Source: a virus
DNA length: 45,348 nt
Virus record (IMG/VR): IMGVR_UViG_3300031964_000041
Span: 1 to 45,348 of that record
Reading direction: 5' to 3' (one strand)
In this document: one piece after another, positions 1-45,348 of the stretch
Layout of the letters: each line of letters starts with the position of its first letter
How positions within the stretch are numbered: position 1 is the first letter of the stretch
Made by a program: the position numbers and the translations under genes
Notes under the pieces: model-generated
Database searches by the model: none
Told to the model about the DNA's origin: nothing
Seen by the model: the letters and a program-made list of their open reading frames with translations, nothing else

Positions 1-125
1 CCGACCATTTTCTGCACGTCGAGCAGTTGCGAACCGCCAAACCGGATCTTCTCCGGCACTTCTGCGTCCGTAAAGACGAAGGCCCCGTTCGGCGTGTCCA
101 GCGTGAGGGTCGCGAACGTGTTCAT
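1..125 (-). CDS. Phage tail-module protein, N-terminal fragment cut by the window edge
   Basis: The first 41 codons of a gene are visible; it begins MNTFATLTLDTPNGAFVF and stays open to the left edge. Its ATG shares one base with the stop of the tape measure gene (TGATG), so the two are probably translationally coupled. Position just after the tape measure suggests a tail or baseplate-hub protein; many contractile-tailed phages carry a DNA-circularisation or DUF6046-like protein here. That family assignment is only positional. The start is well supported by the overlap. Confidence 0.65.
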   Translation of the reverse strand, partial: MNTFATLTLDTPNGAFVFTDAEVPEKIRFGGSQLLDVQKMV

Positions 126-2137
126 CAGTACATCCCCATGCTCGGGGTGAATGGCGTTGAATCAGGATTGAAGCCGGTCGGCCCGGTGGTTTTCGGCGGG
201 ATCAGCTTTGTCGTCACGTGCGCCGCTAGGTCGTGGCTATCGACCTGTACCTGCACGTGCACTTGAGGGTGCGCATTCGACGGATGACCGGCTGTTACGC
301 CATGTGCCGCGCTCGGATCTATCCCTCTCGGGGTTGAACCGGGCGGAGGCGGTGCCGTTGGCATCAGGTTGTTCAGCGCATACTTCAGTCCTGATGCAAG
401 CGCATATGCAATACCGCCAGCGATGACTGCGCCCACTGCAATCATGCCGCCGGCTGCCGCAAGCGTTGTTGCACCGATTTCTGCTGCTGTCGCGCCAAGT
501 ACTGCGCGCCCAATAAGGGTGCCAACGCTTGTTGCGATGTATTTCGAAAGGCCGACTACGCCTTTATTAACCATGCCGGCAGCGCCTTTCGCGCCAGCCC
601 ATGCCGACATGCCTGCTACCGCCCCGGCGAACAACATACCCGCGTCCAACGCGGTGCCTCCGGCCGGGTGACCCTTCGTGAAGCCCGCTGTCCAACCAAG
701 TGCCGCATTGGCACCACCCAGCACCGCATTGACCGGCCCCATCAGCGTCGCAGTGCCATTCATTAGCGTAATATTCGCCAGCGCGATGGTCTGATCGGCC
801 TTGGCAACAGTGCTCCACTGGGAAATCATTTTCCCCAGCTCCGTCGGGGCCATGGAGGTGTTCTTCAAGTCGGACAGAGCGCCCAGGTTTGAGAGCGTCG
901 AATCCTCACTGAAAAACGATGCACCGCGCGCGCCTTGCACGCCGAATGCCATTCTGAGCAGGGCATTGAACTGCAACGGCTCCATCTTTTGGCGGTCTTC
1001 GGCGAGAATTGCGACCTCTTTCATCAGGTCCATGCTGCCGTTTTTGTAAAACTGGGACTCGTTGCCTTTGTACAGCCCCAGGTCGTGCAACGCCTCGTTC
1101 TGCTTCTTGTTCGAGAACAGACCACTTCCGAGGGTATTCGGCAATGCGTTCGCGGCCATGGCATTCAGCCAAGTGCCCGATTTCGTGTTCATAATGCCGC
1201 CCTGCATCATCGTGGCGACGAGCAACATGACGTCGCTCGAGTTCGCGCCAGCGGCATGCAGTGACGGCAGCGCGTAGCTCGCGGCACGCGAGATCTGGCT
1301 CAGCGATGCGTGCGAAGTGAGCGATGCCTGCATCATCGATTCAAACAATGCACCGGCCTGCTTCGGGTCGTACGCGCCTGCCATGTGCGCCAGTCCGATG
1401 AAGGCGTTCGCGGCCTCGGGAAGCGGCACACCCTTGAGCTTCGCCTCGCCGGCCATGTAGGGCATTGCGGCGTCCATCAATTCCACCTGCTTGGCGGCAG
1501 GCAACGTCCGCATCAAGCGCGAACCTTCCAACATCGCATCGGCGAACGGCTCGATCTTGCCGCCTGTCGCGAAAGCGTACTGTGCCGCATAGGCCAATTC
1601 ACGCTGGCGCAGCGCCTCGGATACAATCCCCCATTGATCTGCTGGTACTTGCGACGTCGCCGCCGCTTTAACGTTGGTGTCTCCAAGGCGTGCGTTTTCA
1701 TACACGCCGTACAGCAGCCCAGCGGCTGCAACACCAGCGCTGGTAGCGACGCGGCCGCCGGACGGGCCGCCGGATTCACCACCGGAACCGCCTCCATCCG
1801 GGCGACCGCCACCACCTGGCGGGCGTATGCCGCTAGATTCAGCGCGAGCCGCCGCCATGTTGCGGGCAAGATCGCCGCTGCTGGCTGCCATCGTGTCGAG
1901 CACGTAGCTGGCGCGAGTGAGACTTCCAGCGCTATCGCCCAAGGCAGTCGCTGCGGCTGCGGCCTTCTCGAAGTTACGCGCCATGCCGGCGCCGGCCGTA
2001 GAAGCCTTGCGCGCATTCTCGGCGAACTCGATCATCGCGGAGTTCGCCTTGTTCGCCCACTCGACGATGATCATCAGCCGGTTGCTGACGTTGTCCTCAA
2101 GGTTGGCGCTGACGCCGATGGCAAAAGCGTTGATCAT
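125..2137 (-). CDS. Tail tape measure protein
   Basis: This 670-residue protein has the features of a tape measure: alanine-rich helical N-terminal third, a Gly/Pro-rich hinge around residues 103-130, and long hydrophobic alanine/glycine segments around residues 480-590 that resemble the membrane-inserting part of such proteins. It is the largest protein of the late cluster and lies downstream of tube and chaperone genes, the usual order. Tape measures set tail length during assembly and are ejected with DNA. It overlaps the upstream gene by 4 bases and the downstream gene by 1 base. At 670 residues it is short for the class, predicting a short tail. Confidence 0.85.
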   Translation of the reverse strand: MINAFAIGVSANLEDNVSNRLMIIVEWANKANSAMIEFAENARKASTAGAGMARNFEKAAAAATALGDSAGSLTRASYVLDTMAASSGDLARNMAAARAESSGIRPPGGGGRPDGGGSGGESGGPSGGRVATSAGVAAAGLLYGVYENARLGDTNVKAAATSQVPADQWGIVSEALRQRELAYAAQYAFATGGKIEPFADAMLEGSRLMRTLPAAKQVELMDAAMPYMAGEAKLKGVPLPEAANAFIGLAHMAGAYDPKQAGALFESMMQASLTSHASLSQISRAASYALPSLHAAGANSSDVMLLVATMMQGGIMNTKSGTWLNAMAANALPNTLGSGLFSNKKQNEALHDLGLYKGNESQFYKNGSMDLMKEVAILAEDRQKMEPLQFNALLRMAFGVQGARGASFFSEDSTLSNLGALSDLKNTSMAPTELGKMISQWSTVAKADQTIALANITLMNGTATLMGPVNAVLGGANAALGWTAGFTKGHPAGGTALDAGMLFAGAVAGMSAWAGAKGAAGMVNKGVVGLSKYIATSVGTLIGRAVLGATAAEIGATTLAAAGGMIAVGAVIAGGIAYALASGLKYALNNLMPTAPPPPGSTPRGIDPSAAHGVTAGHPSNAHPQVHVQVQVDSHDLAAHVTTKLIPPKTTGPTGFNPDSTPFTPSMGMY

Positions 2138-2616
2138 TTTTTACCTGCGATAGTGTCTTCGACGGCCTGCCCAACCAGATTCGCGACTACTTCAGCGTTG
2201 CGATACATTGCTGTTCCGAGTACTGGGCGCGGCGGAATGCCTTCGGGTGTGCCAACCTCCTGATACACCATAATTTCACTCTCACTGCCGACCACGAATG
2301 CCTTCGGCTCAGTTTCGTGCTTGATGCTTTCGCGCAAATCGCCCGTGACGAGCAGCGGGGTATTCTCGCCAGCGTCGTCAGCGGCTTCACCGTTGACAAT
2401 CGCCATGTTGTGCTGCCATTTTGTCGCGTCCTTCAGTTCTTCCCACGGGGTCATTGGCCCCATGTCTTCGCGCTGGTAATGGCCGAACTCGGCCTTCGCT
2501 GCAGCCTCCACCACTAGGGCACCCGCTTCCATCGCTGTCGCATATGCGGCCTCTAGTTCTGCTGCCGCACGCTCTATCGCCCGAGCGAAGGCGCCGAATG
2601 ACTTGTATTCCTTCAT
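2134..2616 (-). CDS. HK97 gp10-like / virion morphogenesis protein
   Basis: The 160-residue protein starts MKEYKSFGAFARAIERA. The C-terminal half contains LLVTGDLRESI followed by YQEVGTPEGIPPRPVL, a pattern shared by HK97 gp10-like tail-completion and Mu G / P2 S-like morphogenesis proteins. I chose the ATG at 2616 because it overlaps the end of the frameshifted chaperone frame (ATGA). The open frame extends upstream to 2685, but that part is antisense-frame shadow of the frameshift extension. Its position between chaperone and tape measure is less usual for this family, which normally sits near the connector genes. Confidence 0.7.
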   Translation of the reverse strand: MKEYKSFGAFARAIERAAAELEAAYATAMEAGALVVEAAAKAEFGHYQREDMGPMTPWEELKDATKWQHNMAIVNGEAADDAGENTPLLVTGDLRESIKHETEPKAFVVGSESEIMVYQEVGTPEGIPPRPVLGTAMYRNAEVVANLVGQAVEDTIAGKK

Positions 2617-3145
2617 TTCGGGGCGATCCACTCCATACGCGACCAAGAGAACTTGCGGCCTTCGATTTCGCCTGACGCCACGCAAAACCCGAGCAATTCA
2701 GTGCGCGAGAACCGATTCACGACATCCCACGGGACGCCGGCTTTCGTCAGCATCAATACCTGGCGCACACCAGCGTCCCGGCTTATTTTTTTGCTGCTTG
2801 GACGTCTTCCTTGCCGTCGAACAGCTTCACGCCGTTGGTGAGCGCGGCCAGGCCCTTGTGCCCCAGTCGACCGATCAGCGCCTTAACCTGCAACAGCGAC
2901 GTCGGCAGGAAAATCGGCTCAGCATCGATCCCGCTCAAATAGATCAACGGCAGGCACATCTGAACGAAACGGGTGTTCTCGGAGGCTTCGTTGCCGATGG
3001 CCAGCACGATTTCGTACTGCGCAAGCGGGCCGGGATAGGTCAGGGTCAACTTGCGGCCGTCTGCCACATCGACCACCACCGTGTCACCATTCAACACAGG
3101 GGCGGCTGCGGCGCCGCTGGTTTCAGTCACTTGAAGTTCGGTCAT
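2613..3145 (-). CDS. Frameshifted tail assembly chaperone (gpGT-like fusion)
   Basis: This is the predicted -1 frameshift product of the gene at 2783-3145. The zero frame ends GCA AAA AAA TAA. Slipping back one base at the A AAA AAA heptamer continues as ISRDAGVRQV and stays open for 57 codons to a TGA at 2613-2615, giving about 177 residues. The extension includes GVPWDVVNRFSRTELL, and its stop overlaps the next start. Lambda G/GT and equivalents in most long-tailed phages use the same arrangement, the T part recruiting tail tube while G coats the tape measure. Frameshifting efficiency cannot be judged from sequence. Confidence 0.8.
2783..3145 (-). CDS. Tail assembly chaperone, zero-frame product (gpG-like)
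   Basis: A 120-residue protein starting MTELQVTETSG and ending in VQAAKK. It lies between the tail tube and tape measure genes, where the gpG-type chaperone normally sits, and its stop codon is immediately preceded by a canonical -1 slippery heptamer. In known phages this abundant form binds and solubilises the tape measure during tail assembly and is absent from the virion. The assignment rests on context, size and the frameshift signal rather than on a recognised motif. Confidence 0.75.
   Translation of the reverse strand: MTELQVTETSGAAAAPVLNGDTVVVDVADGRKLTLTYPGPLAQYEIVLAIGNEASENTRFVQMCLPLIYLSGIDAEPIFLPTSLLQVKALIGRLGHKGLAALTNGVKLFDGKEDVQAAKK
2786..2792 (-). other. Programmed -1 ribosomal frameshift site (A AAA AAA)
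   Basis: Seven consecutive T on the plus strand give A7 in the mRNA, directly before the UAA stop of the chaperone frame, with phase matching the X XXY YYZ rule. The -1 frame downstream is open for 57 codons and ends exactly at the next start codon. Confidence 0.85.
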
Positions 3146-3580
3146 TTACAGGGGTCCAATGCGAGTGCTGGCGGCGAACGAAACCTTTTGAATCACGTTC
3201 TTTTCGGCTTCGATATCGCCGGCATCTTCGAAAAACAGCACGACGCCCTGCAATTGCCACGAGGTCGGGGGCCCATTGACCTCATTGATCGTTTCCGAGA
3301 TGAAGCCGGCCGGCTGATTCACGCCCGCGTAGTAAGCGGCTTCGAACTGCGAGAAGTACGTGTCGAGGGTGGCATCGGCGCGCGAAATCTCGAACGAGCC
3401 TTCCCAGCCGCCCTCTTGAAACGTGAGGATGATGGGCAGGCTTCCGATCGGCTTGACCGTGATCGAGCTCTTGATCTTTTTCTTCGAAAACTTCGTCAGC
3501 GTGGGGAGCGTGAGCAGACCGGTCGGCGTCAAGACGTCGAAGCGATAATCACTCCCAATTGAGAGACCGTTTAACGGCAT
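3146..3580 (-). CDS. Tail tube protein
   Basis: A 144-residue protein starting MPLNGLSIGSDYRFDVLTPTG. It directly follows the sheath gene and precedes the tail assembly chaperone, the fixed position of the tube gene in contractile-tailed phages. Beta-strand-rich composition with segments SSITVKPIGSLPIILTF and SWQLQGVVLFFEDAGDI fits the tube fold, in which stacked hexamers form the DNA channel inside the sheath. Stop and next start are adjacent (the chaperone starts at 3145). No diagnostic motif was used beyond context, size and composition. Confidence 0.75.
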   Translation of the reverse strand: MPLNGLSIGSDYRFDVLTPTGLLTLPTLTKFSKKKIKSSITVKPIGSLPIILTFQEGGWEGSFEISRADATLDTYFSQFEAAYYAGVNQPAGFISETINEVNGPPTSWQLQGVVLFFEDAGDIEAEKNVIQKVSFAASTRIGPL

Positions 3581-3597
3581 GGCGTGCTCCAGAATGC

Positions 3598-3618
3598 AAA
3601 AAGCCGCCCGGAGGCGGC
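3598..3618 (-). terminator. Intrinsic terminator between sheath and tube genes
   Basis: On the minus strand GCCGCC-TCCG-GGCGGC is followed by TTTTT. The stem and loop are identical to the terminator at 5682-5702. Confidence 0.8.
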
Positions 3619-3637
3619 CTGCATGGGTTGGGAATGA

Positions 3638-5632
3638 TTACTGCGGGGTGACGGTGACCGACTGGCCGCCTTCGATGTTGACGAGGAACATCCGAACAAT
3701 GCTCAGGTACGTGACCATGACGGTCGCGACCATGTAGCCCAACGCTACCTGACTCATCGGGTTGTTCGCCGCATTGAGCTGCACCGACCAGCCGGGTTGC
3801 GTCGGCGCATTCACATTGCCGATCATGTTGTTCGCCTGCAGATTCGCAAAGAACGCATCCATCGCGCCCTTCACATTGCGCCGCAGGTTGATCGTCTGCA
3901 CCTTGCCCGGTACATAGCCGAACGCGCTCGCGATCGTGAACGCGATGTAGTTGGTCATGCGCGTGTAATTGTCGCCGTTCGTCGCGCTGTTGCTGCTGGC
4001 GTTCTGACCAGTGCGGCATGCAAAGATGGATCCAGCCGGGGCGCCGAGCGTCAGTACCTCAAGCCGTGAGGTGGCGCACTGTGCGATTTGCGCATCGCTG
4101 TACGGCAAGTTCTGCATACTGCTCTGCGTCGCCAGCACACCCGCGATCGGGGCATTGAGAATCGATTGCTCCGGGCTGGTTGCGGCTTGCAAGGCAGAGG
4201 TGAAGGTCGCGGGCGACACCAGGCGCTGCACGCCGTTGACGGTGTCGTTGTAATACGACCAGTCGCCCACGAGACATGCGAATCCGTAACCATCGACACC
4301 GGAATTGGCGAGGTTGGTCGCACTGGTGGTGATGCTGGTACCCACCGGGTTAGCGCCGTGGAAATAGATGCCCTCCTGCAAGCCAAGAGCGAGTTGCGCG
4401 CTCCAGGTAGCCGGCGTCTGGCAGTCGATCAGGTTGCCAACTTGCGCGCCCGACTTGCGCAGCGCATACATACCAGAGCGGGTCAGGCCGTCTGCGCCGA
4501 CCAGCGTGTTATCGGTGACGCCATACGCGCCATCGGTACCGCCGGAGAGCGTATAGGTGTTCGTCAGGTTCGGTGCATTCGCGGAAGTGCCCAGTGTCGC
4601 GATGCAATTCACCGAGGGGCCGCGCAAGCCGGTCTGGCCGTTGTTCACGGCGTTGACCATGTTGAGCCATACACTGGTGGTCAGCGCGATCGATCCGCCG
4701 GTACCGCCGCCGCCCGTGAGTGTTGCGGTTGCCGAGGTATAGGCCGCACCCGGAGTGACTGGCGTGAAGGCGCCGAGGCCCCACACCATATTCACGAGTG
4801 CGCCGACACCGACACCCGAAGTCGAGGCGGGAGCGACCGCGGTCGTCGGGGCCACACCACCAGTCAGCGCGCCAGCATTGAAGACCACCAGCGACGTGAT
4901 GATGCCCGAGGCAGCGGTAACCGTCAGGATCACGCCATTCGCCATCGTGATCGTGTCGCCAGTCACGTAGCCAGTGCCGCCGCTCGCACCGCCTCCAGTC
5001 ACGTTGGCCGACAGCACTTCGAGGCTGATGATGCCGGTCGCCTGCACGCCATTGGCGCCCTGTGGCGCGGAAATGGACAGCGCCGGGACCGAGGTAAAGC
5101 CGGTGCCCGGCGTGACCGCGCCGCTACTCACGCCCTGCGAGAGGTTGTTGAACACCTCCGGCGTGAAGCCTGCGCGCTGAATTGTCAGCTTGTAGGTATT
5201 GGCCGCGGTGCCCGCTACAATCGAGGACGTGATGCCGTTGCCGACGATTCCGGTGTACATGCCGGTAAGCGTCATCCCGGTGACCGGTGAGCCGAGCGTA
5301 TCTTTCAGGGCTGCACTGGCCGCCGTATCCGTGCCGTCCGACACGCGCACCAGGATGTAATTCTGGACGTTGTTCATGTCACCGATCGCCACCGCCGTGG
5401 CAATGTCATGCTGGCGGAACGTGATCGGGCCGACCATTTGCTGCGCCTGCGCGCTGTTGCCGATGCCCATCATGGCGGCATTGACCGGGCCCCACGAACC
5501 GACGCCGACCAGACCAAGACCATCGGTCGGCACGCCGTTGATATAGGCGATGCTGGGCGGCTGGATGATGACGTACAGGTCGGGGGCCTGCAGTGCGGTG
5601 ACGTTTAAATTGCCTGCTTGGTACACTGGCAT
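3638..5632 (-). CDS. Contractile tail sheath protein
   Basis: The 664-residue protein starts MPVYQAGNLNVTALQAPDLYVIIQPPS. The N-terminal VGVGSWGPVNAAMMGIGN segment and the C-terminal region ending NIEGGQSVTVTPQ resemble sheath proteins of the subtilisin-like tail sheath family. Sheath subunits surround the tube and contract at infection. Between about residues 165 and 330 there is a Gly/Thr/Val-rich stretch with repeated TPGTGFTS, GGTGYVTGD and TPGAAYTS units, which looks like an inserted surface domain and accounts for the larger than usual length (typical 380-500). Terminators lie on both sides, so the gene may be a separately terminated unit. Confidence 0.85.
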   Translation of the reverse strand: MPVYQAGNLNVTALQAPDLYVIIQPPSIAYINGVPTDGLGLVGVGSWGPVNAAMMGIGNSAQAQQMVGPITFRQHDIATAVAIGDMNNVQNYILVRVSDGTDTAASAALKDTLGSPVTGMTLTGMYTGIVGNGITSSIVAGTAANTYKLTIQRAGFTPEVFNNLSQGVSSGAVTPGTGFTSVPALSISAPQGANGVQATGIISLEVLSANVTGGGASGGTGYVTGDTITMANGVILTVTAASGIITSLVVFNAGALTGGVAPTTAVAPASTSGVGVGALVNMVWGLGAFTPVTPGAAYTSATATLTGGGGTGGSIALTTSVWLNMVNAVNNGQTGLRGPSVNCIATLGTSANAPNLTNTYTLSGGTDGAYGVTDNTLVGADGLTRSGMYALRKSGAQVGNLIDCQTPATWSAQLALGLQEGIYFHGANPVGTSITTSATNLANSGVDGYGFACLVGDWSYYNDTVNGVQRLVSPATFTSALQAATSPEQSILNAPIAGVLATQSSMQNLPYSDAQIAQCATSRLEVLTLGAPAGSIFACRTGQNASSNSATNGDNYTRMTNYIAFTIASAFGYVPGKVQTINLRRNVKGAMDAFFANLQANNMIGNVNAPTQPGWSVQLNAANNPMSQVALGYMVATVMVTYLSIVRMFLVNIEGGQSVTVTPQ

Positions 5633-5649
5633 GGACGAGCTCCGGGCGT

Positions 5650-5672
5650 AAAAAAACCCGCACGCGGCGGGT
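5650..5672 (-). terminator. Intrinsic terminator upstream of sheath, third of three
   Basis: On the minus strand CCCGC-CGCGT-GCGGG is followed by seven T. It lies about 20 bases before the sheath start codon. Confidence 0.8.
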
Positions 5673-5681
5673 CTAGAAATG

Positions 5682-5702
5682 AAAAAGCCGCCCGGAGGCG
5701 GC
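5682..5702 (-). terminator. Intrinsic terminator upstream of sheath, second of three
   Basis: On the minus strand GCCGCC-TCCG-GGCGGC is followed by TTTTT, the same core as at 3598-3618. Confidence 0.8.
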
Positions 5703-5710
5703 CGTAAACG

Positions 5711-5732
5711 AAAAAAGCCACCCGAAGGCGGC
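5711..5732 (-). terminator. Intrinsic terminator upstream of sheath, first of three
   Basis: On the minus strand GCCGCC-TTCG-GGTGGC is followed by six T, about 20 bases after the stop of the 80-residue gene. Confidence 0.8.
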
Positions 5733-5752
5733 TTATGCGAAGGTGGGCGTGT

Positions 5753-5995
5753 CTAGTGGACTGCAGTCATCAGTAGGTGCGGCGGGATTTTCACGTTCGG
5801 CTTGTGGCCATCAATGAACCAGACCTGAATCTGCCAGGCGTGCCGGCTCCAGTCGAGGCTGAATTGATCGCGCATGATCTGGATGAATGCCTTCTTGATG
5901 CGAACGCAGACAGGCGGCGTTGCCTCCTGACCGACGAAGCGCTCGACCGCTATTTTGAGCGCCATGCCAGCCGCGCGACTGGGATCGGCAATCAT
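5753..5995 (-). CDS. Small protein of the connector-to-tail region
   Basis: An 80-residue protein, starting MIADPSRAAGMALKIAVER and containing WQIQVWFIDGHKPNVKIPP. The start overlaps the stop of the upstream 66-residue gene as ATGA. I do not recognise the family. It is the last gene before the triple terminator, so it closes the head and connector transcription block. Confidence 0.6.
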   Translation of the reverse strand: MIADPSRAAGMALKIAVERFVGQEATPPVCVRIKKAFIQIMRDQFSLDWSRHAWQIQVWFIDGHKPNVKIPPHLLMTAVH

Positions 5996-6192
5996 CCGAT
6001 CACCTTATGCACGAAATGGGCGTTTTCGCCGGACTTCACTGCGGCGATTTCGGCCGGATCGCGGATCGCATCGCCCTTGCGGTAATTCGCGAAGGCGTGA
6101 CGCACCACTAGATAGTGGCCCAGCGTGTTCACCGGCTCAGCGGAAGCGTCTACCTGCTCGGTCGTTCCTGCATCGGATTGTTTCGTTGCCAT
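5992..6192 (-). CDS. Small structural-region protein, 66 residues
   Basis: Starts MATKQSDAGTTEQVDASAEP and contains HYLVVRHAFANYRKGDAI and the ending HFVHKVIG. The disordered N-terminus followed by a short beta-like segment resembles the other small protein at 8485-8685 in design, but not clearly in sequence. It overlaps the following gene by 4 bases. Function unknown; a head or connector accessory role is suggested only by position. Confidence 0.6.
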   Translation of the reverse strand: MATKQSDAGTTEQVDASAEPVNTLGHYLVVRHAFANYRKGDAIRDPAEIAAVKSGENAHFVHKVIG

Positions 6193-6199
6193 GTGCGCC

Positions 6200-7021
6200 T
6201 CAGATGTTGGTAGTGTGGGTTGTACCGCCGATCGACGTAACGGTTGCGCTCCGATTCGTCACGGTGTTGTCGGTATGGACTGTGATCAGCGCGAACTCGA
6301 CTTCGTACAGTAGGTTACGGCGGTAAATGCGCTGTTTCTGGAGCGTGTCCGTCTCGATGGTGCCGCGATACAACAGGCGCGCCACAGTATTGTCGGGCAG
6401 TACGATGCGCGGTTGCAGTTTGAACGCTGGCTCCAGGACTTTGCCTATGGCATCGCGAATAGCGGGCGTCGGCGCCCAACCGGCGACCATGAAAACCTGT
6501 GCTTGTCGGCCGATTTCATGCTGCATCACGACCGGCACCGAAATATCCGTCTTGATCTCGAAGGCGCCATTGATCACGATCACGTAGCTACTGACCGATG
6601 CGCCGGGAATCAGCGCCGCGAGTGCTGCGGCAATCGTCTCGACCGTGTCGCCCACTTTGACCGCGTAGCTGTACGGCTGGTAATTCACCGTGAGCGTGGC
6701 GGCTTCGCCCGGGTTGATCCTGCCGCCGACAGTCACCATATTCAGGTAGACGATCAGCGATAGTTGCGGCGTGGGAATCGCGTTCTGCGCGTCGTCGTCA
6801 CCGATAAAGCGCGTGGTGTTCTTGCCCATGCCAGGCATCTGGTAGACGCTCACCATGGCGTTGCCGGCCTTGATAATCGCATCCAGTTGCGCCGCAATCG
6901 GCCAGCCAGGAACCACAGTGGCCGCCACCGCGATCGCGCTTGGCTGTGACGCGCCGTTCGGGTATAGCGCTGCGCTCGCTAAACTCACTAGCGTGTTTTG
7001 GACGTCTGACAGATCCGCCAT
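6200..7021 (-). CDS. Structural protein of the neck/tail-connector region, 273 residues
   Basis: Starts MADLSDVQNTLVSLASAALYPNG. The central part, around residues 95-155, is beta-rich, with a short helical segment GDTVETIAAALAALIP that looks like a LysM-like or phage beta-sandwich element. The C-terminal half contains EVEFALITVHTDNTVT. Proteins of this size occur between connectors and sheath in several myoviruses. I cannot assign a specific role; tail terminator or neck protein is plausible by position. Confidence 0.65.
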   Translation of the reverse strand: MADLSDVQNTLVSLASAALYPNGASQPSAIAVAATVVPGWPIAAQLDAIIKAGNAMVSVYQMPGMGKNTTRFIGDDDAQNAIPTPQLSLIVYLNMVTVGGRINPGEAATLTVNYQPYSYAVKVGDTVETIAAALAALIPGASVSSYVIVINGAFEIKTDISVPVVMQHEIGRQAQVFMVAGWAPTPAIRDAIGKVLEPAFKLQPRIVLPDNTVARLLYRGTIETDTLQKQRIYRRNLLYEVEFALITVHTDNTVTNRSATVTSIGGTTHTTNI

Positions 7022-7657
7022 TTATGCCTCAACCAGTTCGAGAAGCGCTTCGTAGCCCAAAAGGCCCTTTTGCGCAGAGACGACCTGGTAATTATCCCCG
7101 TTTTCGTCCGTCACTTGGTCCCGAGTTTGTACGGCACCGTCCGGAAGATAGAAGAATGCAGCGTAAAAGGCCCGTAATGCGTTGTCAGTGGGCAGTTGCG
7201 CGGCCGGTCGGCCTGTTTCCTTCTTGACGCTTAGTACTCCGGGTATTCCCTGAGCGTAAGCGGTATCAAGGTCTGGATTTGGGTACGGCTGCTCGCCCGG
7301 CAGGCTGTTGATCAGTGGTCGCGAGAATGTCAGCGTCTGCGTGCAGCGCAGTGCAATCGGCGGCATCAAACTGTCCATCGCCAGCACGCAATACGTCTCG
7401 CAGCCGACCAGATAATCGCCTACCGCAAGCTGCGACCCATCCACGATGATCTGCCAGTACAACTGATTCGATTTCGACTGCCCGCTATACGTGCCGCCGA
7501 TGTTGAAACTCGCGTTCAAAGTACCGAGCTGGTTCGCAGGCTGGATCGGATTGATCAACACGGGTCCCGGTCGATACAGGCAGTGTGGAGGCCCGATCCG
7601 CAGCGCCGCCTTCGCATACCCCGCGTAAATCTTGGCTTGAATCAGTGCGGCGTCCAT
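7022..7657 (-). CDS. Conserved-type virion protein, 211 residues
   Basis: I take the ATG at 7657, giving MDAALIQAKIYAGYAKAAL, because it shares one base with the stop of the upstream hydrolase gene (TGATG); the frame is open 14 codons further. The protein is beta-rich with ETYCVLAMDSLMPPIALRC in the middle and ends LLGYEALLELVEA. It sits between connector genes and the 273-residue gene and is probably a head-tail joining component. No family recognised. Confidence 0.65.
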   Translation of the reverse strand: MDAALIQAKIYAGYAKAALRIGPPHCLYRPGPVLINPIQPANQLGTLNASFNIGGTYSGQSKSNQLYWQIIVDGSQLAVGDYLVGCETYCVLAMDSLMPPIALRCTQTLTFSRPLINSLPGEQPYPNPDLDTAYAQGIPGVLSVKKETGRPAAQLPTDNALRAFYAAFFYLPDGAVQTRDQVTDENGDNYQVVSAQKGLLGYEALLELVEA

Positions 7658-8085
7658 CAGAGCTCCAACGTGTCGATGCCCATACCAACAGACGAGCACA
7701 GTTCGGATGCGATGGCGACAGCTTCGGCAGAAGTTTTGCCAAGATGCATTGAGGTGATGGCGTAATCCTGGCCGCTGCCAATCGCAGCATACGACCGCAA
7801 TATGCGAATCGGAAACTCATTGTTCGCGTAGATCAATGCGGTGCCATCTGGATCGATGAACAGAATGCGCGCGTAAGTATCTCCGATAGGCGCTGCCAGC
7901 TTTCCCGGCTTGCGTCCCTTGATGCACCAATTGACTATCTCATACGCACGCGGCAGATCGCCTGCGCCGCCCAGCAAAGAGCCGTCATCGAGACGCTGAA
8001 TCTTGCAGACTGGAAACTTCCCGCCATTCATTTCCATCAGGCGATCGGCGGAAAGCGAGCTGCCATCCCAGCAGATAACAGTCAT
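7657..8085 (-). CDS. Proteasome/HslV-like Ntn hydrolase
   Basis: The 142-residue protein begins MTVICWDGSSLSADR. In the HslV / 20S proteasome beta family the mature enzyme starts at a catalytic Thr after Met removal, which Thr2 would provide. An acidic residue (D14), a lysine in a K-x-x-R/K-like context (K28 in VCKIQRL), the segment LLGGAGDLPRAYE, and AIGSGQDYA (residues 101-109) followed by SAEAVAIASEL line up with that fold. It is shorter than HslV (about 175). The product is likely a threonine-type protease or degenerate relative. Its place among connector genes hints at a role in virion maturation, but this is inference. Confidence 0.65.
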   Translation of the reverse strand: MTVICWDGSSLSADRLMEMNGGKFPVCKIQRLDDGSLLGGAGDLPRAYEIVNWCIKGRKPGKLAAPIGDTYARILFIDPDGTALIYANNEFPIRILRSYAAIGSGQDYAITSMHLGKTSAEAVAIASELCSSVGMGIDTLEL

Positions 8086-8481
8086 TCAAACCACCAGCGC
8101 GTTAGAGCAGCCGCCAAAGTTCGGACCTTTCGGAACCCCTAGGAAATTGCACAGCCGCATGCGCCAGGAGTCAAAGAGGCGATCTCTGTCCAATTGCTCA
8201 TTCTTATTGTGAGTCCATACTGCAGCCACATCGGTATCAAGGTTCGCGCTCGTACCTGGGATGGCCGTTTCCAGCGCGTAGAGGTTGGTGAGGTAGGTAT
8301 TCACGACCACCAGACCTTCGTTCGCACTGATGTGCTGCAGGCGGTATTCGAGCGCGAGGTACTGGCGCATGATCCACGGGTAGGGGAACACGACGTCACC
8401 ATCGCCGTACGCCGGGTACCCGCAGAAACGCCGAACATCAACGAGTTGCGCATCAGTAAAGGTATAGGGCGTGAAGGCCAT
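8086..8481 (-). CDS. Head-tail connector (adaptor) protein
   Basis: A 131-residue, mostly helical protein starting MAFTPYTFTDAQLVDVRRFCGYP. Helical segments rich in aromatic residues (YPWIMRQYLALEYRLQHI) and position just downstream of the capsid gene match the small adaptor proteins that bind the portal ring, such as the HK97 gp6 and lambda gpFII-region equivalents. The stop abuts the next gene start (8085). The family assignment is by size, helicity and gene order. Confidence 0.6.
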   Translation of the reverse strand: MAFTPYTFTDAQLVDVRRFCGYPAYGDGDVVFPYPWIMRQYLALEYRLQHISANEGLVVVNTYLTNLYALETAIPGTSANLDTDVAAVWTHNKNEQLDRDRLFDSWRMRLCNFLGVPKGPNFGGCSNALVV

Positions 8482-8484
8482 GGA

Positions 8485-8685
8485 TTACTCGAAGAGCGCG
8501 CCGGACTGGACGAGTTGCGTAATCAGCGCACCATCCTTGATGGGATCAAACTCGGTACCAGCGGTAAAATGCTGATGCGTGCGACCGTGCGTCATCAGGC
8601 CGTGATTCTTCTTGAGTACGAACTTGGGCGCCGCAGACTCGGTGACTTCGGGTGCGTCCGGTGCTTCTTGCTTGGGCCTGGCCAT
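8485..8685 (-). CDS. Small head-region protein, 66 residues
   Basis: Starts MARPKQEAPDAPEVTESAAP with a strong ribosome binding site (AAAGGAG, 8 bases upstream), which decides this start over an upstream in-frame one. A disordered charged N-terminus leads to a folded part LMTHGRTHQHFTAGTEFDP, typical of small phage head-stabilising or head-tail proteins. Function unknown. Confidence 0.65.
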   Translation of the reverse strand: MARPKQEAPDAPEVTESAAPKFVLKKNHGLMTHGRTHQHFTAGTEFDPIKDGALITQLVQSGALFE

Positions 8686-8726
8686 GGTGATCTCCTTTAT
8701 GAAGCCCCCGAGGGGACAGAGGCTTG

Positions 8727-8754
8727 AAAAGGAGCCGGGATTGCTCCCGGTCCC
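8727..8754 (-). terminator. Intrinsic terminator after the major capsid gene
   Basis: On the minus strand CCGGGA-GCAA-TCCCGG, extended by a weaker outer stem and followed by TTTT. The loop is a GNRA tetraloop. It lies just downstream of the capsid stop codon. Confidence 0.7.
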
Positions 8755-8768
8755 TTGTGACTGGACGA

Positions 8769-10130
8769 TTAAAGCGATTCCAGAATGATTGCGCGTTTGC
8801 ACGCCGAGCTATTGGCGGTCGGAATCGTTGCGGACGTGGTGGTGGTGTCGGTCGGCACGGCAAAACCGCCCGAATACGACCACGTTTGCGTAATCACCTG
8901 CTGAAGCGCATCAAGCGGCGAGCGAGTCACCATCGCAATGTCGTCGACGATGACGATCGAGTCGTCCTTGTCCTGACCTTCGAGATTGCCGCGATAGGCT
9001 TCGTTCGTGAACACGCCTTCGACCAGCGCGCCCTGACCACACAGGACTCCACGGCGAACCGTACCGACACCGGCCAACGTCTGGACCGGGTTCAAGTTGG
9101 TTTCTTGGAGCCGCACGCCCAGAAGCTCGGCAACAACGCCCTGGCGATATTCCTCGGTCGTCACCTGACCACGGAAGAACATCTGGAAGGCCGGATCGCT
9201 GTACAACCCGGTCGCCTGAAGCGGATCGAGGTACATGTGATACATGCCCGTCGCATCAACCACCGGCACGCCATTGGCCGCCATCGTGGCCTTGGCGTTC
9301 AGGATCATACCCATCGTCAACTTGCCGCTGTTGTTGTCGTTGGTCGCAGAGATGGCAGCGGATGTGGCGGCCATCAGGCCTGAACTCGTGATCGTCGGGC
9401 GAAGTACCACTGGCGCCACGGACGAGACAACCGCATTCAGCGCGGTAGCATCGGCAACCGTCACCGAGGTCGAGAACGTCAGTGTGCCGGAAACGCCGCC
9501 CGGCGTAGTCGATACGTTGGACCCGTCTGCGGTCGAACCTTGCAGCGAGTACGTGTCACTGCCGACAACCACGTTCACCGCATTCGACGACGAGATCGGC
9601 ACCACCTGGCCGGCGCTGTTCAGTGTGTTTTGGAATCCACGGATATCATCGACCGAGATGGTGGCGGCCGGCGAGCCGAGCGTGGTACGTACACGGGTAT
9701 TGCCGCCCATGTACGCGTTGAACAGCGCCATCTGCGCCAGCGTATCGACCGAACGGTAGGCCTGTTCGCCCAGCGCGTAACCGTTGCGCAGGAACAGGTT
9801 GTCGATCGCAACACGCGCCGTAGCGATGTTGAGCTGCATCATGCCGGGATATTGAGCGATGCCCAGAATGTACTGCTCGACGCTGTAGTTCTGCGCGGTC
9901 AGGCCCGACGTGATGTCGGAGTTGTCCGCCGGTGACATTGGGGTCGTGATAGCCGGGAGCAAGCCGGTGCGGGTCTTGGCGATCGTTTCACCGATGTTCG
10001 CCATGAACGGCTCACGATCGGCAATAGCGCGGAAACCCAGTTTGGCGCGCAACGGCATGCCGAACTGGTGCTCGAGATAGCCGAGCTGAATCACCGACTG
10101 AATTGATGCGGGGAGGTTATTAAAAGCCAT
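8769..10130 (-). CDS. Major capsid protein
   Basis: The 453-residue protein starts MAFNNLPASIQSVIQLGYLE; the ATG at 10130 is preferred over an in-frame upstream start that would overlap non-coding sequence. Segments such as NYSVEQYILGIAQYPGMMQLNIA and LAQMALFNAYMGGNTRVR, plus the place directly after scaffold and before connectors, fit a HK97-fold major capsid protein. Residues about 175-270 are rich in Thr, Ser, Val and Gly and look like an inserted Ig-like surface domain. No separate prohead protease gene is recognisable next to it. Confidence 0.8.
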   Translation of the reverse strand: MAFNNLPASIQSVIQLGYLEHQFGMPLRAKLGFRAIADREPFMANIGETIAKTRTGLLPAITTPMSPADNSDITSGLTAQNYSVEQYILGIAQYPGMMQLNIATARVAIDNLFLRNGYALGEQAYRSVDTLAQMALFNAYMGGNTRVRTTLGSPAATISVDDIRGFQNTLNSAGQVVPISSSNAVNVVVGSDTYSLQGSTADGSNVSTTPGGVSGTLTFSTSVTVADATALNAVVSSVAPVVLRPTITSSGLMAATSAAISATNDNNSGKLTMGMILNAKATMAANGVPVVDATGMYHMYLDPLQATGLYSDPAFQMFFRGQVTTEEYRQGVVAELLGVRLQETNLNPVQTLAGVGTVRRGVLCGQGALVEGVFTNEAYRGNLEGQDKDDSIVIVDDIAMVTRSPLDALQQVITQTWSYSGGFAVPTDTTTTSATIPTANSSACKRAIILESL

Positions 10131-10200
10131 GACAAGTCCTGTGTGGTTTGGGTAGGGTGTTTCCCCCTCGCCACCAGGGCTGTCGGGCAATAATGCAAGT

Positions 10201-10217
10201 GGCCGCGTGAGGCGGCC
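10201..10217 (-). terminator. Weak hairpin between scaffold and capsid genes
   Basis: GGCCGC-GTGAG-GCGGCC forms a 6-bp stem, but no T run follows on the minus strand. It may be a processing or attenuation hairpin rather than a terminator. Confidence 0.3.
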
Positions 10218-10234
10218 GGTAGGTCAACGAACGA

Positions 10235-10900
10235 TCAAAACGCCTTGAGGTTCAGGCCGCGAGATTTGGCATCAGCCGCAATCTCCTCTTTCGTTGCAGT
10301 GCGCGCATCGAAGGTTTCGGCCTTTTTCTTCGGCGGAGGGGTGCTGGTGCTGCTCGTGCTCGCCAGCGGCTCCTTGAACAGATACGGCTTGGCGGTCTTG
10401 AACGTCGTCAGCAACTCCGCGACGCCGGCCACTTCGCCGGTCGTTTCATCCACCTTCAGGCTCGACGTGTCGATCAGCTTGATCGCGTCCACATCCTGCA
10501 GGCCGAGCGAGACGGCGACGGCCTTGACTTCGGAATTGATGATGCGGCGATCCGAAGCGGCGCGTTCAGCATCGAGCGTCGCTTTCGTCTCGACCTTCTG
10601 GGCATCAATCGCCTTCTTCACCGCCTCGTCGATCTTGGCCTGTGCTGCCGCCTCATCAATTACCTTCGTTTTTTCGCGCAGGCTCGCGTTCTCGCGGCGC
10701 AATTCGCGGGCGTGTTCACGCCACTGGTCAGGGACTTCCTCAATCGGAAGGTCAAGCAGCGGATTACCGGTCTTCACCGGTGGCGTGACGGGTGCGGCTG
10801 GCGCCGGTGGCGTAACAGGCGGTGCTCCGGTTGATGCGTGGTCGCCATCGGGCGACATCAGACGGGCTTGCATCATCAAGTGGCGCAACAGGGTTGGCAT
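10235..10900 (-). CDS. Capsid scaffolding protein
   Basis: A 221-residue protein starting MPTLLRHLMMQARLMSPDGD with a GGAG ribosome binding site about 7 bases upstream. It has a Pro/Ala-rich disordered N-terminus (residues 20-45), a long charged coiled coil (about 58-125, including WREHARELRRENASLREK) and a basic C-terminus after a TSSTSTPPPKKK linker. This is the classical make-up of phage scaffolds (GP20-like), which direct prohead assembly and leave before packaging. It lies between portal and capsid as expected. Confidence 0.8.
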   Translation of the reverse strand: MPTLLRHLMMQARLMSPDGDHASTGAPPVTPPAPAAPVTPPVKTGNPLLDLPIEEVPDQWREHARELRRENASLREKTKVIDEAAAQAKIDEAVKKAIDAQKVETKATLDAERAASDRRIINSEVKAVAVSLGLQDVDAIKLIDTSSLKVDETTGEVAGVAELLTTFKTAKPYLFKEPLASTSSTSTPPPKKKAETFDARTATKEEIAADAKSRGLNLKAF

Positions 10901-10915
10901 CTAGCCTCTCCAATG

Positions 10916-10938
10916 AAAAACGACCGCATCGAGCGGCC
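10916..10938 (-). terminator. Intrinsic terminator between portal and scaffold genes
   Basis: On the minus strand GGCCGC-TCGAT-GCGGTC is followed by G and TTTTT. One G-T wobble is in the stem. Confidence 0.65.
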
Positions 10939-10972
10939 AGGTTGATATCCGGCATCGAGCCGGCGGGCAAAA

Positions 10973-12448
10973 CTATTCGGTGATCGCAGCGGTTACGGTG
11001 GCCGCAGCATTGCGCTCAGCCATCTCGGCATCGGCAAGCCGTTTTTCAGCGGCTGCATCTTCGATGTCGTATTCAGCGGCGAGGATCTTGATGGCCGTCT
11101 CGCGGCTCTGCAGTCCAGAGTCACAAAGCTTGGCAAGCGTGGTGGCACGCGTCAGCATGTCCTGCAGGGTCGGTGCGTACCAGGCCGGCCAGCGCAGGCT
11201 GATGCCCGACTTGATATCGAACTTGCCGACCTTTTCGCCATCCTTGAACACCAGCTCGGACTTCTCGGACGCCTTCGCAATCATGCACAGCAGTTCTTTC
11301 AGCGCGCCCTCGCCGTAGCTGATCCGCAGCCGATCGGCCAGCCAGACCAGCGCCTGATTCATCAATTCCATTGCGCGGCCCGACTGCGCCGAGGACATTT
11401 TCTCGGGGCTGGTGCGGTTGCCGTGCAGCGTTTCGAGTTGGATCTCGCGCAGGTATTTGACGTAATCCAACACCGCGGCGGATCCGGTTCCGTTGATTTC
11501 GAGCAGCTTGGCGTCGCCTTCGGCACTGACCTTGATCGCGTTGGCGGCACCTTTGACCGTCGGCCCGTTTTCGCCGTACGCCGGTTCTTTGATGAGTAGC
11601 GTCGGATCGGACGTGTATTTCAGCCCCCGACCATCCTGCGAAAGTTGGTAATCGATCTCGATCTGCGTGTCGATCGCCTCGCCGCAGAACGTGGGCTTGC
11701 CATCAATCGCGTCGCCACCAGGCAGGTTCTTGACCCACGCCACCGGCACGAAACCGAGCGCGTGTTTGACCGTCTTGTCTTTGTCGATCGACGGCGCGAA
11801 TTCAAGCCCGGCCGCCTTTTTGTCAACCTCGTCCGCCACCTTCCACGGCGTGAACCACGTTTCAGCCGCGGCATCCCACTCGCGGCAAAACCAAAAATCG
11901 GCGCCGAAGTCGTCTAGCTTGATCGAATAGCCCGAATCCTTGAGCGCGCGCCCCTTGACCTTGTACTTTTCAACGACCTTCAGCAGCGTGTCTGGCGCCT
12001 CTGGATTCCAGATCGGCGTCAGGTAATCGGTTTCCATCGCGTCGAAGAACACGCGCTGCTTGAGCACGCGGAACAGGATCGCGACGGACCCGACACTGCC
12101 TTTCGTGGCCGCGTCGATCATGACCGCGTTCATGCCGCATTCCTTGATGAGCTTCCCCATCGCCTGCTTTTGCTCGGGGCTTTTTAGGTCGACGGTCGGG
12201 AAATGCCCCTCGGAGAACAGCAGCGAGACGGAATCATTCACCACCGTTCGGCATAGATTCATGCGCACGCTCGGGCGCCGCTTGCGTAACGGGATGTAGG
12301 TCCCGTCGCCAGACTCTTCCTCGTCGAACGCGTGCTTGAGCTCGTCATACAGCGTGCCGTTGAGCACTCGTTGCAGCGTCTGCAGGCGGAATGTCCGCTC
12401 CGGGAAATCCTTGTCTTTCGGGAAATCCTTTTGCAGGGTCTTAAACAT
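10973..12448 (-). CDS. Portal protein
   Basis: A 491-residue protein starting MFKTLQKDFPKDKDFPERTF. Its size, its place directly after the large terminase block, and segments such as RMNLCRTVVNDSVSLLFSEGHFP (around 62-85), ETDYLTPIWNPE and the helical C-terminal part with ISLRWPAWYAPTLQDM match SPP1-like phage portals. A dodecameric portal forms the DNA entry vertex and binds terminase. The C-terminus ends in an Ala/Glu-rich helical tail. Confidence 0.85.
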   Translation of the reverse strand: MFKTLQKDFPKDKDFPERTFRLQTLQRVLNGTLYDELKHAFDEEESGDGTYIPLRKRRPSVRMNLCRTVVNDSVSLLFSEGHFPTVDLKSPEQKQAMGKLIKECGMNAVMIDAATKGSVGSVAILFRVLKQRVFFDAMETDYLTPIWNPEAPDTLLKVVEKYKVKGRALKDSGYSIKLDDFGADFWFCREWDAAAETWFTPWKVADEVDKKAAGLEFAPSIDKDKTVKHALGFVPVAWVKNLPGGDAIDGKPTFCGEAIDTQIEIDYQLSQDGRGLKYTSDPTLLIKEPAYGENGPTVKGAANAIKVSAEGDAKLLEINGTGSAAVLDYVKYLREIQLETLHGNRTSPEKMSSAQSGRAMELMNQALVWLADRLRISYGEGALKELLCMIAKASEKSELVFKDGEKVGKFDIKSGISLRWPAWYAPTLQDMLTRATTLAKLCDSGLQSRETAIKILAAEYDIEDAAAEKRLADAEMAERNAAATVTAAITE

Positions 12449-12486
12449 GCCGGCCTTGTGCTTGGTGTGCTTGGAACTGCCCGCGC

Positions 12487-12861
12487 TTATTCAGCGTCGT
12501 AGGTGGCGGCGAAGACGTCGGGTTTGACGGCGGAATGATTGCCTCTCGCGTCTGTCACGATCCAGTCGCCAGGGCAGACGGTTTCGCCAGTTGCGCCGGC
12601 ATCGATCCAGCCATGCACATGCATTTCGTTATCGCAATGGCGACACAACTTCTCGCCACCAACATCCGGGCGGCGGAAATAACGGACTACCTCACCTTCC
12701 CAGCCCTTTGCCTTACGCTCTTCCGGCGAAAACATGCGCTCTCGGCGCAAGCCATCAATGTGCTCGTGACCGACCATGGAGCTGCTGTAATCCGCAGGAT
12801 GGTCGCCATTCTTGAACCACTGCGACGCCTCGACGGAAATTGGCTTCTTGATGAATTTCAT
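12487..12861 (-). CDS. Phage protein of the MKFIKKP type, with a small zinc-like motif
   Basis: A 124-residue protein starting MKFIKKPISVEASQWFKNGD. Proteins opening with this motif followed by a GDWIV(T/R)DA segment (here PGDWIVTDARGNHSAVKPD) are widespread in phages and have no established function. The middle part contains CRHCDNEMHVHGW, a possible metal-binding Cys/His set. It sits between terminase and portal genes, an unusual place for this family, which more often occurs in lysis or accessory regions. Confidence 0.75.
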   Translation of the reverse strand: MKFIKKPISVEASQWFKNGDHPADYSSSMVGHEHIDGLRRERMFSPEERKAKGWEGEVVRYFRRPDVGGEKLCRHCDNEMHVHGWIDAGATGETVCPGDWIVTDARGNHSAVKPDVFAATYDAE

Positions 12862-12864
12862 GCG

Positions 12865-14196
12865 CTACCTGTTCATGTGGGGAACGTGGGCCGCCTGGGT
12901 TGCGATTCCCTTAATGCTCGGCCATTCGACATCGACGCAGTACCCAATCGCCGTCGTAATGTGCTGATACTTGTTCTTCTGGTCTTCCTGAAACGTCGAT
13001 CCTTCCTGTAACTGGACAGTCGCCAGGCCTTTGTCGCACCATTTGGCAGTCGTTGGATTGACGAACAGACTGCGCATGCCGTCTGCGGTGCGAATCTTCG
13101 TGCGCACCGCGTTTTGTCGGTCCTTAATGGCCGGTGCCGCAGGCTTGACCTTGCGCACGAACCGCCAGTTATGCGCCTTCAGCACACCTTCGATATCGGT
13201 GTAATCGGACGCGTGACCGTGCTTCTCGCCAGCCCGCCCAGCAGGATCGCCATAGATCAGCACTTCGCGATTCTGGTGATTGACGAACTTCTCGACGAAC
13301 TCCATCGCCGACTGCTTGGAAATGGCGCTCGTCAAAACGATCTCATCGAGCAGGTACAGCCCGTTGTCACGCCGAACGCCGACCGCAGAAGACAGCGGCG
13401 TAAAGTTCTGGTCGTGCATCCATAGCAACTGTTCATGCGGCTCGATGCGCGCGTCTGTGTGGTTCGTGCGGTCGTAATCCTCGTAGATGCGGCCCGTTGC
13501 GCCCTCGAAGCTAGCCTCGTATTCCTGCTTGTACTGTTTCGCGGACATTTGCCGCTTGGCTGCGGCGATCGTGTCGGCTGGCAAGATCTCCGCGCTCTTC
13601 CAGTGGAAAAGCTTCCAGTCTGGATCGTTACCCGACTCGGCATACTTCGCCATGTCGTAGTAGTGATTCAGGCCGTCGGGCACACCGATCAGCCAACACC
13701 ATGCCTTGTAATCAGGGCGAGTCGGGTTGAAGGTGTCCAGCGCGGGACGGATGTTCGATTCCCACGCTTCGGCTTTAACGTCGGCGATTTCGTCAATCAC
13801 ACCACCGGACCAGAAGACACCTTCAATTCGCTCGGGTCGATCCAGGCCGATCAACTGAACCTGAGTGCCGTTGTCCAAGAAGATAATCAGATCGGTTTCT
13901 GATGGCGGCTTACTACAGAGGCTCACCAAACAGAGCTTCTTCATGTCAGCCCAGTAAATTTTCTTTACTTGGTCTCGCGTCGGCGCCGCAATGAAGTACA
14001 TCTCGCCCGGATTCTTCATCGCCATTTTGGCAACGAAACGCTTGGCTCGCTCGGTCTTTCCTGAACGTCGGCCTGCAGGAACCACCGGGAACCGCACGCC
14101 ATTCTCTACGGCGCGAATCAATTCCGCCTGAACCGGATGGTCGATCAACTTGTACCAGCGGGCTAGTTCACGCTGAGTTTGCAGGTTGAGTGCCAT
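12865..14196 (-). CDS. terL: Terminase large subunit
   Basis: A 443-residue packaging motor. Walker A is AGRRSGKTE at residues 41-49, Walker B is VIDEIAD at 133-139, and the nuclease half contains IYGDPAGRAGEKHGHASD with an acidic metal-binding position. It would cut concatemeric phage DNA and pump it into proheads through the portal. The start shares one base with the terS stop (TGATG). Length is typical for the class. Confidence 0.92.
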   Translation of the reverse strand: MALNLQTQRELARWYKLIDHPVQAELIRAVENGVRFPVVPAGRRSGKTERAKRFVAKMAMKNPGEMYFIAAPTRDQVKKIYWADMKKLCLVSLCSKPPSETDLIIFLDNGTQVQLIGLDRPERIEGVFWSGGVIDEIADVKAEAWESNIRPALDTFNPTRPDYKAWCWLIGVPDGLNHYYDMAKYAESGNDPDWKLFHWKSAEILPADTIAAAKRQMSAKQYKQEYEASFEGATGRIYEDYDRTNHTDARIEPHEQLLWMHDQNFTPLSSAVGVRRDNGLYLLDEIVLTSAISKQSAMEFVEKFVNHQNREVLIYGDPAGRAGEKHGHASDYTDIEGVLKAHNWRFVRKVKPAAPAIKDRQNAVRTKIRTADGMRSLFVNPTTAKWCDKGLATVQLQEGSTFQEDQKNKYQHITTAIGYCVDVEWPSIKGIATQAAHVPHMNR

Positions 14197-14735
14197 CAGT
14201 CAGGGAGGTGAGCGGCGATCTCCTTCAGCAATGCGCTTCGGTCTGAGTCGGGCTCGTTGAGCTTATCGACCGCCTCTTTGTTCGCTCGCAATAGGTTGAT
14301 GCCGATTTCGCTAGATTCGTTGGCCAGTTTGGTGAGCACCGAGATTCCCTTAAGTGCGTCAAGGCTTCCCTGTGTGAGCGGCGCAGCGTCGTCTATCTCC
14401 GACACCTTCATGTTGGCGATGCCAGACAGCCGGTGCGCGGTGGCGGCGCCAAACCTTCCGGCGCCAGCCAGGTGCCTGCTTATCGACTTCAGATCATCAG
14501 CCAGCGATATGGCGTCGTTTTGTTCCGAAACTGGCAGTGATCGTAACGAAACTTCTGTCGCAACGATTTGATTCGCAACGGTTTTTATGTTTTCGATGCG
14601 TTTCGAAACTCGCTCGCTAATCCGTGTTTTCGAAACGCCGTATTCGCGACTCAGATCGGCAGCTTTCTCGCCCGCCAAGAGCCGCTTGCGGATCTCTTCC
14701 CACTGGGTGTCGGTTAGCTTGGAGGGGCGCCCCAT
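14196..14735 (-). CDS. terS: Terminase small subunit
   Basis: A 179-residue protein starting MGRPSKLTDTQWEEIRKRLL with an N-terminal helix-turn-helix (ADLSREYGVSKTRISERV, about 26-44). It would recognise the packaging site and recruit the large subunit encoded directly downstream. The remainder is helical, as expected for the oligomerisation region. It is the first gene of the structural block. Only a weak AAAGAA sequence precedes the start, so translation may depend on the late leader. Confidence 0.82.
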   Translation of the reverse strand: MGRPSKLTDTQWEEIRKRLLAGEKAADLSREYGVSKTRISERVSKRIENIKTVANQIVATEVSLRSLPVSEQNDAISLADDLKSISRHLAGAGRFGAATAHRLSGIANMKVSEIDDAAPLTQGSLDALKGISVLTKLANESSEIGINLLRANKEAVDKLNEPDSDRSALLKEIAAHLPD

Positions 14736-14755
14736 AGAATTCTTTGAAATTAATG

Positions 14756-14783
14756 TTGCTATTTTCTACCAATGACATATACT
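14756..14783 (+). promoter_or_regulatory. Sigma70-type promoter for the plus-strand pair 14821-15308
   Basis: TTGCTA and TATACT are separated by 16 bases, about 40 bases before a start codon with a GGAG ribosome binding site. It fires against the late structural direction. Confidence 0.6.
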
Positions 14784-14792
14784 GAAGTCATT
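14771..14792 (+). promoter_or_regulatory. Palindromic operator-like site over the -10 box
   Basis: AATGAC and GTCATT flank a 10-base centre that includes the TATACT box. A dimeric repressor bound here would block the promoter. It does not match the repressor operator motif of this phage. Confidence 0.45.
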
Positions 14793-14820
14793 CCACCAGC
14801 GAACCGAACCGGAGTCGAAA

Positions 14821-15138
14821 ATGATCAAGAACAGCAAGCAGGCATGGGAAGTGGGTCAATCCGTTAATGTCGGCTTCATCAAGGGCTTGACCGTCATTGC
14901 GAAGGTCGCAACGCCCGGTGATTCAGCCCCTGACTCGTACGTTCTGGCGCGCGGCACGCAGATGTATTCGTTTGTGCCGCACAATGGCATCAGCAAGATC
15001 ACGGATCAAGAAGCGCGCAATCTGGTTGCCAAGGCTGCATGGCAACGCATGAATGCCGAGTCCGCCGCAATGCTGGCCGCTCAAGACATCACGCGCGCTG
15101 CCGCCTTCCGCGCTGAACTGATGACGATCTCGGCATGA
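14821..15138 (+). CDS. Unknown protein, 105 residues, against the late direction
   Basis: Starts MIKNSKQAWEVGQSVNVGFIKG with GGAG upstream. The N-terminal half looks like a small beta-barrel (QSVNVGFIKGLTVIAKVATPG), the C-terminal half is helical and alanine-rich. It has its own promoter and is followed, with ATGA overlap, by a 57-residue helix-turn-helix gene. I do not recognise the family. The two genes probably form a small separately regulated unit. Confidence 0.7.
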   Translation: MIKNSKQAWEVGQSVNVGFIKGLTVIAKVATPGDSAPDSYVLARGTQMYSFVPHNGISKITDQEARNLVAKAAWQRMNAESAAMLAAQDITRAAAFRAELMTISA

Positions 15139-15308
15139 GCAAGACTCAGCAAGCCCTTCAGTGGCTCCGTGAAAACCCCACCGAGACGCGTTATGCGGCA
15201 GCGATCAAGTTTGGCCTGAGCCAGTCGACCGTATGGCGAGCCGTGGAAAACGAGAAGAAAACCGCTTCTGAGCGATGTCCGTGCTGCGGGCAGGTCATTC
15301 GGAAGTAA
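15135..15308 (+). CDS. Small helix-turn-helix protein with CPCC motif, 57 residues
   Basis: Starts MSKTQQALQWLRENPTETRY. The segment ETRYAAAIKFGLSQSTVWRAVE (residues 17-38) reads as a helix-turn-helix, and the C-terminus has CPCCGQVI, a two-cysteine-pair half zinc site. The start overlaps the previous stop (ATGA), strong support for a real gene. A hairpin with stem GCTCGC / GCGAGC at 15315-15332 follows. It could regulate its own promoter or antagonise late expression; the target is unknown. Confidence 0.7.
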   Translation: MSKTQQALQWLRENPTETRYAAAIKFGLSQSTVWRAVENEKKTASERCPCCGQVIRK

Positions 15309-15361
15309 ATTCTTGCTCGCAGACCCGCGAGCCGTGAGAAGGTTTCACTCGCCAATAGCGG

Positions 15362-15574
15362 TTAATCGCGCCAGCCGCCGGCCAAAGTCAGCGTCAGGCG
15401 ATTAAACCCATCCATCAGACGGGAAGCACCGATGCTGGCCACCAAGCGCTCCCGCGTCTCGATGGGATATCGCGCTATGACCTTCTGAGCGAGTGCCAGG
15501 GACGCATGGGCCAGCGCCTCCCCCTCGCGGATAAGTGCAGCGCCGTCTTGATCCTCGACCACAGGCTGATTCAT
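15362..15574 (-). CDS. Small helical protein, 70 residues
   Basis: Starts MNQPVVEDQDGAALIREGEA and is mainly alpha-helical, ending LTLTLAGGWRD. It lies downstream of a terminator (15700-15723) and convergent with the plus-strand pair. No family recognised. Supported by GC-rich third positions and a plausible start, but by no overlap with a neighbour. Confidence 0.5.
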   Translation of the reverse strand: MNQPVVEDQDGAALIREGEALAHASLALAQKVIARYPIETRERLVASIGASRLMDGFNRLTLTLAGGWRD

Positions 15575-15699
15575 GTTTGCTCTTGATTAGGGGTCGCCGT
15601 CGCCCGTCGCGGTTTGAACCCGTGCAACCGGGTAATGGCGGCTTACATTTCGTCAACGGCTGCCGGTGTTTTACCCACCGCCGGCTGGGGGACAAGAAT

Positions 15700-15723
15700 A
15701 AAAAAGCCCTGGGGCAACAGGGC
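15700..15723 (-). terminator. Intrinsic terminator after the 150-residue zinc-motif gene
   Basis: On the minus strand GCCCTG-TTGCCC-CAGGGC is followed by six T. Confidence 0.8.
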
Positions 15724-15756
15724 AACCGTCGACTTTCGTCAACTGGAGGAGATCGG

Positions 15757-16209
15757 TTAAGCGACCGGGTTATGGCCTGCGGGCTTCGGTGCGCCGTCCG
15801 CCGGATTCGGTCGGTTTGATACGGTAACGCTGGTGACGCCGCACGAAAATCCGCCGAGACCGGTCGGGCAGTTCGGCCGGCCGCAGGCATAGCCCATAAC
15901 TGGCGAAAGCGCGATTCCGCACTGAGCGCAACGCTGCTCGCCGATATTTGGGATCACCGGGCCAGATGGCCATACGTTGGGCGAAGTCCACGGAATCGCC
16001 GGGGTCGGCACGTCGCCATTCCGGTGCGCCGGCTCTTTGCCGACGCGCACGATCAGCGATTCGAGATACTCGATCTTCTCGCGGTCGGCGTGCCACGACT
16101 CGGCGATCTGTCGGACCACTCCCGGATCAAGCGACACGTCTCTATTGTCATCCGTCGCTTGGCGCGCACGCCGGCATAGCGACTGAGGCGTTTCAAGAAT
16201 GGTCGGCAT
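15757..16209 (-). CDS. Unknown protein with C-terminal zinc-ribbon motif
   Basis: A 150-residue protein if started at MPTILETPQSLCRRARQAT; the frame is open 39 codons upstream. The N-terminal half is helical (QIAESWHADREKIEYLESLI). A Pro-rich linker leads to CAQCGIALSPVMGYACGRPNCP (residues about 95-116), a four-cysteine treble or ribbon. Proteins of this type in phages have no settled function. A terminator follows the gene. Confidence 0.6.
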   Translation of the reverse strand: MPTILETPQSLCRRARQATDDNRDVSLDPGVVRQIAESWHADREKIEYLESLIVRVGKEPAHRNGDVPTPAIPWTSPNVWPSGPVIPNIGEQRCAQCGIALSPVMGYACGRPNCPTGLGGFSCGVTSVTVSNRPNPADGAPKPAGHNPVA

Positions 16210-16383
16210 AGTCTTATATAGGTTGAAAACGCCACCACACCGACAAGCTGTCGCCATTACGGCGCGTTTAACTCGGTTGGGCACTCTTCGATGCAGCAAC
16301 GCCTTCAGGTCTGACGTCGGCTGCACGCGGTCTCGTGGACGTGCGTAACAGGCATCCGGCGGCAGGCATGAAGGGGCTGGTTA

Positions 16384-17553
16384 TTACGTTTGCGCGGCTT
16401 CCAACATGCCGATGTCAGCTCTGTGGCGCTCGATTTCACCGAATTCACGGTGCAGCACAATCAGGCGCATATCCCGGCCGGCGCGATAGCCTTGGCCTGC
16501 GTGCCATGCATCACGAGCCGCAAGCGTGCGGAAATATTCGACTGTGCAGCCCCGGTACTCTTTGATGTCCTGGTGGTGGACGTGCCCCACAAACCACATG
16601 CGATGTTTCGTCGCGCCCCAAAGCTCAGGAACATCGGCCGCCATAATGGCCGGCATGTCAGGGCCTTTGAGCGTGTCGCCGTGCGTGGAGCCGATCAGAT
16701 TCTTGTCGAACTGGAAATACCATGCGACGGCGGGCGACAGGTCGACTTCAATGCGCGGTTCGTCATGGAAGTAGCACGAAACCATCAGGGCCAGCGCGTA
16801 AGCGGAGTGGCCGTCGTGATTGCCACGGTTGATGCGCAGAATCACGCGCTTGTGCTTCTCGAGCAAGCGGCGCATGCAATGAAGCATCGCCCGAAGCCCG
16901 ACTTGCTGAACCTTCGCCCATCTTCCATCCACATCGAGACGGTGGCCCGACTGGCTTTCGTTGTTCTGATTGTCGGCATGAAACATGTCGCCGAGGTTCA
17001 GGAGCAGAGCAGTTTCGGCCGCCGGCGCGGTTGCTACCAGGCGATCGACTGCGGCGCACATCAGGCGCTCGGCAATCTTGAGGTCAAAATCCTCGCCGGC
17101 TTCCGCCCACCACGCATGAAGTCCGACGTGTGGGTCGCCTTGCGGGTACACGCACATCAGATCGGACAGCACATGCTCGGGCGGCGCAGTGATCGGCGCC
17201 AGGCCTTTGATGCTTTCTGACAGCGATTCCGCAAATTCCTTGAGGATGGCCTCGGCGCGATCGTGGTCGACCTGACTCTTCACCCACTGGTTACGCGGCT
17301 TGCCGTCCTTATCGTAGAACGTCGAGACACCCTTGACGCGGAACCCGTCCGGCACGATGTGCGTCATGTCGTGCGACGGCGAATATCCCATCTTCGCCGC
17401 ACGCCTCGCCAGTCCTTGAATAGCCCGGTTGACGTTGCTCTTATTCAACCCGAGATGCGGTGCTGCGGCCGTCCCGCTGCCATATTGCTCGATGGCATCG
17501 ATTATCGAAATCTCGCGCTCGGTCGCCCACTGTCGCAGATTCGGATCGACCAT
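16384..17553 (-). CDS. Calcineurin-like metallophosphoesterase with N-terminal helix-turn-helix
   Basis: A 389-residue protein. The first 60 residues (TEREISIIDAIEQYGSG, HLGLNKSNVNRAIQGL) form a helix-turn-helix. The phosphoesterase core has GDPH (139-142), NLGDMFH (186-192), GNHD (244-247), HGD (291-293) and GHVHH (323-327), the full set of metal ligands. Phage members of this superfamily may act on nucleotides, RNA or phosphoproteins; the substrate cannot be told from sequence. It is the longest gene of the stretch between the late regulator and terminase. Confidence 0.85.
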   Translation of the reverse strand: MVDPNLRQWATEREISIIDAIEQYGSGTAAAPHLGLNKSNVNRAIQGLARRAAKMGYSPSHDMTHIVPDGFRVKGVSTFYDKDGKPRNQWVKSQVDHDRAEAILKEFAESLSESIKGLAPITAPPEHVLSDLMCVYPQGDPHVGLHAWWAEAGEDFDLKIAERLMCAAVDRLVATAPAAETALLLNLGDMFHADNQNNESQSGHRLDVDGRWAKVQQVGLRAMLHCMRRLLEKHKRVILRINRGNHDGHSAYALALMVSCYFHDEPRIEVDLSPAVAWYFQFDKNLIGSTHGDTLKGPDMPAIMAADVPELWGATKHRMWFVGHVHHQDIKEYRGCTVEYFRTLAARDAWHAGQGYRAGRDMRLIVLHREFGEIERHRADIGMLEAAQT

Positions 17554-17766
17554 TTATGAGCTCAGGTGCGCGGCAAATTCCCCGCAATACAACGTCATCT
17601 CGACGGTTGGATAGTGATGCTCGATAAACCCGGTTGCGCCATCGTAGACGGGCGTTGGCGGGTAACGGCGACATTCGGTGAGCTCGCGCTCGTGGTGCAT
17701 GTGGCGGCAGTTTTTGCAAGTGTCCGTGCGCTCTTGCGCGGGCTTTTGCTTGCGTGTCGTCGCCAT
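17554..17766 (-). CDS. Small Cys-rich phage protein, 70 residues
   Basis: Starts MATTRKQKPAQERTDTCKNC. The motif CKNCRHMHHERELTECRRYPP and the later LYCGEF give four Cys and several His, suggesting a zinc site as in the small DUF-type Cys proteins common in phage early regions. The stop lies directly against the phosphoesterase start. The frame is open a further 62 codons upstream, but that part is Arg-rich and not protein-like, so the internal ATG is preferred. Confidence 0.65.
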   Translation of the reverse strand: MATTRKQKPAQERTDTCKNCRHMHHERELTECRRYPPTPVYDGATGFIEHHYPTVEMTLYCGEFAAHLSS

Positions 17767-18161
17767 GCGTGTCTGCCGGTTGATGAAGAGAGAATCCACA
17801 AGCGAATGGTTCCGCGCGCTCTTGATCTGCGCGGTCGCTTTCCCGTGGCGGCGCAACCTATTGAGCCACATCACATGCGGCAATGTCCTCGACCCTGCAT
17901 ACTGGCGCCAGCTTGGGACATCAAAGGTTCGGTTGCGGCTGTCAACTCTCAAGCAAGCCGCCTGGATGTGCTCTACGCGGCGATCCCGCGCGGTGCAGAT
18001 TGCTTGAAAGTCCTCGTTTCGTGAGGAACCGGCTGCGCTTTGAGCTTATATGTTGGCGCAACACCCTAGCCAGAAACCTCTTGGGCGGGGCGGCTTCACC
18101 CCTTTGCTCTCTGGCTGCTGCCATCTACCTAACCTGGGCATGCCAGGTTCGTTGCCGGCGA
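17767..18161. other. 395-base stretch without a convincing gene
   Basis: Only an Arg/Ala-rich 60-codon frame on the minus strand (17942-18124) and longer Arg/Ser/Cys-rich frames on the plus strand are open here, none with protein-like composition. The stretch contains a structured element at 18068-18116 and an imperfect stem AACCTGGCA / TGCCCAGGTT near 18130-18150. Confidence 0.5.
18068..18116. other. Stable nested stem-loop, possible structured RNA
   Basis: AGCCAGA at 18068-18074 pairs with TCTGGCT at 18110-18116, enclosing a second stem GGGG (18087-18090) with CCCC (18099-18102). The strand transcribed is unknown; surrounding genes are on the minus strand. Confidence 0.35.
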
Positions 18162-18329
18162 TCAACTCGGCTTATATCGCTGTCCGGCATCTGCTTCCGG
18201 TATGTTCTGTGTGCGCACGGCAATCTCTGCAACGAAATCACGCTCGCCATCCGCGTCATACTCAAACGGGATCACGCTCGGGAGCCGACTCCAGCCGTAG
18301 ACTGGCTCGTCCTGGCTGGCGGTCTGCAT
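18162..18329 (-). CDS. Small acidic protein, 55 residues
   Basis: Starts MQTASQDEPVYGWSRLPSVI and ends AGQRYKPS. Its ATG shares one base with the stop of the 81-residue gene upstream (TGATG), and the composition is protein-like (PFEYDADGERDFVAEI). Acidic residues dominate. No family recognised; being close to the late control region, it is probably expressed with the first late or delayed-early transcripts. Confidence 0.65.
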   Translation of the reverse strand: MQTASQDEPVYGWSRLPSVIPFEYDADGERDFVAEIAVRTQNIPEADAGQRYKPS

Positions 18330-18574
18330 CAATGCCTCACGCCAAACAGCGAATCCACGGTATCGAAATGGTCAATCTGCGCCTCGAAATACGCCTGCAG
18401 CACGTCGCGAAGGCAGTCGCTCGGCACGAACGGCATCTCGATCAGGCCAGCGTCGGCGGCCAGTGCGAGGCATGCATACATCCAAACGCTGAGCTTGACC
18501 GGATCGAGACAGGCGGGGCGCGATGGGATGCCCCAGAATGAGAGCGCCAGGTCTAGCGGGTGCGTGCTCATCAT
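18329..18574 (-). CDS. Unknown protein, 81 residues
   Basis: Starts MMSTHPLDLALSFWGIPSRP; the second ATG is equally possible. A helical protein with LSVWMYACLALAADAGLIE in the middle and ending HFDTVDSLFGVRH. It is the first gene after the late control region. The 1-base overlap with the next gene supports the annotation. I do not recognise the family. Confidence 0.6.
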   Translation of the reverse strand: MMSTHPLDLALSFWGIPSRPACLDPVKLSVWMYACLALAADAGLIEMPFVPSDCLRDVLQAYFEAQIDHFDTVDSLFGVRH

Positions 18575-18595
18575 GTGGCGTATCCAGAACGAACG

Positions 18596-18622
18596 AAGCC
18601 CCGAGGCGAACCTGCGGGGCTT
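18596..18622 (-). terminator. Hairpin in the leader of the first late gene, possible tR'-like terminator
   Basis: AAGCCCC (18596-18602) pairs with GGGGCTT (18616-18622), with an inner AGG-CGAA-CCT stem. The T run on the minus strand is weak (CTTCGTT), so termination may be inefficient or factor-dependent. Confidence 0.45.
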
Positions 18623-18669
18623 GATCTACTTCACGTTACGGGATCGTGCATCCGCCCTATCTTGCGGTC

Positions 18670-18730
18670 GATTTGGTATAGGTGCGTCTCGCGATGACTC
18701 CAGAGACAGCAATTCAGCCTATACCAAATC
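18670..18730. repeat. Perfect 13-bp inverted repeat in the late control region
   Basis: GATTTGGTATAGG at 18670-18682 and CCTATACCAAATC at 18718-18730 are exact reverse complements, 35 bases apart. They lie in the gap between the candidate late regulator and the first downstream gene, where lambdoid phages place the late promoter. Possible paired operator half-sites or a long hairpin. Confidence 0.7.
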
Positions 18731-18761
18731 ATACGATTTACAGGGCAAAGTGTGAACAACT

Positions 18762-18790
18762 AAAATGTGAACTCCACAGGTTCACATTTT
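18762..18790 (-). terminator. Bidirectional-type terminator after the late regulator gene
   Basis: AAAATGTGAAC and GTTCACATTTT are perfect 11-bp inverted repeats around a 7-base loop; the stem overlaps the gene's stop codon. T4 lies on either side, so it could act in both directions. Confidence 0.7.
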
Positions 18791-19201
18791 CTCGACCTCG
18801 CACACTTCGAACGGATTGTCTGCATCGGCGTAGATTGCCTTTCGATATGCCCGCCATGCCAGCGCACGGAACTCGCGCATCTCCCGATACCAGAACGATG
18901 TGCTAACGCCCATCTGCTCGGCAACGATTTTGATGTTGCGCACGCGATGGATGTAATAGAGATAGAAAATCATCTTGGCGCGGGACTCTTCCTGCATCAG
19001 CACGGACAGATTGAAAAAGCTCTTGTCCGATGACAGGATCGCATCCGGCACCTCGCGCACCGGGCTTGGTTGCAGCCGCGCCAGGATGTTTGGCGGGACC
19101 GGCGGCGCAAAGAGTCGGCGCGAATAATGCCAATCAGCCCAATCCATGCAAAACAAATGAAGCATCTGGTTCTCATCAACCGTTTTTTCTGCGCTATCCA
19201 T
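18782..19201 (-). CDS. Candidate late-gene regulator (position of lambda Q)
   Basis: A 139-residue protein from the ATG at 19201, which has GGAG 8 bases upstream. The N-terminus contains LFCMDWADWHYSRRLFAPPVPPN. The C-terminal half has a helix-turn-helix NIKIVAEQMGVSTSFWYREMREF (about 98-120). It is the last gene of the long early transcript and is followed by a terminator, a 13-bp inverted repeat and then the late-direction genes, the place of Q or ArpU-like activators. Direct homology to those families is not evident to me; the role is inferred from fold and position. Confidence 0.55.
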   Translation of the reverse strand: MDSAEKTVDENQMLHLFCMDWADWHYSRRLFAPPVPPNILARLQPSPVREVPDAILSSDKSFFNLSVLMQEESRAKMIFYLYYIHRVRNIKIVAEQMGVSTSFWYREMREFRALAWRAYRKAIYADADNPFEVCEVEKM

Positions 19202-19243
19202 TCCACACTCCAAATGTTAAAATTGGGGTGCTTATCAATTTTC

Positions 19244-19270
19244 GGCCGCCTCTTTGTGCGGCCTTTTTTT
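19244..19270 (+). terminator. Intrinsic terminator reading on the plus strand, against local genes
   Basis: GGCCGC-CTCTTTGT-GCGGCC is followed by seven T on the plus strand. It would stop antisense transcription entering the early operon. On the minus strand no T run follows. Confidence 0.6.
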
Positions 19271-19515
19271 CACTTTTCTGCGTACTTCTCACATCGCCTG
19301 CTTTTGTAATCCTCGATCCAAGCCTTCTTGCGGTCCAACAAACAGGTCATAAAGCAAACATTCACTACCCGTTGCTCCACGTAACTGACGCACCCAACAC
19401 ACGTCCGCAATCTCGCATTCAATTCCTCCATCTGCCGGCGGCTGGCGACGTCTTCTGCCGGTGCGCAGCGCTCCCATTGCCTTTGTCCGAAATCATCGCG
19501 GCGGTTGAAGGTCAT
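19270..19515 (-). CDS. Small Cys-containing protein, 81 residues
   Basis: Starts MTFNRRDDFGQRQWERCAPA; the start overlaps the HAD gene stop as ATGA. Helical segment EELNARLRTCVGCVSYVEQRVV contains CVGC, and further Cys follow (CFMTC), so a metal site is possible. Ends RRCEKYAEK. Family unknown. Confidence 0.6.
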   Translation of the reverse strand: MTFNRRDDFGQRQWERCAPAEDVASRRQMEELNARLRTCVGCVSYVEQRVVNVCFMTCLLDRKKAWIEDYKSRRCEKYAEK

Positions 19516-20045
19516 GCGTCTTCCCACACCAAGGCTTTTCGCTGGTGGCCAGAGCCGCGTCCCTGGAGAATGTCGCGCAGCGCGCAGAAGTCTCGATATC
19601 CCAGGCCCTCCAGACCATCCGTTTGCACGAAGTGGCTTCGCTGCGATTCGAGCATGTCGCTGTTGTCGTCCACGATGGCGTAATGCTCGACCCCGGGATG
19701 TGCATCGAGCCACGCCTTTATCTCTGCGCCGCGCACGTCCGGCATGGATGGCGTCTTGTCGATGATGGGCAGGTCAAGGCCATTAGCGCATTCGTGCGGC
19801 GTGAACAAGACCCGCCATGCTGATGACAGGACGATTGAGCAATCCGTCTCTATGCATACCTGCCGAATCAGGAGTATTGCGACCGGATCGAATTTAGCCA
19901 TGCAGGCGGCATCGAAGCTATGCGGAAACCCATTTCCCTTGGGCGTTCCGCCAAACTCAGCAGGGCCGCCGTGAACCGTTACGGTGCGGTGGCTGTTCAA
20001 TACGCCGTCAATGTCAAGAAAGAGGATTTTCGTCGGCGCGCTCAT
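19512..20045 (-). CDS. HAD-superfamily hydrolase
   Basis: A 177-residue protein starting MSAPTKILFLDIDGVLNSHR. Motif I is DIDGVL with the nucleophile Asp11 and Asp13, motif II is the serine in VLSSAW (about residue 73), and motif IV is AIVDDN (about 122-127). Small HAD proteins of this type (HAD_18-like) are frequent in phage accessory operons and may dephosphorylate nucleotides or RNA ends. It overlaps neighbours on both sides by 4 bases. The substrate is not evident. Confidence 0.85.
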   Translation of the reverse strand: MSAPTKILFLDIDGVLNSHRTVTVHGGPAEFGGTPKGNGFPHSFDAACMAKFDPVAILLIRQVCIETDCSIVLSSAWRVLFTPHECANGLDLPIIDKTPSMPDVRGAEIKAWLDAHPGVEHYAIVDDNSDMLESQRSHFVQTDGLEGLGYRDFCALRDILQGRGSGHQRKALVWEDA

Positions 20046-20404
20046 TCCTCAATCTCCACCTGAAACGCGCCGATGTACTGGGCTGGAATCCCTCGGCCAT
20101 TCCAAACGTTGCCCGCCCTTCCCTCCACCTCGCTTTTGCTATCCCCGACTGCGCCAGCGATATAGGTGCACGATTCGGCGTCGCGGTAGAGGTTGACGAA
20201 GAACCTGCGCTTGCACGGTCTCATGCGCAGTTGGTCGGCGTCCTTGATCGAGCAGCAGCCGTTCTCGAACTGAATCATGATTTGTGATTCTTGAGTTGTT
20301 CCGACGAAATGAACGTCAGTCCACGTGTACCGGCCTTTCTCGTCGTAGAAATTGACTTGAATCGGCTCACCGCGCTTGGCTGCCTCAAGGTCGAATGGCT
20401 TCAT
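20042..20404 (-). CDS. Unknown beta-rich protein, 120 residues
   Basis: Starts MKPFDLEAAKRGEPIQVNFY. The opening resembles many small phage proteins that begin with KPFDLEAAKRGEP and have an SH3-like beta core (here QVNFYDEKGRYTWTDVHFVG), probably of unknown function throughout. It overlaps the HAD gene by 4 bases and the membrane protein gene upstream by 4. A cytosolic regulatory role is possible, unproven. Confidence 0.7.
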   Translation of the reverse strand: MKPFDLEAAKRGEPIQVNFYDEKGRYTWTDVHFVGTTQESQIMIQFENGCCSIKDADQLRMRPCKRRFFVNLYRDAESCTYIAGAVGDSKSEVEGRAGNVWNGRGIPAQYIGAFQVEIEE

Positions 20405-20643
20405 CGCTCTTCTCCTGTCACACCGAGAAACTCATAATTGATGCTGCCCACATCCCACATGTCGGCGTCGCGCGCGGGCTTGCATGCGGGCATGGGCGGC
20501 GGTTCCCGGCGAGTAGGCGGAAGCGCACGCGCTTTCGGTGTGCTCAAAGGGCGCCGCAATTTCAAAGTTGCGAACACGATGCAGGCGATCAGCGAAGACC
20601 CCCACCACCCGACGATGAAACCAAATAGGAATGGATGACTCAT
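20401..20643 (-). CDS. Single-pass membrane protein, 80 residues
   Basis: Starts MSHPFLFGFIVGWWGSSLIA, with one hydrophobic segment at about residues 4-26 followed by a basic, proline-rich cytoplasmic-looking part (LKLRRPLSTPKARALPPTRR). The frame is open 32 codons upstream but that part is Arg-rich shadow. It overlaps the next gene by 4 bases. Function unknown. Confidence 0.65.
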   Translation of the reverse strand: MSHPFLFGFIVGWWGSSLIACIVFATLKLRRPLSTPKARALPPTRREPPPMPACKPARDADMWDVGSINYEFLGVTGEER

Positions 20644-20644
20644 C

Positions 20645-20830
20645 TCAATGCTCGCAAAGGCTAGAATCGGCCGACGCGCCGCACGCCAAACACTGCCGAG
20701 CCTTGGTCGTGTCCGGATAGAACGCCATACACGCCTCATCGGCGCCAGTCGTCTGGAATCGCGGACTGGTGCGACTCAGGCAATCGTCGTTGAGGCGGTC
20801 GAAGTATTCGCAGTCACCGCAGGTTTTCAT
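20645..20830 (-). CDS. Small Cys-rich protein, 61 residues
   Basis: Starts MKTCGDCEYFDRLNDDCLSR and ends CLACGASADSSLCEH. CGDC, DDC, CLAC and a terminal CEH give at least six Cys and a likely zinc site. Proteins opening MKTCxxCxYF are frequent in phage genomes. Its stop lies one base before the membrane gene start and its start overlaps the upstream gene stop (ATGA). Confidence 0.65.
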   Translation of the reverse strand: MKTCGDCEYFDRLNDDCLSRTSPRFQTTGADEACMAFYPDTTKARQCLACGASADSSLCEH

Positions 20831-21063
20831 GCCGCCTCCACATATTCAAGCCATTGACGCTTGGTCCAGCGCAGCCAGTGCTTCGGGTGACCGAGCATCT
20901 CGTCGTATGAAGGCAGCCGGTTATAGGCCTTGGGCCACAGATGGTCCGTATCAATGAAGTGCATTTTGATGCGATAGGTCATGTCATTTCTTGCCATCAA
21001 GAAGAAGAAAAGGACGCCTACCGCGTATGCGGCGTACAAAATAATCTCGTTGAGAGTGCTCAT
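20827..21063 (-). CDS. Membrane-anchored protein, 78 residues
   Basis: Starts MSTLNEIILYAAYAVGVLFFF with one transmembrane segment at about 6-23, then a hydrophilic part rich in Trp and Tyr (HWLRWTKRQWLEYVE). Start and stop overlap both neighbours by 4 bases. Role unknown; it belongs to a run of small membrane proteins in this operon. Confidence 0.65.
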   Translation of the reverse strand: MSTLNEIILYAAYAVGVLFFFLMARNDMTYRIKMHFIDTDHLWPKAYNRLPSYDEMLGHPKHWLRWTKRQWLEYVEAA

Positions 21064-21230
21064 GGCAGGTCCTTAATCTGAGCGCCACCGGCCAGCACTC
21101 CGAACAGCGCCGCGAGCACGAAAATGATTGGAGCGGTCGCCCCGTCAGCGCCCTTCGTGGCGTAAGCGGCAGATCCAGCGGCCACAGCGGCCGCGAAGGT
21201 TATCGCGCCTTGGGTTATGGATTTGTTCAT
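21060..21230 (-). CDS. Small membrane protein, 56 residues
   Basis: Starts MNKSITQGAITFAAAVAAGS and ends GGAQIKDLP. Two hydrophobic stretches (about 8-24 and 32-50) joined by ATKGADGATAP suggest a helical hairpin in the inner membrane. Both ends overlap neighbours as ATGA, giving good support despite its size. Two short segments with little charge resemble small holins, but there is no endolysin beside it, so I make no lysis call. Confidence 0.65.
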   Translation of the reverse strand: MNKSITQGAITFAAAVAAGSAAYATKGADGATAPIIFVLAALFGVLAGGAQIKDLP

Positions 21231-21820
21231 GCCGCGCCCATCATTTCAAGCGCATGATTGCGCAGGCTTAGCGCTTCGTCTACCGTCGGCTTGCGCGACT
21301 CCGGATAGTCCATGCGCGATCCCTTTCGGAGATAGACCGTCGACCTCTCGGTGGTATCGCTGAACTGGACCAAACCGAGCAGTACCGGTCCCGCTGGCAC
21401 AACCAAGGTGTGAATGTCAGTCGTGCTGCACCAATAGCTGCTACCGGCTTCGTGCAACTCAAGCGCCGGCACTCCAAGACCGACTGCCCCGATGTCGATG
21501 AGGCTCCGATCTTCCGGCGAATACTGGAAGCGGTCATATCCGGCGCCGCTGGCCTCGCAAAACCGGGCGTGAATCAAGCGACCGGCAAGAACAGTGCTTT
21601 TGAACGCATACCGGTGCGTGTGCGGAGTCACAAGGTACGTGTTCGGCACTTGTCGGAACATGCGCGCCGTGTCGATGAAATACAGCTTCATGGTGAGCTT
21701 TGGCGAGCGGTGTAGGCACAGATAATCCATGCCGTCGACGTGATGATTGAGTACCGAGTGCTGCGCCGCCGCCTCGCAGTCGAGCTCGTCCAGCAGACGT
21801 ATGAAACTAGTCGAATTCAT
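21227..21820 (-). CDS. Unknown protein, 197 residues
   Basis: Starts MNSTSFIRLLDELDCEAAAQ with a strong GGAGG ribosome binding site 6 bases upstream, which decides the start. The body is beta-rich and His-rich (HSVLNHHVDGMDYLCLHRS, LVTPHTHRYAFKSTVLAGRLIH) and ends NHALEMMGAA. The pattern recalls cupin-like or 2OG-oxygenase barrels, in which His and acidic residues bind metal, but I cannot place it in a family. Overlaps the YbcO-like gene upstream and the membrane gene downstream. Confidence 0.7.
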   Translation of the reverse strand: MNSTSFIRLLDELDCEAAAQHSVLNHHVDGMDYLCLHRSPKLTMKLYFIDTARMFRQVPNTYLVTPHTHRYAFKSTVLAGRLIHARFCEASGAGYDRFQYSPEDRSLIDIGAVGLGVPALELHEAGSSYWCSTTDIHTLVVPAGPVLLGLVQFSDTTERSTVYLRKGSRMDYPESRKPTVDEALSLRNHALEMMGAA

Positions 21821-22284
21821 GTCGCCTCCAATTCTGGTTGTGCCATCCCCATCTTCGCCGCCCGTCGCGGCTCCCATATCTCAAACGCCCGATCCCACGC
21901 CACAAACTTTTCCTCTTGATCCGCACCGCTCTGGTCGATGAAAACGTGGCATGTCGCGCAGCCCGGAACCGTGTACCGATGTTCTGCGGTAATGCCCATT
22001 CCTTTGCCGTGGCGGCCTTGATTCGAATGACAATCAACCACCGTGCGCCAGTCGCCGCAGCACACGCCCTCGATGCGTAGATAGCAGGGCTCGCCTTTGC
22101 ACGCGGCAATGTATTTGGCATCCAGCCCAACTACCGAACGCCGACGCTTGCGCGAGCGCTTCATCCCGCTGCGCACCACTTCGCCGCTATGCGGATTGAG
22201 CGAGCGCGCTGGCTGGCGCTTGAAGCCGGTGCGGGTGAGCTGCGAGGTGCCGCGATTCATTGGGGTTTTGCGGGTGAGGGTCAT
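21817..22284 (-). CDS. YbcO-like (DUF1364) HNH-type nuclease
   Basis: A 155-residue protein starting MTLTRKTPMNRGTSQLTRTG. A basic N-terminus is followed by CYLRIEGVCCGDWRTVVDCH, then ITAEHRYTVPGCATCHVFID: two Cys pairs and two His in the order of DUF1364 proteins such as YbcO. Those proteins are HNH-like nucleases or structure-specific DNA-binding proteins of lambdoid nin regions. The nin-like position, downstream of replication genes, agrees. Start by the usual basic N-terminus of the family. Confidence 0.8.
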   Translation of the reverse strand: MTLTRKTPMNRGTSQLTRTGFKRQPARSLNPHSGEVVRSGMKRSRKRRRSVVGLDAKYIAACKGEPCYLRIEGVCCGDWRTVVDCHSNQGRHGKGMGITAEHRYTVPGCATCHVFIDQSGADQEEKFVAWDRAFEIWEPRRAAKMGMAQPELEAT

Positions 22285-22484
22285 AGCTTCGCCGCCGCGC
22301 GCACAATCGCCAGCTCGCAATCCGCTTGCGTCCTGAACCACTCAGCCTTCAGGAGTTCGGCGGCTGCTTCCATCCCGGCCTTGTAGCCGTGGGCGTACAG
22401 CATGAACTGGACATGCTCAGTCGCCGGTCCTTCAGCGATACGCTCGGCATTAAACTGATCGAGAAACTTTTTCTTGAGATTCAC
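22281..22484 (-). CDS. Small helical protein, 67 residues, GTG start
   Basis: Starts with GTG as (V)NLKKKFLDQFNAERIAEG, with GGGAGG upstream, and overlaps the membrane gene stop as GTGA. Predominantly helical (HVQFMLYAHGYKAGMEAAAELL). Overlaps the YbcO-like gene start. No family recognised. Confidence 0.65.
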   Translation of the reverse strand: MNLKKKFLDQFNAERIAEGPATEHVQFMLYAHGYKAGMEAAAELLKAEWFRTQADCELAIVRAAAKL

Positions 22485-22648
22485 GGCATAACCTCCCAAA
22501 CCCACCGAATGACACCAGCCACAGTCAAGATCAGCCCGACCAAAAATAACCCCAGTTGCATGTGAGCGCGCCAATCCCATTTGCTGAATCGGACTATTTC
22601 GGCCCATATCCACCAGGCGACGAAAAAGGAGAGGCCGGTTGCGGTCAT
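22481..22648 (-). CDS. Small membrane protein, 55 residues, two segments
   Basis: Starts MTATGLSFFVAWWIWAEIVR and ends VWEVMP. Two hydrophobic segments (about 4-19 and 31-49) flank SKWDWRAHMQ. Start and stop overlap neighbouring genes (ATGA upstream, GTGA downstream), which supports it well. Inner-membrane hairpin of unknown function. Confidence 0.65.
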   Translation of the reverse strand: MTATGLSFFVAWWIWAEIVRFSKWDWRAHMQLGLFLVGLILTVAGVIRWVWEVMP

Positions 22649-22992
22649 GGAATCACCTTATGTTCAGCTCTTGCGTTGGCAGACAGAGACCTCCACGCCT
22701 CGATCTTTGCCTGTGCGGCTACCAATCTCCACCGAAGGGCCTCCTCTGCCTCTACGGCCTCTCTTAGGCCCTCTAGAATCGATATGTAGGACGGGTCTGC
22801 GTATGCTTCCCGCTCTTGGATCACCGCCGACTTGTGACCGGCCGATTCAGCGGCGCGCATCCCTAATGCCTTTTGGGTTTTACGGAATTGCTCCAGATAA
22901 ACCCGAGCGGCTTTGGCTTGCGCGTACTCTGGCGCCTTGTCCCGGATGAAGTCGAGACATTTGAAAATGTTGATTTCGCTTTCTTCGCTCAT
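22645..22992 (-). CDS. Conserved phage helical protein, 115 residues
   Basis: Starts MSEESEINIFKCLDFIRDKA. Nearly all helical, with AQAKAARVYLEQFRKTQKAL and EALRWRLVAAQAKIEAWRSL. Proteins with this pattern are common in beta- and gammaproteobacterial phages near recombination or replication genes, and have no firm function. Overlaps both neighbours by 4 bases. Cytosolic, likely DNA-metabolism accessory (inference). Confidence 0.7.
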   Translation of the reverse strand: MSEESEINIFKCLDFIRDKAPEYAQAKAARVYLEQFRKTQKALGMRAAESAGHKSAVIQEREAYADPSYISILEGLREAVEAEEALRWRLVAAQAKIEAWRSLSANARAEHKVIP

Positions 22993-23372
22993 GCAATCAC
23001 CCGATAGGCGACGATCGCCCAGCTATCGGACCGCCCATACTTCGCATCCGGCGCCCTCCAGTCCCACATCGACGGGAAATTGTCCGGCTTGGGCTCGGTG
23101 CCATTTGCAAATCGAACTTGGACGGGAGCGCCATCATCATTCACCGGACATTCCCCACCACTCCAAGGGATCCAGCCGTCGGCACTCTGCTCCGTCAGTC
23201 CACGCCAAGTTTGATTCTGATTACCAAGCGGCTCGCCATCCTGTTTATCGAACCACCGGCCATCCCACCAAACGCGCGACTCATAGATCCAGCCAGCATC
23301 GAAATTGGCCGCGTCGTACCAACCAGCACGAATAGGCTTTGATTCGGGCGGATACCACTCGGTTACGCTCAT
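22989..23372 (-). CDS. Tryptophan-rich paralogous-family protein, large member
   Basis: A 127-residue protein starting MSVTEWYPPESKPIRAGWYD. It shares the order W-x-P-x4-P-x3-G-Y, a W(D/V)G(R)W box and a WRGL box with the proteins at 25331-25585 and 25578-25811, so the three are paralogues. The family resembles DUF551-like small phage proteins, whose function is unknown. A longer C-terminal part follows here (MWDWRAPDAKYGRSDSWAIVAYRV). Start set by TGATG overlap with the gene upstream. Confidence 0.7.
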   Translation of the reverse strand: MSVTEWYPPESKPIRAGWYDAANFDAGWIYESRVWWDGRWFDKQDGEPLGNQNQTWRGLTEQSADGWIPWSGGECPVNDDGAPVQVRFANGTEPKPDNFPSMWDWRAPDAKYGRSDSWAIVAYRVIA

Positions 23373-23575
23373 CACAGCACCCCGGGATTATTTGCCACGA
23401 ACAACGCTGCCATCGCATCGCGCAACGCATCAGCCGCATCTTCGCCGCGCATGGCAGTGACCTCGGTGAGATATTGCTTGCGCTGGCTTAGCGGCCGGCT
23501 AATCAGGTCGCGCACCTCGCGGGCGAATGCGTCGGCGGCGGCGGTTTTGGGATTGAGGTTTTGGCGGGCGTTCAT
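23372..23575 (-). CDS. Small helical protein, 67 residues
   Basis: Starts MNARQNLNPKTAAADAFARE and is helical throughout (SQRKQYLTEVTAMRGEDAADAL). Its ATG overlaps the methyltransferase stop by 4 bases. Similar short proteins with a LISRPLSQRKxYL pattern occur in Burkholderia-type prophages. No function known. Confidence 0.65.
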   Translation of the reverse strand: MNARQNLNPKTAAADAFAREVRDLISRPLSQRKQYLTEVTAMRGEDAADALRDAMAALFVANNPGVL

Positions 23576-24333
23576 AGTGCGAATCCCATCTGTTCGGTTT
23601 TTGGTGCTTCTGGCTCGAATAGCGATTCCTGGCGCTGGGCGTCTTCGATGCGTCGGCAGGCTATTTCGAAGTACTTGGGTTCGCGCTCGATGCCAATGAA
23701 TTTCCGGCCCAGCCGCATGGCAGCGACGCCTGTCGTCCCGGAACCCATGAACGGGTCTAGTGCGCACTTTTCGGGCGCGACCAGTGCAGACACCAAATGT
23801 TCCATGACAGAAAGCGGCTTCTGGGTTGGATGACCAGCTTTCTCGGAATTCCCGGCACGCAATGCATCCGCGACCATGACGTTGCGGCGCGATGGGTTCG
23901 CATCTGCGAAATAAGAGCCAGCGTCATAACCCAGGCACGCGACTTCGAAAGCAGACGGCCAGCGATTCCCCGGCATCGCAGGAGGCGGGCACAGCTTCAC
24001 CCATGACCACGGCTTCGGCGTCATACCAGCTTGGCGAAATACCTCGCGGGAGATCTCAAGGGTGTCGAACCCAGCGAAAGCGAATGCATTGCCGGGGCGA
24101 TTCAGAACATCCAACGAACCGATCAACGCGTCGCGAATCAGCCCATGCGTTTCCGGACCATCCCAATCCCATTGGAGCTTTCGCGATCCATCCAAGCGTT
24201 TCTGCTCGCCAAAGTCGTGGACGATCCCATATGGCGGATCAGTAATCACCGCATCCACGCGATCGAGCGTCGGCAGGATTTCGCGGCAATCGCCCAGATA
24301 CAGCATCGCATCGCCTATGATTTCAGTTCTCAT
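23572..24333 (-). CDS. DNA adenine/cytosine-N4 methyltransferase, beta class
   Basis: A 253-residue enzyme. The catalytic motif TDPPYG lies at residues 31-36, before the AdoMet motif DPFMGSGTTG at 193-202; this order defines the beta class. HPTQKP at 168-173 is a further family motif. It would methylate host or phage DNA at a specific sequence; no restriction enzyme gene is beside it, so it is an orphan enzyme. DPPY fits N6-adenine or N4-cytosine. Overlaps both neighbours by 4 bases. Confidence 0.88.
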   Translation of the reverse strand: MRTEIIGDAMLYLGDCREILPTLDRVDAVITDPPYGIVHDFGEQKRLDGSRKLQWDWDGPETHGLIRDALIGSLDVLNRPGNAFAFAGFDTLEISREVFRQAGMTPKPWSWVKLCPPPAMPGNRWPSAFEVACLGYDAGSYFADANPSRRNVMVADALRAGNSEKAGHPTQKPLSVMEHLVSALVAPEKCALDPFMGSGTTGVAAMRLGRKFIGIEREPKYFEIACRRIEDAQRQESLFEPEAPKTEQMGFAL

Positions 24334-24662
24334 CGCGCACCCCGCCCAAGCCGCGCCAACTCCTGAAACTCCCGATTCCCCCGGTCATAGCCCGTCAACT
24401 CGCCAACCTGCCAGCGATGCACTTGCGGCGCCTTTTTCTCGACCGGCTTCGGCTCAGTTCCCGCCACGCAATACCGCGTCGACACCTTGTAGCCTTCGCC
24501 GATCTTCACGCCAACGATCAGGCCTGCGCGGATGGCAGCGGTGAGCGTGGGCGTAATTGCCTTGGCGCTGCAGCCGAACAACTTGCCGAGGTCAGTCATC
24601 GTGTGCGCCTTACCGGGCGTCATGCGCTCGACTAGGCTGCCTGCGGATAGATCAGCGTTCAT
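24330..24662 (-). CDS. Winged-helix DNA-binding protein A
   Basis: A 110-residue protein starting MNADLSAGSLVERMTPGKAH. Residues about 20-65 (MTDLGKLFGCSAKAITPTLT, AAIRAGLIVGVKIG) read as a winged helix. It overlaps the methyltransferase and the next winged-helix gene by 4 bases. Proteins of this build are often found in phage operons; the target is unknown. Start chosen for the 4-base overlap. Confidence 0.65.
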   Translation of the reverse strand: MNADLSAGSLVERMTPGKAHTMTDLGKLFGCSAKAITPTLTAAIRAGLIVGVKIGEGYKVSTRYCVAGTEPKPVEKKAPQVHRWQVGELTGYDRGNREFQELARLGRGAR

Positions 24663-24988
24663 GCTGCGACTCCTATGTTCGATCCATTCCCGCGCCGACA
24701 CATCTCAAAAAAGCACTGGCGCAGCAAATCGTTACCCTCTGCGTTGCGAACCGGCCGCTCGGCTGCGAGTCGGAAGCACAATGCGTTCGTGTGTCTGCGG
24801 CGTCCGTATTCGCGACGGATGATTCCGTCGGCCTCAAATTCGAGAAGTCGATTGCGTGCGGTTTTGCCAGTCAAGCCGGATAGTCCGGCGAATTCCTCGA
24901 TTGACAAGACTTCGCCGGGTTTCAGGAACTTGAACACGTCGACCTCGATGCGGGTGCGCCCGAGCTTTTTGCGAGGCTTGCGAGTCAT
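24659..24988 (-). CDS. Winged-helix DNA-binding protein B
   Basis: A 109-residue basic protein starting MTRKPRKKLGRTRIEVDVFK. IEEFAGLSGLTGKTARNRLLEFEADGIIRR (about 31-60) is a clear winged helix. It lies between two other winged-helix genes with 4-base overlaps. A DNA-binding role is likely; whether it acts in regulation or replication is open. Confidence 0.65.
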   Translation of the reverse strand: MTRKPRKKLGRTRIEVDVFKFLKPGEVLSIEEFAGLSGLTGKTARNRLLEFEADGIIRREYGRRRHTNALCFRLAAERPVRNAEGNDLLRQCFFEMCRRGNGSNIGVAA

Positions 24989-25338
24989 AGAGCCACCATC
25001 CTGCTAAAAGCATTGATCAAATCCGTAGGCGCGCGCGAGGCTTGTTCGGCATGCCGAGTTACGACCGAGCGCGCCAGCGGGGCCGGTGCATGTTGAATGA
25101 CCGCCCTTGTCACTGGAAACGGTTTAAGCGTGCGGAAATAATGCGTCGCCTCGCGTCCCGTAATCGAGTCCGCGAACTTATCCGGCCAGCCACCGACGTA
25201 ACCATCCTTCAGCAGTCGATCGAGCGACTTGTTGATCGTGTTTGCCGGTGCGTCGACGTCACGGAAAATCTCATTGCGCGACGCCAGATGCGCGACTTGC
25301 AAATATCTCGTGATCTGGTCTCGTACTGAATCAGTCAT
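24985..25338 (-). CDS. Winged-helix DNA-binding protein C
   Basis: A 117-residue protein starting MTDSVRDQITRYLQVAHLAS. SRNEIFRDVDAPANTINKSLDRLLKDGYV (about 20-48) forms a winged helix, followed by TGREATHYFRTLKPFPV. An AGGGAGC ribosome binding site precedes the chosen ATG. Third of three consecutive genes of this fold, all overlapping. Confidence 0.65.
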   Translation of the reverse strand: MTDSVRDQITRYLQVAHLASRNEIFRDVDAPANTINKSLDRLLKDGYVGGWPDKFADSITGREATHYFRTLKPFPVTRAVIQHAPAPLARSVVTRHAEQASRAPTDLINAFSRMVAL

Positions 25339-25585
25339 GATTTGCTCCCTTTGCAGGATCGGATGCGAGGCCGCGCCATGCTTCGTCCCGGTCCAAGTAA
25401 GCAACTCCCCCGTTCAGACCAAAGCACGATTTGACGATTTTCTCGCCATTTTCTTCAAGCATCCACCAATTGGAGGCGCCATCGAAATATCGGAGTTCGG
25501 CTTCCCCGACCGAGAACCGCGTTTCATACCATCCTTTTCGGCTCGGCAAAATATCAGCAGCGAACCACCCTGTTAATTCAGCCAT
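25331..25585 (-). CDS. Tryptophan-rich paralogous-family protein, small member 1
   Basis: An 84-residue protein starting MAELTGWFAADILPSRKGWY. Shares LT(G/D)WF, P-x-x-x-G-x-Y, SxWW or RWG and WRGLA boxes with the gene directly upstream (25578-25811), suggesting tandem duplication. Overlaps neighbours by 8 bases on both sides. Function of the family is unknown. Confidence 0.65.
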   Translation of the reverse strand: MAELTGWFAADILPSRKGWYETRFSVGEAELRYFDGASNWWMLEENGEKIVKSCFGLNGGVAYLDRDEAWRGLASDPAKGANHD

Positions 25586-25811
25586 GATTCACCTCCGGCT
25601 TATTCGCCAGCCCGCGCCAGCGTTTGTTTTGAGCACCAGCAGTGCCACATATCGCAGCGGCTTCCGGCGTCGAGTACTGGTTGCCCCAGCGGCCACCGAC
25701 CCAGCGTGAGAAGCCCTTATCCAGGCCATCAACAAACTCGGTCGCGTAGACGCCGGGGTGGACAGGGCGCATGTCTGGTCCAAACCAATCGGTCAGCTCT
25801 TGTTCCATCAT
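25578..25811 (-). CDS. Tryptophan-rich paralogous-family protein, small member 2
   Basis: A 77-residue protein starting MMEQELTDWFGPDMRPVHPG; either of the two adjacent ATG codons may be used, with GGAG 5-8 bases upstream. It contains FSRWVGGRWGN and KRWRGLANKPE. Tandem paralogue of 25331-25585 and more distant from 22989-23372. Overlaps the DUF1064 gene stop. Confidence 0.65.
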   Translation of the reverse strand: MMEQELTDWFGPDMRPVHPGVYATEFVDGLDKGFSRWVGGRWGNQYSTPEAAAICGTAGAQNKRWRGLANKPEVNHG

Positions 25812-26167
25812 TTGGTCTCCAATATCTGAAAGCCCATCACCGCCATGAGGTGTCGCTTTATGCGGTAGCCTTCGGTTATCTTTCCCTTCACGTCTTCGAT
25901 TACCCATTGCGGTCCATCGTCATAGGCGAAGTCAGCGATATATTTCAACGCCGGCCGTTTTCTGCCCTTGATCGAAACGGCCGGCGCCAGCTTGAATTCG
26001 ACTTGCCGAACCAAATTGCGGATCTTCCCGGCGCTTTGAAGCAGCTTCAATTCTTGCCAGCGCGCGTATTCGCGCTTGCTGTCGAACTTCAGGCCATCCA
26101 TCACAACCACCTTGTTGCGGTATTTGGTCGGCTTCGCTGCGGCTTTGGTGGGGGGGCGGAGGGTCAT
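25808..26167 (-). CDS. DUF1064 nuclease (PD-(D/E)XK, resolvase-like)
   Basis: A 119-residue basic protein starting MTLRPPTKAAAKPTKYRNKV. The motif GLKFDSKREYARWQELKLL (25-43) supplies Glu33, YIADFAY contains Asp79, and VIEDVKGKIT holds the E-x-K type pair (Glu91/Asp92, Lys94). This is the layout of DUF1064 proteins, proposed to act as branched-DNA endonucleases in place of RusA or Rap in phage recombination. It lies next to the helicase-loader gene. Confidence 0.82.
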   Translation of the reverse strand: MTLRPPTKAAAKPTKYRNKVVVMDGLKFDSKREYARWQELKLLQSAGKIRNLVRQVEFKLAPAVSIKGRKRPALKYIADFAYDDGPQWVIEDVKGKITEGYRIKRHLMAVMGFQILETK

Positions 26168-26857
26168 GCTTCGACGCCTGTCACGTTGAATATCGCCTCG
26201 CGCGCGATCCGCAGTTTGTTCAGCGGAACTTTTCCGCCAGCCTGGTTGTCTTCAACGATCCGCCGTGCCCAACCGATGTTTCCCATGACCTCGCGCACGG
26301 ATTTGGCCGGCGTGTACGCTTTGCGGGCGATGGCATCGATGCGTAACCGGTCTTGCTCCATCTGCTCGGGCGTTTTTTCGGGCGCTTCCAGGCGGGCTAC
26401 GCGGGGCGGAACCGGCAATACCTCGCCGCTCAAAACGACTTTCAGCGCGCGCTCAAACAGCGGCTTGATCTGGCTAAACGTCTGGCCTAGCATGTCGCGC
26501 TCGCCCACCTTGATCGCTGCCCAGTAAAACGCCGCATTACTCCACTGGTCTTCGCCCTGCTGCCGAAGCCGAATTTGTTCGATGGCTTCGTAAATCGCGG
26601 CATCGATGTTGACCGACGGCTTGCAGATTTCCAGAAACTCGCCCCACGTCGGTGGCCACTTGAGGCGCTCGGCGGCTTTCAGGCCAGCGCGAACGTCAGC
26701 CATTTTCAAATCGTTGGCGCGAATCTTTTCCGCCCACACTCGCTTCATGTTCTCGATCCCGGTATCCAGTCCGTCTACCGTATGCCCGCTGCGGAACGCG
26801 TCCAGCAGCTTGTTGCCAAAGAGCCCATGCAGTTCGCCAAACAGCCAATCCATCGGG

Positions 26858-27870
<1,013 letters not shown>

Positions 27871-27874
<4 letters not shown>

Positions 27875-28284
27875 GCGATCTCCATGCGTGCCGCCGCGCG
27901 CCCAATCATCGTAATAGCCCGCTTAGCCGCACCCAGCGATTTGCGAGCCGCCTTACGGGCCTGAATGGCTTCGTGAGCGGCGAGGCAGTGCGGGCAGGCG
28001 GCGAGGTATTCGCGGATCTCAAAATCGCTCATCCAAACCTGATGGGGTTCGTACTGGTCGCCCTCAATCTTGGGTGTATAGGCTTCTTTCAGGTGCGTAG
28101 CGTCCCCGTGGTGTGCCGCTGCCTCTTCCCCGGTGCACGTCAGCCAGTCGGCGGGGAGGCGGTTGCCAGAGACGCCAGGGCAACGATCGAGCGCCTCACC
28201 CATCTCGAGCGTCAACCGCTTAATCTCGATGTGCAGCCGTGCATAGTCGGCGCAGGCGCGAAGGGCTTTATGTTCGGGGCTCAT
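27871..28284 (-). CDS. Unknown helical protein with Cys/His motif, 137 residues
   Basis: Starts MSPEHKALRACADYARLHIE. Helical at both ends, with EYLAACPHCLAAHEAIQARKAARKSLGAAKRA near the C-terminus, containing CPHC and a His. It overlaps the initiator and methyltransferase genes by 4 bases each. Similar small proteins accompany phage methyltransferases; the function is unknown. Confidence 0.7.
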
Positions 28285-29342
28285 GCGATCTCCAATGCAA
28301 GGCCATGCTGGCGCAATCTGTCGCGCTGCAGCGGCTCATAAGCGGGGTTTAACTCGCAACCAATCCAGTGGCGCCCGAGCCGTTGTGCAACCGATCCGGT
28401 CGTGCCGCTGCCGAAGAACGGATCAAATACGATGTCGCCAGGGCGAGAGCCGGCCATTACGCAGGGCTCGACCAGGGCTTCGGGGAACGTGGCGAAGTGC
28501 GCGCCGCTGTAAGATTGGGTGGCTATAGTCCAAACCGAACGCCGGTTACGGAAACCGTTCGGCAACGTATCGTCGCGGTCTGGCCGGTGAGTGCCGGTCG
28601 ATTGGCCCGGGTGCACCGCTGCGCGCTTGCTGCTCTCGCGCTTGAAACTGTCGCGCGCAGTTACGCGACCCCGCGCCCGCTGCTCGGCGTCGGTACCGAA
28701 ACCAAAGCCGACGCCGCGGGGCTCTATACCCATTACAGCAGGCTCCTTTACGGCGTCAGCATCGTAGAAGTACTGTTCCGATTTGGTCAGTAGAAAGAGG
28801 TATTCGTGCGCGGTCGTCGGGCGGTCAGTCACCGATTCAGGCATCGGATTGGGTTTGCTCCAAATGATGTCCCTGCGCAAATACCACCCCGCGTCCTGCA
28901 ACGCGAACGCGAGGCGCCACGGCTGGCCCATCAAATCCTTTGCTTTGAGGCCCGGTGTGCGGGCGAGATTGCCGGTACCGGATGCGCGAATCTGCGCGGC
29001 CTTCACCTGGTTGGCGCTGATCGCCGAGACGTTCGGCGCATGTTTGCCAGCATGTTCACGGCTCTGCGCGCCCCACGATCCGGCGTAGGCGTCACCCATG
29101 TTCACCCACGCGGTGCCGTCGTCGGCGAGCAGTTCGCGGCACAGTTCGAACACATCGACCAGACGAGCAATGAATTGCGGCAAAGTCGCTTCCTGCCCAA
29201 TCTGCCCGTCAACGCCGTAATCCCGAAGGCCCCAATACGGCGGCGACGTGACGATCGTTTGCACCTTCACACCATCAGCGATCATGCGGCGCATGGTGTC
29301 GCGGCAATCGCCGAAATGGCATTTATCGATCCATGCGTTCAT
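28281..29342 (-). CDS. DNA methyltransferase, beta class, N4-cytosine type
   Basis: A 353-residue enzyme with TSPPYW at residues 32-37 and DPFFGSGTTG at 307-316. The TSPPYW form is characteristic of N4-cytosine methyltransferases. A variable middle part (about 175-275) would hold the target-recognition region. Second orphan methyltransferase of the operon, with no restriction partner nearby. Overlaps the downstream gene by 4 bases. Confidence 0.88.
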   Translation of the reverse strand: MNAWIDKCHFGDCRDTMRRMIADGVKVQTIVTSPPYWGLRDYGVDGQIGQEATLPQFIARLVDVFELCRELLADDGTAWVNMGDAYAGSWGAQSREHAGKHAPNVSAISANQVKAAQIRASGTGNLARTPGLKAKDLMGQPWRLAFALQDAGWYLRRDIIWSKPNPMPESVTDRPTTAHEYLFLLTKSEQYFYDADAVKEPAVMGIEPRGVGFGFGTDAEQRARGRVTARDSFKRESSKRAAVHPGQSTGTHRPDRDDTLPNGFRNRRSVWTIATQSYSGAHFATFPEALVEPCVMAGSRPGDIVFDPFFGSGTTGSVAQRLGRHWIGCELNPAYEPLQRDRLRQHGLALEIA

Positions 29343-29400
29343 GCTTTTCCCGCTTTGTCAGTTCCCTTCCACGCATTCGCAAAAGGGCAAAATTTTTTAG

Positions 29401-29811
29401 CTACGAAGCAACCCGGATTTTTGAATACAGCCGAAGCTCGACTTCACGCTCTCGCTCGATTGATTCGAGGCGATCACGCAAAACACGGTTCTCGCTCTCG
29501 AGATCGGTTTCGATACGACGCAGGCAACGCGGGTCGTAACCACGCTTGAGCAGCCAGTAATGCAACCACGCCTCCGACCCGCACGCGTCCATCAGCGCGT
29601 CCATGTGGGGCTCTGACAGCCTCGCCTGACCCGTCTGCACCTTCGAGAGCACCGCGGCATCCACGCCGATCTCAATGGCTACGCTCTTGTCTTGCAGGCC
29701 ACTGTTTTTAAGCGTGTCGGCAATGACTTTCGCCTCGCTAGTCCAGGCGGGCCAGTCGATTTCACTGGTTGTTTTGAGCGGGCGCTTGACGCGCAAATCG
29801 AGGTCTGTCAT
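29401..29811 (-). CDS. CII-like / helix-turn-helix regulator with coiled coil
   Basis: A 136-residue protein starting MTDLDLRVKRPLKTTSEIDW. SGLQDKSVAIEIGVDAAVLSKVQTGQ (about 37-62) is a helix-turn-helix. The C-terminus is a coiled coil (RRIETDLESENRVLRDRLESIE, about 97-118). Position between the Cro-like gene and replication genes is that of cII in lambdoid phages. The ribosome binding site is weak. A phage CII or other delayed-early activator is likely; direct homology was not established. Confidence 0.65.
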   Translation of the reverse strand: MTDLDLRVKRPLKTTSEIDWPAWTSEAKVIADTLKNSGLQDKSVAIEIGVDAAVLSKVQTGQARLSEPHMDALMDACGSEAWLHYWLLKRGYDPRCLRRIETDLESENRVLRDRLESIEREREVELRLYSKIRVAS

Positions 29812-29856
29812 TGGAGGTCAAGTGAAATGACTGTGGTTGAAGGTCTGTTTTAGATT

Positions 29857-29884
29857 CAAATAAAGGGATCGAATAACCGATCCC
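29857..29884 (-). terminator. Intrinsic terminator after the 92-residue membrane gene
   Basis: On the minus strand GGGATCG-GTTATT-CGATCCC is followed by TTTATTTG. It lies between immediate-early and delayed-early genes, like lambda tR1. Confidence 0.7.
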
Positions 29885-29907
29885 TGGAAATTATTGCAAT
29901 GCCCTAC

Positions 29908-30186
29908 TTACTCAACCAGCCTACAAACCGCCTCAGCCGGAAACATCGCGCCGACCGCTCCGAAGAGCACGATCAGCCAGAACAGCGATTCACCGTCGGC
30001 AGCGTGCAAGGCGCTCCAGAAGATCGCCCCGAGCACCACGACGAAGCCAGCGATCAGCGCAACGTCAGCCAATGGCTTCGCTGGGCGAGCCTCAGCGATA
30101 TCGCGCGATACGTCGGGGACCAAAGCGCCGAATCCACCGATGTCTTGGCGGGTGAGGTGCTTGTTTGTGTCCTTTACTTGAATCAT
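29908..30186 (-). CDS. Membrane protein with two segments, 92 residues
   Basis: Starts MIQVKDTNKHLTRQDIGGFG. Hydrophobic segments at about 40-60 (ADVALIAGFVVVLGAIFWSAL) and 67-85 (LFWLIVLFGAVGAMFPAEA) make a hairpin, with a cytoplasmic N-terminus. It lies between the Cro-like gene and a terminator, so it would be an immediate-early product. Function unknown; superinfection exclusion is possible for such a location. Confidence 0.65.
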   Translation of the reverse strand: MIQVKDTNKHLTRQDIGGFGALVPDVSRDIAEARPAKPLADVALIAGFVVVLGAIFWSALHAADGESLFWLIVLFGAVGAMFPAEAVCRLVE

Positions 30187-30243
30187 CGTGGCGGTCCTCG
30201 TGTCAGCTTTTAAGCAAAACCGGCGGGAATTATGAAATTAGTA

Positions 30244-30582
30244 CTACTCAGCGCCTTCGTCGTCAATTTCGCCAGCGGTGGGCGGCTGGGCGTCATCCGA
30301 GGCGCTCGCGCTATCCACTGCGTCCCTTCCCTTGATCTCGCGGGCCTTGTTCGGCTCGTAGAAGAAAGCGATCAGATCCGCCTTGGTAAACTGAGCGCCG
30401 AACTGGATGCAGGCTTGGTACAGCCACTCCATCCTGGTCGGACTCGGAATCTTTCGCGCATAGATCAAATGCGTTTCGATATACGGCACCGTAGTTTTGG
30501 CCGCCTCAGCGAAGGGTTTCTTGGCGGAGGCGTCTAACGAGCGGTAGAAGCTCTTGAAATTGGCGGGTTCGGTCGGTCTCAT
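30244..30582 (-). CDS. Cro-like regulator
   Basis: A 112-residue protein started at MRPTEPANFKSFYRSLDASA. FAEAAKTTVPYIETHLIYARKIPSPTRMEWLYQAC (about 24-58) carries a helix-turn-helix of the YdaS/Cro type. It is transcribed away from the repressor gene across a shared operator region, the defining position of cro. An acidic disordered tail ends the protein. The predicted promoter places the start of transcription at or very near the ATG, so the mRNA may be leaderless. Confidence 0.75.
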   Translation of the reverse strand: MRPTEPANFKSFYRSLDASAKKPFAEAAKTTVPYIETHLIYARKIPSPTRMEWLYQACIQFGAQFTKADLIAFFYEPNKAREIKGRDAVDSASASDDAQPPTAGEIDDEGAE

Positions 30583-30588
30583 GACCAA

Positions 30589-30617
30589 AATATATATTAC
30601 CCGTACGGTAGTTGCAA
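30589..30617 (-). promoter_or_regulatory. Promoter of the Cro-side early operon (PR-like)
   Basis: On the minus strand TTGCAA (30617-30612) and TATATT (30594-30589) are separated by 17 bases. The spacer contains the whole of operator site A, so repressor binding would block RNA polymerase. Confidence 0.7.
30597..30611. promoter_or_regulatory. Operator-like site A
   Basis: TTACC-CGTAC-GGTAG, a near-palindrome of the form YTACC-N5-GGTAR, inside the PR-like spacer. Confidence 0.7.
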
Positions 30618-30627
30618 GCTGATTTTA

Positions 30628-30642
30628 CTACCCTACTGGACA
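30628..30642. promoter_or_regulatory. Operator-like site B (imperfect)
   Basis: CTACC-CTACT-GGACA: a good left half and a degenerate right half of the same motif, 17 bases before site C. Confidence 0.5.
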
Positions 30643-30644
30643 AT

Positions 30645-30659
30645 TTACCTATTGGGTAA
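30645..30659. promoter_or_regulatory. Operator-like site C
   Basis: TTACC-TATTG-GGTAA, perfect half-sites. It overlaps the probable -35 area of the repressor promoter, with a TAATAT box at 30669-30674. Confidence 0.7.
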
Positions 30660-30678
30660 CAAATGGCCTAATATCGAC

Positions 30679-31443
30679 ATGAAATCAAACGAAGAGGTGC
30701 GCCGCGAGAACCTGCAAAAGGTGATCAGAGAGCGCTACGAAAACAGCCAAACGGCCGCGTCTGACAAACTCGGGTACGACCGGCCGACTCTTGTGAACCA
30801 CTGGACGTCGGGGCGCAAAGCGATCAGCACGGCATCGGCGAGAAAAATCGAGAAAGCTTTTGGACTGCCTGACTTCTGGATGGACTCGGACCATAGTTCA
30901 GGGAAATTTGATCCGCCAAACATAGGGCGTAACCACGGCATAATTAAAGAAGCGCTTAATTCGCCCGGGGATACGCTAGATAAACACGAACGAAAAAAGT
31001 TCGACAAAAACGTAGAGCCGGCGCCGCTGGGTAAACGCGAAGTACCGGTCATAAGCTATATACAGGCGGGGATGATGACCGAAGTTGCTGACCCTTACGC
31101 CTTGGGCGATGGGTTCGAGAAGATCATGACGGATGCGGATGTATCAGAGGGGGCATTCGCGCTCGTTATTAAGGGGCTATCGATGGAGCCAGAGTTCCGC
31201 GAGGGCGATAAGGTGATAATCGACCCTGCGATCGCCCCGCTGCCAGGTGATTTCGTGGCCGCCAAAAACGGCGAGGAAGAGGCCACCTTCAAAAAATACC
31301 GTCCCCGCGGATCCAATGAGCGCGGAGACCTGGTATTTGAGCTGGTGCCGCTAAACGAAGATTTCGCCACGCTGCAGAGTGAGCGCGACAAGATGCATAT
31401 CATCGGCACGATGGTCGAGCATCGGAAGTATCGGAGGCGGTGA
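30679..31443 (+). CDS. LexA/CI-type repressor (helix-turn-helix plus S24 peptidase)
   Basis: A 254-residue protein from MKSNEEVRRENLQKVIRERY; the upstream in-frame TTG would lie in operator C, so this ATG is used, probably leaderless as for lambda cI. The helix-turn-helix spans about 20-55 (SQTAASDKLGYDRPTLVNHW). The C-terminal S24 domain has the cleavage pair Ala130-Gly131 (SYIQAGMM), catalytic Ser168 (GLSMEP) and Lys205 (TFKKY). RecA-stimulated self-cleavage is therefore predicted, making the prophage SOS-inducible. It should bind the operator clusters at 30597-30659 and 36204-36276. Confidence 0.9.
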   Translation: MKSNEEVRRENLQKVIRERYENSQTAASDKLGYDRPTLVNHWTSGRKAISTASARKIEKAFGLPDFWMDSDHSSGKFDPPNIGRNHGIIKEALNSPGDTLDKHERKKFDKNVEPAPLGKREVPVISYIQAGMMTEVADPYALGDGFEKIMTDADVSEGAFALVIKGLSMEPEFREGDKVIIDPAIAPLPGDFVAAKNGEEEATFKKYRPRGSNERGDLVFELVPLNEDFATLQSERDKMHIIGTMVEHRKYRRR

Positions 31444-31476
31444 GGCGAGTCCCCAAATACATTGGCTGGAGGCCAC

Positions 31477-31526
31477 ATGAGCGCTATCGATAATGCGGAG
31501 ATGGACGATTTCATGTCCTTTATTAA
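31477..31526 (+). pseudogene. 5' fragment of a zinc-motif gene split by the insertion element
   Basis: Starts MSAIDNAEMDDFMSFIK with GGAGG six bases upstream, 33 bases after the repressor stop. The element follows immediately, and the frame now ends 13 codons into it (30 residues in total). Joining this fragment to 33618-33885 restores a 105-residue protein without a stop. The gene therefore lay in the repressor operon before the insertion. Its product, with CPLC and CDRC motifs, is unknown. Confidence 0.85.
31519..31526. repeat. Target site duplication, left copy
   Basis: TTTATTAA directly before the left end of the element; the same 8 bases occur at 33610-33617. Confidence 0.92.
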
Positions 31527-31552
31527 GGGTATCCGGATTACTCGGTGGAAAA
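31527..31552 (+). repeat. Left terminal inverted repeat of the ISL3 element
   Basis: Begins GGGTATCCGGATTACTCGGT; the transposase stop codon lies inside it. Confidence 0.88.
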
Positions 31553-32932
31553 GGGTAAATCATGACTGAGCTGTGCTTGGTTGAAACGGTCTTCACACTG
31601 CCTACAAAAGCAGTGGGCTTCTTCTATGTCCGTCACGTCGTCAACGAAGTCTCGAAGCGCTGTCAAGACCTTGGCACTGGCCGCCATCTCCCTGCCTTTG
31701 AACAGTCCATGGCAGCAGCCGCAGCGGTACAGGATGGCATTCACACGTCCGGCTCGCACTTGACGCGCGGACGGCTTCCTGTCGTTGAACAGGAGTCGGG
31801 CGCGGATGACCTCAAACGAGTAGCCTCGGCCCATGCGATTCATCACCTTCGCCACCCCGTTCATGCCCTCGGTGTAGGCGTTGGTGATGGGATAGTCGAA
31901 GAAGTTGAGTATCTCCTTGCGCCAGTTCTTCATGCATCGGGTGAGCTCGAGGAAGTCAGCCTTCAGGCTGGCCGGCACGGCGTCGGCGAAGCTGTCGTAG
32001 TCTTTGATGGCCGCCGACTTGGACTTGTCGTAGATGTCGAACAAGCGCTCCTTGAGCCGGTAGGCCACCGCCATTTCTGGCTCGTTGGCCAGCCACATAT
32101 CCAGGTTGAAGCGCTGCTTTTCGGTCAGGTCTCGGTATCGCATCCGGATGAGAGCTTTGCTGCGCATCCAGCTCCGGCGCACCTTCTTGTCCTGAGCCTT
32201 GCCAAGCCGGATGCGCGTTCGCTCTACGCTTTCATTTGCCTTCTTGACGACGTGGAACTTGTCGACCACCACTGGCAGGTTCTCAAACAACTCCGCAGCG
32301 ACATCGCGGTATGGCGGCCACATATCGATGGTCAACCCCTTGACGTGGCTGCGGTCTTTGAACTGCCTGAACCATTTTCTCAGCATTGGCTTGTCCCGGT
32401 CTGGAAGCATGTCAATGGGTTTGCGCGCGTCGACGTCAGTGATGACAGCCCGCATAATCTTGTTCAGGTGCGTCTCATCCAGCCCAATCCATTCCGGCAG
32501 ATAGGGCTTATAGTCATCGTCGCGGACGTCAACGTAGCTCGCGGCGACGTTACGGACGGTCTTCTCATCGCAGCCAAGGTGCTCCGAGACGCGCTGGAAG
32601 GTATCGACCAGACACTGCCTGCCAATCCAGGCCACGCACCGCTGAGTCATCCGTCGCTCGGCGTCCATCCCCTCAAGGGGCTGCGGGAAGAGGCCGCCGC
32701 ACTCCCGGCATCTGTACCGTTGCACGCTGGCCAGGATGCGAGTTGGCTTGCCAAAAGGGGTATCGAGGAAGGTCGTCTCCCGCAGGCCGTGCTTGTACAG
32801 CGCGGCTCCTATGACACCGCACACCTGGCAAGCATCAGGCTTGCCGGTGTACACCGCGTGGATAGTCATGCCCTCGTCGGTCTCGTCGATGCTGGTCGTC
32901 GTCCAGCCCGGAAGTCTCAAAATGTCAGTCAT
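31538..32932 (-). CDS. tnpA: ISL3-family transposase
   Basis: A 464-residue protein. The N-terminal zinc-binding part has CQVC (35-38) and CREC (75-78). The DDE catalytic core shows Asp152 (IGLDETHLNK), Asp224 (VVVDKFHVVKKAN) and Glu355 (NAYTEGMNGVAKVMNR). These signatures are those of the ISL3 family. It catalyses cut-and-paste movement of the element. The start follows the passenger gene stop directly, so the two are probably cotranscribed. The gene is intact, so the element may be active. Confidence 0.93.
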   Translation of the reverse strand: MTDILRLPGWTTTSIDETDEGMTIHAVYTGKPDACQVCGVIGAALYKHGLRETTFLDTPFGKPTRILASVQRYRCRECGGLFPQPLEGMDAERRMTQRCVAWIGRQCLVDTFQRVSEHLGCDEKTVRNVAASYVDVRDDDYKPYLPEWIGLDETHLNKIMRAVITDVDARKPIDMLPDRDKPMLRKWFRQFKDRSHVKGLTIDMWPPYRDVAAELFENLPVVVDKFHVVKKANESVERTRIRLGKAQDKKVRRSWMRSKALIRMRYRDLTEKQRFNLDMWLANEPEMAVAYRLKERLFDIYDKSKSAAIKDYDSFADAVPASLKADFLELTRCMKNWRKEILNFFDYPITNAYTEGMNGVAKVMNRMGRGYSFEVIRARLLFNDRKPSARQVRAGRVNAILYRCGCCHGLFKGREMAASAKVLTALRDFVDDVTDIEEAHCFCRQCEDRFNQAQLSHDLPFSTE

Positions 32933-33535
32933 CTAGCAGGTCTGCGGTTTGCAACGGGATGCCAACTCTACCAGCCAGAGAGTCAACGCCGGCGGGGTGT
33001 GCTCCCGCTCGGCATGAGTCACAAGTGGGCGCCATCCAAGGTCGCCTTTCTGAAGTCTCCGACCGCCGTTGCCCTTTCGAGCGTCCTGAGCAATTACATG
33101 CGTCCCGGCACCCAGCTCCATGGGCAAGTCGGGAATGTCGCGCGGGTCACACCCGACGATATAGAGCAAGGTCTTCTTCTCGGCCCGGTGCCCCCACCAA
33201 TGCTGCGAGATGCCAAGTGTCCAGCCACCGAAGGCATCTTTAGCCCCACCGGGAGGCGGCAGCTGCTGGTCAGCCCACAACTTCGAGCCGTTGGGGTGCT
33301 CAAGAACACCGCCGAACCTGCGTATCTGAGCAACGGCAAAGCGCGCCAAATCCTTCTCATCGGGCCTCGGATTCGCCATATGAGCCAATCGTCCCCATGC
33401 CCGGCATGGCGGGTGCGCAACCACCGAGCTGCCGCCCGGCCAATTCCTGGCGTCGCGCTCTTCGTCCCATACATCGACCCCTGGCAGCGCCTTGTAATTG
33501 CTGTCATGCCTAGCAAAGAGAACAGCTATCGTCAT
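32933..33535 (-). CDS. Passenger gene: phage-type protein with cytosine-methyltransferase-like motifs
   Basis: A 200-residue protein starting MTIAVLFARHDSNYKALPGV. VVAHPPCRAWG (38-48) has a Pro-Pro-Cys like the catalytic motif of C5-cytosine methyltransferases, and VLEHPNGSKLW (77-87) recalls their ENV motif. Similar proteins, with DARxWPGGxxVVAHPPCRAWG and EREHTPPAL near the end, are familiar from phage and prophage genomes as proteins of unknown function. No AdoMet-binding FxGxG motif is visible, so enzyme activity is unproven. Its place inside the insertion element suggests capture from a phage. Confidence 0.75.
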   Translation of the reverse strand: MTIAVLFARHDSNYKALPGVDVWDEERDARNWPGGSSVVAHPPCRAWGRLAHMANPRPDEKDLARFAVAQIRRFGGVLEHPNGSKLWADQQLPPPGGAKDAFGGWTLGISQHWWGHRAEKKTLLYIVGCDPRDIPDLPMELGAGTHVIAQDARKGNGGRRLQKGDLGWRPLVTHAEREHTPPALTLWLVELASRCKPQTC

Positions 33536-33538
33536 GTC

Positions 33539-33560
33539 AATTCCACCACTTAATCCGGTT
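33539..33560 (-). repeat. Internal degenerate copy of the right terminal repeat
   Basis: On the minus strand this stretch matches the right inverted repeat at about 17 of 22 positions, keeping CCGGA and TAAGTGGT. It lies between the outer end and the passenger start. Confidence 0.6.
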
Positions 33561-33583
33561 TCTTATTGTACGGAGGAATCATG

Positions 33584-33609
33584 TTTTCTACCACTTATTC
33601 CGGATACCC
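33584..33609 (-). repeat. Right terminal inverted repeat of the ISL3 element
   Basis: Read on the minus strand it begins GGGTATCCGGAATAAGTGGT and matches the left end at 21 of 26 positions. Confidence 0.88.
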
Positions 33610-33617
33610 TTTATTAA
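33610..33617. repeat. Target site duplication, right copy
   Basis: TTTATTAA directly after the right end of the element, identical to 31519-31526. Confidence 0.92.
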
Positions 33618-33885
33618 GGAGGCAGGATTTAGTTGCTGCCCTCTATGCAAGAACGAGAATGGATTCACATGGGCGCATGCGGCGGAGATACCGGGATTCG
33701 GCGCAGTCAAGCTTACAGCGTTTCTGCCAGGAACCACCACGGTGCCACAACAGTCGGCCGACAAGACCGAAAGCTATCCGACGCCTCTATATGTCCTGAT
33801 TTGTGACCGCTGCACTCACCTGATGACGTTCTCTAAGACCATGATGTTGCTTGCTCAGGCGGCGAAAAGAAAGAATGGCGAATAA
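33618..33885 (+). pseudogene. 3' fragment of the split zinc-motif gene
   Basis: Continues the frame of 31477-31526 after removal of the element and one duplication copy: EAGFSCCPLCKNENG and so on to AAKRKNGE and a TAA at 33883-33885. In the joined 105-residue protein, CPLC (24-27) and ICDRCTHL (Cys79, Cys82) would form a four-cysteine zinc site. The 3' end overlaps the start of the next gene at 33875, as is common within operons. No own start codon with ribosome binding site is evident for this fragment. Confidence 0.85.
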
Positions 33886-34171
33886 CGTGATTTCTCCCGA
33901 GGCATGGAAGCGACAACGCCAATTGGTTGAAGGTGGAGGCGAACCGCCGTATGATGACGGCATGGACGCTCGAATCACAGCCCTCGAAGCAGCGAATCTA
34001 GAAACCCGAGACCGCCTCATTAAGATTGAGACGCGGATGGAGTCGCTTGCCTCTAAGGAAGATTTGCACAAAGAGCTGTCGGCTCAAACGTGGCGGCTCG
34101 TGACCTTCGTTTGCAGCTTCGGCACAGCTCTCGTTGCCGCAACCTACTTCGTCGCCAAGTACGTACACTAA
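33875..34171 (+). CDS. Membrane-anchored coiled-coil protein, 98 residues
   Basis: Starts MANNVISPEAWKRQRQLVEG, overlapping the end of the split gene by 11 bases. A coiled coil (about 33-65, ITALEAANLETRDRLIKIET) is followed by one transmembrane segment at about 77-94 (FVCSFGTALVAATYFVAK). It is the third gene of the repressor operon; lysogen expression is now likely disrupted by the insertion. Operons with this layout often encode superinfection exclusion functions; that is inference. Confidence 0.7.
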   Translation: MANNVISPEAWKRQRQLVEGGGEPPYDDGMDARITALEAANLETRDRLIKIETRMESLASKEDLHKELSAQTWRLVTFVCSFGTALVAATYFVAKYVH

Positions 34172-34198
34172 CAGAGCCAAGTAGGTCCATCGTAATCA

Positions 34199-34221
34199 GC
34201 CCGCCCCGAGCGGGCTTTTTT
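34199..34221 (+). terminator. Intrinsic terminator ending the repressor operon
   Basis: GCCCGC-CCCGA-GCGGGC is followed by six T on the plus strand, 28 bases after the membrane gene stop. Confidence 0.85.
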
Positions 34222-34420
34222 ACGCCCCTCTCTTGGCGAATCCCTCGCGCCACAGCGTTGCGCCGACCGACGTCAGCAGCGCTATCTCATCCTCATTTAG
34301 TCTGTCCCACGCCTGCGCCAGCCAGCCAGCAAAGCCCGCGCAAGCAAAATCCAGATCGACGGTGGCCCTACCCTCAATGTTTAGGCGCTCGAAAATCGTA
34401 AGCACGTCGATTGACGTCAC
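34220..34420 (-). CDS. Small protein downstream of P63C gene, GTG start, 66 residues
   Basis: With GTG at 34420 it begins (V)TSIDVLTIFERLNIEG and ends LWREGFAKRGA. It starts five bases after the P63C gene stop, so probably depends on that gene's transcript. No good ribosome binding site is seen; the frame is open a further 29 codons upstream. Mostly helical, acidic. Function unknown. Confidence 0.5.
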   Translation of the reverse strand: MTSIDVLTIFERLNIEGRATVDLDFACAGFAGWLAQAWDRLNEDEIALLTSVGATLWREGFAKRGA

Positions 34421-34425
34421 GACGT

Positions 34426-35439
34426 CTAGTCTAGCCCAAGCGGAAGTTCCAGCGTGTTGCCGCGCTTCGGCAGCGCCATGTCGACCATCTTGAGGAATCG
34501 CTGCCAACCATACCCGCTGTTGATTGCCACCCGCTGGAGCATCACAAGCGAATGAAGATGCTGGGCAAGCATGGGGTTCCCAATGTCCGCCGTCAGATGC
34601 TGGTGCAGCTTGGCTGACCGATTGCCGTTGTCGTCTTTTGGCAAGCGCTTTTCGAGTTCTGGCAATAAGCCTGGGGCAAGCCGCTCGAACACAAGATCCC
34701 GCGTATACGTTCCGCAGACGCTATACCGGTTTTTGCTCATGCCAGGCCATACCCAATTCTTCAATTTGTAAATGTTTTCATAAAACTCGTCCGGAAACCT
34801 CTTGACCCAGGACGCCAGTTCCTTGCTAATGATTTTTTCGAGATACGCCTGCAAGGCATCCTGAGGGCGTACTTGCTCATAGCCCGTCGCTTCGTCAATC
34901 AGAGCGATGAGCCCGATCGCAGCAAACCCGTGCTGAAGCATTGCAGCCCGCTCCGCGAGATGTGCCAGTCGTCGGTCAAGGACGCCTTTCATGTTAGCGT
35001 CAATCAATACCGCACAAACATCCGAAAGGAACATTGCCTCGTACCCGTGCGCCGGGTTCCCGCCGTGTGGAGGGATGAACCGAATAGGGGAATTCGCGCG
35101 CGCGATTAAGTCTTTGATTTCAAAACCCTTTCCTTCCAATTTTTCAAGGATTTGAGAGATTCTGCGCGCGCCGCCTTTGCCGCCCCCCTCAGACATTCCA
35201 AGGCCACCTTGCAGCCCGCGCTGAACCAAAACGCGACGCCCATCCTCTAGGACGTAGCAGGGAATCTCAATCAAACCAATCCGCAACGGATGATCGGTAG
35301 ATCCGTGTGTCGCCCTCGGAAGAAGTCGAGCCTCAGCCCCAAGCCGTCCGATTTCACTAAGCCGTTCCGCCGAAGTATTTTGTTTGCGCGCGATACCCCC
35401 CTTCGCGCGGCCCAGAACCTTCTTCTCATCTGAATCCAT
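34426..35439 (-). CDS. P63C-domain protein (accessory/moron gene)
   Basis: A 337-residue protein starting MDSDEKKVLGRAKGGIARKQ. The C-terminal half holds the P63C domain: RFIPPHGGNPAHGYEAMFLS (about 120-139), ATGYEQVRPQDALQAYLEKI (about 184-203) and FPDEFYENIYKLKNWVWPG. The domain occurs in phages, plasmids and conjugative elements and has no known function. The gene is oriented against its left neighbours, has its own promoter and lies between the repressor operon and the second early promoter, a usual place for genes expressed in lysogens. Confidence 0.82.
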   Translation of the reverse strand: MDSDEKKVLGRAKGGIARKQNTSAERLSEIGRLGAEARLLPRATHGSTDHPLRIGLIEIPCYVLEDGRRVLVQRGLQGGLGMSEGGGKGGARRISQILEKLEGKGFEIKDLIARANSPIRFIPPHGGNPAHGYEAMFLSDVCAVLIDANMKGVLDRRLAHLAERAAMLQHGFAAIGLIALIDEATGYEQVRPQDALQAYLEKIISKELASWVKRFPDEFYENIYKLKNWVWPGMSKNRYSVCGTYTRDLVFERLAPGLLPELEKRLPKDDNGNRSAKLHQHLTADIGNPMLAQHLHSLVMLQRVAINSGYGWQRFLKMVDMALPKRGNTLELPLGLD

Positions 35440-35466
35440 GTAGGCACCTTTTAAAAAGTACCTACA
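35439..35466 (-). promoter_or_regulatory. Palindrome over the ribosome binding site of the P63C gene
   Basis: TGTAGGCACCTTTT and AAAAAGTACCTACA are imperfect inverted repeats (12 of 14 positions) covering the AAGGTG ribosome binding site and the first base of the ATG. A CATAAT box lies just upstream with TTGCTA 16 bases before it. Possible operator for autorepression, or an RNA hairpin hiding the start. Confidence 0.5.
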
Positions 35467-35569
35467 TTATGACCCTATCAAATAGTCTAGCAAGCATTTT
35501 TTTATATTTGCCTGCTTAAGGCGTGTATTGACACTCCTGCACCACCTGCGCATTTTCGCTGCTCCTGCA

Positions 35570-35592
35570 CCCAACCCGCTTAGGCGGGTATT
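35570..35592. repeat. Terminator-like repeat, copy 1
   Basis: CCCAACCCGCTTAGGCGGGTATT; the stem is ACCCGC-TTAG-GCGGGT. It matches 36165-36187 at 21 of 23 positions and lies at the 3' end of the secreted-protein gene. Confidence 0.75.
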
Positions 35593-35974
35593 ACTTCAAC
35601 CTTTTGCCCAGCAGTTGGTCGGATCCCCATGCCCCATCATATTCGGGATGATCGTCGGGGTTGAACTCGATAACGTTGTGACCTGCAAAGACGGTTGGGT
35701 CTGTATGCAAGACTCGAATCCTTATGTTGGCCGGGAAATTGATGCAGTCACCCCCTCCTCCGCGCATCATCTGTTCTGCCAGAGTTATTTCTCCTCGTCC
35801 AGCATGCTGGACGATTTCAAGGAATTCGGCTTCAGTTGGGCATGCAATTCCTGCGATCGAAACGTAGACCTGTTCTGGCTCGAACGGCTTAGCGTCCGCT
35901 CTTTGAGGGTATCCGCAGATAGTCAAAACGCTCGACAACATACATGTAAGACCGGCTGCCGTGATCATTCGCAT
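35591..35974 (-). CDS. Secreted protein with signal peptide, 127 residues (accessory)
   Basis: Starts MRMITAAGLTCMLSSVLTIC; a hydrophobic segment to about residue 20 and a likely cleavage after ADA (about residue 28) give a Sec signal peptide. The mature part begins KPFEPEQVYVSIAG and ends DQLLGKRLK, with two Cys that could form a disulphide. It has its own promoter and flanking terminator-like repeats. Probably a lysogenic conversion product acting in the periplasm or outside the cell; no family recognised. Confidence 0.7.
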   Translation of the reverse strand: MRMITAAGLTCMLSSVLTICGYPQRADAKPFEPEQVYVSIAGIACPTEAEFLEIVQHAGRGEITLAEQMMRGGGGDCINFPANIRIRVLHTDPTVFAGHNVIEFNPDDHPEYDGAWGSDQLLGKRLK

Positions 35975-36003
35975 CTCGCATTGCTCCCTGTTCTTCGTTC
36001 GAC

Positions 36004-36009
36004 ATTATA
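36004..36009 (-). promoter_or_regulatory. Perfect -10 box for the secreted-protein gene
   Basis: TATAAT on the minus strand, about 30 bases before the start codon. No good -35 hexamer is seen; GGGAG precedes the ATG. Confidence 0.5.
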
Positions 36010-36105
36010 GTGCCCGCCCACCACCTAGATCTGATGCGCCAGCACGGGGGGGCTGTAGCCGCAATTTCTCGCGCGCGCGCTCAGAGCCTTGCCAGCGCTA
36101 GGTTT

Positions 36106-36141
36106 GCAGCAAATTAAGGCGCCAAAAGCGCCATTTGCTGC
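36106..36141. other. Long near-perfect hairpin in non-coding DNA
   Basis: GCAGCAAAT (36106-36114) pairs with ATTTGCTGC (36133-36141), and GGCGC (36118-36122) with GCGCC (36128-36132) around a CAAAA loop; a TAA bulge separates them. With the terminator at 36169-36192 it could be part of a short plus-strand transcript. The rest of the 35975-36323 gap holds promoters, operators and an alternating CG run. Confidence 0.6.
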
Positions 36142-36164
36142 GCGCCGACCCGCGCGCGACCATG

Positions 36165-36187
36165 CCCAACCCGCTACGGCGGGTATT
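36165..36187. repeat. Terminator-like repeat, copy 2
   Basis: CCCAACCCGCTACGGCGGGTATT, the second copy of the element at 35570-35592. Confidence 0.75.
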
Positions 36188-36192
36188 TTTTT
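36169..36192 (+). terminator. Intrinsic terminator upstream of the second early promoter
   Basis: ACCCGC-TACG-GCGGGT is followed by A and seven T on the plus strand. It insulates the early operon from upstream transcription. Confidence 0.8.
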
Positions 36193-36203
36193 ATCTATCG
36201 CTA

Positions 36204-36218
36204 CTACCCCAGCAGTAG
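36204..36218. promoter_or_regulatory. Operator-like site D
   Basis: CTACC-CCAGC-AGTAG, the same motif as sites A-C with one weak half. Confidence 0.5.
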
Positions 36219-36237
36219 AAATAATTCATCGGTTTTA

Positions 36238-36252
36238 TTACCTGCAGGGGTT
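36238..36252. promoter_or_regulatory. Operator-like site E
   Basis: TTACC-TGCAG-GGGTT, good left half and weaker right half. Confidence 0.5.
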
Positions 36253-36279
36253 TGCGATTTGCTACCCGTGGGGTAATAT
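36252..36279 (+). promoter_or_regulatory. Promoter of the recombination-side early operon (PL-like)
   Basis: TTGCGA (36252-36257) and TAATAT (36274-36279) are 16 bases apart. Operator F covers the spacer and runs into the -10 box, as operator A does in the opposite promoter. Confidence 0.65.
36262..36276. promoter_or_regulatory. Operator-like site F
   Basis: CTACC-CGTGG-GGTAA, strong match to the shared motif; lies within the PL-like promoter. Confidence 0.65.
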
Positions 36280-36323
36280 AACTCCATCAGCAGCCCAACC
36301 GCTGCAACTAGATGGAGTGAAGA

Positions 36324-37028
36324 ATGCAAGCACTGACGATTTTGGACGTTGCAGTTCGCCGCGATGCCGATGGTCGGTATTGCATCAACGACTTGCACCG
36401 CGCATCAGGCAGCGAAAAGAGGCACGGCGCAAGCTACTGGCTCGCGAATCAGCAAACCAAGGATCTGATCGCGCTTCTGGAAACTACCGGGAATCCGGTA
36501 GTTACGGCTGAGGGCCGCAAGGGCGGGACGTTTGTCTGCGAACAGCTTGTATATGCATATGCGATGTGGGTTAGCCCCGCGTTCAGTCTGCAGGTTATCA
36601 ACGCATACCGCGCTCTCGTGAATGGCCAGCTTGACGAAGCGATTCGACTTGCTCGCCGCCAACAGGATCGCCAAGCGGCGCGTCTCGAAGCCCCGGCCCT
36701 GACCGATGCAGTTGTTCATGCCCGCAAGGTCGCCGGAAAAGTAGTCGAGCACTACCATTTTTCAAACGAATTTGACCTCATCAATCGTGTTGCACTCGGC
36801 ATGTCCGCCAAGCAATACCGCGCTACGCATGGCCTGTCCGCCGATGACTCGATCCGGGACACGCTGACGGCGACCGAGATCAAGTGCGTCGGCCACTTGC
36901 AGCGCTACAACGCTTCGCTGATCGACTTCGGACTACCGTTCGATAAACGCAAAACGGAACTCCATAAGCTTTACTGCCTGCAGTATGCCGGCACGCTGGC
37001 GTGTGAAGTTCAGCGACTGGAGGCGTGA
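36324..37028 (+). CDS. KilA-N domain protein (antirepressor-like)
   Basis: A 234-residue protein starting MQALTILDVAVRRDADGRYC with GGAGTGAAG upstream. The N-terminal 100 residues are a KilA-N domain: CINDLHRASGSEKRHGASYW, then TAEGRKGGTFVCEQLVYAYA and MWVSPAFSLQVINAYRAL. The C-terminal part may interact with a partner protein. KilA-N proteins of phages act as antirepressors or early toxins. It is the first gene behind the PL-like promoter, so it is under direct repressor control. Confidence 0.85.
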   Translation: MQALTILDVAVRRDADGRYCINDLHRASGSEKRHGASYWLANQQTKDLIALLETTGNPVVTAEGRKGGTFVCEQLVYAYAMWVSPAFSLQVINAYRALVNGQLDEAIRLARRQQDRQAARLEAPALTDAVVHARKVAGKVVEHYHFSNEFDLINRVALGMSAKQYRATHGLSADDSIRDTLTATEIKCVGHLQRYNASLIDFGLPFDKRKTELHKLYCLQYAGTLACEVQRLEA

Positions 37029-37029
37029 C

Positions 37030-37302
37030 GTGATCCGCACTCTTGAGGGCATTGGGCGCATCGCTGTTGAGCTTCACGCTGCCCAGTTCGAAACGAAGGA
37101 GGCGCGACGCCGCTATTACGCACGGTGCCGGCGCTACATAGACTGCTTCACCGACGGGATTCTCAACGCTGGCGAACCGGAGTTTCACCGGGTAACGAAG
37201 GTGCCATACGAAGCCTTCATCAAGGCACGCAAGCACGAATACAACATCAAGCGTCGGCTGGGCAATGCGATCCGATCAACATTGAATGTGACCACGCCAT
37301 GA
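37030..37302 (+). CDS. Basic helical protein, GTG start, 90 residues
   Basis: With GTG at 37030 it starts (V)IRTLEGIGRIAVELHAAQ; GGAGG lies seven bases upstream, across the KilA-N stop. Highly basic and helical (ETKEARRRYYARCRRYIDCF, HEYNIKRRLGNAIRST), suggesting nucleic-acid binding. Overlaps the next short gene by 4 bases. No family recognised. Confidence 0.65.
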   Translation: MIRTLEGIGRIAVELHAAQFETKEARRRYYARCRRYIDCFTDGILNAGEPEFHRVTKVPYEAFIKARKHEYNIKRRLGNAIRSTLNVTTP

Positions 37303-37388
37303 CCACTCTAGACGCAATAGACGGAATCCTCGCAGCAATCCTTTTTGCGCGGATGCTGGTCGATATGGTGCGTGGGTTGAAGTTTTGA
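37299..37388 (+). CDS. Very short hydrophobic peptide, 29 residues
   Basis: MTTLDAIDGILAAILFARML and VDMVRGLKF: one amphipathic or membrane helix. The start overlaps the upstream stop (ATGA). Too short to be certain; it may be a leader or membrane peptide. Confidence 0.45.
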   Translation: MTTLDAIDGILAAILFARMLVDMVRGLKF

Positions 37389-37423
37389 TAATTGCGGCTC
37401 TTGCCGCTAACTGGGGGATGGAA

Positions 37424-37672
37424 ATGAGCCAAGTATTTATTCGCACAGATGGCGGTGGTAAGAGCCTTGACCCCGAGAGCGAGGTAAAAGCTCTTTCGGC
37501 CGGATGCGTCGGCCTTCAGTTCGGAGAGCGGGAGCCGGAAGGTGCCGTCAGCGTCGGGCACAGCACCATCGGCTGGACCGGCATCTTTCGGGATGGCAAA
37601 CGTTTGGCGCGCTTCAGGGACTTTGGCCGCGCTCTCAAGTATGCGCAGCGCGTCGCACCCCAGGCCGCCTAA
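37424..37672 (+). CDS. Unknown small protein, 82 residues
   Basis: Starts MSQVFIRTDGGGKSLDPESE; GGGGGATGGAA precedes this ATG, and an alternative ATG lies six bases upstream. Beta-rich middle (STIGWTGIFRDGKRLARF) and a helical end (RALKYAQRVAPQAA). Third gene of the early operon. No family recognised. Confidence 0.6.
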   Translation: MSQVFIRTDGGGKSLDPESEVKALSAGCVGLQFGEREPEGAVSVGHSTIGWTGIFRDGKRLARFRDFGRALKYAQRVAPQAA

Positions 37673-37730
37673 CTGTTCTCAGCGTTCAGCCTACGGGCTG
37701 ACCAGTGCGAATAGCACGAAGTAAATGCGC

Positions 37731-37871
37731 ATGGCCGCGCAGAACAAAACGCCCGTGAAGCCCGCCTACGTGAGAAGGGAATGCGACCACTGGCTGCAAC
37801 AGTGGAGACCTGATGACCCAGCGAAGGATCTGGCGAGGCGACAGAGCCGATTGGGTGCCGCGCCTCGATGA
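37731..37871 (+). CDS. Short basic protein, 46 residues
   Basis: MAAQNKTPVKPAYVRRECDH, then a WLQQWRPDDPAKDLARRQSR helix. Overlaps the following short frame as ATGA. Supported by protein-like composition and the overlap; no ribosome binding site of strength. Unknown function. Confidence 0.45.
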   Translation: MAAQNKTPVKPAYVRRECDHWLQQWRPDDPAKDLARRQSRLGAAPR

Positions 37872-37966
37872 GATGCGGTGCCCATGTAGTTTTTCGTGAA
37901 TGGCGTTGGAGCGATGTGGATAGACACATTGGACGGAGTAGGCCCTCTGCAGGCGTTTGCCTGTGA
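37868..37966 (+). CDS. Very short frame, 32 residues, linking two small genes
   Basis: MRCGAHVVFREWRWSDVDRH followed by an Arg/Ser-rich end. It overlaps both neighbours by 4 bases (ATGA and GTGA). A competing frame opens at 37896 (MNGVGAMWIDTLDGVGPLQ, with a CDRC motif), so the true coding arrangement is uncertain. Confidence 0.3.
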   Translation: MRCGAHVVFREWRWSDVDRHIGRSRPSAGVCL

Positions 37967-38094
37967 CCGATGCGCCGAAGTATGGCTGGCTGTACGAGGG
38001 AGCCGACAAGACGACCGGCCACAGCGCCATTCACAAAGAATTGCATACCACCGTGGGCCAATTGGCCATAGCGATAGGGGATGCCGCTCGCTAA
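37963..38094 (+). CDS. Short protein, 43 residues, GTG start
   Basis: (V)TDAPKYGWLYEGADKTTGH and a helical end (TTVGQLAIAIGDAAR). Overlaps the preceding frame as GTGA. Its stop lies in a hairpin, GCCGCT-CGCTA-AGCGGC (38083-38099). Composition is protein-like. Unknown function. Confidence 0.4.
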   Translation: MTDAPKYGWLYEGADKTTGHSAIHKELHTTVGQLAIAIGDAAR

Positions 38095-38165
38095 GCGGCT
38101 TACTAAATACTAGATCGCGCTCGGTAAGTGCGTGATGCAGTGAGTTGTACTAACCGGAGGAAACG

Positions 38166-38432
38166 ATGATCCGCGAACCATTGGACGCCGACGAAATCGG
38201 CACCGAACTCCGCGACCAAGCCGAGACGCTGACGAATTTCGGTGATGTCGCTGCAGCATTCACCGCGCTCGAAGAAGCCTTGATCGAGCGATTCCGTGCG
38301 CGTGGCAATTACGAGGCAATCGGCCTGCTCTATTCGGCTGTCGGCAATCGTGTTGAAGCTGCGTTGCGCGAGGAATTGACCAAAAACATTCTGCCGGAGC
38401 ATCGGCGGGTACTTGAGCGGAGTGAGGTATGA
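38166..38432 (+). CDS. Acidic helical protein, 88 residues
   Basis: Starts MIREPLDADEIGTELRDQAE behind a strong AACCGGAGGAAACG leader. All helical and acidic (FTALEEALIERFRARGNYEA). It overlaps the HNH gene by 4 bases. No family recognised; probably a small regulatory or protein-binding factor. Confidence 0.7.
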   Translation: MIREPLDADEIGTELRDQAETLTNFGDVAAAFTALEEALIERFRARGNYEAIGLLYSAVGNRVEAALREELTKNILPEHRRVLERSEV

Positions 38433-38920
38433 CCTCTCTCGCCCAGATCACAAAGAAACGTGAGTCGTTCGAGAAGTTCATCGTTGCTCGCGGCGCGCAG
38501 GTTTTGCAGCCTACCAACGAATGGGAAGTGCTGCGCTTCCGCACGCATAAGGGCGTTTCGGTAATTTATCGGAACTCAAAAGAAACACTGACCTTCACCG
38601 GCGATTCGTTCAACGCATGGCAATCGTTCGAAAAAGGCGTCGCTTGGGTCGCCGTCATAGCAACCAAGCGCAGCAAGAAAGATTGGGTGATTGTCGAAAC
38701 GCTCATGAAGCGCGACGGTATCGACTGCTTCTTTTGCTGGCAAGAAATGGATGCGGAGGATCGGACGCTTGAGCACCTCGTGCCGCTCGCGCACGGCGGA
38801 CCGAACCACATCAGCAATTTGGTTTTGTCCCATTCGAAGTGCAACGGCCTAGCCGGGAGCAAGAGCGTCATGGAAAAGATTCGGATTCGCGAAAGTAGCC
38901 GGCCCGGGGGTGTGACATGA
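38429..38920 (+). CDS. HNH endonuclease
   Basis: A 163-residue protein. The C-terminal half is an HNH domain: CFFCWQEM (Cys100, Cys103), TLEHLVPLAHGGPNHISNLV (Glu115-His116, Asn130) and HSKCNG (His135, Cys138). The N-terminal 90 residues (RFRTHKGVSVIYRNSKETLT) could bind DNA or a partner. It is inside the early operon with 4-base overlaps on both sides, so it is a regular phage gene rather than a free-standing homing insertion. Likely a structure- or sequence-specific nuclease. Confidence 0.82.
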   Translation: MTSLAQITKKRESFEKFIVARGAQVLQPTNEWEVLRFRTHKGVSVIYRNSKETLTFTGDSFNAWQSFEKGVAWVAVIATKRSKKDWVIVETLMKRDGIDCFFCWQEMDAEDRTLEHLVPLAHGGPNHISNLVLSHSKCNGLAGSKSVMEKIRIRESSRPGGVT

Positions 38921-39189
38921 GCGACGATGCCTTTGCGAAAGCTGAGAAGCGCGGATACCAGCGTGGCTATGCGGCGGGCAAAAGATTGCGAGTTAAGGCG
39001 CTCCAAGAAACTCGCTCGCAGCGTGAAAAGCAGGCGTTTTTGGAAAGAGCGTTTATGGCCGCACTGCCCGCCTTCATCGTCGCGCAGAACTGGACGCGGG
39101 GCGAAGAGAAAATTATCAGCTTAGAGCAGTGCGTCGATATGGCCTGGCGCGCGGCTGAATCTGCCGCCAGACAACGGAGGTTCGCATGA
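38917..39189 (+). CDS. Basic helical protein, 90 residues
   Basis: Starts MSDDAFAKAEKRGYQRGYAA. Helical and basic (GKRLRVKALQETRSQREKQA), then a more hydrophobic segment (FMAALPAFIVAQNW) and ISLEQCVDMAWRAAESA. 4-base overlaps on both sides. Resembles small phage proteins found with recombination genes; no function known. Confidence 0.65.
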   Translation: MSDDAFAKAEKRGYQRGYAAGKRLRVKALQETRSQREKQAFLERAFMAALPAFIVAQNWTRGEEKIISLEQCVDMAWRAAESAARQRRFA

Positions 39190-39341
39190 ACATCCCCCGC
39201 CAAAACGCCCTACTCCGCATTGCCGACCGCCGCGAGCGCATGTCTCGTGCTGCGCGTATCGCGGGATGGATGTTGGTCTACGGCGGCCTGACCGGCTGCG
39301 CTTGGTTTCATTGTTGGATGCACCCACTTGGAGGCTTGTGA
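39186..39341 (+). CDS. Small membrane protein, 51 residues
   Basis: MNIPRQNALLRIADRRERMS, then a membrane segment at about 25-42 (IAGWMLVYGGLTGCAWF). The start overlaps the preceding stop (ATGA) and its stop overlaps the next start (TGATG). Unknown function. Confidence 0.6.
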   Translation: MNIPRQNALLRIADRRERMSRAARIAGWMLVYGGLTGCAWFHCWMHPLGGL

Positions 39342-39505
39342 TGGACAAGCGATATCGGCGCGACCGCTTGTTTGTGCGTTGGGCCAATAAGCACCCGTGG
39401 CGCGCATTTGCGATTTACGTCGCACTGGCTGTGCTCGCATTGCTGCTGGGCGTGGTTGGAAATTATGTGCATGACGAGCAACAAGTGGTTAGGCCGATGG
39501 TTTGA
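39341..39505 (+). CDS. Small membrane protein, 54 residues
   Basis: Starts MDKRYRRDRLFVRWANKHPW, basic N-terminus followed by one membrane segment at about 21-38 (AFAIYVALAVLALLLGVV). Inside-positive topology puts the short C-terminus in the periplasm. The start shares one base with the preceding stop. Confidence 0.65.
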   Translation: MDKRYRRDRLFVRWANKHPWRAFAIYVALAVLALLLGVVGNYVHDEQQVVRPMV

Positions 39506-39535
39506 GGTCGCCAAACAACAAAATTGGAGAGAGAA

Positions 39536-41002
39536 ATGTCAGATGTGATCGAACAGGTTTATGAGGAAGCGCCGACCGCTGTTGCGCTATCCGCACCGCA
39601 GCAACTTATCACCATCGACCCGGCAAGATACGTCGATCTCGTGTTCGAACCGTTCGCCAAGCGTTTGGCAGATGCCAAGGCGCTGGCGCTGACGACCACG
39701 TATGACGTGAAGACTACGGCAGGCATGGCGACCGCCGTCAAAATCCGCGCAACGTTTCGCGATATCCGCGTCGAGAGCGAGAAGGCCCGGAAGGTCCGCA
39801 AGGCACCGATTTTGGAGATCGGCAAGCTGCTCGATAGTCGCCAGAAGGAAATCGAGGCCGAGATCGAGCCGCTTGAGTCGGCCCCTGACGTCGCGATCAA
39901 GGCAGAAGAGGTGCGCAAGGAAGCAGCGAAGGCCGAAGCCGCTCGCATCGAAGCTGAGCGCCAAGCCGCCATTCAAACCATGATCGACGGCATCAAATAC
40001 GCTCCGGTCCGCGCAGCCGGGAAATCATCCGAAGAAATCGCCACACTGAAAGATGCGATCTCGGAAACGGTCATTGACCACGATACATACGGCACACGCG
40101 CTGGCGATGCAATGATGGCGCGGTCGCAAGCGACTGCGGCGCTGACCGAAATGTTCGATGCAGCGGTTGCTGCTGAGCAGGCTGCTGCAGAGGCCAAGCG
40201 CCAGGCGGAAGCTGATCGCGTCGAGCGTGAGCGTGTGGCCGAGGCAAACCGGGCCGAGTCTGCTCGATTGGCTGCACTGGCCGCCGACATTGCGCGCAAA
40301 GAGCAAGAGGCTCGTGAGCGTCAGGAAGCAGAACGAGCTGAGCAGGAAGCCCGTGATCGGGCTGAGCGCGGTCGCCTCAAGGTGATTCGCGAGCGCATCG
40401 AATTTCTTGGTGATTTTGTTCGCGCCGCTGTCGGCATGAGTTCCGCAAAAGTTGCGGCGATGATCGAAACGCTCGATGCCGAAGAAATCACGGCCGATGC
40501 CTATGCCGAATTTATGGACGAGGCCGAAACGGTAAAGGTCTCAGGTCTGAAAAAGATGTGGGGAATGCTCGCGGCGCAGCGGGCGCTTGAGGCTGAGGCT
40601 GCCCGCCAGCTAGCCGCGCAGGCTAAGATTAACCGGCAGCAAGCCGAGTTGCAGCGCCAGCAAGAGGCCGCCGACAACCTCGCCCGCATCAATCGCGAGA
40701 CGCAAGAACGCCTTGAGCTAGAGCGAAAGCTTGAGGCGGACCACGCAGAAGCGCTGATCGAAAACGCCCGGGTCGATGCGGAGCGCGCCGAGCAACAGCG
40801 CTTGCAAGCGGAAGCCGAGGAACAGGCTCGCCGCAAGCGCGTCGATTTCATCACGAACGGCCCCGGCGATGCTGAGATTGCCAAAACCCTAGCCACCCAC
40901 TACGACGTCGAGATTGGCGACGCGATGGAGTGGCTCAAGAAATTCGATTATGACGCCGCCGATCGGCACTTCGCCGCCAATAACATGGAGCGAGCCGCAT
41001 GA
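39536..41002 (+). CDS. Large coiled-coil protein, DUF1351-like, of the recombination module
   Basis: A 488-residue protein started at MSDVIEQVYEEAPTAVALSA, with GGAGAGAG upstream. The N-terminal part (PARYVDLVFEPFAKRLADAK, FRDIRVESEKARKVRKAPIL) matches DUF1351-type phage proteins, which usually lie just before annealing and exonuclease genes, as here. Long coiled coils rich in Ala, Glu, Arg and Gln span about 135-290 and 355-445. The C-terminal end (AKTLATHYDVEIGDAMEWLK) looks folded. Function in the family is unknown; a DNA-end or nuclease accessory role is plausible. Confidence 0.75.
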   Translation: MSDVIEQVYEEAPTAVALSAPQQLITIDPARYVDLVFEPFAKRLADAKALALTTTYDVKTTAGMATAVKIRATFRDIRVESEKARKVRKAPILEIGKLLDSRQKEIEAEIEPLESAPDVAIKAEEVRKEAAKAEAARIEAERQAAIQTMIDGIKYAPVRAAGKSSEEIATLKDAISETVIDHDTYGTRAGDAMMARSQATAALTEMFDAAVAAEQAAAEAKRQAEADRVERERVAEANRAESARLAALAADIARKEQEARERQEAERAEQEARDRAERGRLKVIRERIEFLGDFVRAAVGMSSAKVAAMIETLDAEEITADAYAEFMDEAETVKVSGLKKMWGMLAAQRALEAEAARQLAAQAKINRQQAELQRQQEAADNLARINRETQERLELERKLEADHAEALIENARVDAERAEQQRLQAEAEEQARRKRVDFITNGPGDAEIAKTLATHYDVEIGDAMEWLKKFDYDAADRHFAANNMERAA

Positions 41003-41214
41003 GCGAAATGCAAGACACATTCTGGCTCGTATGGTGCCCGACCGGATCACAGCCGCCATCGCATCGCCACGCAGATTTTCTCGATGCGGTACGCGAAGCA
41101 GAGCGCCTCGCTAGATGTGCGCCAGGCCAGCAGTTCTATGTACTCGGCGCAGAAACCATGCGAGTGATCGACAACATGCAGCGCGTCGATTTTGCTCGTC
41201 CGATTCCGTTTTAA
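40999..41214 (+). CDS. Small protein, 71 residues
   Basis: Starts MSEMQDTFWLVWCPTGSQPP and overlaps the coiled-coil gene by 4 bases. HRHADFLDAVREAERLARCA and QFYVLGAETMRVIDNM give an alpha/beta fold. Short proteins with such a VWCP and QFYVL pattern accompany phage recombination genes. Unknown role. Confidence 0.65.
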   Translation: MSEMQDTFWLVWCPTGSQPPSHRHADFLDAVREAERLARCAPGQQFYVLGAETMRVIDNMQRVDFARPIPF

Positions 41215-41260
41215 ACCGCCACCCCTAACACCCGGCCGAGTCTCGGGTATGGAGATCGCA

Positions 41261-42073
41261 ATGAGCAACATCGTAGTAGCAAGCAACATGACAACCTCAC
41301 TCGCGTCCAAGTTGGCGCAGCGCTTCGGCTTAGACGCTAACCCAGAGGTCTTGGACATTCTCAAGGCAACTGCGTTCAAGGGGCAGGTTAGCGATGCGCA
41401 AATGTGCGCGCTGCTCGTTGTCGCCAACCAATACGGGCTAAATCCTTTCACGAAGGAAATTTACGCCTTCCCCGACAAGAACAACGGAATCATCCCGGTC
41501 GTCGGCGTTGACGGCTGGGCGCGGATTATCAACGAAGCCCCGCAGTTTGACGGCATGGACTTCGAGCAAGACGACAAGCAGTGCACTTGCATTATCCACC
41601 GCAAGGATCGCTCGCATCCAATTCGTGTCACTGAGTATCTGGAGGAGTGTAAGCGCGGCACGGCTCCATGGGGGTCGCATCCTAAGCGAATGCTTCGTCA
41701 CAAGGCAATGATTCAATGCGCCCGCCTCGCTTTCGGATATGTCGGCATCTACGACCAAGATGAGGCCGAGCGGATCGTCGATATGGGCGCAGCCATCGAG
41801 ATCAAGAAAACGCCCACTCAGACCGCCGAGGCCGCACGCCCGACGGCGGAGCGCACGGAGCGCCACGGCATGCTGATCGGAGAGCTTGAGTTCATCGCTA
41901 AGGAGGGCGGACAAGATGCGCTTGCGAAGGCATGGGCTGGCGGCGCATTGCAGAACGGCGACGCTTTGACGGCTCAGGACCGCAGGGCTATCGGCGCTCA
42001 AGAGTTGGCGCGGCTCAAGGAAATCGCTGGCGCAGAAGATGCAGTGGTAAGGGAGGCCGCAGAAAATGAGTGA
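41261..42073 (+). CDS. bet: Bet-type single-strand annealing protein (lambda Bet / RecT superfamily)
   Basis: A 270-residue protein starting MSNIVVASNMTTSLASKLAQ with GGAGATCGC upstream. The core CALLVVANQYGLNPFTKEIYAF, GIIPVVGVDGWARIINEAPQFDGMDF and RKDRSHPIRVTEYLEEC, then RMLRHKAMIQCARLAFGYVGI, is characteristic of phage Bet proteins. It anneals complementary strands during phage recombination, acting with the exonuclease encoded directly downstream (8-base overlap). Confidence 0.92.
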   Translation: MSNIVVASNMTTSLASKLAQRFGLDANPEVLDILKATAFKGQVSDAQMCALLVVANQYGLNPFTKEIYAFPDKNNGIIPVVGVDGWARIINEAPQFDGMDFEQDDKQCTCIIHRKDRSHPIRVTEYLEECKRGTAPWGSHPKRMLRHKAMIQCARLAFGYVGIYDQDEAERIVDMGAAIEIKKTPTQTAEAARPTAERTERHGMLIGELEFIAKEGGQDALAKAWAGGALQNGDALTAQDRRAIGAQELARLKEIAGAEDAVVREAAENE

Positions 42074-42773
42074 CATCATCGAACAGCGCACCGATGCGTG
42101 GCGCCAGCAACGCGCGGGCAAGATCACCGCCTCCTGCTTTGGTGCTGCGATCTCCATATCGGAAGTCGAGCCAGGCGCGATTTGGAAATCTGGGACGCGC
42201 AAAGGCCAGCCCAAGTTGCCGGAATCAACCGCAGAGCGCGACACCTACATGCGCGTCGTCGCTTTCGAGCGTACAGCAGGAATTCCGAAGCACGAGATCG
42301 GCGCGAAGTCGCTCTCATGGGGCAAAGACATCGAGCCATTTTCGCTCGAAGCCTATCAAGTCGAGACGGGAAATATCGTCACCGAAAGCGGCTTTCTATT
42401 GCACCCGCAATTCGACTTTATCGGCGCGTCGCCAGATGGCTTGATCGGCGTCGATGGTGGCCTAGAGATGAAGTCGCCGCATGACGAGCAAGTACATATC
42501 AAAACCATCTTGAGCGGCATGCCTGAGGAGCACCGCCCGCAGGTGCAGGGGAACATGCTTGTGACCGGTCGGCAATGGTGGGATTTTGTCTCTTACGATC
42601 CCCGCCAGAAAGAATCGCTGCGGCTCTACGTGCAGCGCATCTATCGTGACGAGGCGTACATCAGCAAATTGCTTATCGGCTTGCTGCAATTCAATGCGGA
42701 GGTTGAGGCAATGATTCGTCGGCTTGAGGGCAAAGTCGCCGCTACCAACCAACCCGAAGTCGAACACGCCTAA
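42066..42773 (+). CDS. YqaJ-type viral recombination exonuclease (lambda Exo-like)
   Basis: A 235-residue protein. The start EQRTDAWRQQRAGKITASCFG is the N-terminal motif of YqaJ nucleases. Catalytic residues are Asp124 in GASPDGLIGV, Glu134 and Lys136 in GGLEMKSP, and a Gln at about 159-161. It would degrade one strand of dsDNA ends and load the annealing protein. Overlaps bet by 8 bases, the usual coupling of the pair. Confidence 0.92.
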   Translation: MSDIIEQRTDAWRQQRAGKITASCFGAAISISEVEPGAIWKSGTRKGQPKLPESTAERDTYMRVVAFERTAGIPKHEIGAKSLSWGKDIEPFSLEAYQVETGNIVTESGFLLHPQFDFIGASPDGLIGVDGGLEMKSPHDEQVHIKTILSGMPEEHRPQVQGNMLVTGRQWWDFVSYDPRQKESLRLYVQRIYRDEAYISKLLIGLLQFNAEVEAMIRRLEGKVAATNQPEVEHA

Positions 42774-42782
42774 GGAATAGAA

Positions 42783-43274
42783 ATGGCATCCGTCAATAAA
42801 GTCATCCTTGTCGGCAATCTCGGCGCCGATGTTGAAACTCGCTACCTACCCAGCGGAGACGCCGTATCCAACATCCGTCTGGCGACCACCGACCGCTACA
42901 AGGACAAGGCCAGCGGCGAGATGAAGGAAGCCACCGAATGGCACCGGATCGCGTTTTTCGGCCGTCTGGCCGAGATCGCGGCGGAATACCTGAAAAAAGG
43001 TTCGTCGGTGTATATCGAAGGGCGCATCCGTACGCGCAAGTGGACGGATCAGACTGGCGTCGAAAAGTACTCGACCGAGATCGTGGGCGAGCAGATGCAG
43101 ATGCTCGGCGGCCGAGGTAGTGCGGATGGTGACCGTGAACCATCGCAGGCGCGTTCGTCTGGCGGCACTCGTGCGGCACCATCCCAATCTCCTGCTGGCG
43201 GCGGATTCGACAGTATGTCAGACGACATCCCGTTTAGCCCGGCCTTCGCGCGGGCGGCATGGGCGGCGATATGA
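42783..43274 (+). CDS. ssb: Single-stranded DNA-binding protein
   Basis: A 163-residue protein with a standard N-terminal OB fold ([50 protein letters not shown]) and a disordered Gly/Ser-rich linker. The acidic DDIPF that normally ends SSB lies at residues 147-151 here and is followed by 12 further residues ([12 protein letters not shown]). SSB would coat single strands in replication and recombination. The gene follows the exonuclease with 9 bases between. Confidence 0.92.
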
Positions 43275-43831
43275 CAACGATAGACCGAACCACGCAGTGC
43301 GTTGAGGCTTATCGCAAAACCAAAAACCTCAAGTTGGTCGGCGCCGACCTCGGCATCCCATGGCAATCAGTCTATGTCTACTTGCGCAAGGCTGGTGAGC
43401 CGGTCATAGGCGACAAGCAGAAATACGGATCGGAAACAGACAAGCTCGCGTCCAAGGCCGAAGCAATCTTTCAGGAAATGGTCCCGTTCGCCATAGACCA
43501 GAACCGCAAGAAGTTCCAAAGCAAGATTGATTTTCAAGTTGGGGATTATGGCGTCGACGTTAAGGCGTCCAGGCTTCGGCCATACAGTCAAAACAGAGAC
43601 TTGCGGCGTTGGGCCTTTTCAGTGAAAAAGCAGGAGGCTATCGCTGACTTCTTCGTGTGCTTGTGCTTCGATGAGGCGAACGAGAAGGTGGAGCGTGCGC
43701 TGCTGATACCGGGCGAGATAGGACGCATGTTCACGACGATCTCGCTCGCCCATCGAGGCGGGAAATGGGCTGACTACTACATCGAATTGGATCAGATCCG
43801 GCCGTTCTTTGAATCTTTGCAAGCCGCCTAA
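43271..43831 (+). CDS. Putative PD-(D/E)XK-like nuclease with N-terminal helix-turn-helix
   Basis: A 186-residue protein starting [20 protein letters not shown], overlapping ssb by 4 bases. The N-terminus is a helix-turn-helix ([20 protein letters not shown]). [19 protein letters not shown] has an Asp and a D-V-K pair like the second half of a PD-(D/E)XK site, preceded by an acidic helix ([17 protein letters not shown]). The rest is beta-rich, ending FFESLQAA. Restriction- or resolvase-like activity is possible, not certain. Confidence 0.6.
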
Positions 43832-43844
43832 CCCCGGAGCCACC

Positions 43845-43946
43845 ATGCCCACATGGCCCTACCTAACCGCCCTCTACGCCCTGCTAATCCTCGGCATAGT
43901 GGCTTTCCTACGCGGTGCCGATGAGCGCCGTCAGAGCCGGAGCTAA
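43845..43946 (+). CDS. Very small membrane protein, 33 residues
   Basis: MPTWPYLTALYALLILGIVA followed by FLRGADERRQSRS: one membrane helix and a basic tail, behind a CGGAGCCACC leader. Its stop is two bases before the next gene. Supported by ribosome binding site and spacing. Confidence 0.55.
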   Translation: MPTWPYLTALYALLILGIVAFLRGADERRQSRS

Positions 43947-43948
43947 AA

Positions 43949-44152
43949 ATGAAAGAGACGCCAGAAGCAAAACTAGCCCGCGTCGTCGGTGAATTTATCG
44001 AGCGGCACAAGGCTCGCGGGGCTGAACTCGCAGGCTTTCGCGATCTGTATGAGGCATCGCTTGCGTGTGAAGTTGAGGTAGCGAGGCGAGCGCGGTTGCA
44101 TGTGGTGGCTAGTGAGCGGACGAATGAGACTTTGTCGGAGGTGGTGAGGTGA
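43949..44152 (+). CDS. Small helical protein, 67 residues
   Basis: Starts MKETPEAKLARVVGEFIERH. All helical and charged (ACEVEVARRARLHVVASER). The stop overlaps the next gene's GTG start. No family recognised. Confidence 0.6.
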   Translation: MKETPEAKLARVVGEFIERHKARGAELAGFRDLYEASLACEVEVARRARLHVVASERTNETLSEVVR

Positions 44153-44547
44153 GCGAAAAATGCAAAGAGACGATCTTCGGCAAATTCAGTTGGCATGGGC
44201 ATCGATGCACTCGCAATGCCATTAAAGACGGGTTCTGCAAGCAGCATCATCCCGATTCAGTAGCCGAGCGCAGGGCCGCATCATTTGCGAAGTACGAGGA
44301 GGACCTGAAAAAATCCCCGCGTGTGCGATTGATTGGTCTTCAGGAGAAGTATGACGCCCTCACCGCCTCGCACGCAGCACTACTAGCAGCGCTTGAGCGA
44401 GTTCGCCAGAATATTCCGAATACGCATATCTGCTGCGAGTGCCCGAGGGCAGATGGCTTCGATATGGAGCCCGAGTGCTGCGCCGATCCCGACCGATTGC
44501 ACGACGTCATCGACGTGGCTATTAAGGCTGCGAAGGAGTTGGGATGA
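44149..44547 (+). CDS. Cys/His-rich protein, GTG start, 132 residues
   Basis: Starts (V)SEKCKETIFGKFSWHGHRC. The first 35 residues contain CKET, HRCTRN and GFCKQHHP, a probable zinc site; a coiled-coil middle (LQEKYDALTASHAALLAALE) leads to a second Cys cluster, ICCECPRADG and EPECCADP. Overlaps neighbours by 4 bases on both sides. Similar Cys/His-led phage proteins are of unknown function. Confidence 0.65.
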   Translation: MSEKCKETIFGKFSWHGHRCTRNAIKDGFCKQHHPDSVAERRAASFAKYEEDLKKSPRVRLIGLQEKYDALTASHAALLAALERVRQNIPNTHICCECPRADGFDMEPECCADPDRLHDVIDVAIKAAKELG

Positions 44548-44822
44548 GTGACACCCTGACACTTCGCTTGAAAGGAGAGTATTTCAACGCGATCAAAAGC
44601 GGCGAGAAGGAATTTGAATACCGGCTTACGACACCATATTGGACACGTCGTCTAAAGAATCGAATTTACGAGGAAATCGCCATCATATGGGGATATCCAA
44701 GCCGAGAAAAAACAGACCTGCGCATCATGCGACCGTATCGCGGATACACCATCCAGGTGATAACACACCCGCACTTCGGGCCTGATCCTGTTGAAGTTTT
44801 CGCAATCGACGTGCGTCCATAA
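44544..44822 (+). CDS. ASCH-domain protein
   Basis: A 92-residue protein: LTLRLKGEYFNAIKSGEKEFEYRLTTPYW, IIWGYPSREKTDLRI and the ending VEVFAIDVRP follow the pattern of ASCH / PUA-like domains, which bind RNA or act as small nucleases or esterases on modified nucleosides. In phages such proteins are common accessory genes. Overlaps the preceding gene by 4 bases. The KSGEKEFEYR segment is the best family signature. Confidence 0.8.
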   Translation: MSDTLTLRLKGEYFNAIKSGEKEFEYRLTTPYWTRRLKNRIYEEIAIIWGYPSREKTDLRIMRPYRGYTIQVITHPHFGPDPVEVFAIDVRP

Positions 44823-44834
44823 AAAGGAACAATC

Positions 44835-45348
44835 ATGAGCAAACCTATTAGCGATGAGCGGGCGGCATTTGAGGCACAAGTAATAGCCGAATTCTGCGCT
44901 GGGCAGGATGCGCCATTTTATGAGCATGACCCACTGGACGGCACCATACGCGCTATCGTGTGCGGCCATCATGAGCGCGCCGATTACACGCAATACATTA
45001 TCGATGCCGTCGATAAGCTCGTCGGCGTCGCCCACAAGAGCGAGGGGGCTGTGCCTGCTGGATGGAAGGTTGTGCCGGTTGAGCCCAATGCTGAAATGCT
45101 GCATGCCGGCGCGGAGTCAGCCGATGAGCACCTTGGCCTCATAATCACGGACTGCTACCGCTCAATGATCGCTGCTGCGCCCGTCTCTGTGCCGGTAGAT
45201 GCGAGCAGCGAGCAGGCGACCGGCACCGGGTGGGTGCCCGAAATCTTGGAGGGGCCGGGTGAGAATGTTTGCTACACGCAAGACAACACTCCGCGCGCCG
45301 AGCGCAAGGAAATGGTGGTGATTTCAGCGGCAGACCACGACAGACTCC
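44835..45348 (+). CDS. Unknown phage protein, cut by the right window edge
   Basis: Starts MSKPISDERAAFEAQVIAEF with AAAAAGGAACAATC upstream and remains open for 171 codons to the window end. YTQYIIDAVDKLVGVAHKSE and PAGWKVVPVEPNAEMLHAGA are typical of modular phage ea8.5- or DUF-like proteins whose repeating GWKxVPxEPxxEM unit is widespread and of unknown function. The gene is probably longer than 190 residues. Confidence 0.7.
   Translation, partial: MSKPISDERAAFEAQVIAEFCAGQDAPFYEHDPLDGTIRAIVCGHHERADYTQYIIDAVDKLVGVAHKSEGAVPAGWKVVPVEPNAEMLHAGAESADEHLGLIITDCYRSMIAAAPVSVPVDASSEQATGTGWVPEILEGPGENVCYTQDNTPRAERKEMVVISAADHDRL

Follow-up and report, generated by a model that had tools for sequence, protein, structure and literature searches.

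The window analyzed here, the whole stretch of 45,348 nucleotides of IMG/VR record IMGVR_UViG_3300031964_000041, carries a short open reading frame resembling the peptidase HslV between the head and tail genes of a myophage. This raises the question of what a proteasome-like hydrolase does among head-tail connector genes and, in particular, whether it matures the head. The initial annotation had suggested as much, proposing that a threonine-type protease processes head proteins or removes the scaffold in this phage. Our predictions bear out the fold and the intact active site, but we find no support for the proposed role in maturing the head or removing the scaffold. The explanation that we favor overall, and consider probable, is that the gene is optional and horizontally exchanged and encodes a PPH-family protein, a small HslV-related peptidase of phages with an N-terminal threonine (Ntn).

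Table 1. Coordinates in the window of the predicted hydrolase gene, its active-site codons, and neighboring late genes.
Feature	Position	Strand	Remarks
PPH-type Ntn hydrolase (mini-HslV), predicted, 142 aa	7657..8085	-	ATG start at 8085; stop TGA 7659-7657 included
Thr2 codon, corresponding to HslV Thr1; predicted to be the N-terminal nucleophile once Met is removed	8080..8082	-	conserved; aligned to HslV residue 1; Met presumably removed
Asp14 codon, proteasome Asp17 equivalent	8044..8046	-	kept in all 35 aligned relatives that cover the position
Lys28 codon, proteasome Lys33 equivalent	8002..8004	-	kept in all 36 aligned relatives that cover the position
Gly42 codon, probable oxyanion-hole glycine, proteasome Gly47	7960..7962	-	kept in 34 of the 36 aligned relatives that cover the position
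AIGSG motif, residues 101-105	7771..7785	-	Gly103 and Gly105 in 39/39 relatives
g131, upstream flank, all-helical head-tail adaptor-like protein, PHROG 14539	8086..8481	-	AF2 model; conserved slot marker
g212, downstream flank, connector-region protein, PHROG 14605	7022..7657	-	second slot marker
Major capsid protein ORF	8769..10190	-	likely ATG at 10130; PHROG 1357, E 7e-27
Scaffolding protein, Phage_scaffold PF06810	10235..10900	-	adjoins portal gene; profile match
Portal protein	10973..12448	-	PHROG 145, E 4e-15

The reading frame and the sequence features first noted in it (the N-terminus M-T-V-I-C, D14, K28, and the AIGSG motif) were all confirmed, on the minus strand (Table 1). The protein reads MTVICWDGSSLSADR...VCKIQ...AAIGSGQDYA...GMGIDTLEL. 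The start codon of PPH directly follows the TGA of the upstream gene, and the PPH TGA overlaps the next gene's ATG; hence, PPH is closely packed within the late operon. Late genes are arranged in the order terminase, a 124-aa gene, portal, scaffold, capsid, a 105-aa gene, g131, PPH, g212, g273, sheath, tube, and others. The adaptor-like fold of g131 comes from one clear match, to the neck of cyanophage A-1(L) (Z 8.1, all others 4.2 or lower), obtained with a model of medium confidence (AF2, pLDDT 72). The 124-aa gene between terminase and portal (window 12487-12861) matches PHROG 419 and contains a Cys/His-rich stretch (CRHCDNEMHVHG), an apparent insert relative to the profile. The tail sheath (window 3638-5632) has 664 aa against 496 profile positions, and Gly/Thr-rich repeats in its mid-region suggest an inserted domain.

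The identity of the protein was settled by profile and fold searches. PHROG 1040, annotated as peptidase HslV family, matches residues 1-141 (E 8e-21); neither a Pfam search nor a direct sequence search of the PDB with the protein returned a match. Relatives were found in IMG/VR contigs, cultured phages, and prophages, and a search of plasmids gave no match. Across 39 non-identical relatives, those with a residue at position 2 have threonine in 35 cases, serine in one, and arginine in one, and the remaining positions expected of the active site are present in all or nearly all sequences covering them (Table 1).

An AF2 model of the protein, built from an alignment of eight sequences, has a mean pLDDT of 91.7 and a pTM of 0.86. 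Its best matches among solved structures are HslV (1g3i_G, Z 17.9, 2.2 Å over 137 residues), with 20S beta subunits ranking after them, and both this model and the profile match uphold the HslV/proteasome-type fold that was suspected from the sequence. In this comparison with HslV, which the initial annotation had suggested as a check, residue 2 of the model superposes on Thr1 of HslV in 1g3i_G. A single helix (residues 44-55) is followed by a loop leading to a strand (72-77) at the place where HslV has helices H1 and H2. The short length and the missing H2 might suggest a degenerate, inactive relic of HslV. However, the catalytic positions are kept in nearly every relative, the fold is confidently predicted, and the gene is under purifying selection (dN/dS ~0.05, for the relative pairs L190/L191 and L190/L192 only), all of which renders such a relic highly improbable.

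A proteasome homolog of this kind has been described before. The PPH family was published in 2021, and Fuchs, Alva and Lupas give the missing helix H2 as a feature of PPH/RPC (PMC8665760). The window protein is ~140 aa long, matches a phage HslV-like family, begins with a threonine without a propeptide, has the equivalents of Asp17, Lys33, and Gly47, and is predicted to adopt a proteasome-beta/HslV fold without H2; the family match was made via PHROG 1040 rather than with the PPH profile of the 2021 paper itself. Because the protein fits published PPH on every testable feature, the fold and its occurrence in phages were already known. The window PPH is thus a member of an established family, the PPH fold in phages is not first seen here, and the initial suggestion of a new use of the fold does not hold, the family having been in print since 2021. 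That the gene encodes an Ntn hydrolase of the PPH type, its active site intact, is a prediction in which we place high confidence.

We then consider whether this enzyme might be the prohead protease of the phage, removing the scaffold or trimming head proteins in place of the usual serine protease. Its position in the late head-tail operon favors this idea, as does the lack of a conventional candidate: profiles for Peptidase_S78, CLP_protease, DUF2213, and Peptidase_S49 matched nothing anywhere in the 45-kb record, in agreement with the initial annotation, which recognized no ordinary prohead protease near the capsid and scaffold genes. Prohead protease genes are usually found beside the portal, scaffold, and capsid genes. 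Here, the PPH gene lies downstream of capsid and adaptor, the portal and scaffold genes are neighbors, and there is no protease gene between these two in the window.

The distribution of PPH among relatives with the same head module speaks against a role in head maturation. Loci were gathered around relatives of g131, the capsid protein, g212, and PPH. Both g131 and g212 are present in 102 non-identical loci. PPH separates them in 15; in the other 87 it is absent from this junction, and in 75 of these 87 the gap between g131 and g212 is 33 nt or less. One PPH-less locus (L039) has a gap of a single nucleotide at the slot, with a major capsid protein, adaptor, and portal 72%, 79%, and 59% identical to those of the window. 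At the level of whole records, PHROG 1040 is present in 8 of 25 and absent from 17, although IMG/VR records may be virus fragments, and these 17 records without PPH are also without an S78 protease. Capsid proteins with 72-79% identity occur both with and without PPH, and the PPHs found in the phages with such similar capsids are as little as 38-40% identical.

Komagataeibacter phage phiKX1 provides a named example. It has the same module with three unrelated small ORFs in the slot, and a search of its whole record found no PPH; yet the study that sequenced it reports myovirus particles from the strain, seen by TEM, while phiKX1 itself was rated incomplete by the authors' PHAST analysis (PMC8566455). 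Given these absences from slots and whole records, together with phiKX1, the head module appears not to need PPH. The gene is optional here: the majority of phages that share this head module lack it. As a separate observation, a Peptidase_S78 head protease was found in none of the 25 related records, with PPH or without.

Further evidence against a prohead protease comes from other phages that carry PPH, in several of which a different protein serves, or is annotated, as the head protease. In Jedunavirus IME346, PPH is located in a divergent insertion within the tail gene region, and a separate DUF2213-type protein is annotated as the head maturation protease; in Microbacterium phage WaterT, it lies upstream of terminase, with a separate annotated capsid maturation protease, gp24. 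In SPN3US, PPH corresponds to gp001, and head cleavage is carried out by gp245, a proven protease (PMC10052503). The gene list published for pSal-SNUABM-04 contains two HslV genes alongside three for prohead proteases, and HslU does not appear in it (PMC7823757). In phiM5, where PPH (gp03) is encoded between terminase and portal, the record marks the portal, scaffold, and capsid proteins as found in particles; gp03 carries no such mark. Elsewhere, PPH adjoins holins (Jerseyvirus SETP7 and Kagunavirus G), lies near lysozyme (in a T7-like Pradovirus), or has HNH or early genes as neighbors. Taking these lines together, we regard it as very likely that PPH does not serve as head maturation protease in this architecture, and the threonine-type prohead protease as very improbable. 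The 87 loci that have the same junction and no PPH speak against the processing of head proteins and removal of scaffold put forward in the initial annotation.

We turn next to the recurrence of the gene at one junction. Across the slot, identity between the window and locus L005 falls from 89% in g131 through 63% in PPH to 36% in g212, which marks the slot as a junction of exchanging head and tail modules. The same place is occupied by other genes in related phages: a 155-aa ORF in L179, a 181-aa ORF in L163, and the small ORFs 490, 500, and 510 in phiKX1. We therefore read the recurrent position of PPH mainly as an insertion hot spot. In locus L151, an extra ~740 nt precedes PPH in the slot (about 7990-9221), and this may represent two stacked accessory inserts.

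A second connector module also contains the gene. In seven loci (L011, L193, L197, L208, L210, L215, and L217), PPH is found between the head-tail adaptor Ad1 (PHROG 477) and the head closure protein Hc1 (PHROG 161), a recurrence that is absent from the accessible part of the 2021 PPH account (PMC8665760). Profile comparison detected no homology between the adaptor families of the two modules, nor between their downstream connector families. With flanking families that are not detectably homologous, the position is common to the two modules by place, not by sequence. In a tree of 44 PPH proteins, the g131-g212 position requires at least three changes (gains or losses), and the PPH of L011, from the Ad1/Hc1 module, and that of L012, from the g131/g212 module, are sisters with support of 100/99. 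PPH is a horizontally exchanged accessory gene.

This shared place could alternatively reflect a function in head-tail joining or tail completion, in which optional trimming or ligation of a connector protein would explain the recurrence between adaptor and connector genes. Such a function would fit the finding that, of 50 non-identical PPH genes, 23 have an adaptor gene on one side and the next connector gene on the other, in two modules whose flanks are not detectably homologous, but this sample is biased toward relatives of the window PPH. Moreover, the slot also holds unrelated genes and coincides with the steep drop in identity, so that it behaves as a hot spot, and many phages have PPH near holin, terminase, HNH, or early genes instead. 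A head-tail accessory role is accordingly quite unlikely in our estimation, and we would call it improbable that PPH has been repeatedly recruited to the adaptor-connector place of modules that are not detectably homologous as a threonine peptidase or ligase that processes a connector protein.

What, then, might the optional peptidase do? Not every proteasome-like protein is a protease; some, such as connectase, are ligases. For PPH, host methionine aminopeptidase would remove Met1 and expose Thr2, which would act as the nucleophile of an oligomeric Ntn peptidase, or possibly of a peptide ligase; the oligomer may be ring-like or of another form. Its place in the late operon suggests that it would act in the cytoplasm late in infection, presumably on a host or phage protein. 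It would require no phage ATPase, and a profile search found no ATPase of the AAA_2 family in the phage record. The chances seem about even that PPH is, as predicted along these lines, a soluble late cytoplasmic peptidase with an accessory (moron) function.

A more specific proposal is a host-targeting effector, which would degrade or ligate a host regulator or defense protein, alone or via the host HslU/Clp ATPases, or would poison host HslUV by mixed assembly. The patchy, horizontally exchanged distribution, the strict conservation of the active site, the varied genome positions, and a phage that brings no ATPase partner are all consistent with such an effector, but we found no defense-linked context, and we consider the proposal tentative and on balance unlikely.

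In the 2021 survey, the gene context of PPH is reported as uninformative (PMC8665760). From our comparison of gene contexts, a head protease, which is the most straightforward proposal, emerges as unlikely in this lineage. The comparison also provides natural pairs of phages with and without PPH at one defined place, a set on which the function of PPH can be tested.

Compared with published PPH, nothing basic differs in the window protein. It shares the length, the phage-borne occurrence, the N-terminal threonine lacking a propeptide, the Asp/Lys/Gly set, the absence of H2, and the lack of a co-occurring AAA+ partner; what sets it apart is its slot in a myophage, after an adaptor-like gene and before the connector gene that follows; the nearest cultured relatives of this myophage infect acetic acid bacteria. 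With HslV (ClpQ) of the HslUV system it has in common the predicted fold, Thr1/Asp17/Lys33, and the GSG motif. In contrast to full-length HslV, with ~173 residues and both H1 and H2, it has 142 residues and one helix, the second being missing; the two are 20% identical, and the search for the AAA_2 family found no HslU candidate in the phage record, though a host HslU may be available. AAH, the other phage-borne proteasome homolog, is likewise assigned to Group I and found in phages in the same account (PMC8665760). The Microbacterium phage WaterT relative (176 aa) may belong to AAH. Finally, the prohead proteases of phages (S78/assemblin-like, ClpP-like, or T4 gp21-like, such as SPN3US gp245) are likewise late-gene proteases. 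Their fold is unrelated to that of PPH, and a phage that uses such a protease needs it for head maturation; PPH, in contrast, is optional.

Follow-up and report, generated by a model that had tools for sequence, protein, structure and literature searches.

A repressor-linked zinc-motif gene split by an ISL3-family element in a temperate phage of Burkholderiales

The virus record IMGVR_UViG_3300031964_000041, analysed over all of its 45,348 bases (the window hereafter), encodes portal, large terminase, and replication and recombination genes, and belongs to a temperate phage with a host among soil bacteria of the Burkholderiales. Directly behind its prophage repressor a short reading frame is interrupted by a mobile element. 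Here we ask whether the interrupted frame was a real gene, what its product might have done for the lysogen, and what the element itself brought into the phage.

The interrupted operon

The preliminary description of this DNA had proposed that a frame preceded by GGAGG is cut after 50 bases by a 2083-bp element with an 8-bp duplication, and that its removal restores a 105-residue frame with two Cys pairs ending at 33885. This anatomy was confirmed on the sequence (Table 1). The frame opens with ATG at 31477, 33 nt past the repressor stop, and as the sequence stands its 50 bases run into the element, where 13 further codons lead to a stop, giving a product of 30 aa in total. The direct repeat TTTATTAA is present twice, exactly 2083 bp lie between the two copies, and the ends of this insert are 26-nt imperfect inverted repeats, GGGTATCCGGA. 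In silico deletion of the element along with one repeat copy gave 105 codons and a stop, placing the insertion point in codon 17. The joined protein has two CxxC motifs, at 24/27 and 79/82, with a further Cys at 23; the label zinc-motif is taken from this Cys spacing, and zinc binding is putative. No start-codon frame of at least 60 aa covers 33618-33885 in the frame of the 3' piece in the sequence as it stands. The next gene of the operon, encoding a coiled-coil membrane protein, starts with GTG 1 nt past the zinc-motif stop. The true start of the repressor may be the ATG at 30679. Just past the operon terminator, on the opposite strand, 34426-35439 encodes a P63C-domain protein (phrog_2384) with weak similarity to the anti-repressor Ant.

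Table 1. Features of the interrupted lysogeny operon in the window
Feature	Position	Strand	Basis
LexA/CI-type prophage repressor (HTH and S24 peptidase), lysogeny operon gene 1	30652-31443	+	PF00717 2.4e-16; phrog_4 3.3e-31
Disrupted zinc-motif gene, 5' fragment (16 full codons plus the first 2 bases of codon 17); holds the left TTTATTAA	31477-31526	+	Sequence; joined translation
Left 8-bp target duplication TTTATTAA	31519-31526		
ISL3-family transporter IS, 2083 bp, 26-nt imperfect inverted ends GGGTATCCGGA	31527-33609	-	
ISL3 transposase, 464 aa (zinc ribbon, HTH, DDE domain)	31538-32932	-	PF01610 2.4e-56; PF13542; PF14690; phrog_5749 3.7e-123
Cargo gene, 200 aa, phrog_12600, predicted compact C5-cytosine-methyltransferase-like fold	32933-33535	-	phrog_12600 2.6e-77; AlphaFold pLDDT 81; top PDB fold matches C5 methyltransferases
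Right 8-bp target duplication TTTATTAA	33610-33617		
Disrupted zinc-motif gene, 3' fragment (from the third base of codon 17 through codon 105 to the stop)	33618-33885	+	phrog_4293 match, weaker when the 5' part is left out
94-aa coiled-coil protein, one C-terminal TM segment (residues 71-89), operon gene 3	33887-34171	+	Burkholderiaceae prophage homologues; hydropathy; phrog_6136 1.6e-8
Hairpin terminator, end of lysogeny operon	34198-34216	+	Kept in L018-L020 3' of other slot contents

The insertion had been described as recent, and in sequence terms this is supported, since the duplication is perfect and the frames on both sides of the element are open. The exact empty site was absent from all collections searched (phages, plasmids, viral contigs and genome contigs). 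The same insertion was present in two more contigs. One of these, 3300030399_000011, is the same phage with at most two mismatches. The other, 3300028742_000028, showed no mismatch over positions 24648-33129 of the window (8.5 kb), followed by an abrupt drop to roughly 67-95% identity with a similar gene order, and its end falls inside the element. Thus, the insertion may be present in more than one virus backbone, with the disrupted module moved by recombination; otherwise 3300028742_000028 is a chimeric assembly.

Intact homologues and the accessory slot

Comparison of the joined protein with phrog_4293, a family of phage proteins of unassigned function, revealed a match of 28.0 bits (4e-6) that covers most of its length (residues 6-93 against positions 13-109 of the 124-position profile) and includes the four Cys. 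The 3' piece alone scored 17.7 bits (0.0065), or 19.1 bits with the duplication codons added, so that the joined frame stood 10 bits above its own 3' piece, and neither the 5' piece alone nor the reversed joined protein, used as a control, gave any match to this profile. Because the match spans the junction and the controls are weaker or give none, the joined frame is not a product of chance. The predicted structure of the 3' fragment had a pLDDT of 37 with no usable fold, and searches of solved structures with the zinc-motif and coil profiles returned weak matches only.

We searched two sets of 399 genomes, representing the family and the order of a Paraburkholderia genome, with the phrog_4293 profile; gene neighbourhoods played no part in this search. 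Seven intact members of 90-115 aa were found in Burkholderiales genomes. Their identity to the joined protein of the window is 13-23% only, and when the joined protein was aligned with six of them, just five positions proved invariant, the start Met and Cys 24, 27, 79 and 82. A profile built from five divergent members added no further member. In three loci the order is directly S24 repressor, zinc-motif gene and coil/TM gene (L112/L116, L115/L146 and L140/L143), and in a fourth one extra gene stands between the repressor and the zinc-motif gene (L142/L145). The zinc-coil pair occurs without a repressor in two (L113/L117 and L114/L118), and the zinc-motif gene alone in the last (L141/L144). 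The arrangement of repressor, zinc-motif gene and coil gene therefore recurs in independent genomes, and the window copy differs from these intact members in being split by an insertion. The hidden repressor-linked gene of the preliminary description is thereby supported, with the uninterrupted homologues beside LexA/CI-type repressors found at the level of a distant family only. Translational coupling of the zinc-motif and coil genes is suggested by their spacing, which is +1 nt in the window and becomes an overlap in L140 and L142. In the two loci without a repressor the pair is chromosomal; in one of them (L117) it comes after a gene whose 294-aa product has a hydrophobic segment at the N terminus.

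We also considered whether the joined frame could be a chance fusion or an old pseudogene. This view draws on the lack of a close intact copy: single-sequence searches of phages, plasmids, viral contigs, genome contigs and 399 genomes for a near-identical intact 105-aa protein returned only the same insertion or chance matches, and two apparent intact copies (L107 and L110) were rejected as they overlap long unrelated reading frames. Against it stand the profile match across the junction with its controls, the four invariant Cys, the syntenic intact homologues, the 105 codons without a stop and the perfect duplication, and we regard it as refuted on computational grounds, with hardly any probability left to it. 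Since intact relatives hold the same position in other prophages, the gene is a real one, and from the sequence we are close to certain both of this and of the structure of the insertion.

Homologues of the coil protein occur in Trinickia, Paraburkholderia, Burkholderia, Caballeronia and many viral contigs, and both the window copy and that of L112 match phrog_6324 and phrog_3556. In Burkholderiaceae prophages its gene commonly comes last in an operon headed by an S24 repressor, and the small gene between the two varies. In most coil operons this middle gene encodes a different small helical protein; the zinc-motif gene is thus not needed for the coil gene to persist. The middle gene product is a helical protein of 70-90 aa in six loci (L059, L063, L064, L095, L096 and L099), with no PHROG match among those tested, and a different small CxxC protein in two others (L067 and L102). 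The latter look analogous to the zinc-motif family, but homology was not demonstrable and they were left uncounted. In the nearest relatives of the window, the viral contigs L018-L020, whose repressor is 97% identical, other genes stand between the repressor and the same terminator: one encodes 57 aa and the other belongs to the Fic/Doc family (PF02661 1.1e-9; at 6917-7465 in L018 and likewise in L019 and L020), which probably form a toxin-antitoxin pair. In L021, whose repressor is 54% identical, nothing lies between repressor and terminator. As close relatives hold a Fic/Doc-type pair or nothing there, this stretch of the lysogeny operon is, judged from gene content, a slot for variable accessory genes. 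In other temperate phages some accessory genes of the lysogeny region are proven exclusion genes, among them that for Ltp of TP-J34 (PMC3952083) and sie1, near the repressor of Fc02 (PMC9936078).

The ISL3 element and its cargo

The element shows the features of the ISL3 family: an ISL3 DDE transposase with the family's HTH and zinc ribbon, imperfect inverted repeats beginning with GG, and an 8-bp target duplication. A passenger gene unrelated to transposition lies inside it, which makes it a transporter IS (tIS). ISL3 elements such as ISPst2 have GGGTATCCGG ends and AT-rich 8-bp duplications and are known to carry passenger genes (PMC6305408). The window element resembles ISPst2 in transposase, ends, duplication and the internal position of passenger genes. 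In ISPst2, however, the passengers encode a permease and an ArsR regulator, whereas the passenger here is a phage methyltransferase-like gene and those of related elements are other phage-type genes.

Homologues of the cargo (phrog_12600) occur in Pseudomonas phages, Xanthomonas phages and microviruses. The family is abundant in viral contigs, and in 79 other contigs with a homologue no ISL3 transposase was present in the fetched flanks. Since the homologues are phage genes without an ISL3 transposase nearby, the cargo is a phage gene captured by the element. When its AlphaFold model, based on 19 aligned sequences, was used in a fold search, all of the best 50 PDB matches listed were C5-cytosine methyltransferases (best E 7.4e-4, probability 1.00), with TM-scores of just 0.35-0.52. 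The predicted fold of the cargo is thus closest to that of C5-cytosine DNA methyltransferases such as M.HaeIII and M.HhaI, and the cargo has invariant PPC and EHP motifs; it differs from these enzymes in its length of only 200 aa and its modest TM-scores, and it gave no match in Pfam, DNA_methylase included. The cargo is accordingly described here as a predicted compact C5-methyltransferase-like protein.

Eleven related elements were examined (L007-L014 and the prophage copies L129-L131). In each of them the left repeat is separated from the transposase by further DNA, and seven have perfect 8-bp duplications; the DNA at this position in L014 contained no clear cargo gene. DNA methyltransferases are carried by five of the 11: C5 enzymes (PF00145) in L008 and L012, N6/N4 enzymes (PF01555) in L129 and L131, and a phrog_757 protein in L011. 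The window element adds one C5-like protein, making six in 12 elements, for which the probability would be 5e-8 to 1e-5 if about 2-5% of phage genes are assumed to encode methyltransferases. The kind of cargo is not predicted by transposase similarity: the 62-aa gene of L007 (93%) recurs in L013 (42%), and the C5 type is common to L008 (65%) and L012 (45%). The enrichment is a lead, drawn from a small sample made up mostly of viral contigs. Our literature search found no report of ISL3 phage elements with such a methyltransferase cargo pattern. An IS with a phage methyltransferase-like gene thus sits inside a phage, while its relatives hold different phage genes at the same position, and the pattern bears on the movement of modification genes between temperate phages. 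It is possible, though on balance less likely than not, that an ISL3 lineage of phages and prophages exchanges its cargo at a single fixed position between left inverted repeat and transposase, taking up phage genes and chiefly DNA methyltransferases from several unrelated families. Such a lineage would land in accessory genes, this exclusion-type gene being one, and would shuttle modification genes among temperate phages.

Possible role of the zinc-motif and coil pair

The explanation that we favour, and consider likely overall, is that of a lysogeny operon with a zinc/coil accessory pair whose zinc-motif gene was broken by the transporter IS. Without the element the operon runs from the S24 repressor through the zinc-motif protein and the coiled-coil, single-span membrane protein to the terminator. 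The two proteins would be produced in the lysogen and act as a pair, in which the coil protein is the membrane anchor of a zinc-motif protein that serves in the cytoplasm as sensor or adaptor, most likely conferring superinfection exclusion or a similar accessory benefit. Entry of the ISL3 element with its phage-derived methyltransferase-like gene at codon 17, with the 8-bp duplication, inactivated the zinc-motif gene; the sensor would be lost, translation of the membrane partner uncoupled and the pair disabled, with repressor function, and hence immunity, left intact. On the sequence evidence the zinc-motif gene is probably a protective accessory gene, and the window would be a natural knockout of the pair. 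Exclusion as its specific function, proposed by analogy, has in our view a little less than an even chance. A search of the pair against the PADLOC defence library gave no match. This uncharacterised pair, recurrent beside S24 repressors in Burkholderiales, would be a new candidate for prophage-encoded exclusion.

The operon had been likened to rexAB. Lambda rexAB and the Rex-like pairs of Sbash (gp30/31), CarolAnn (gp44/43) and Butters (gp30/31) are two prophage-expressed accessory genes, one with an apparently soluble and one with a membrane product. The window pair has the same two kinds of product and would likewise be made from the prophage; rexAB directly follows cI, and the window pair lies in the repressor operon. 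The soluble partner here differs, being a four-Cys protein of about 105 aa; no Rex match was found in Pfam (E<=1) or PADLOC, and the coil protein has one hydrophobic segment by hydropathy, as against four transmembrane helices in Rex-like membrane partners (PMC7542560). RexAB membership was therefore rejected, although the pair may still work like a Rex-type system. Of the earlier interpretation as a whole, the hidden repressor-linked gene and the young insertion stand; the exact empty site was not found, and the likeness to rexAB is confined to layout.

A different role for the pair would be to tune the repressor or induction, with membrane or stress sensing setting the stability of lysogeny. 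Such a role fits the close association of the pair with S24 repressors, seen in several genomes, the putative translational coupling and the small, adaptor-like proteins without an enzyme domain in Pfam, but two chromosomes (L117 and L118) have the pair at a site apart from any repressor, and the repressor is independent of the slot, since in close relatives the slot holds unrelated accessory genes or is empty. We therefore consider tuning unlikely, while still the nearest competitor to exclusion. The coil protein might instead be a lysis function, an XhlA-like holin accessory unconnected to the zinc-motif protein. A homologue's coil protein weakly matches the 'hemolysin' families phrog_937 and phrog_1193 (2.7e-4 and 2.3e-3), but the coil protein of the window itself matches nothing of this kind in Pfam or PHROG, its gene lies in the repressor operon with no lysin adjoining, and it is repeatedly paired with the zinc-motif gene; this reading is very unlikely.

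The favoured account treats the insertion as damage to the pair. It could also have been adaptive for the phage, an accessory gene being exchanged for a methyltransferase-like gene that enters the lysogeny slot. The phage origin of the C5-methyltransferase-like cargo, the methyltransferases of its relatives and the presence of the disrupted module, free of mismatches over 8.5 kb, in a second backbone would agree with this. We judge it improbable, if less so than a lysis function, as a single insertion event was seen, the second backbone is possibly a chimeric assembly, and the cargo lies on the opposite strand to the operon with, at most, a putative promoter.
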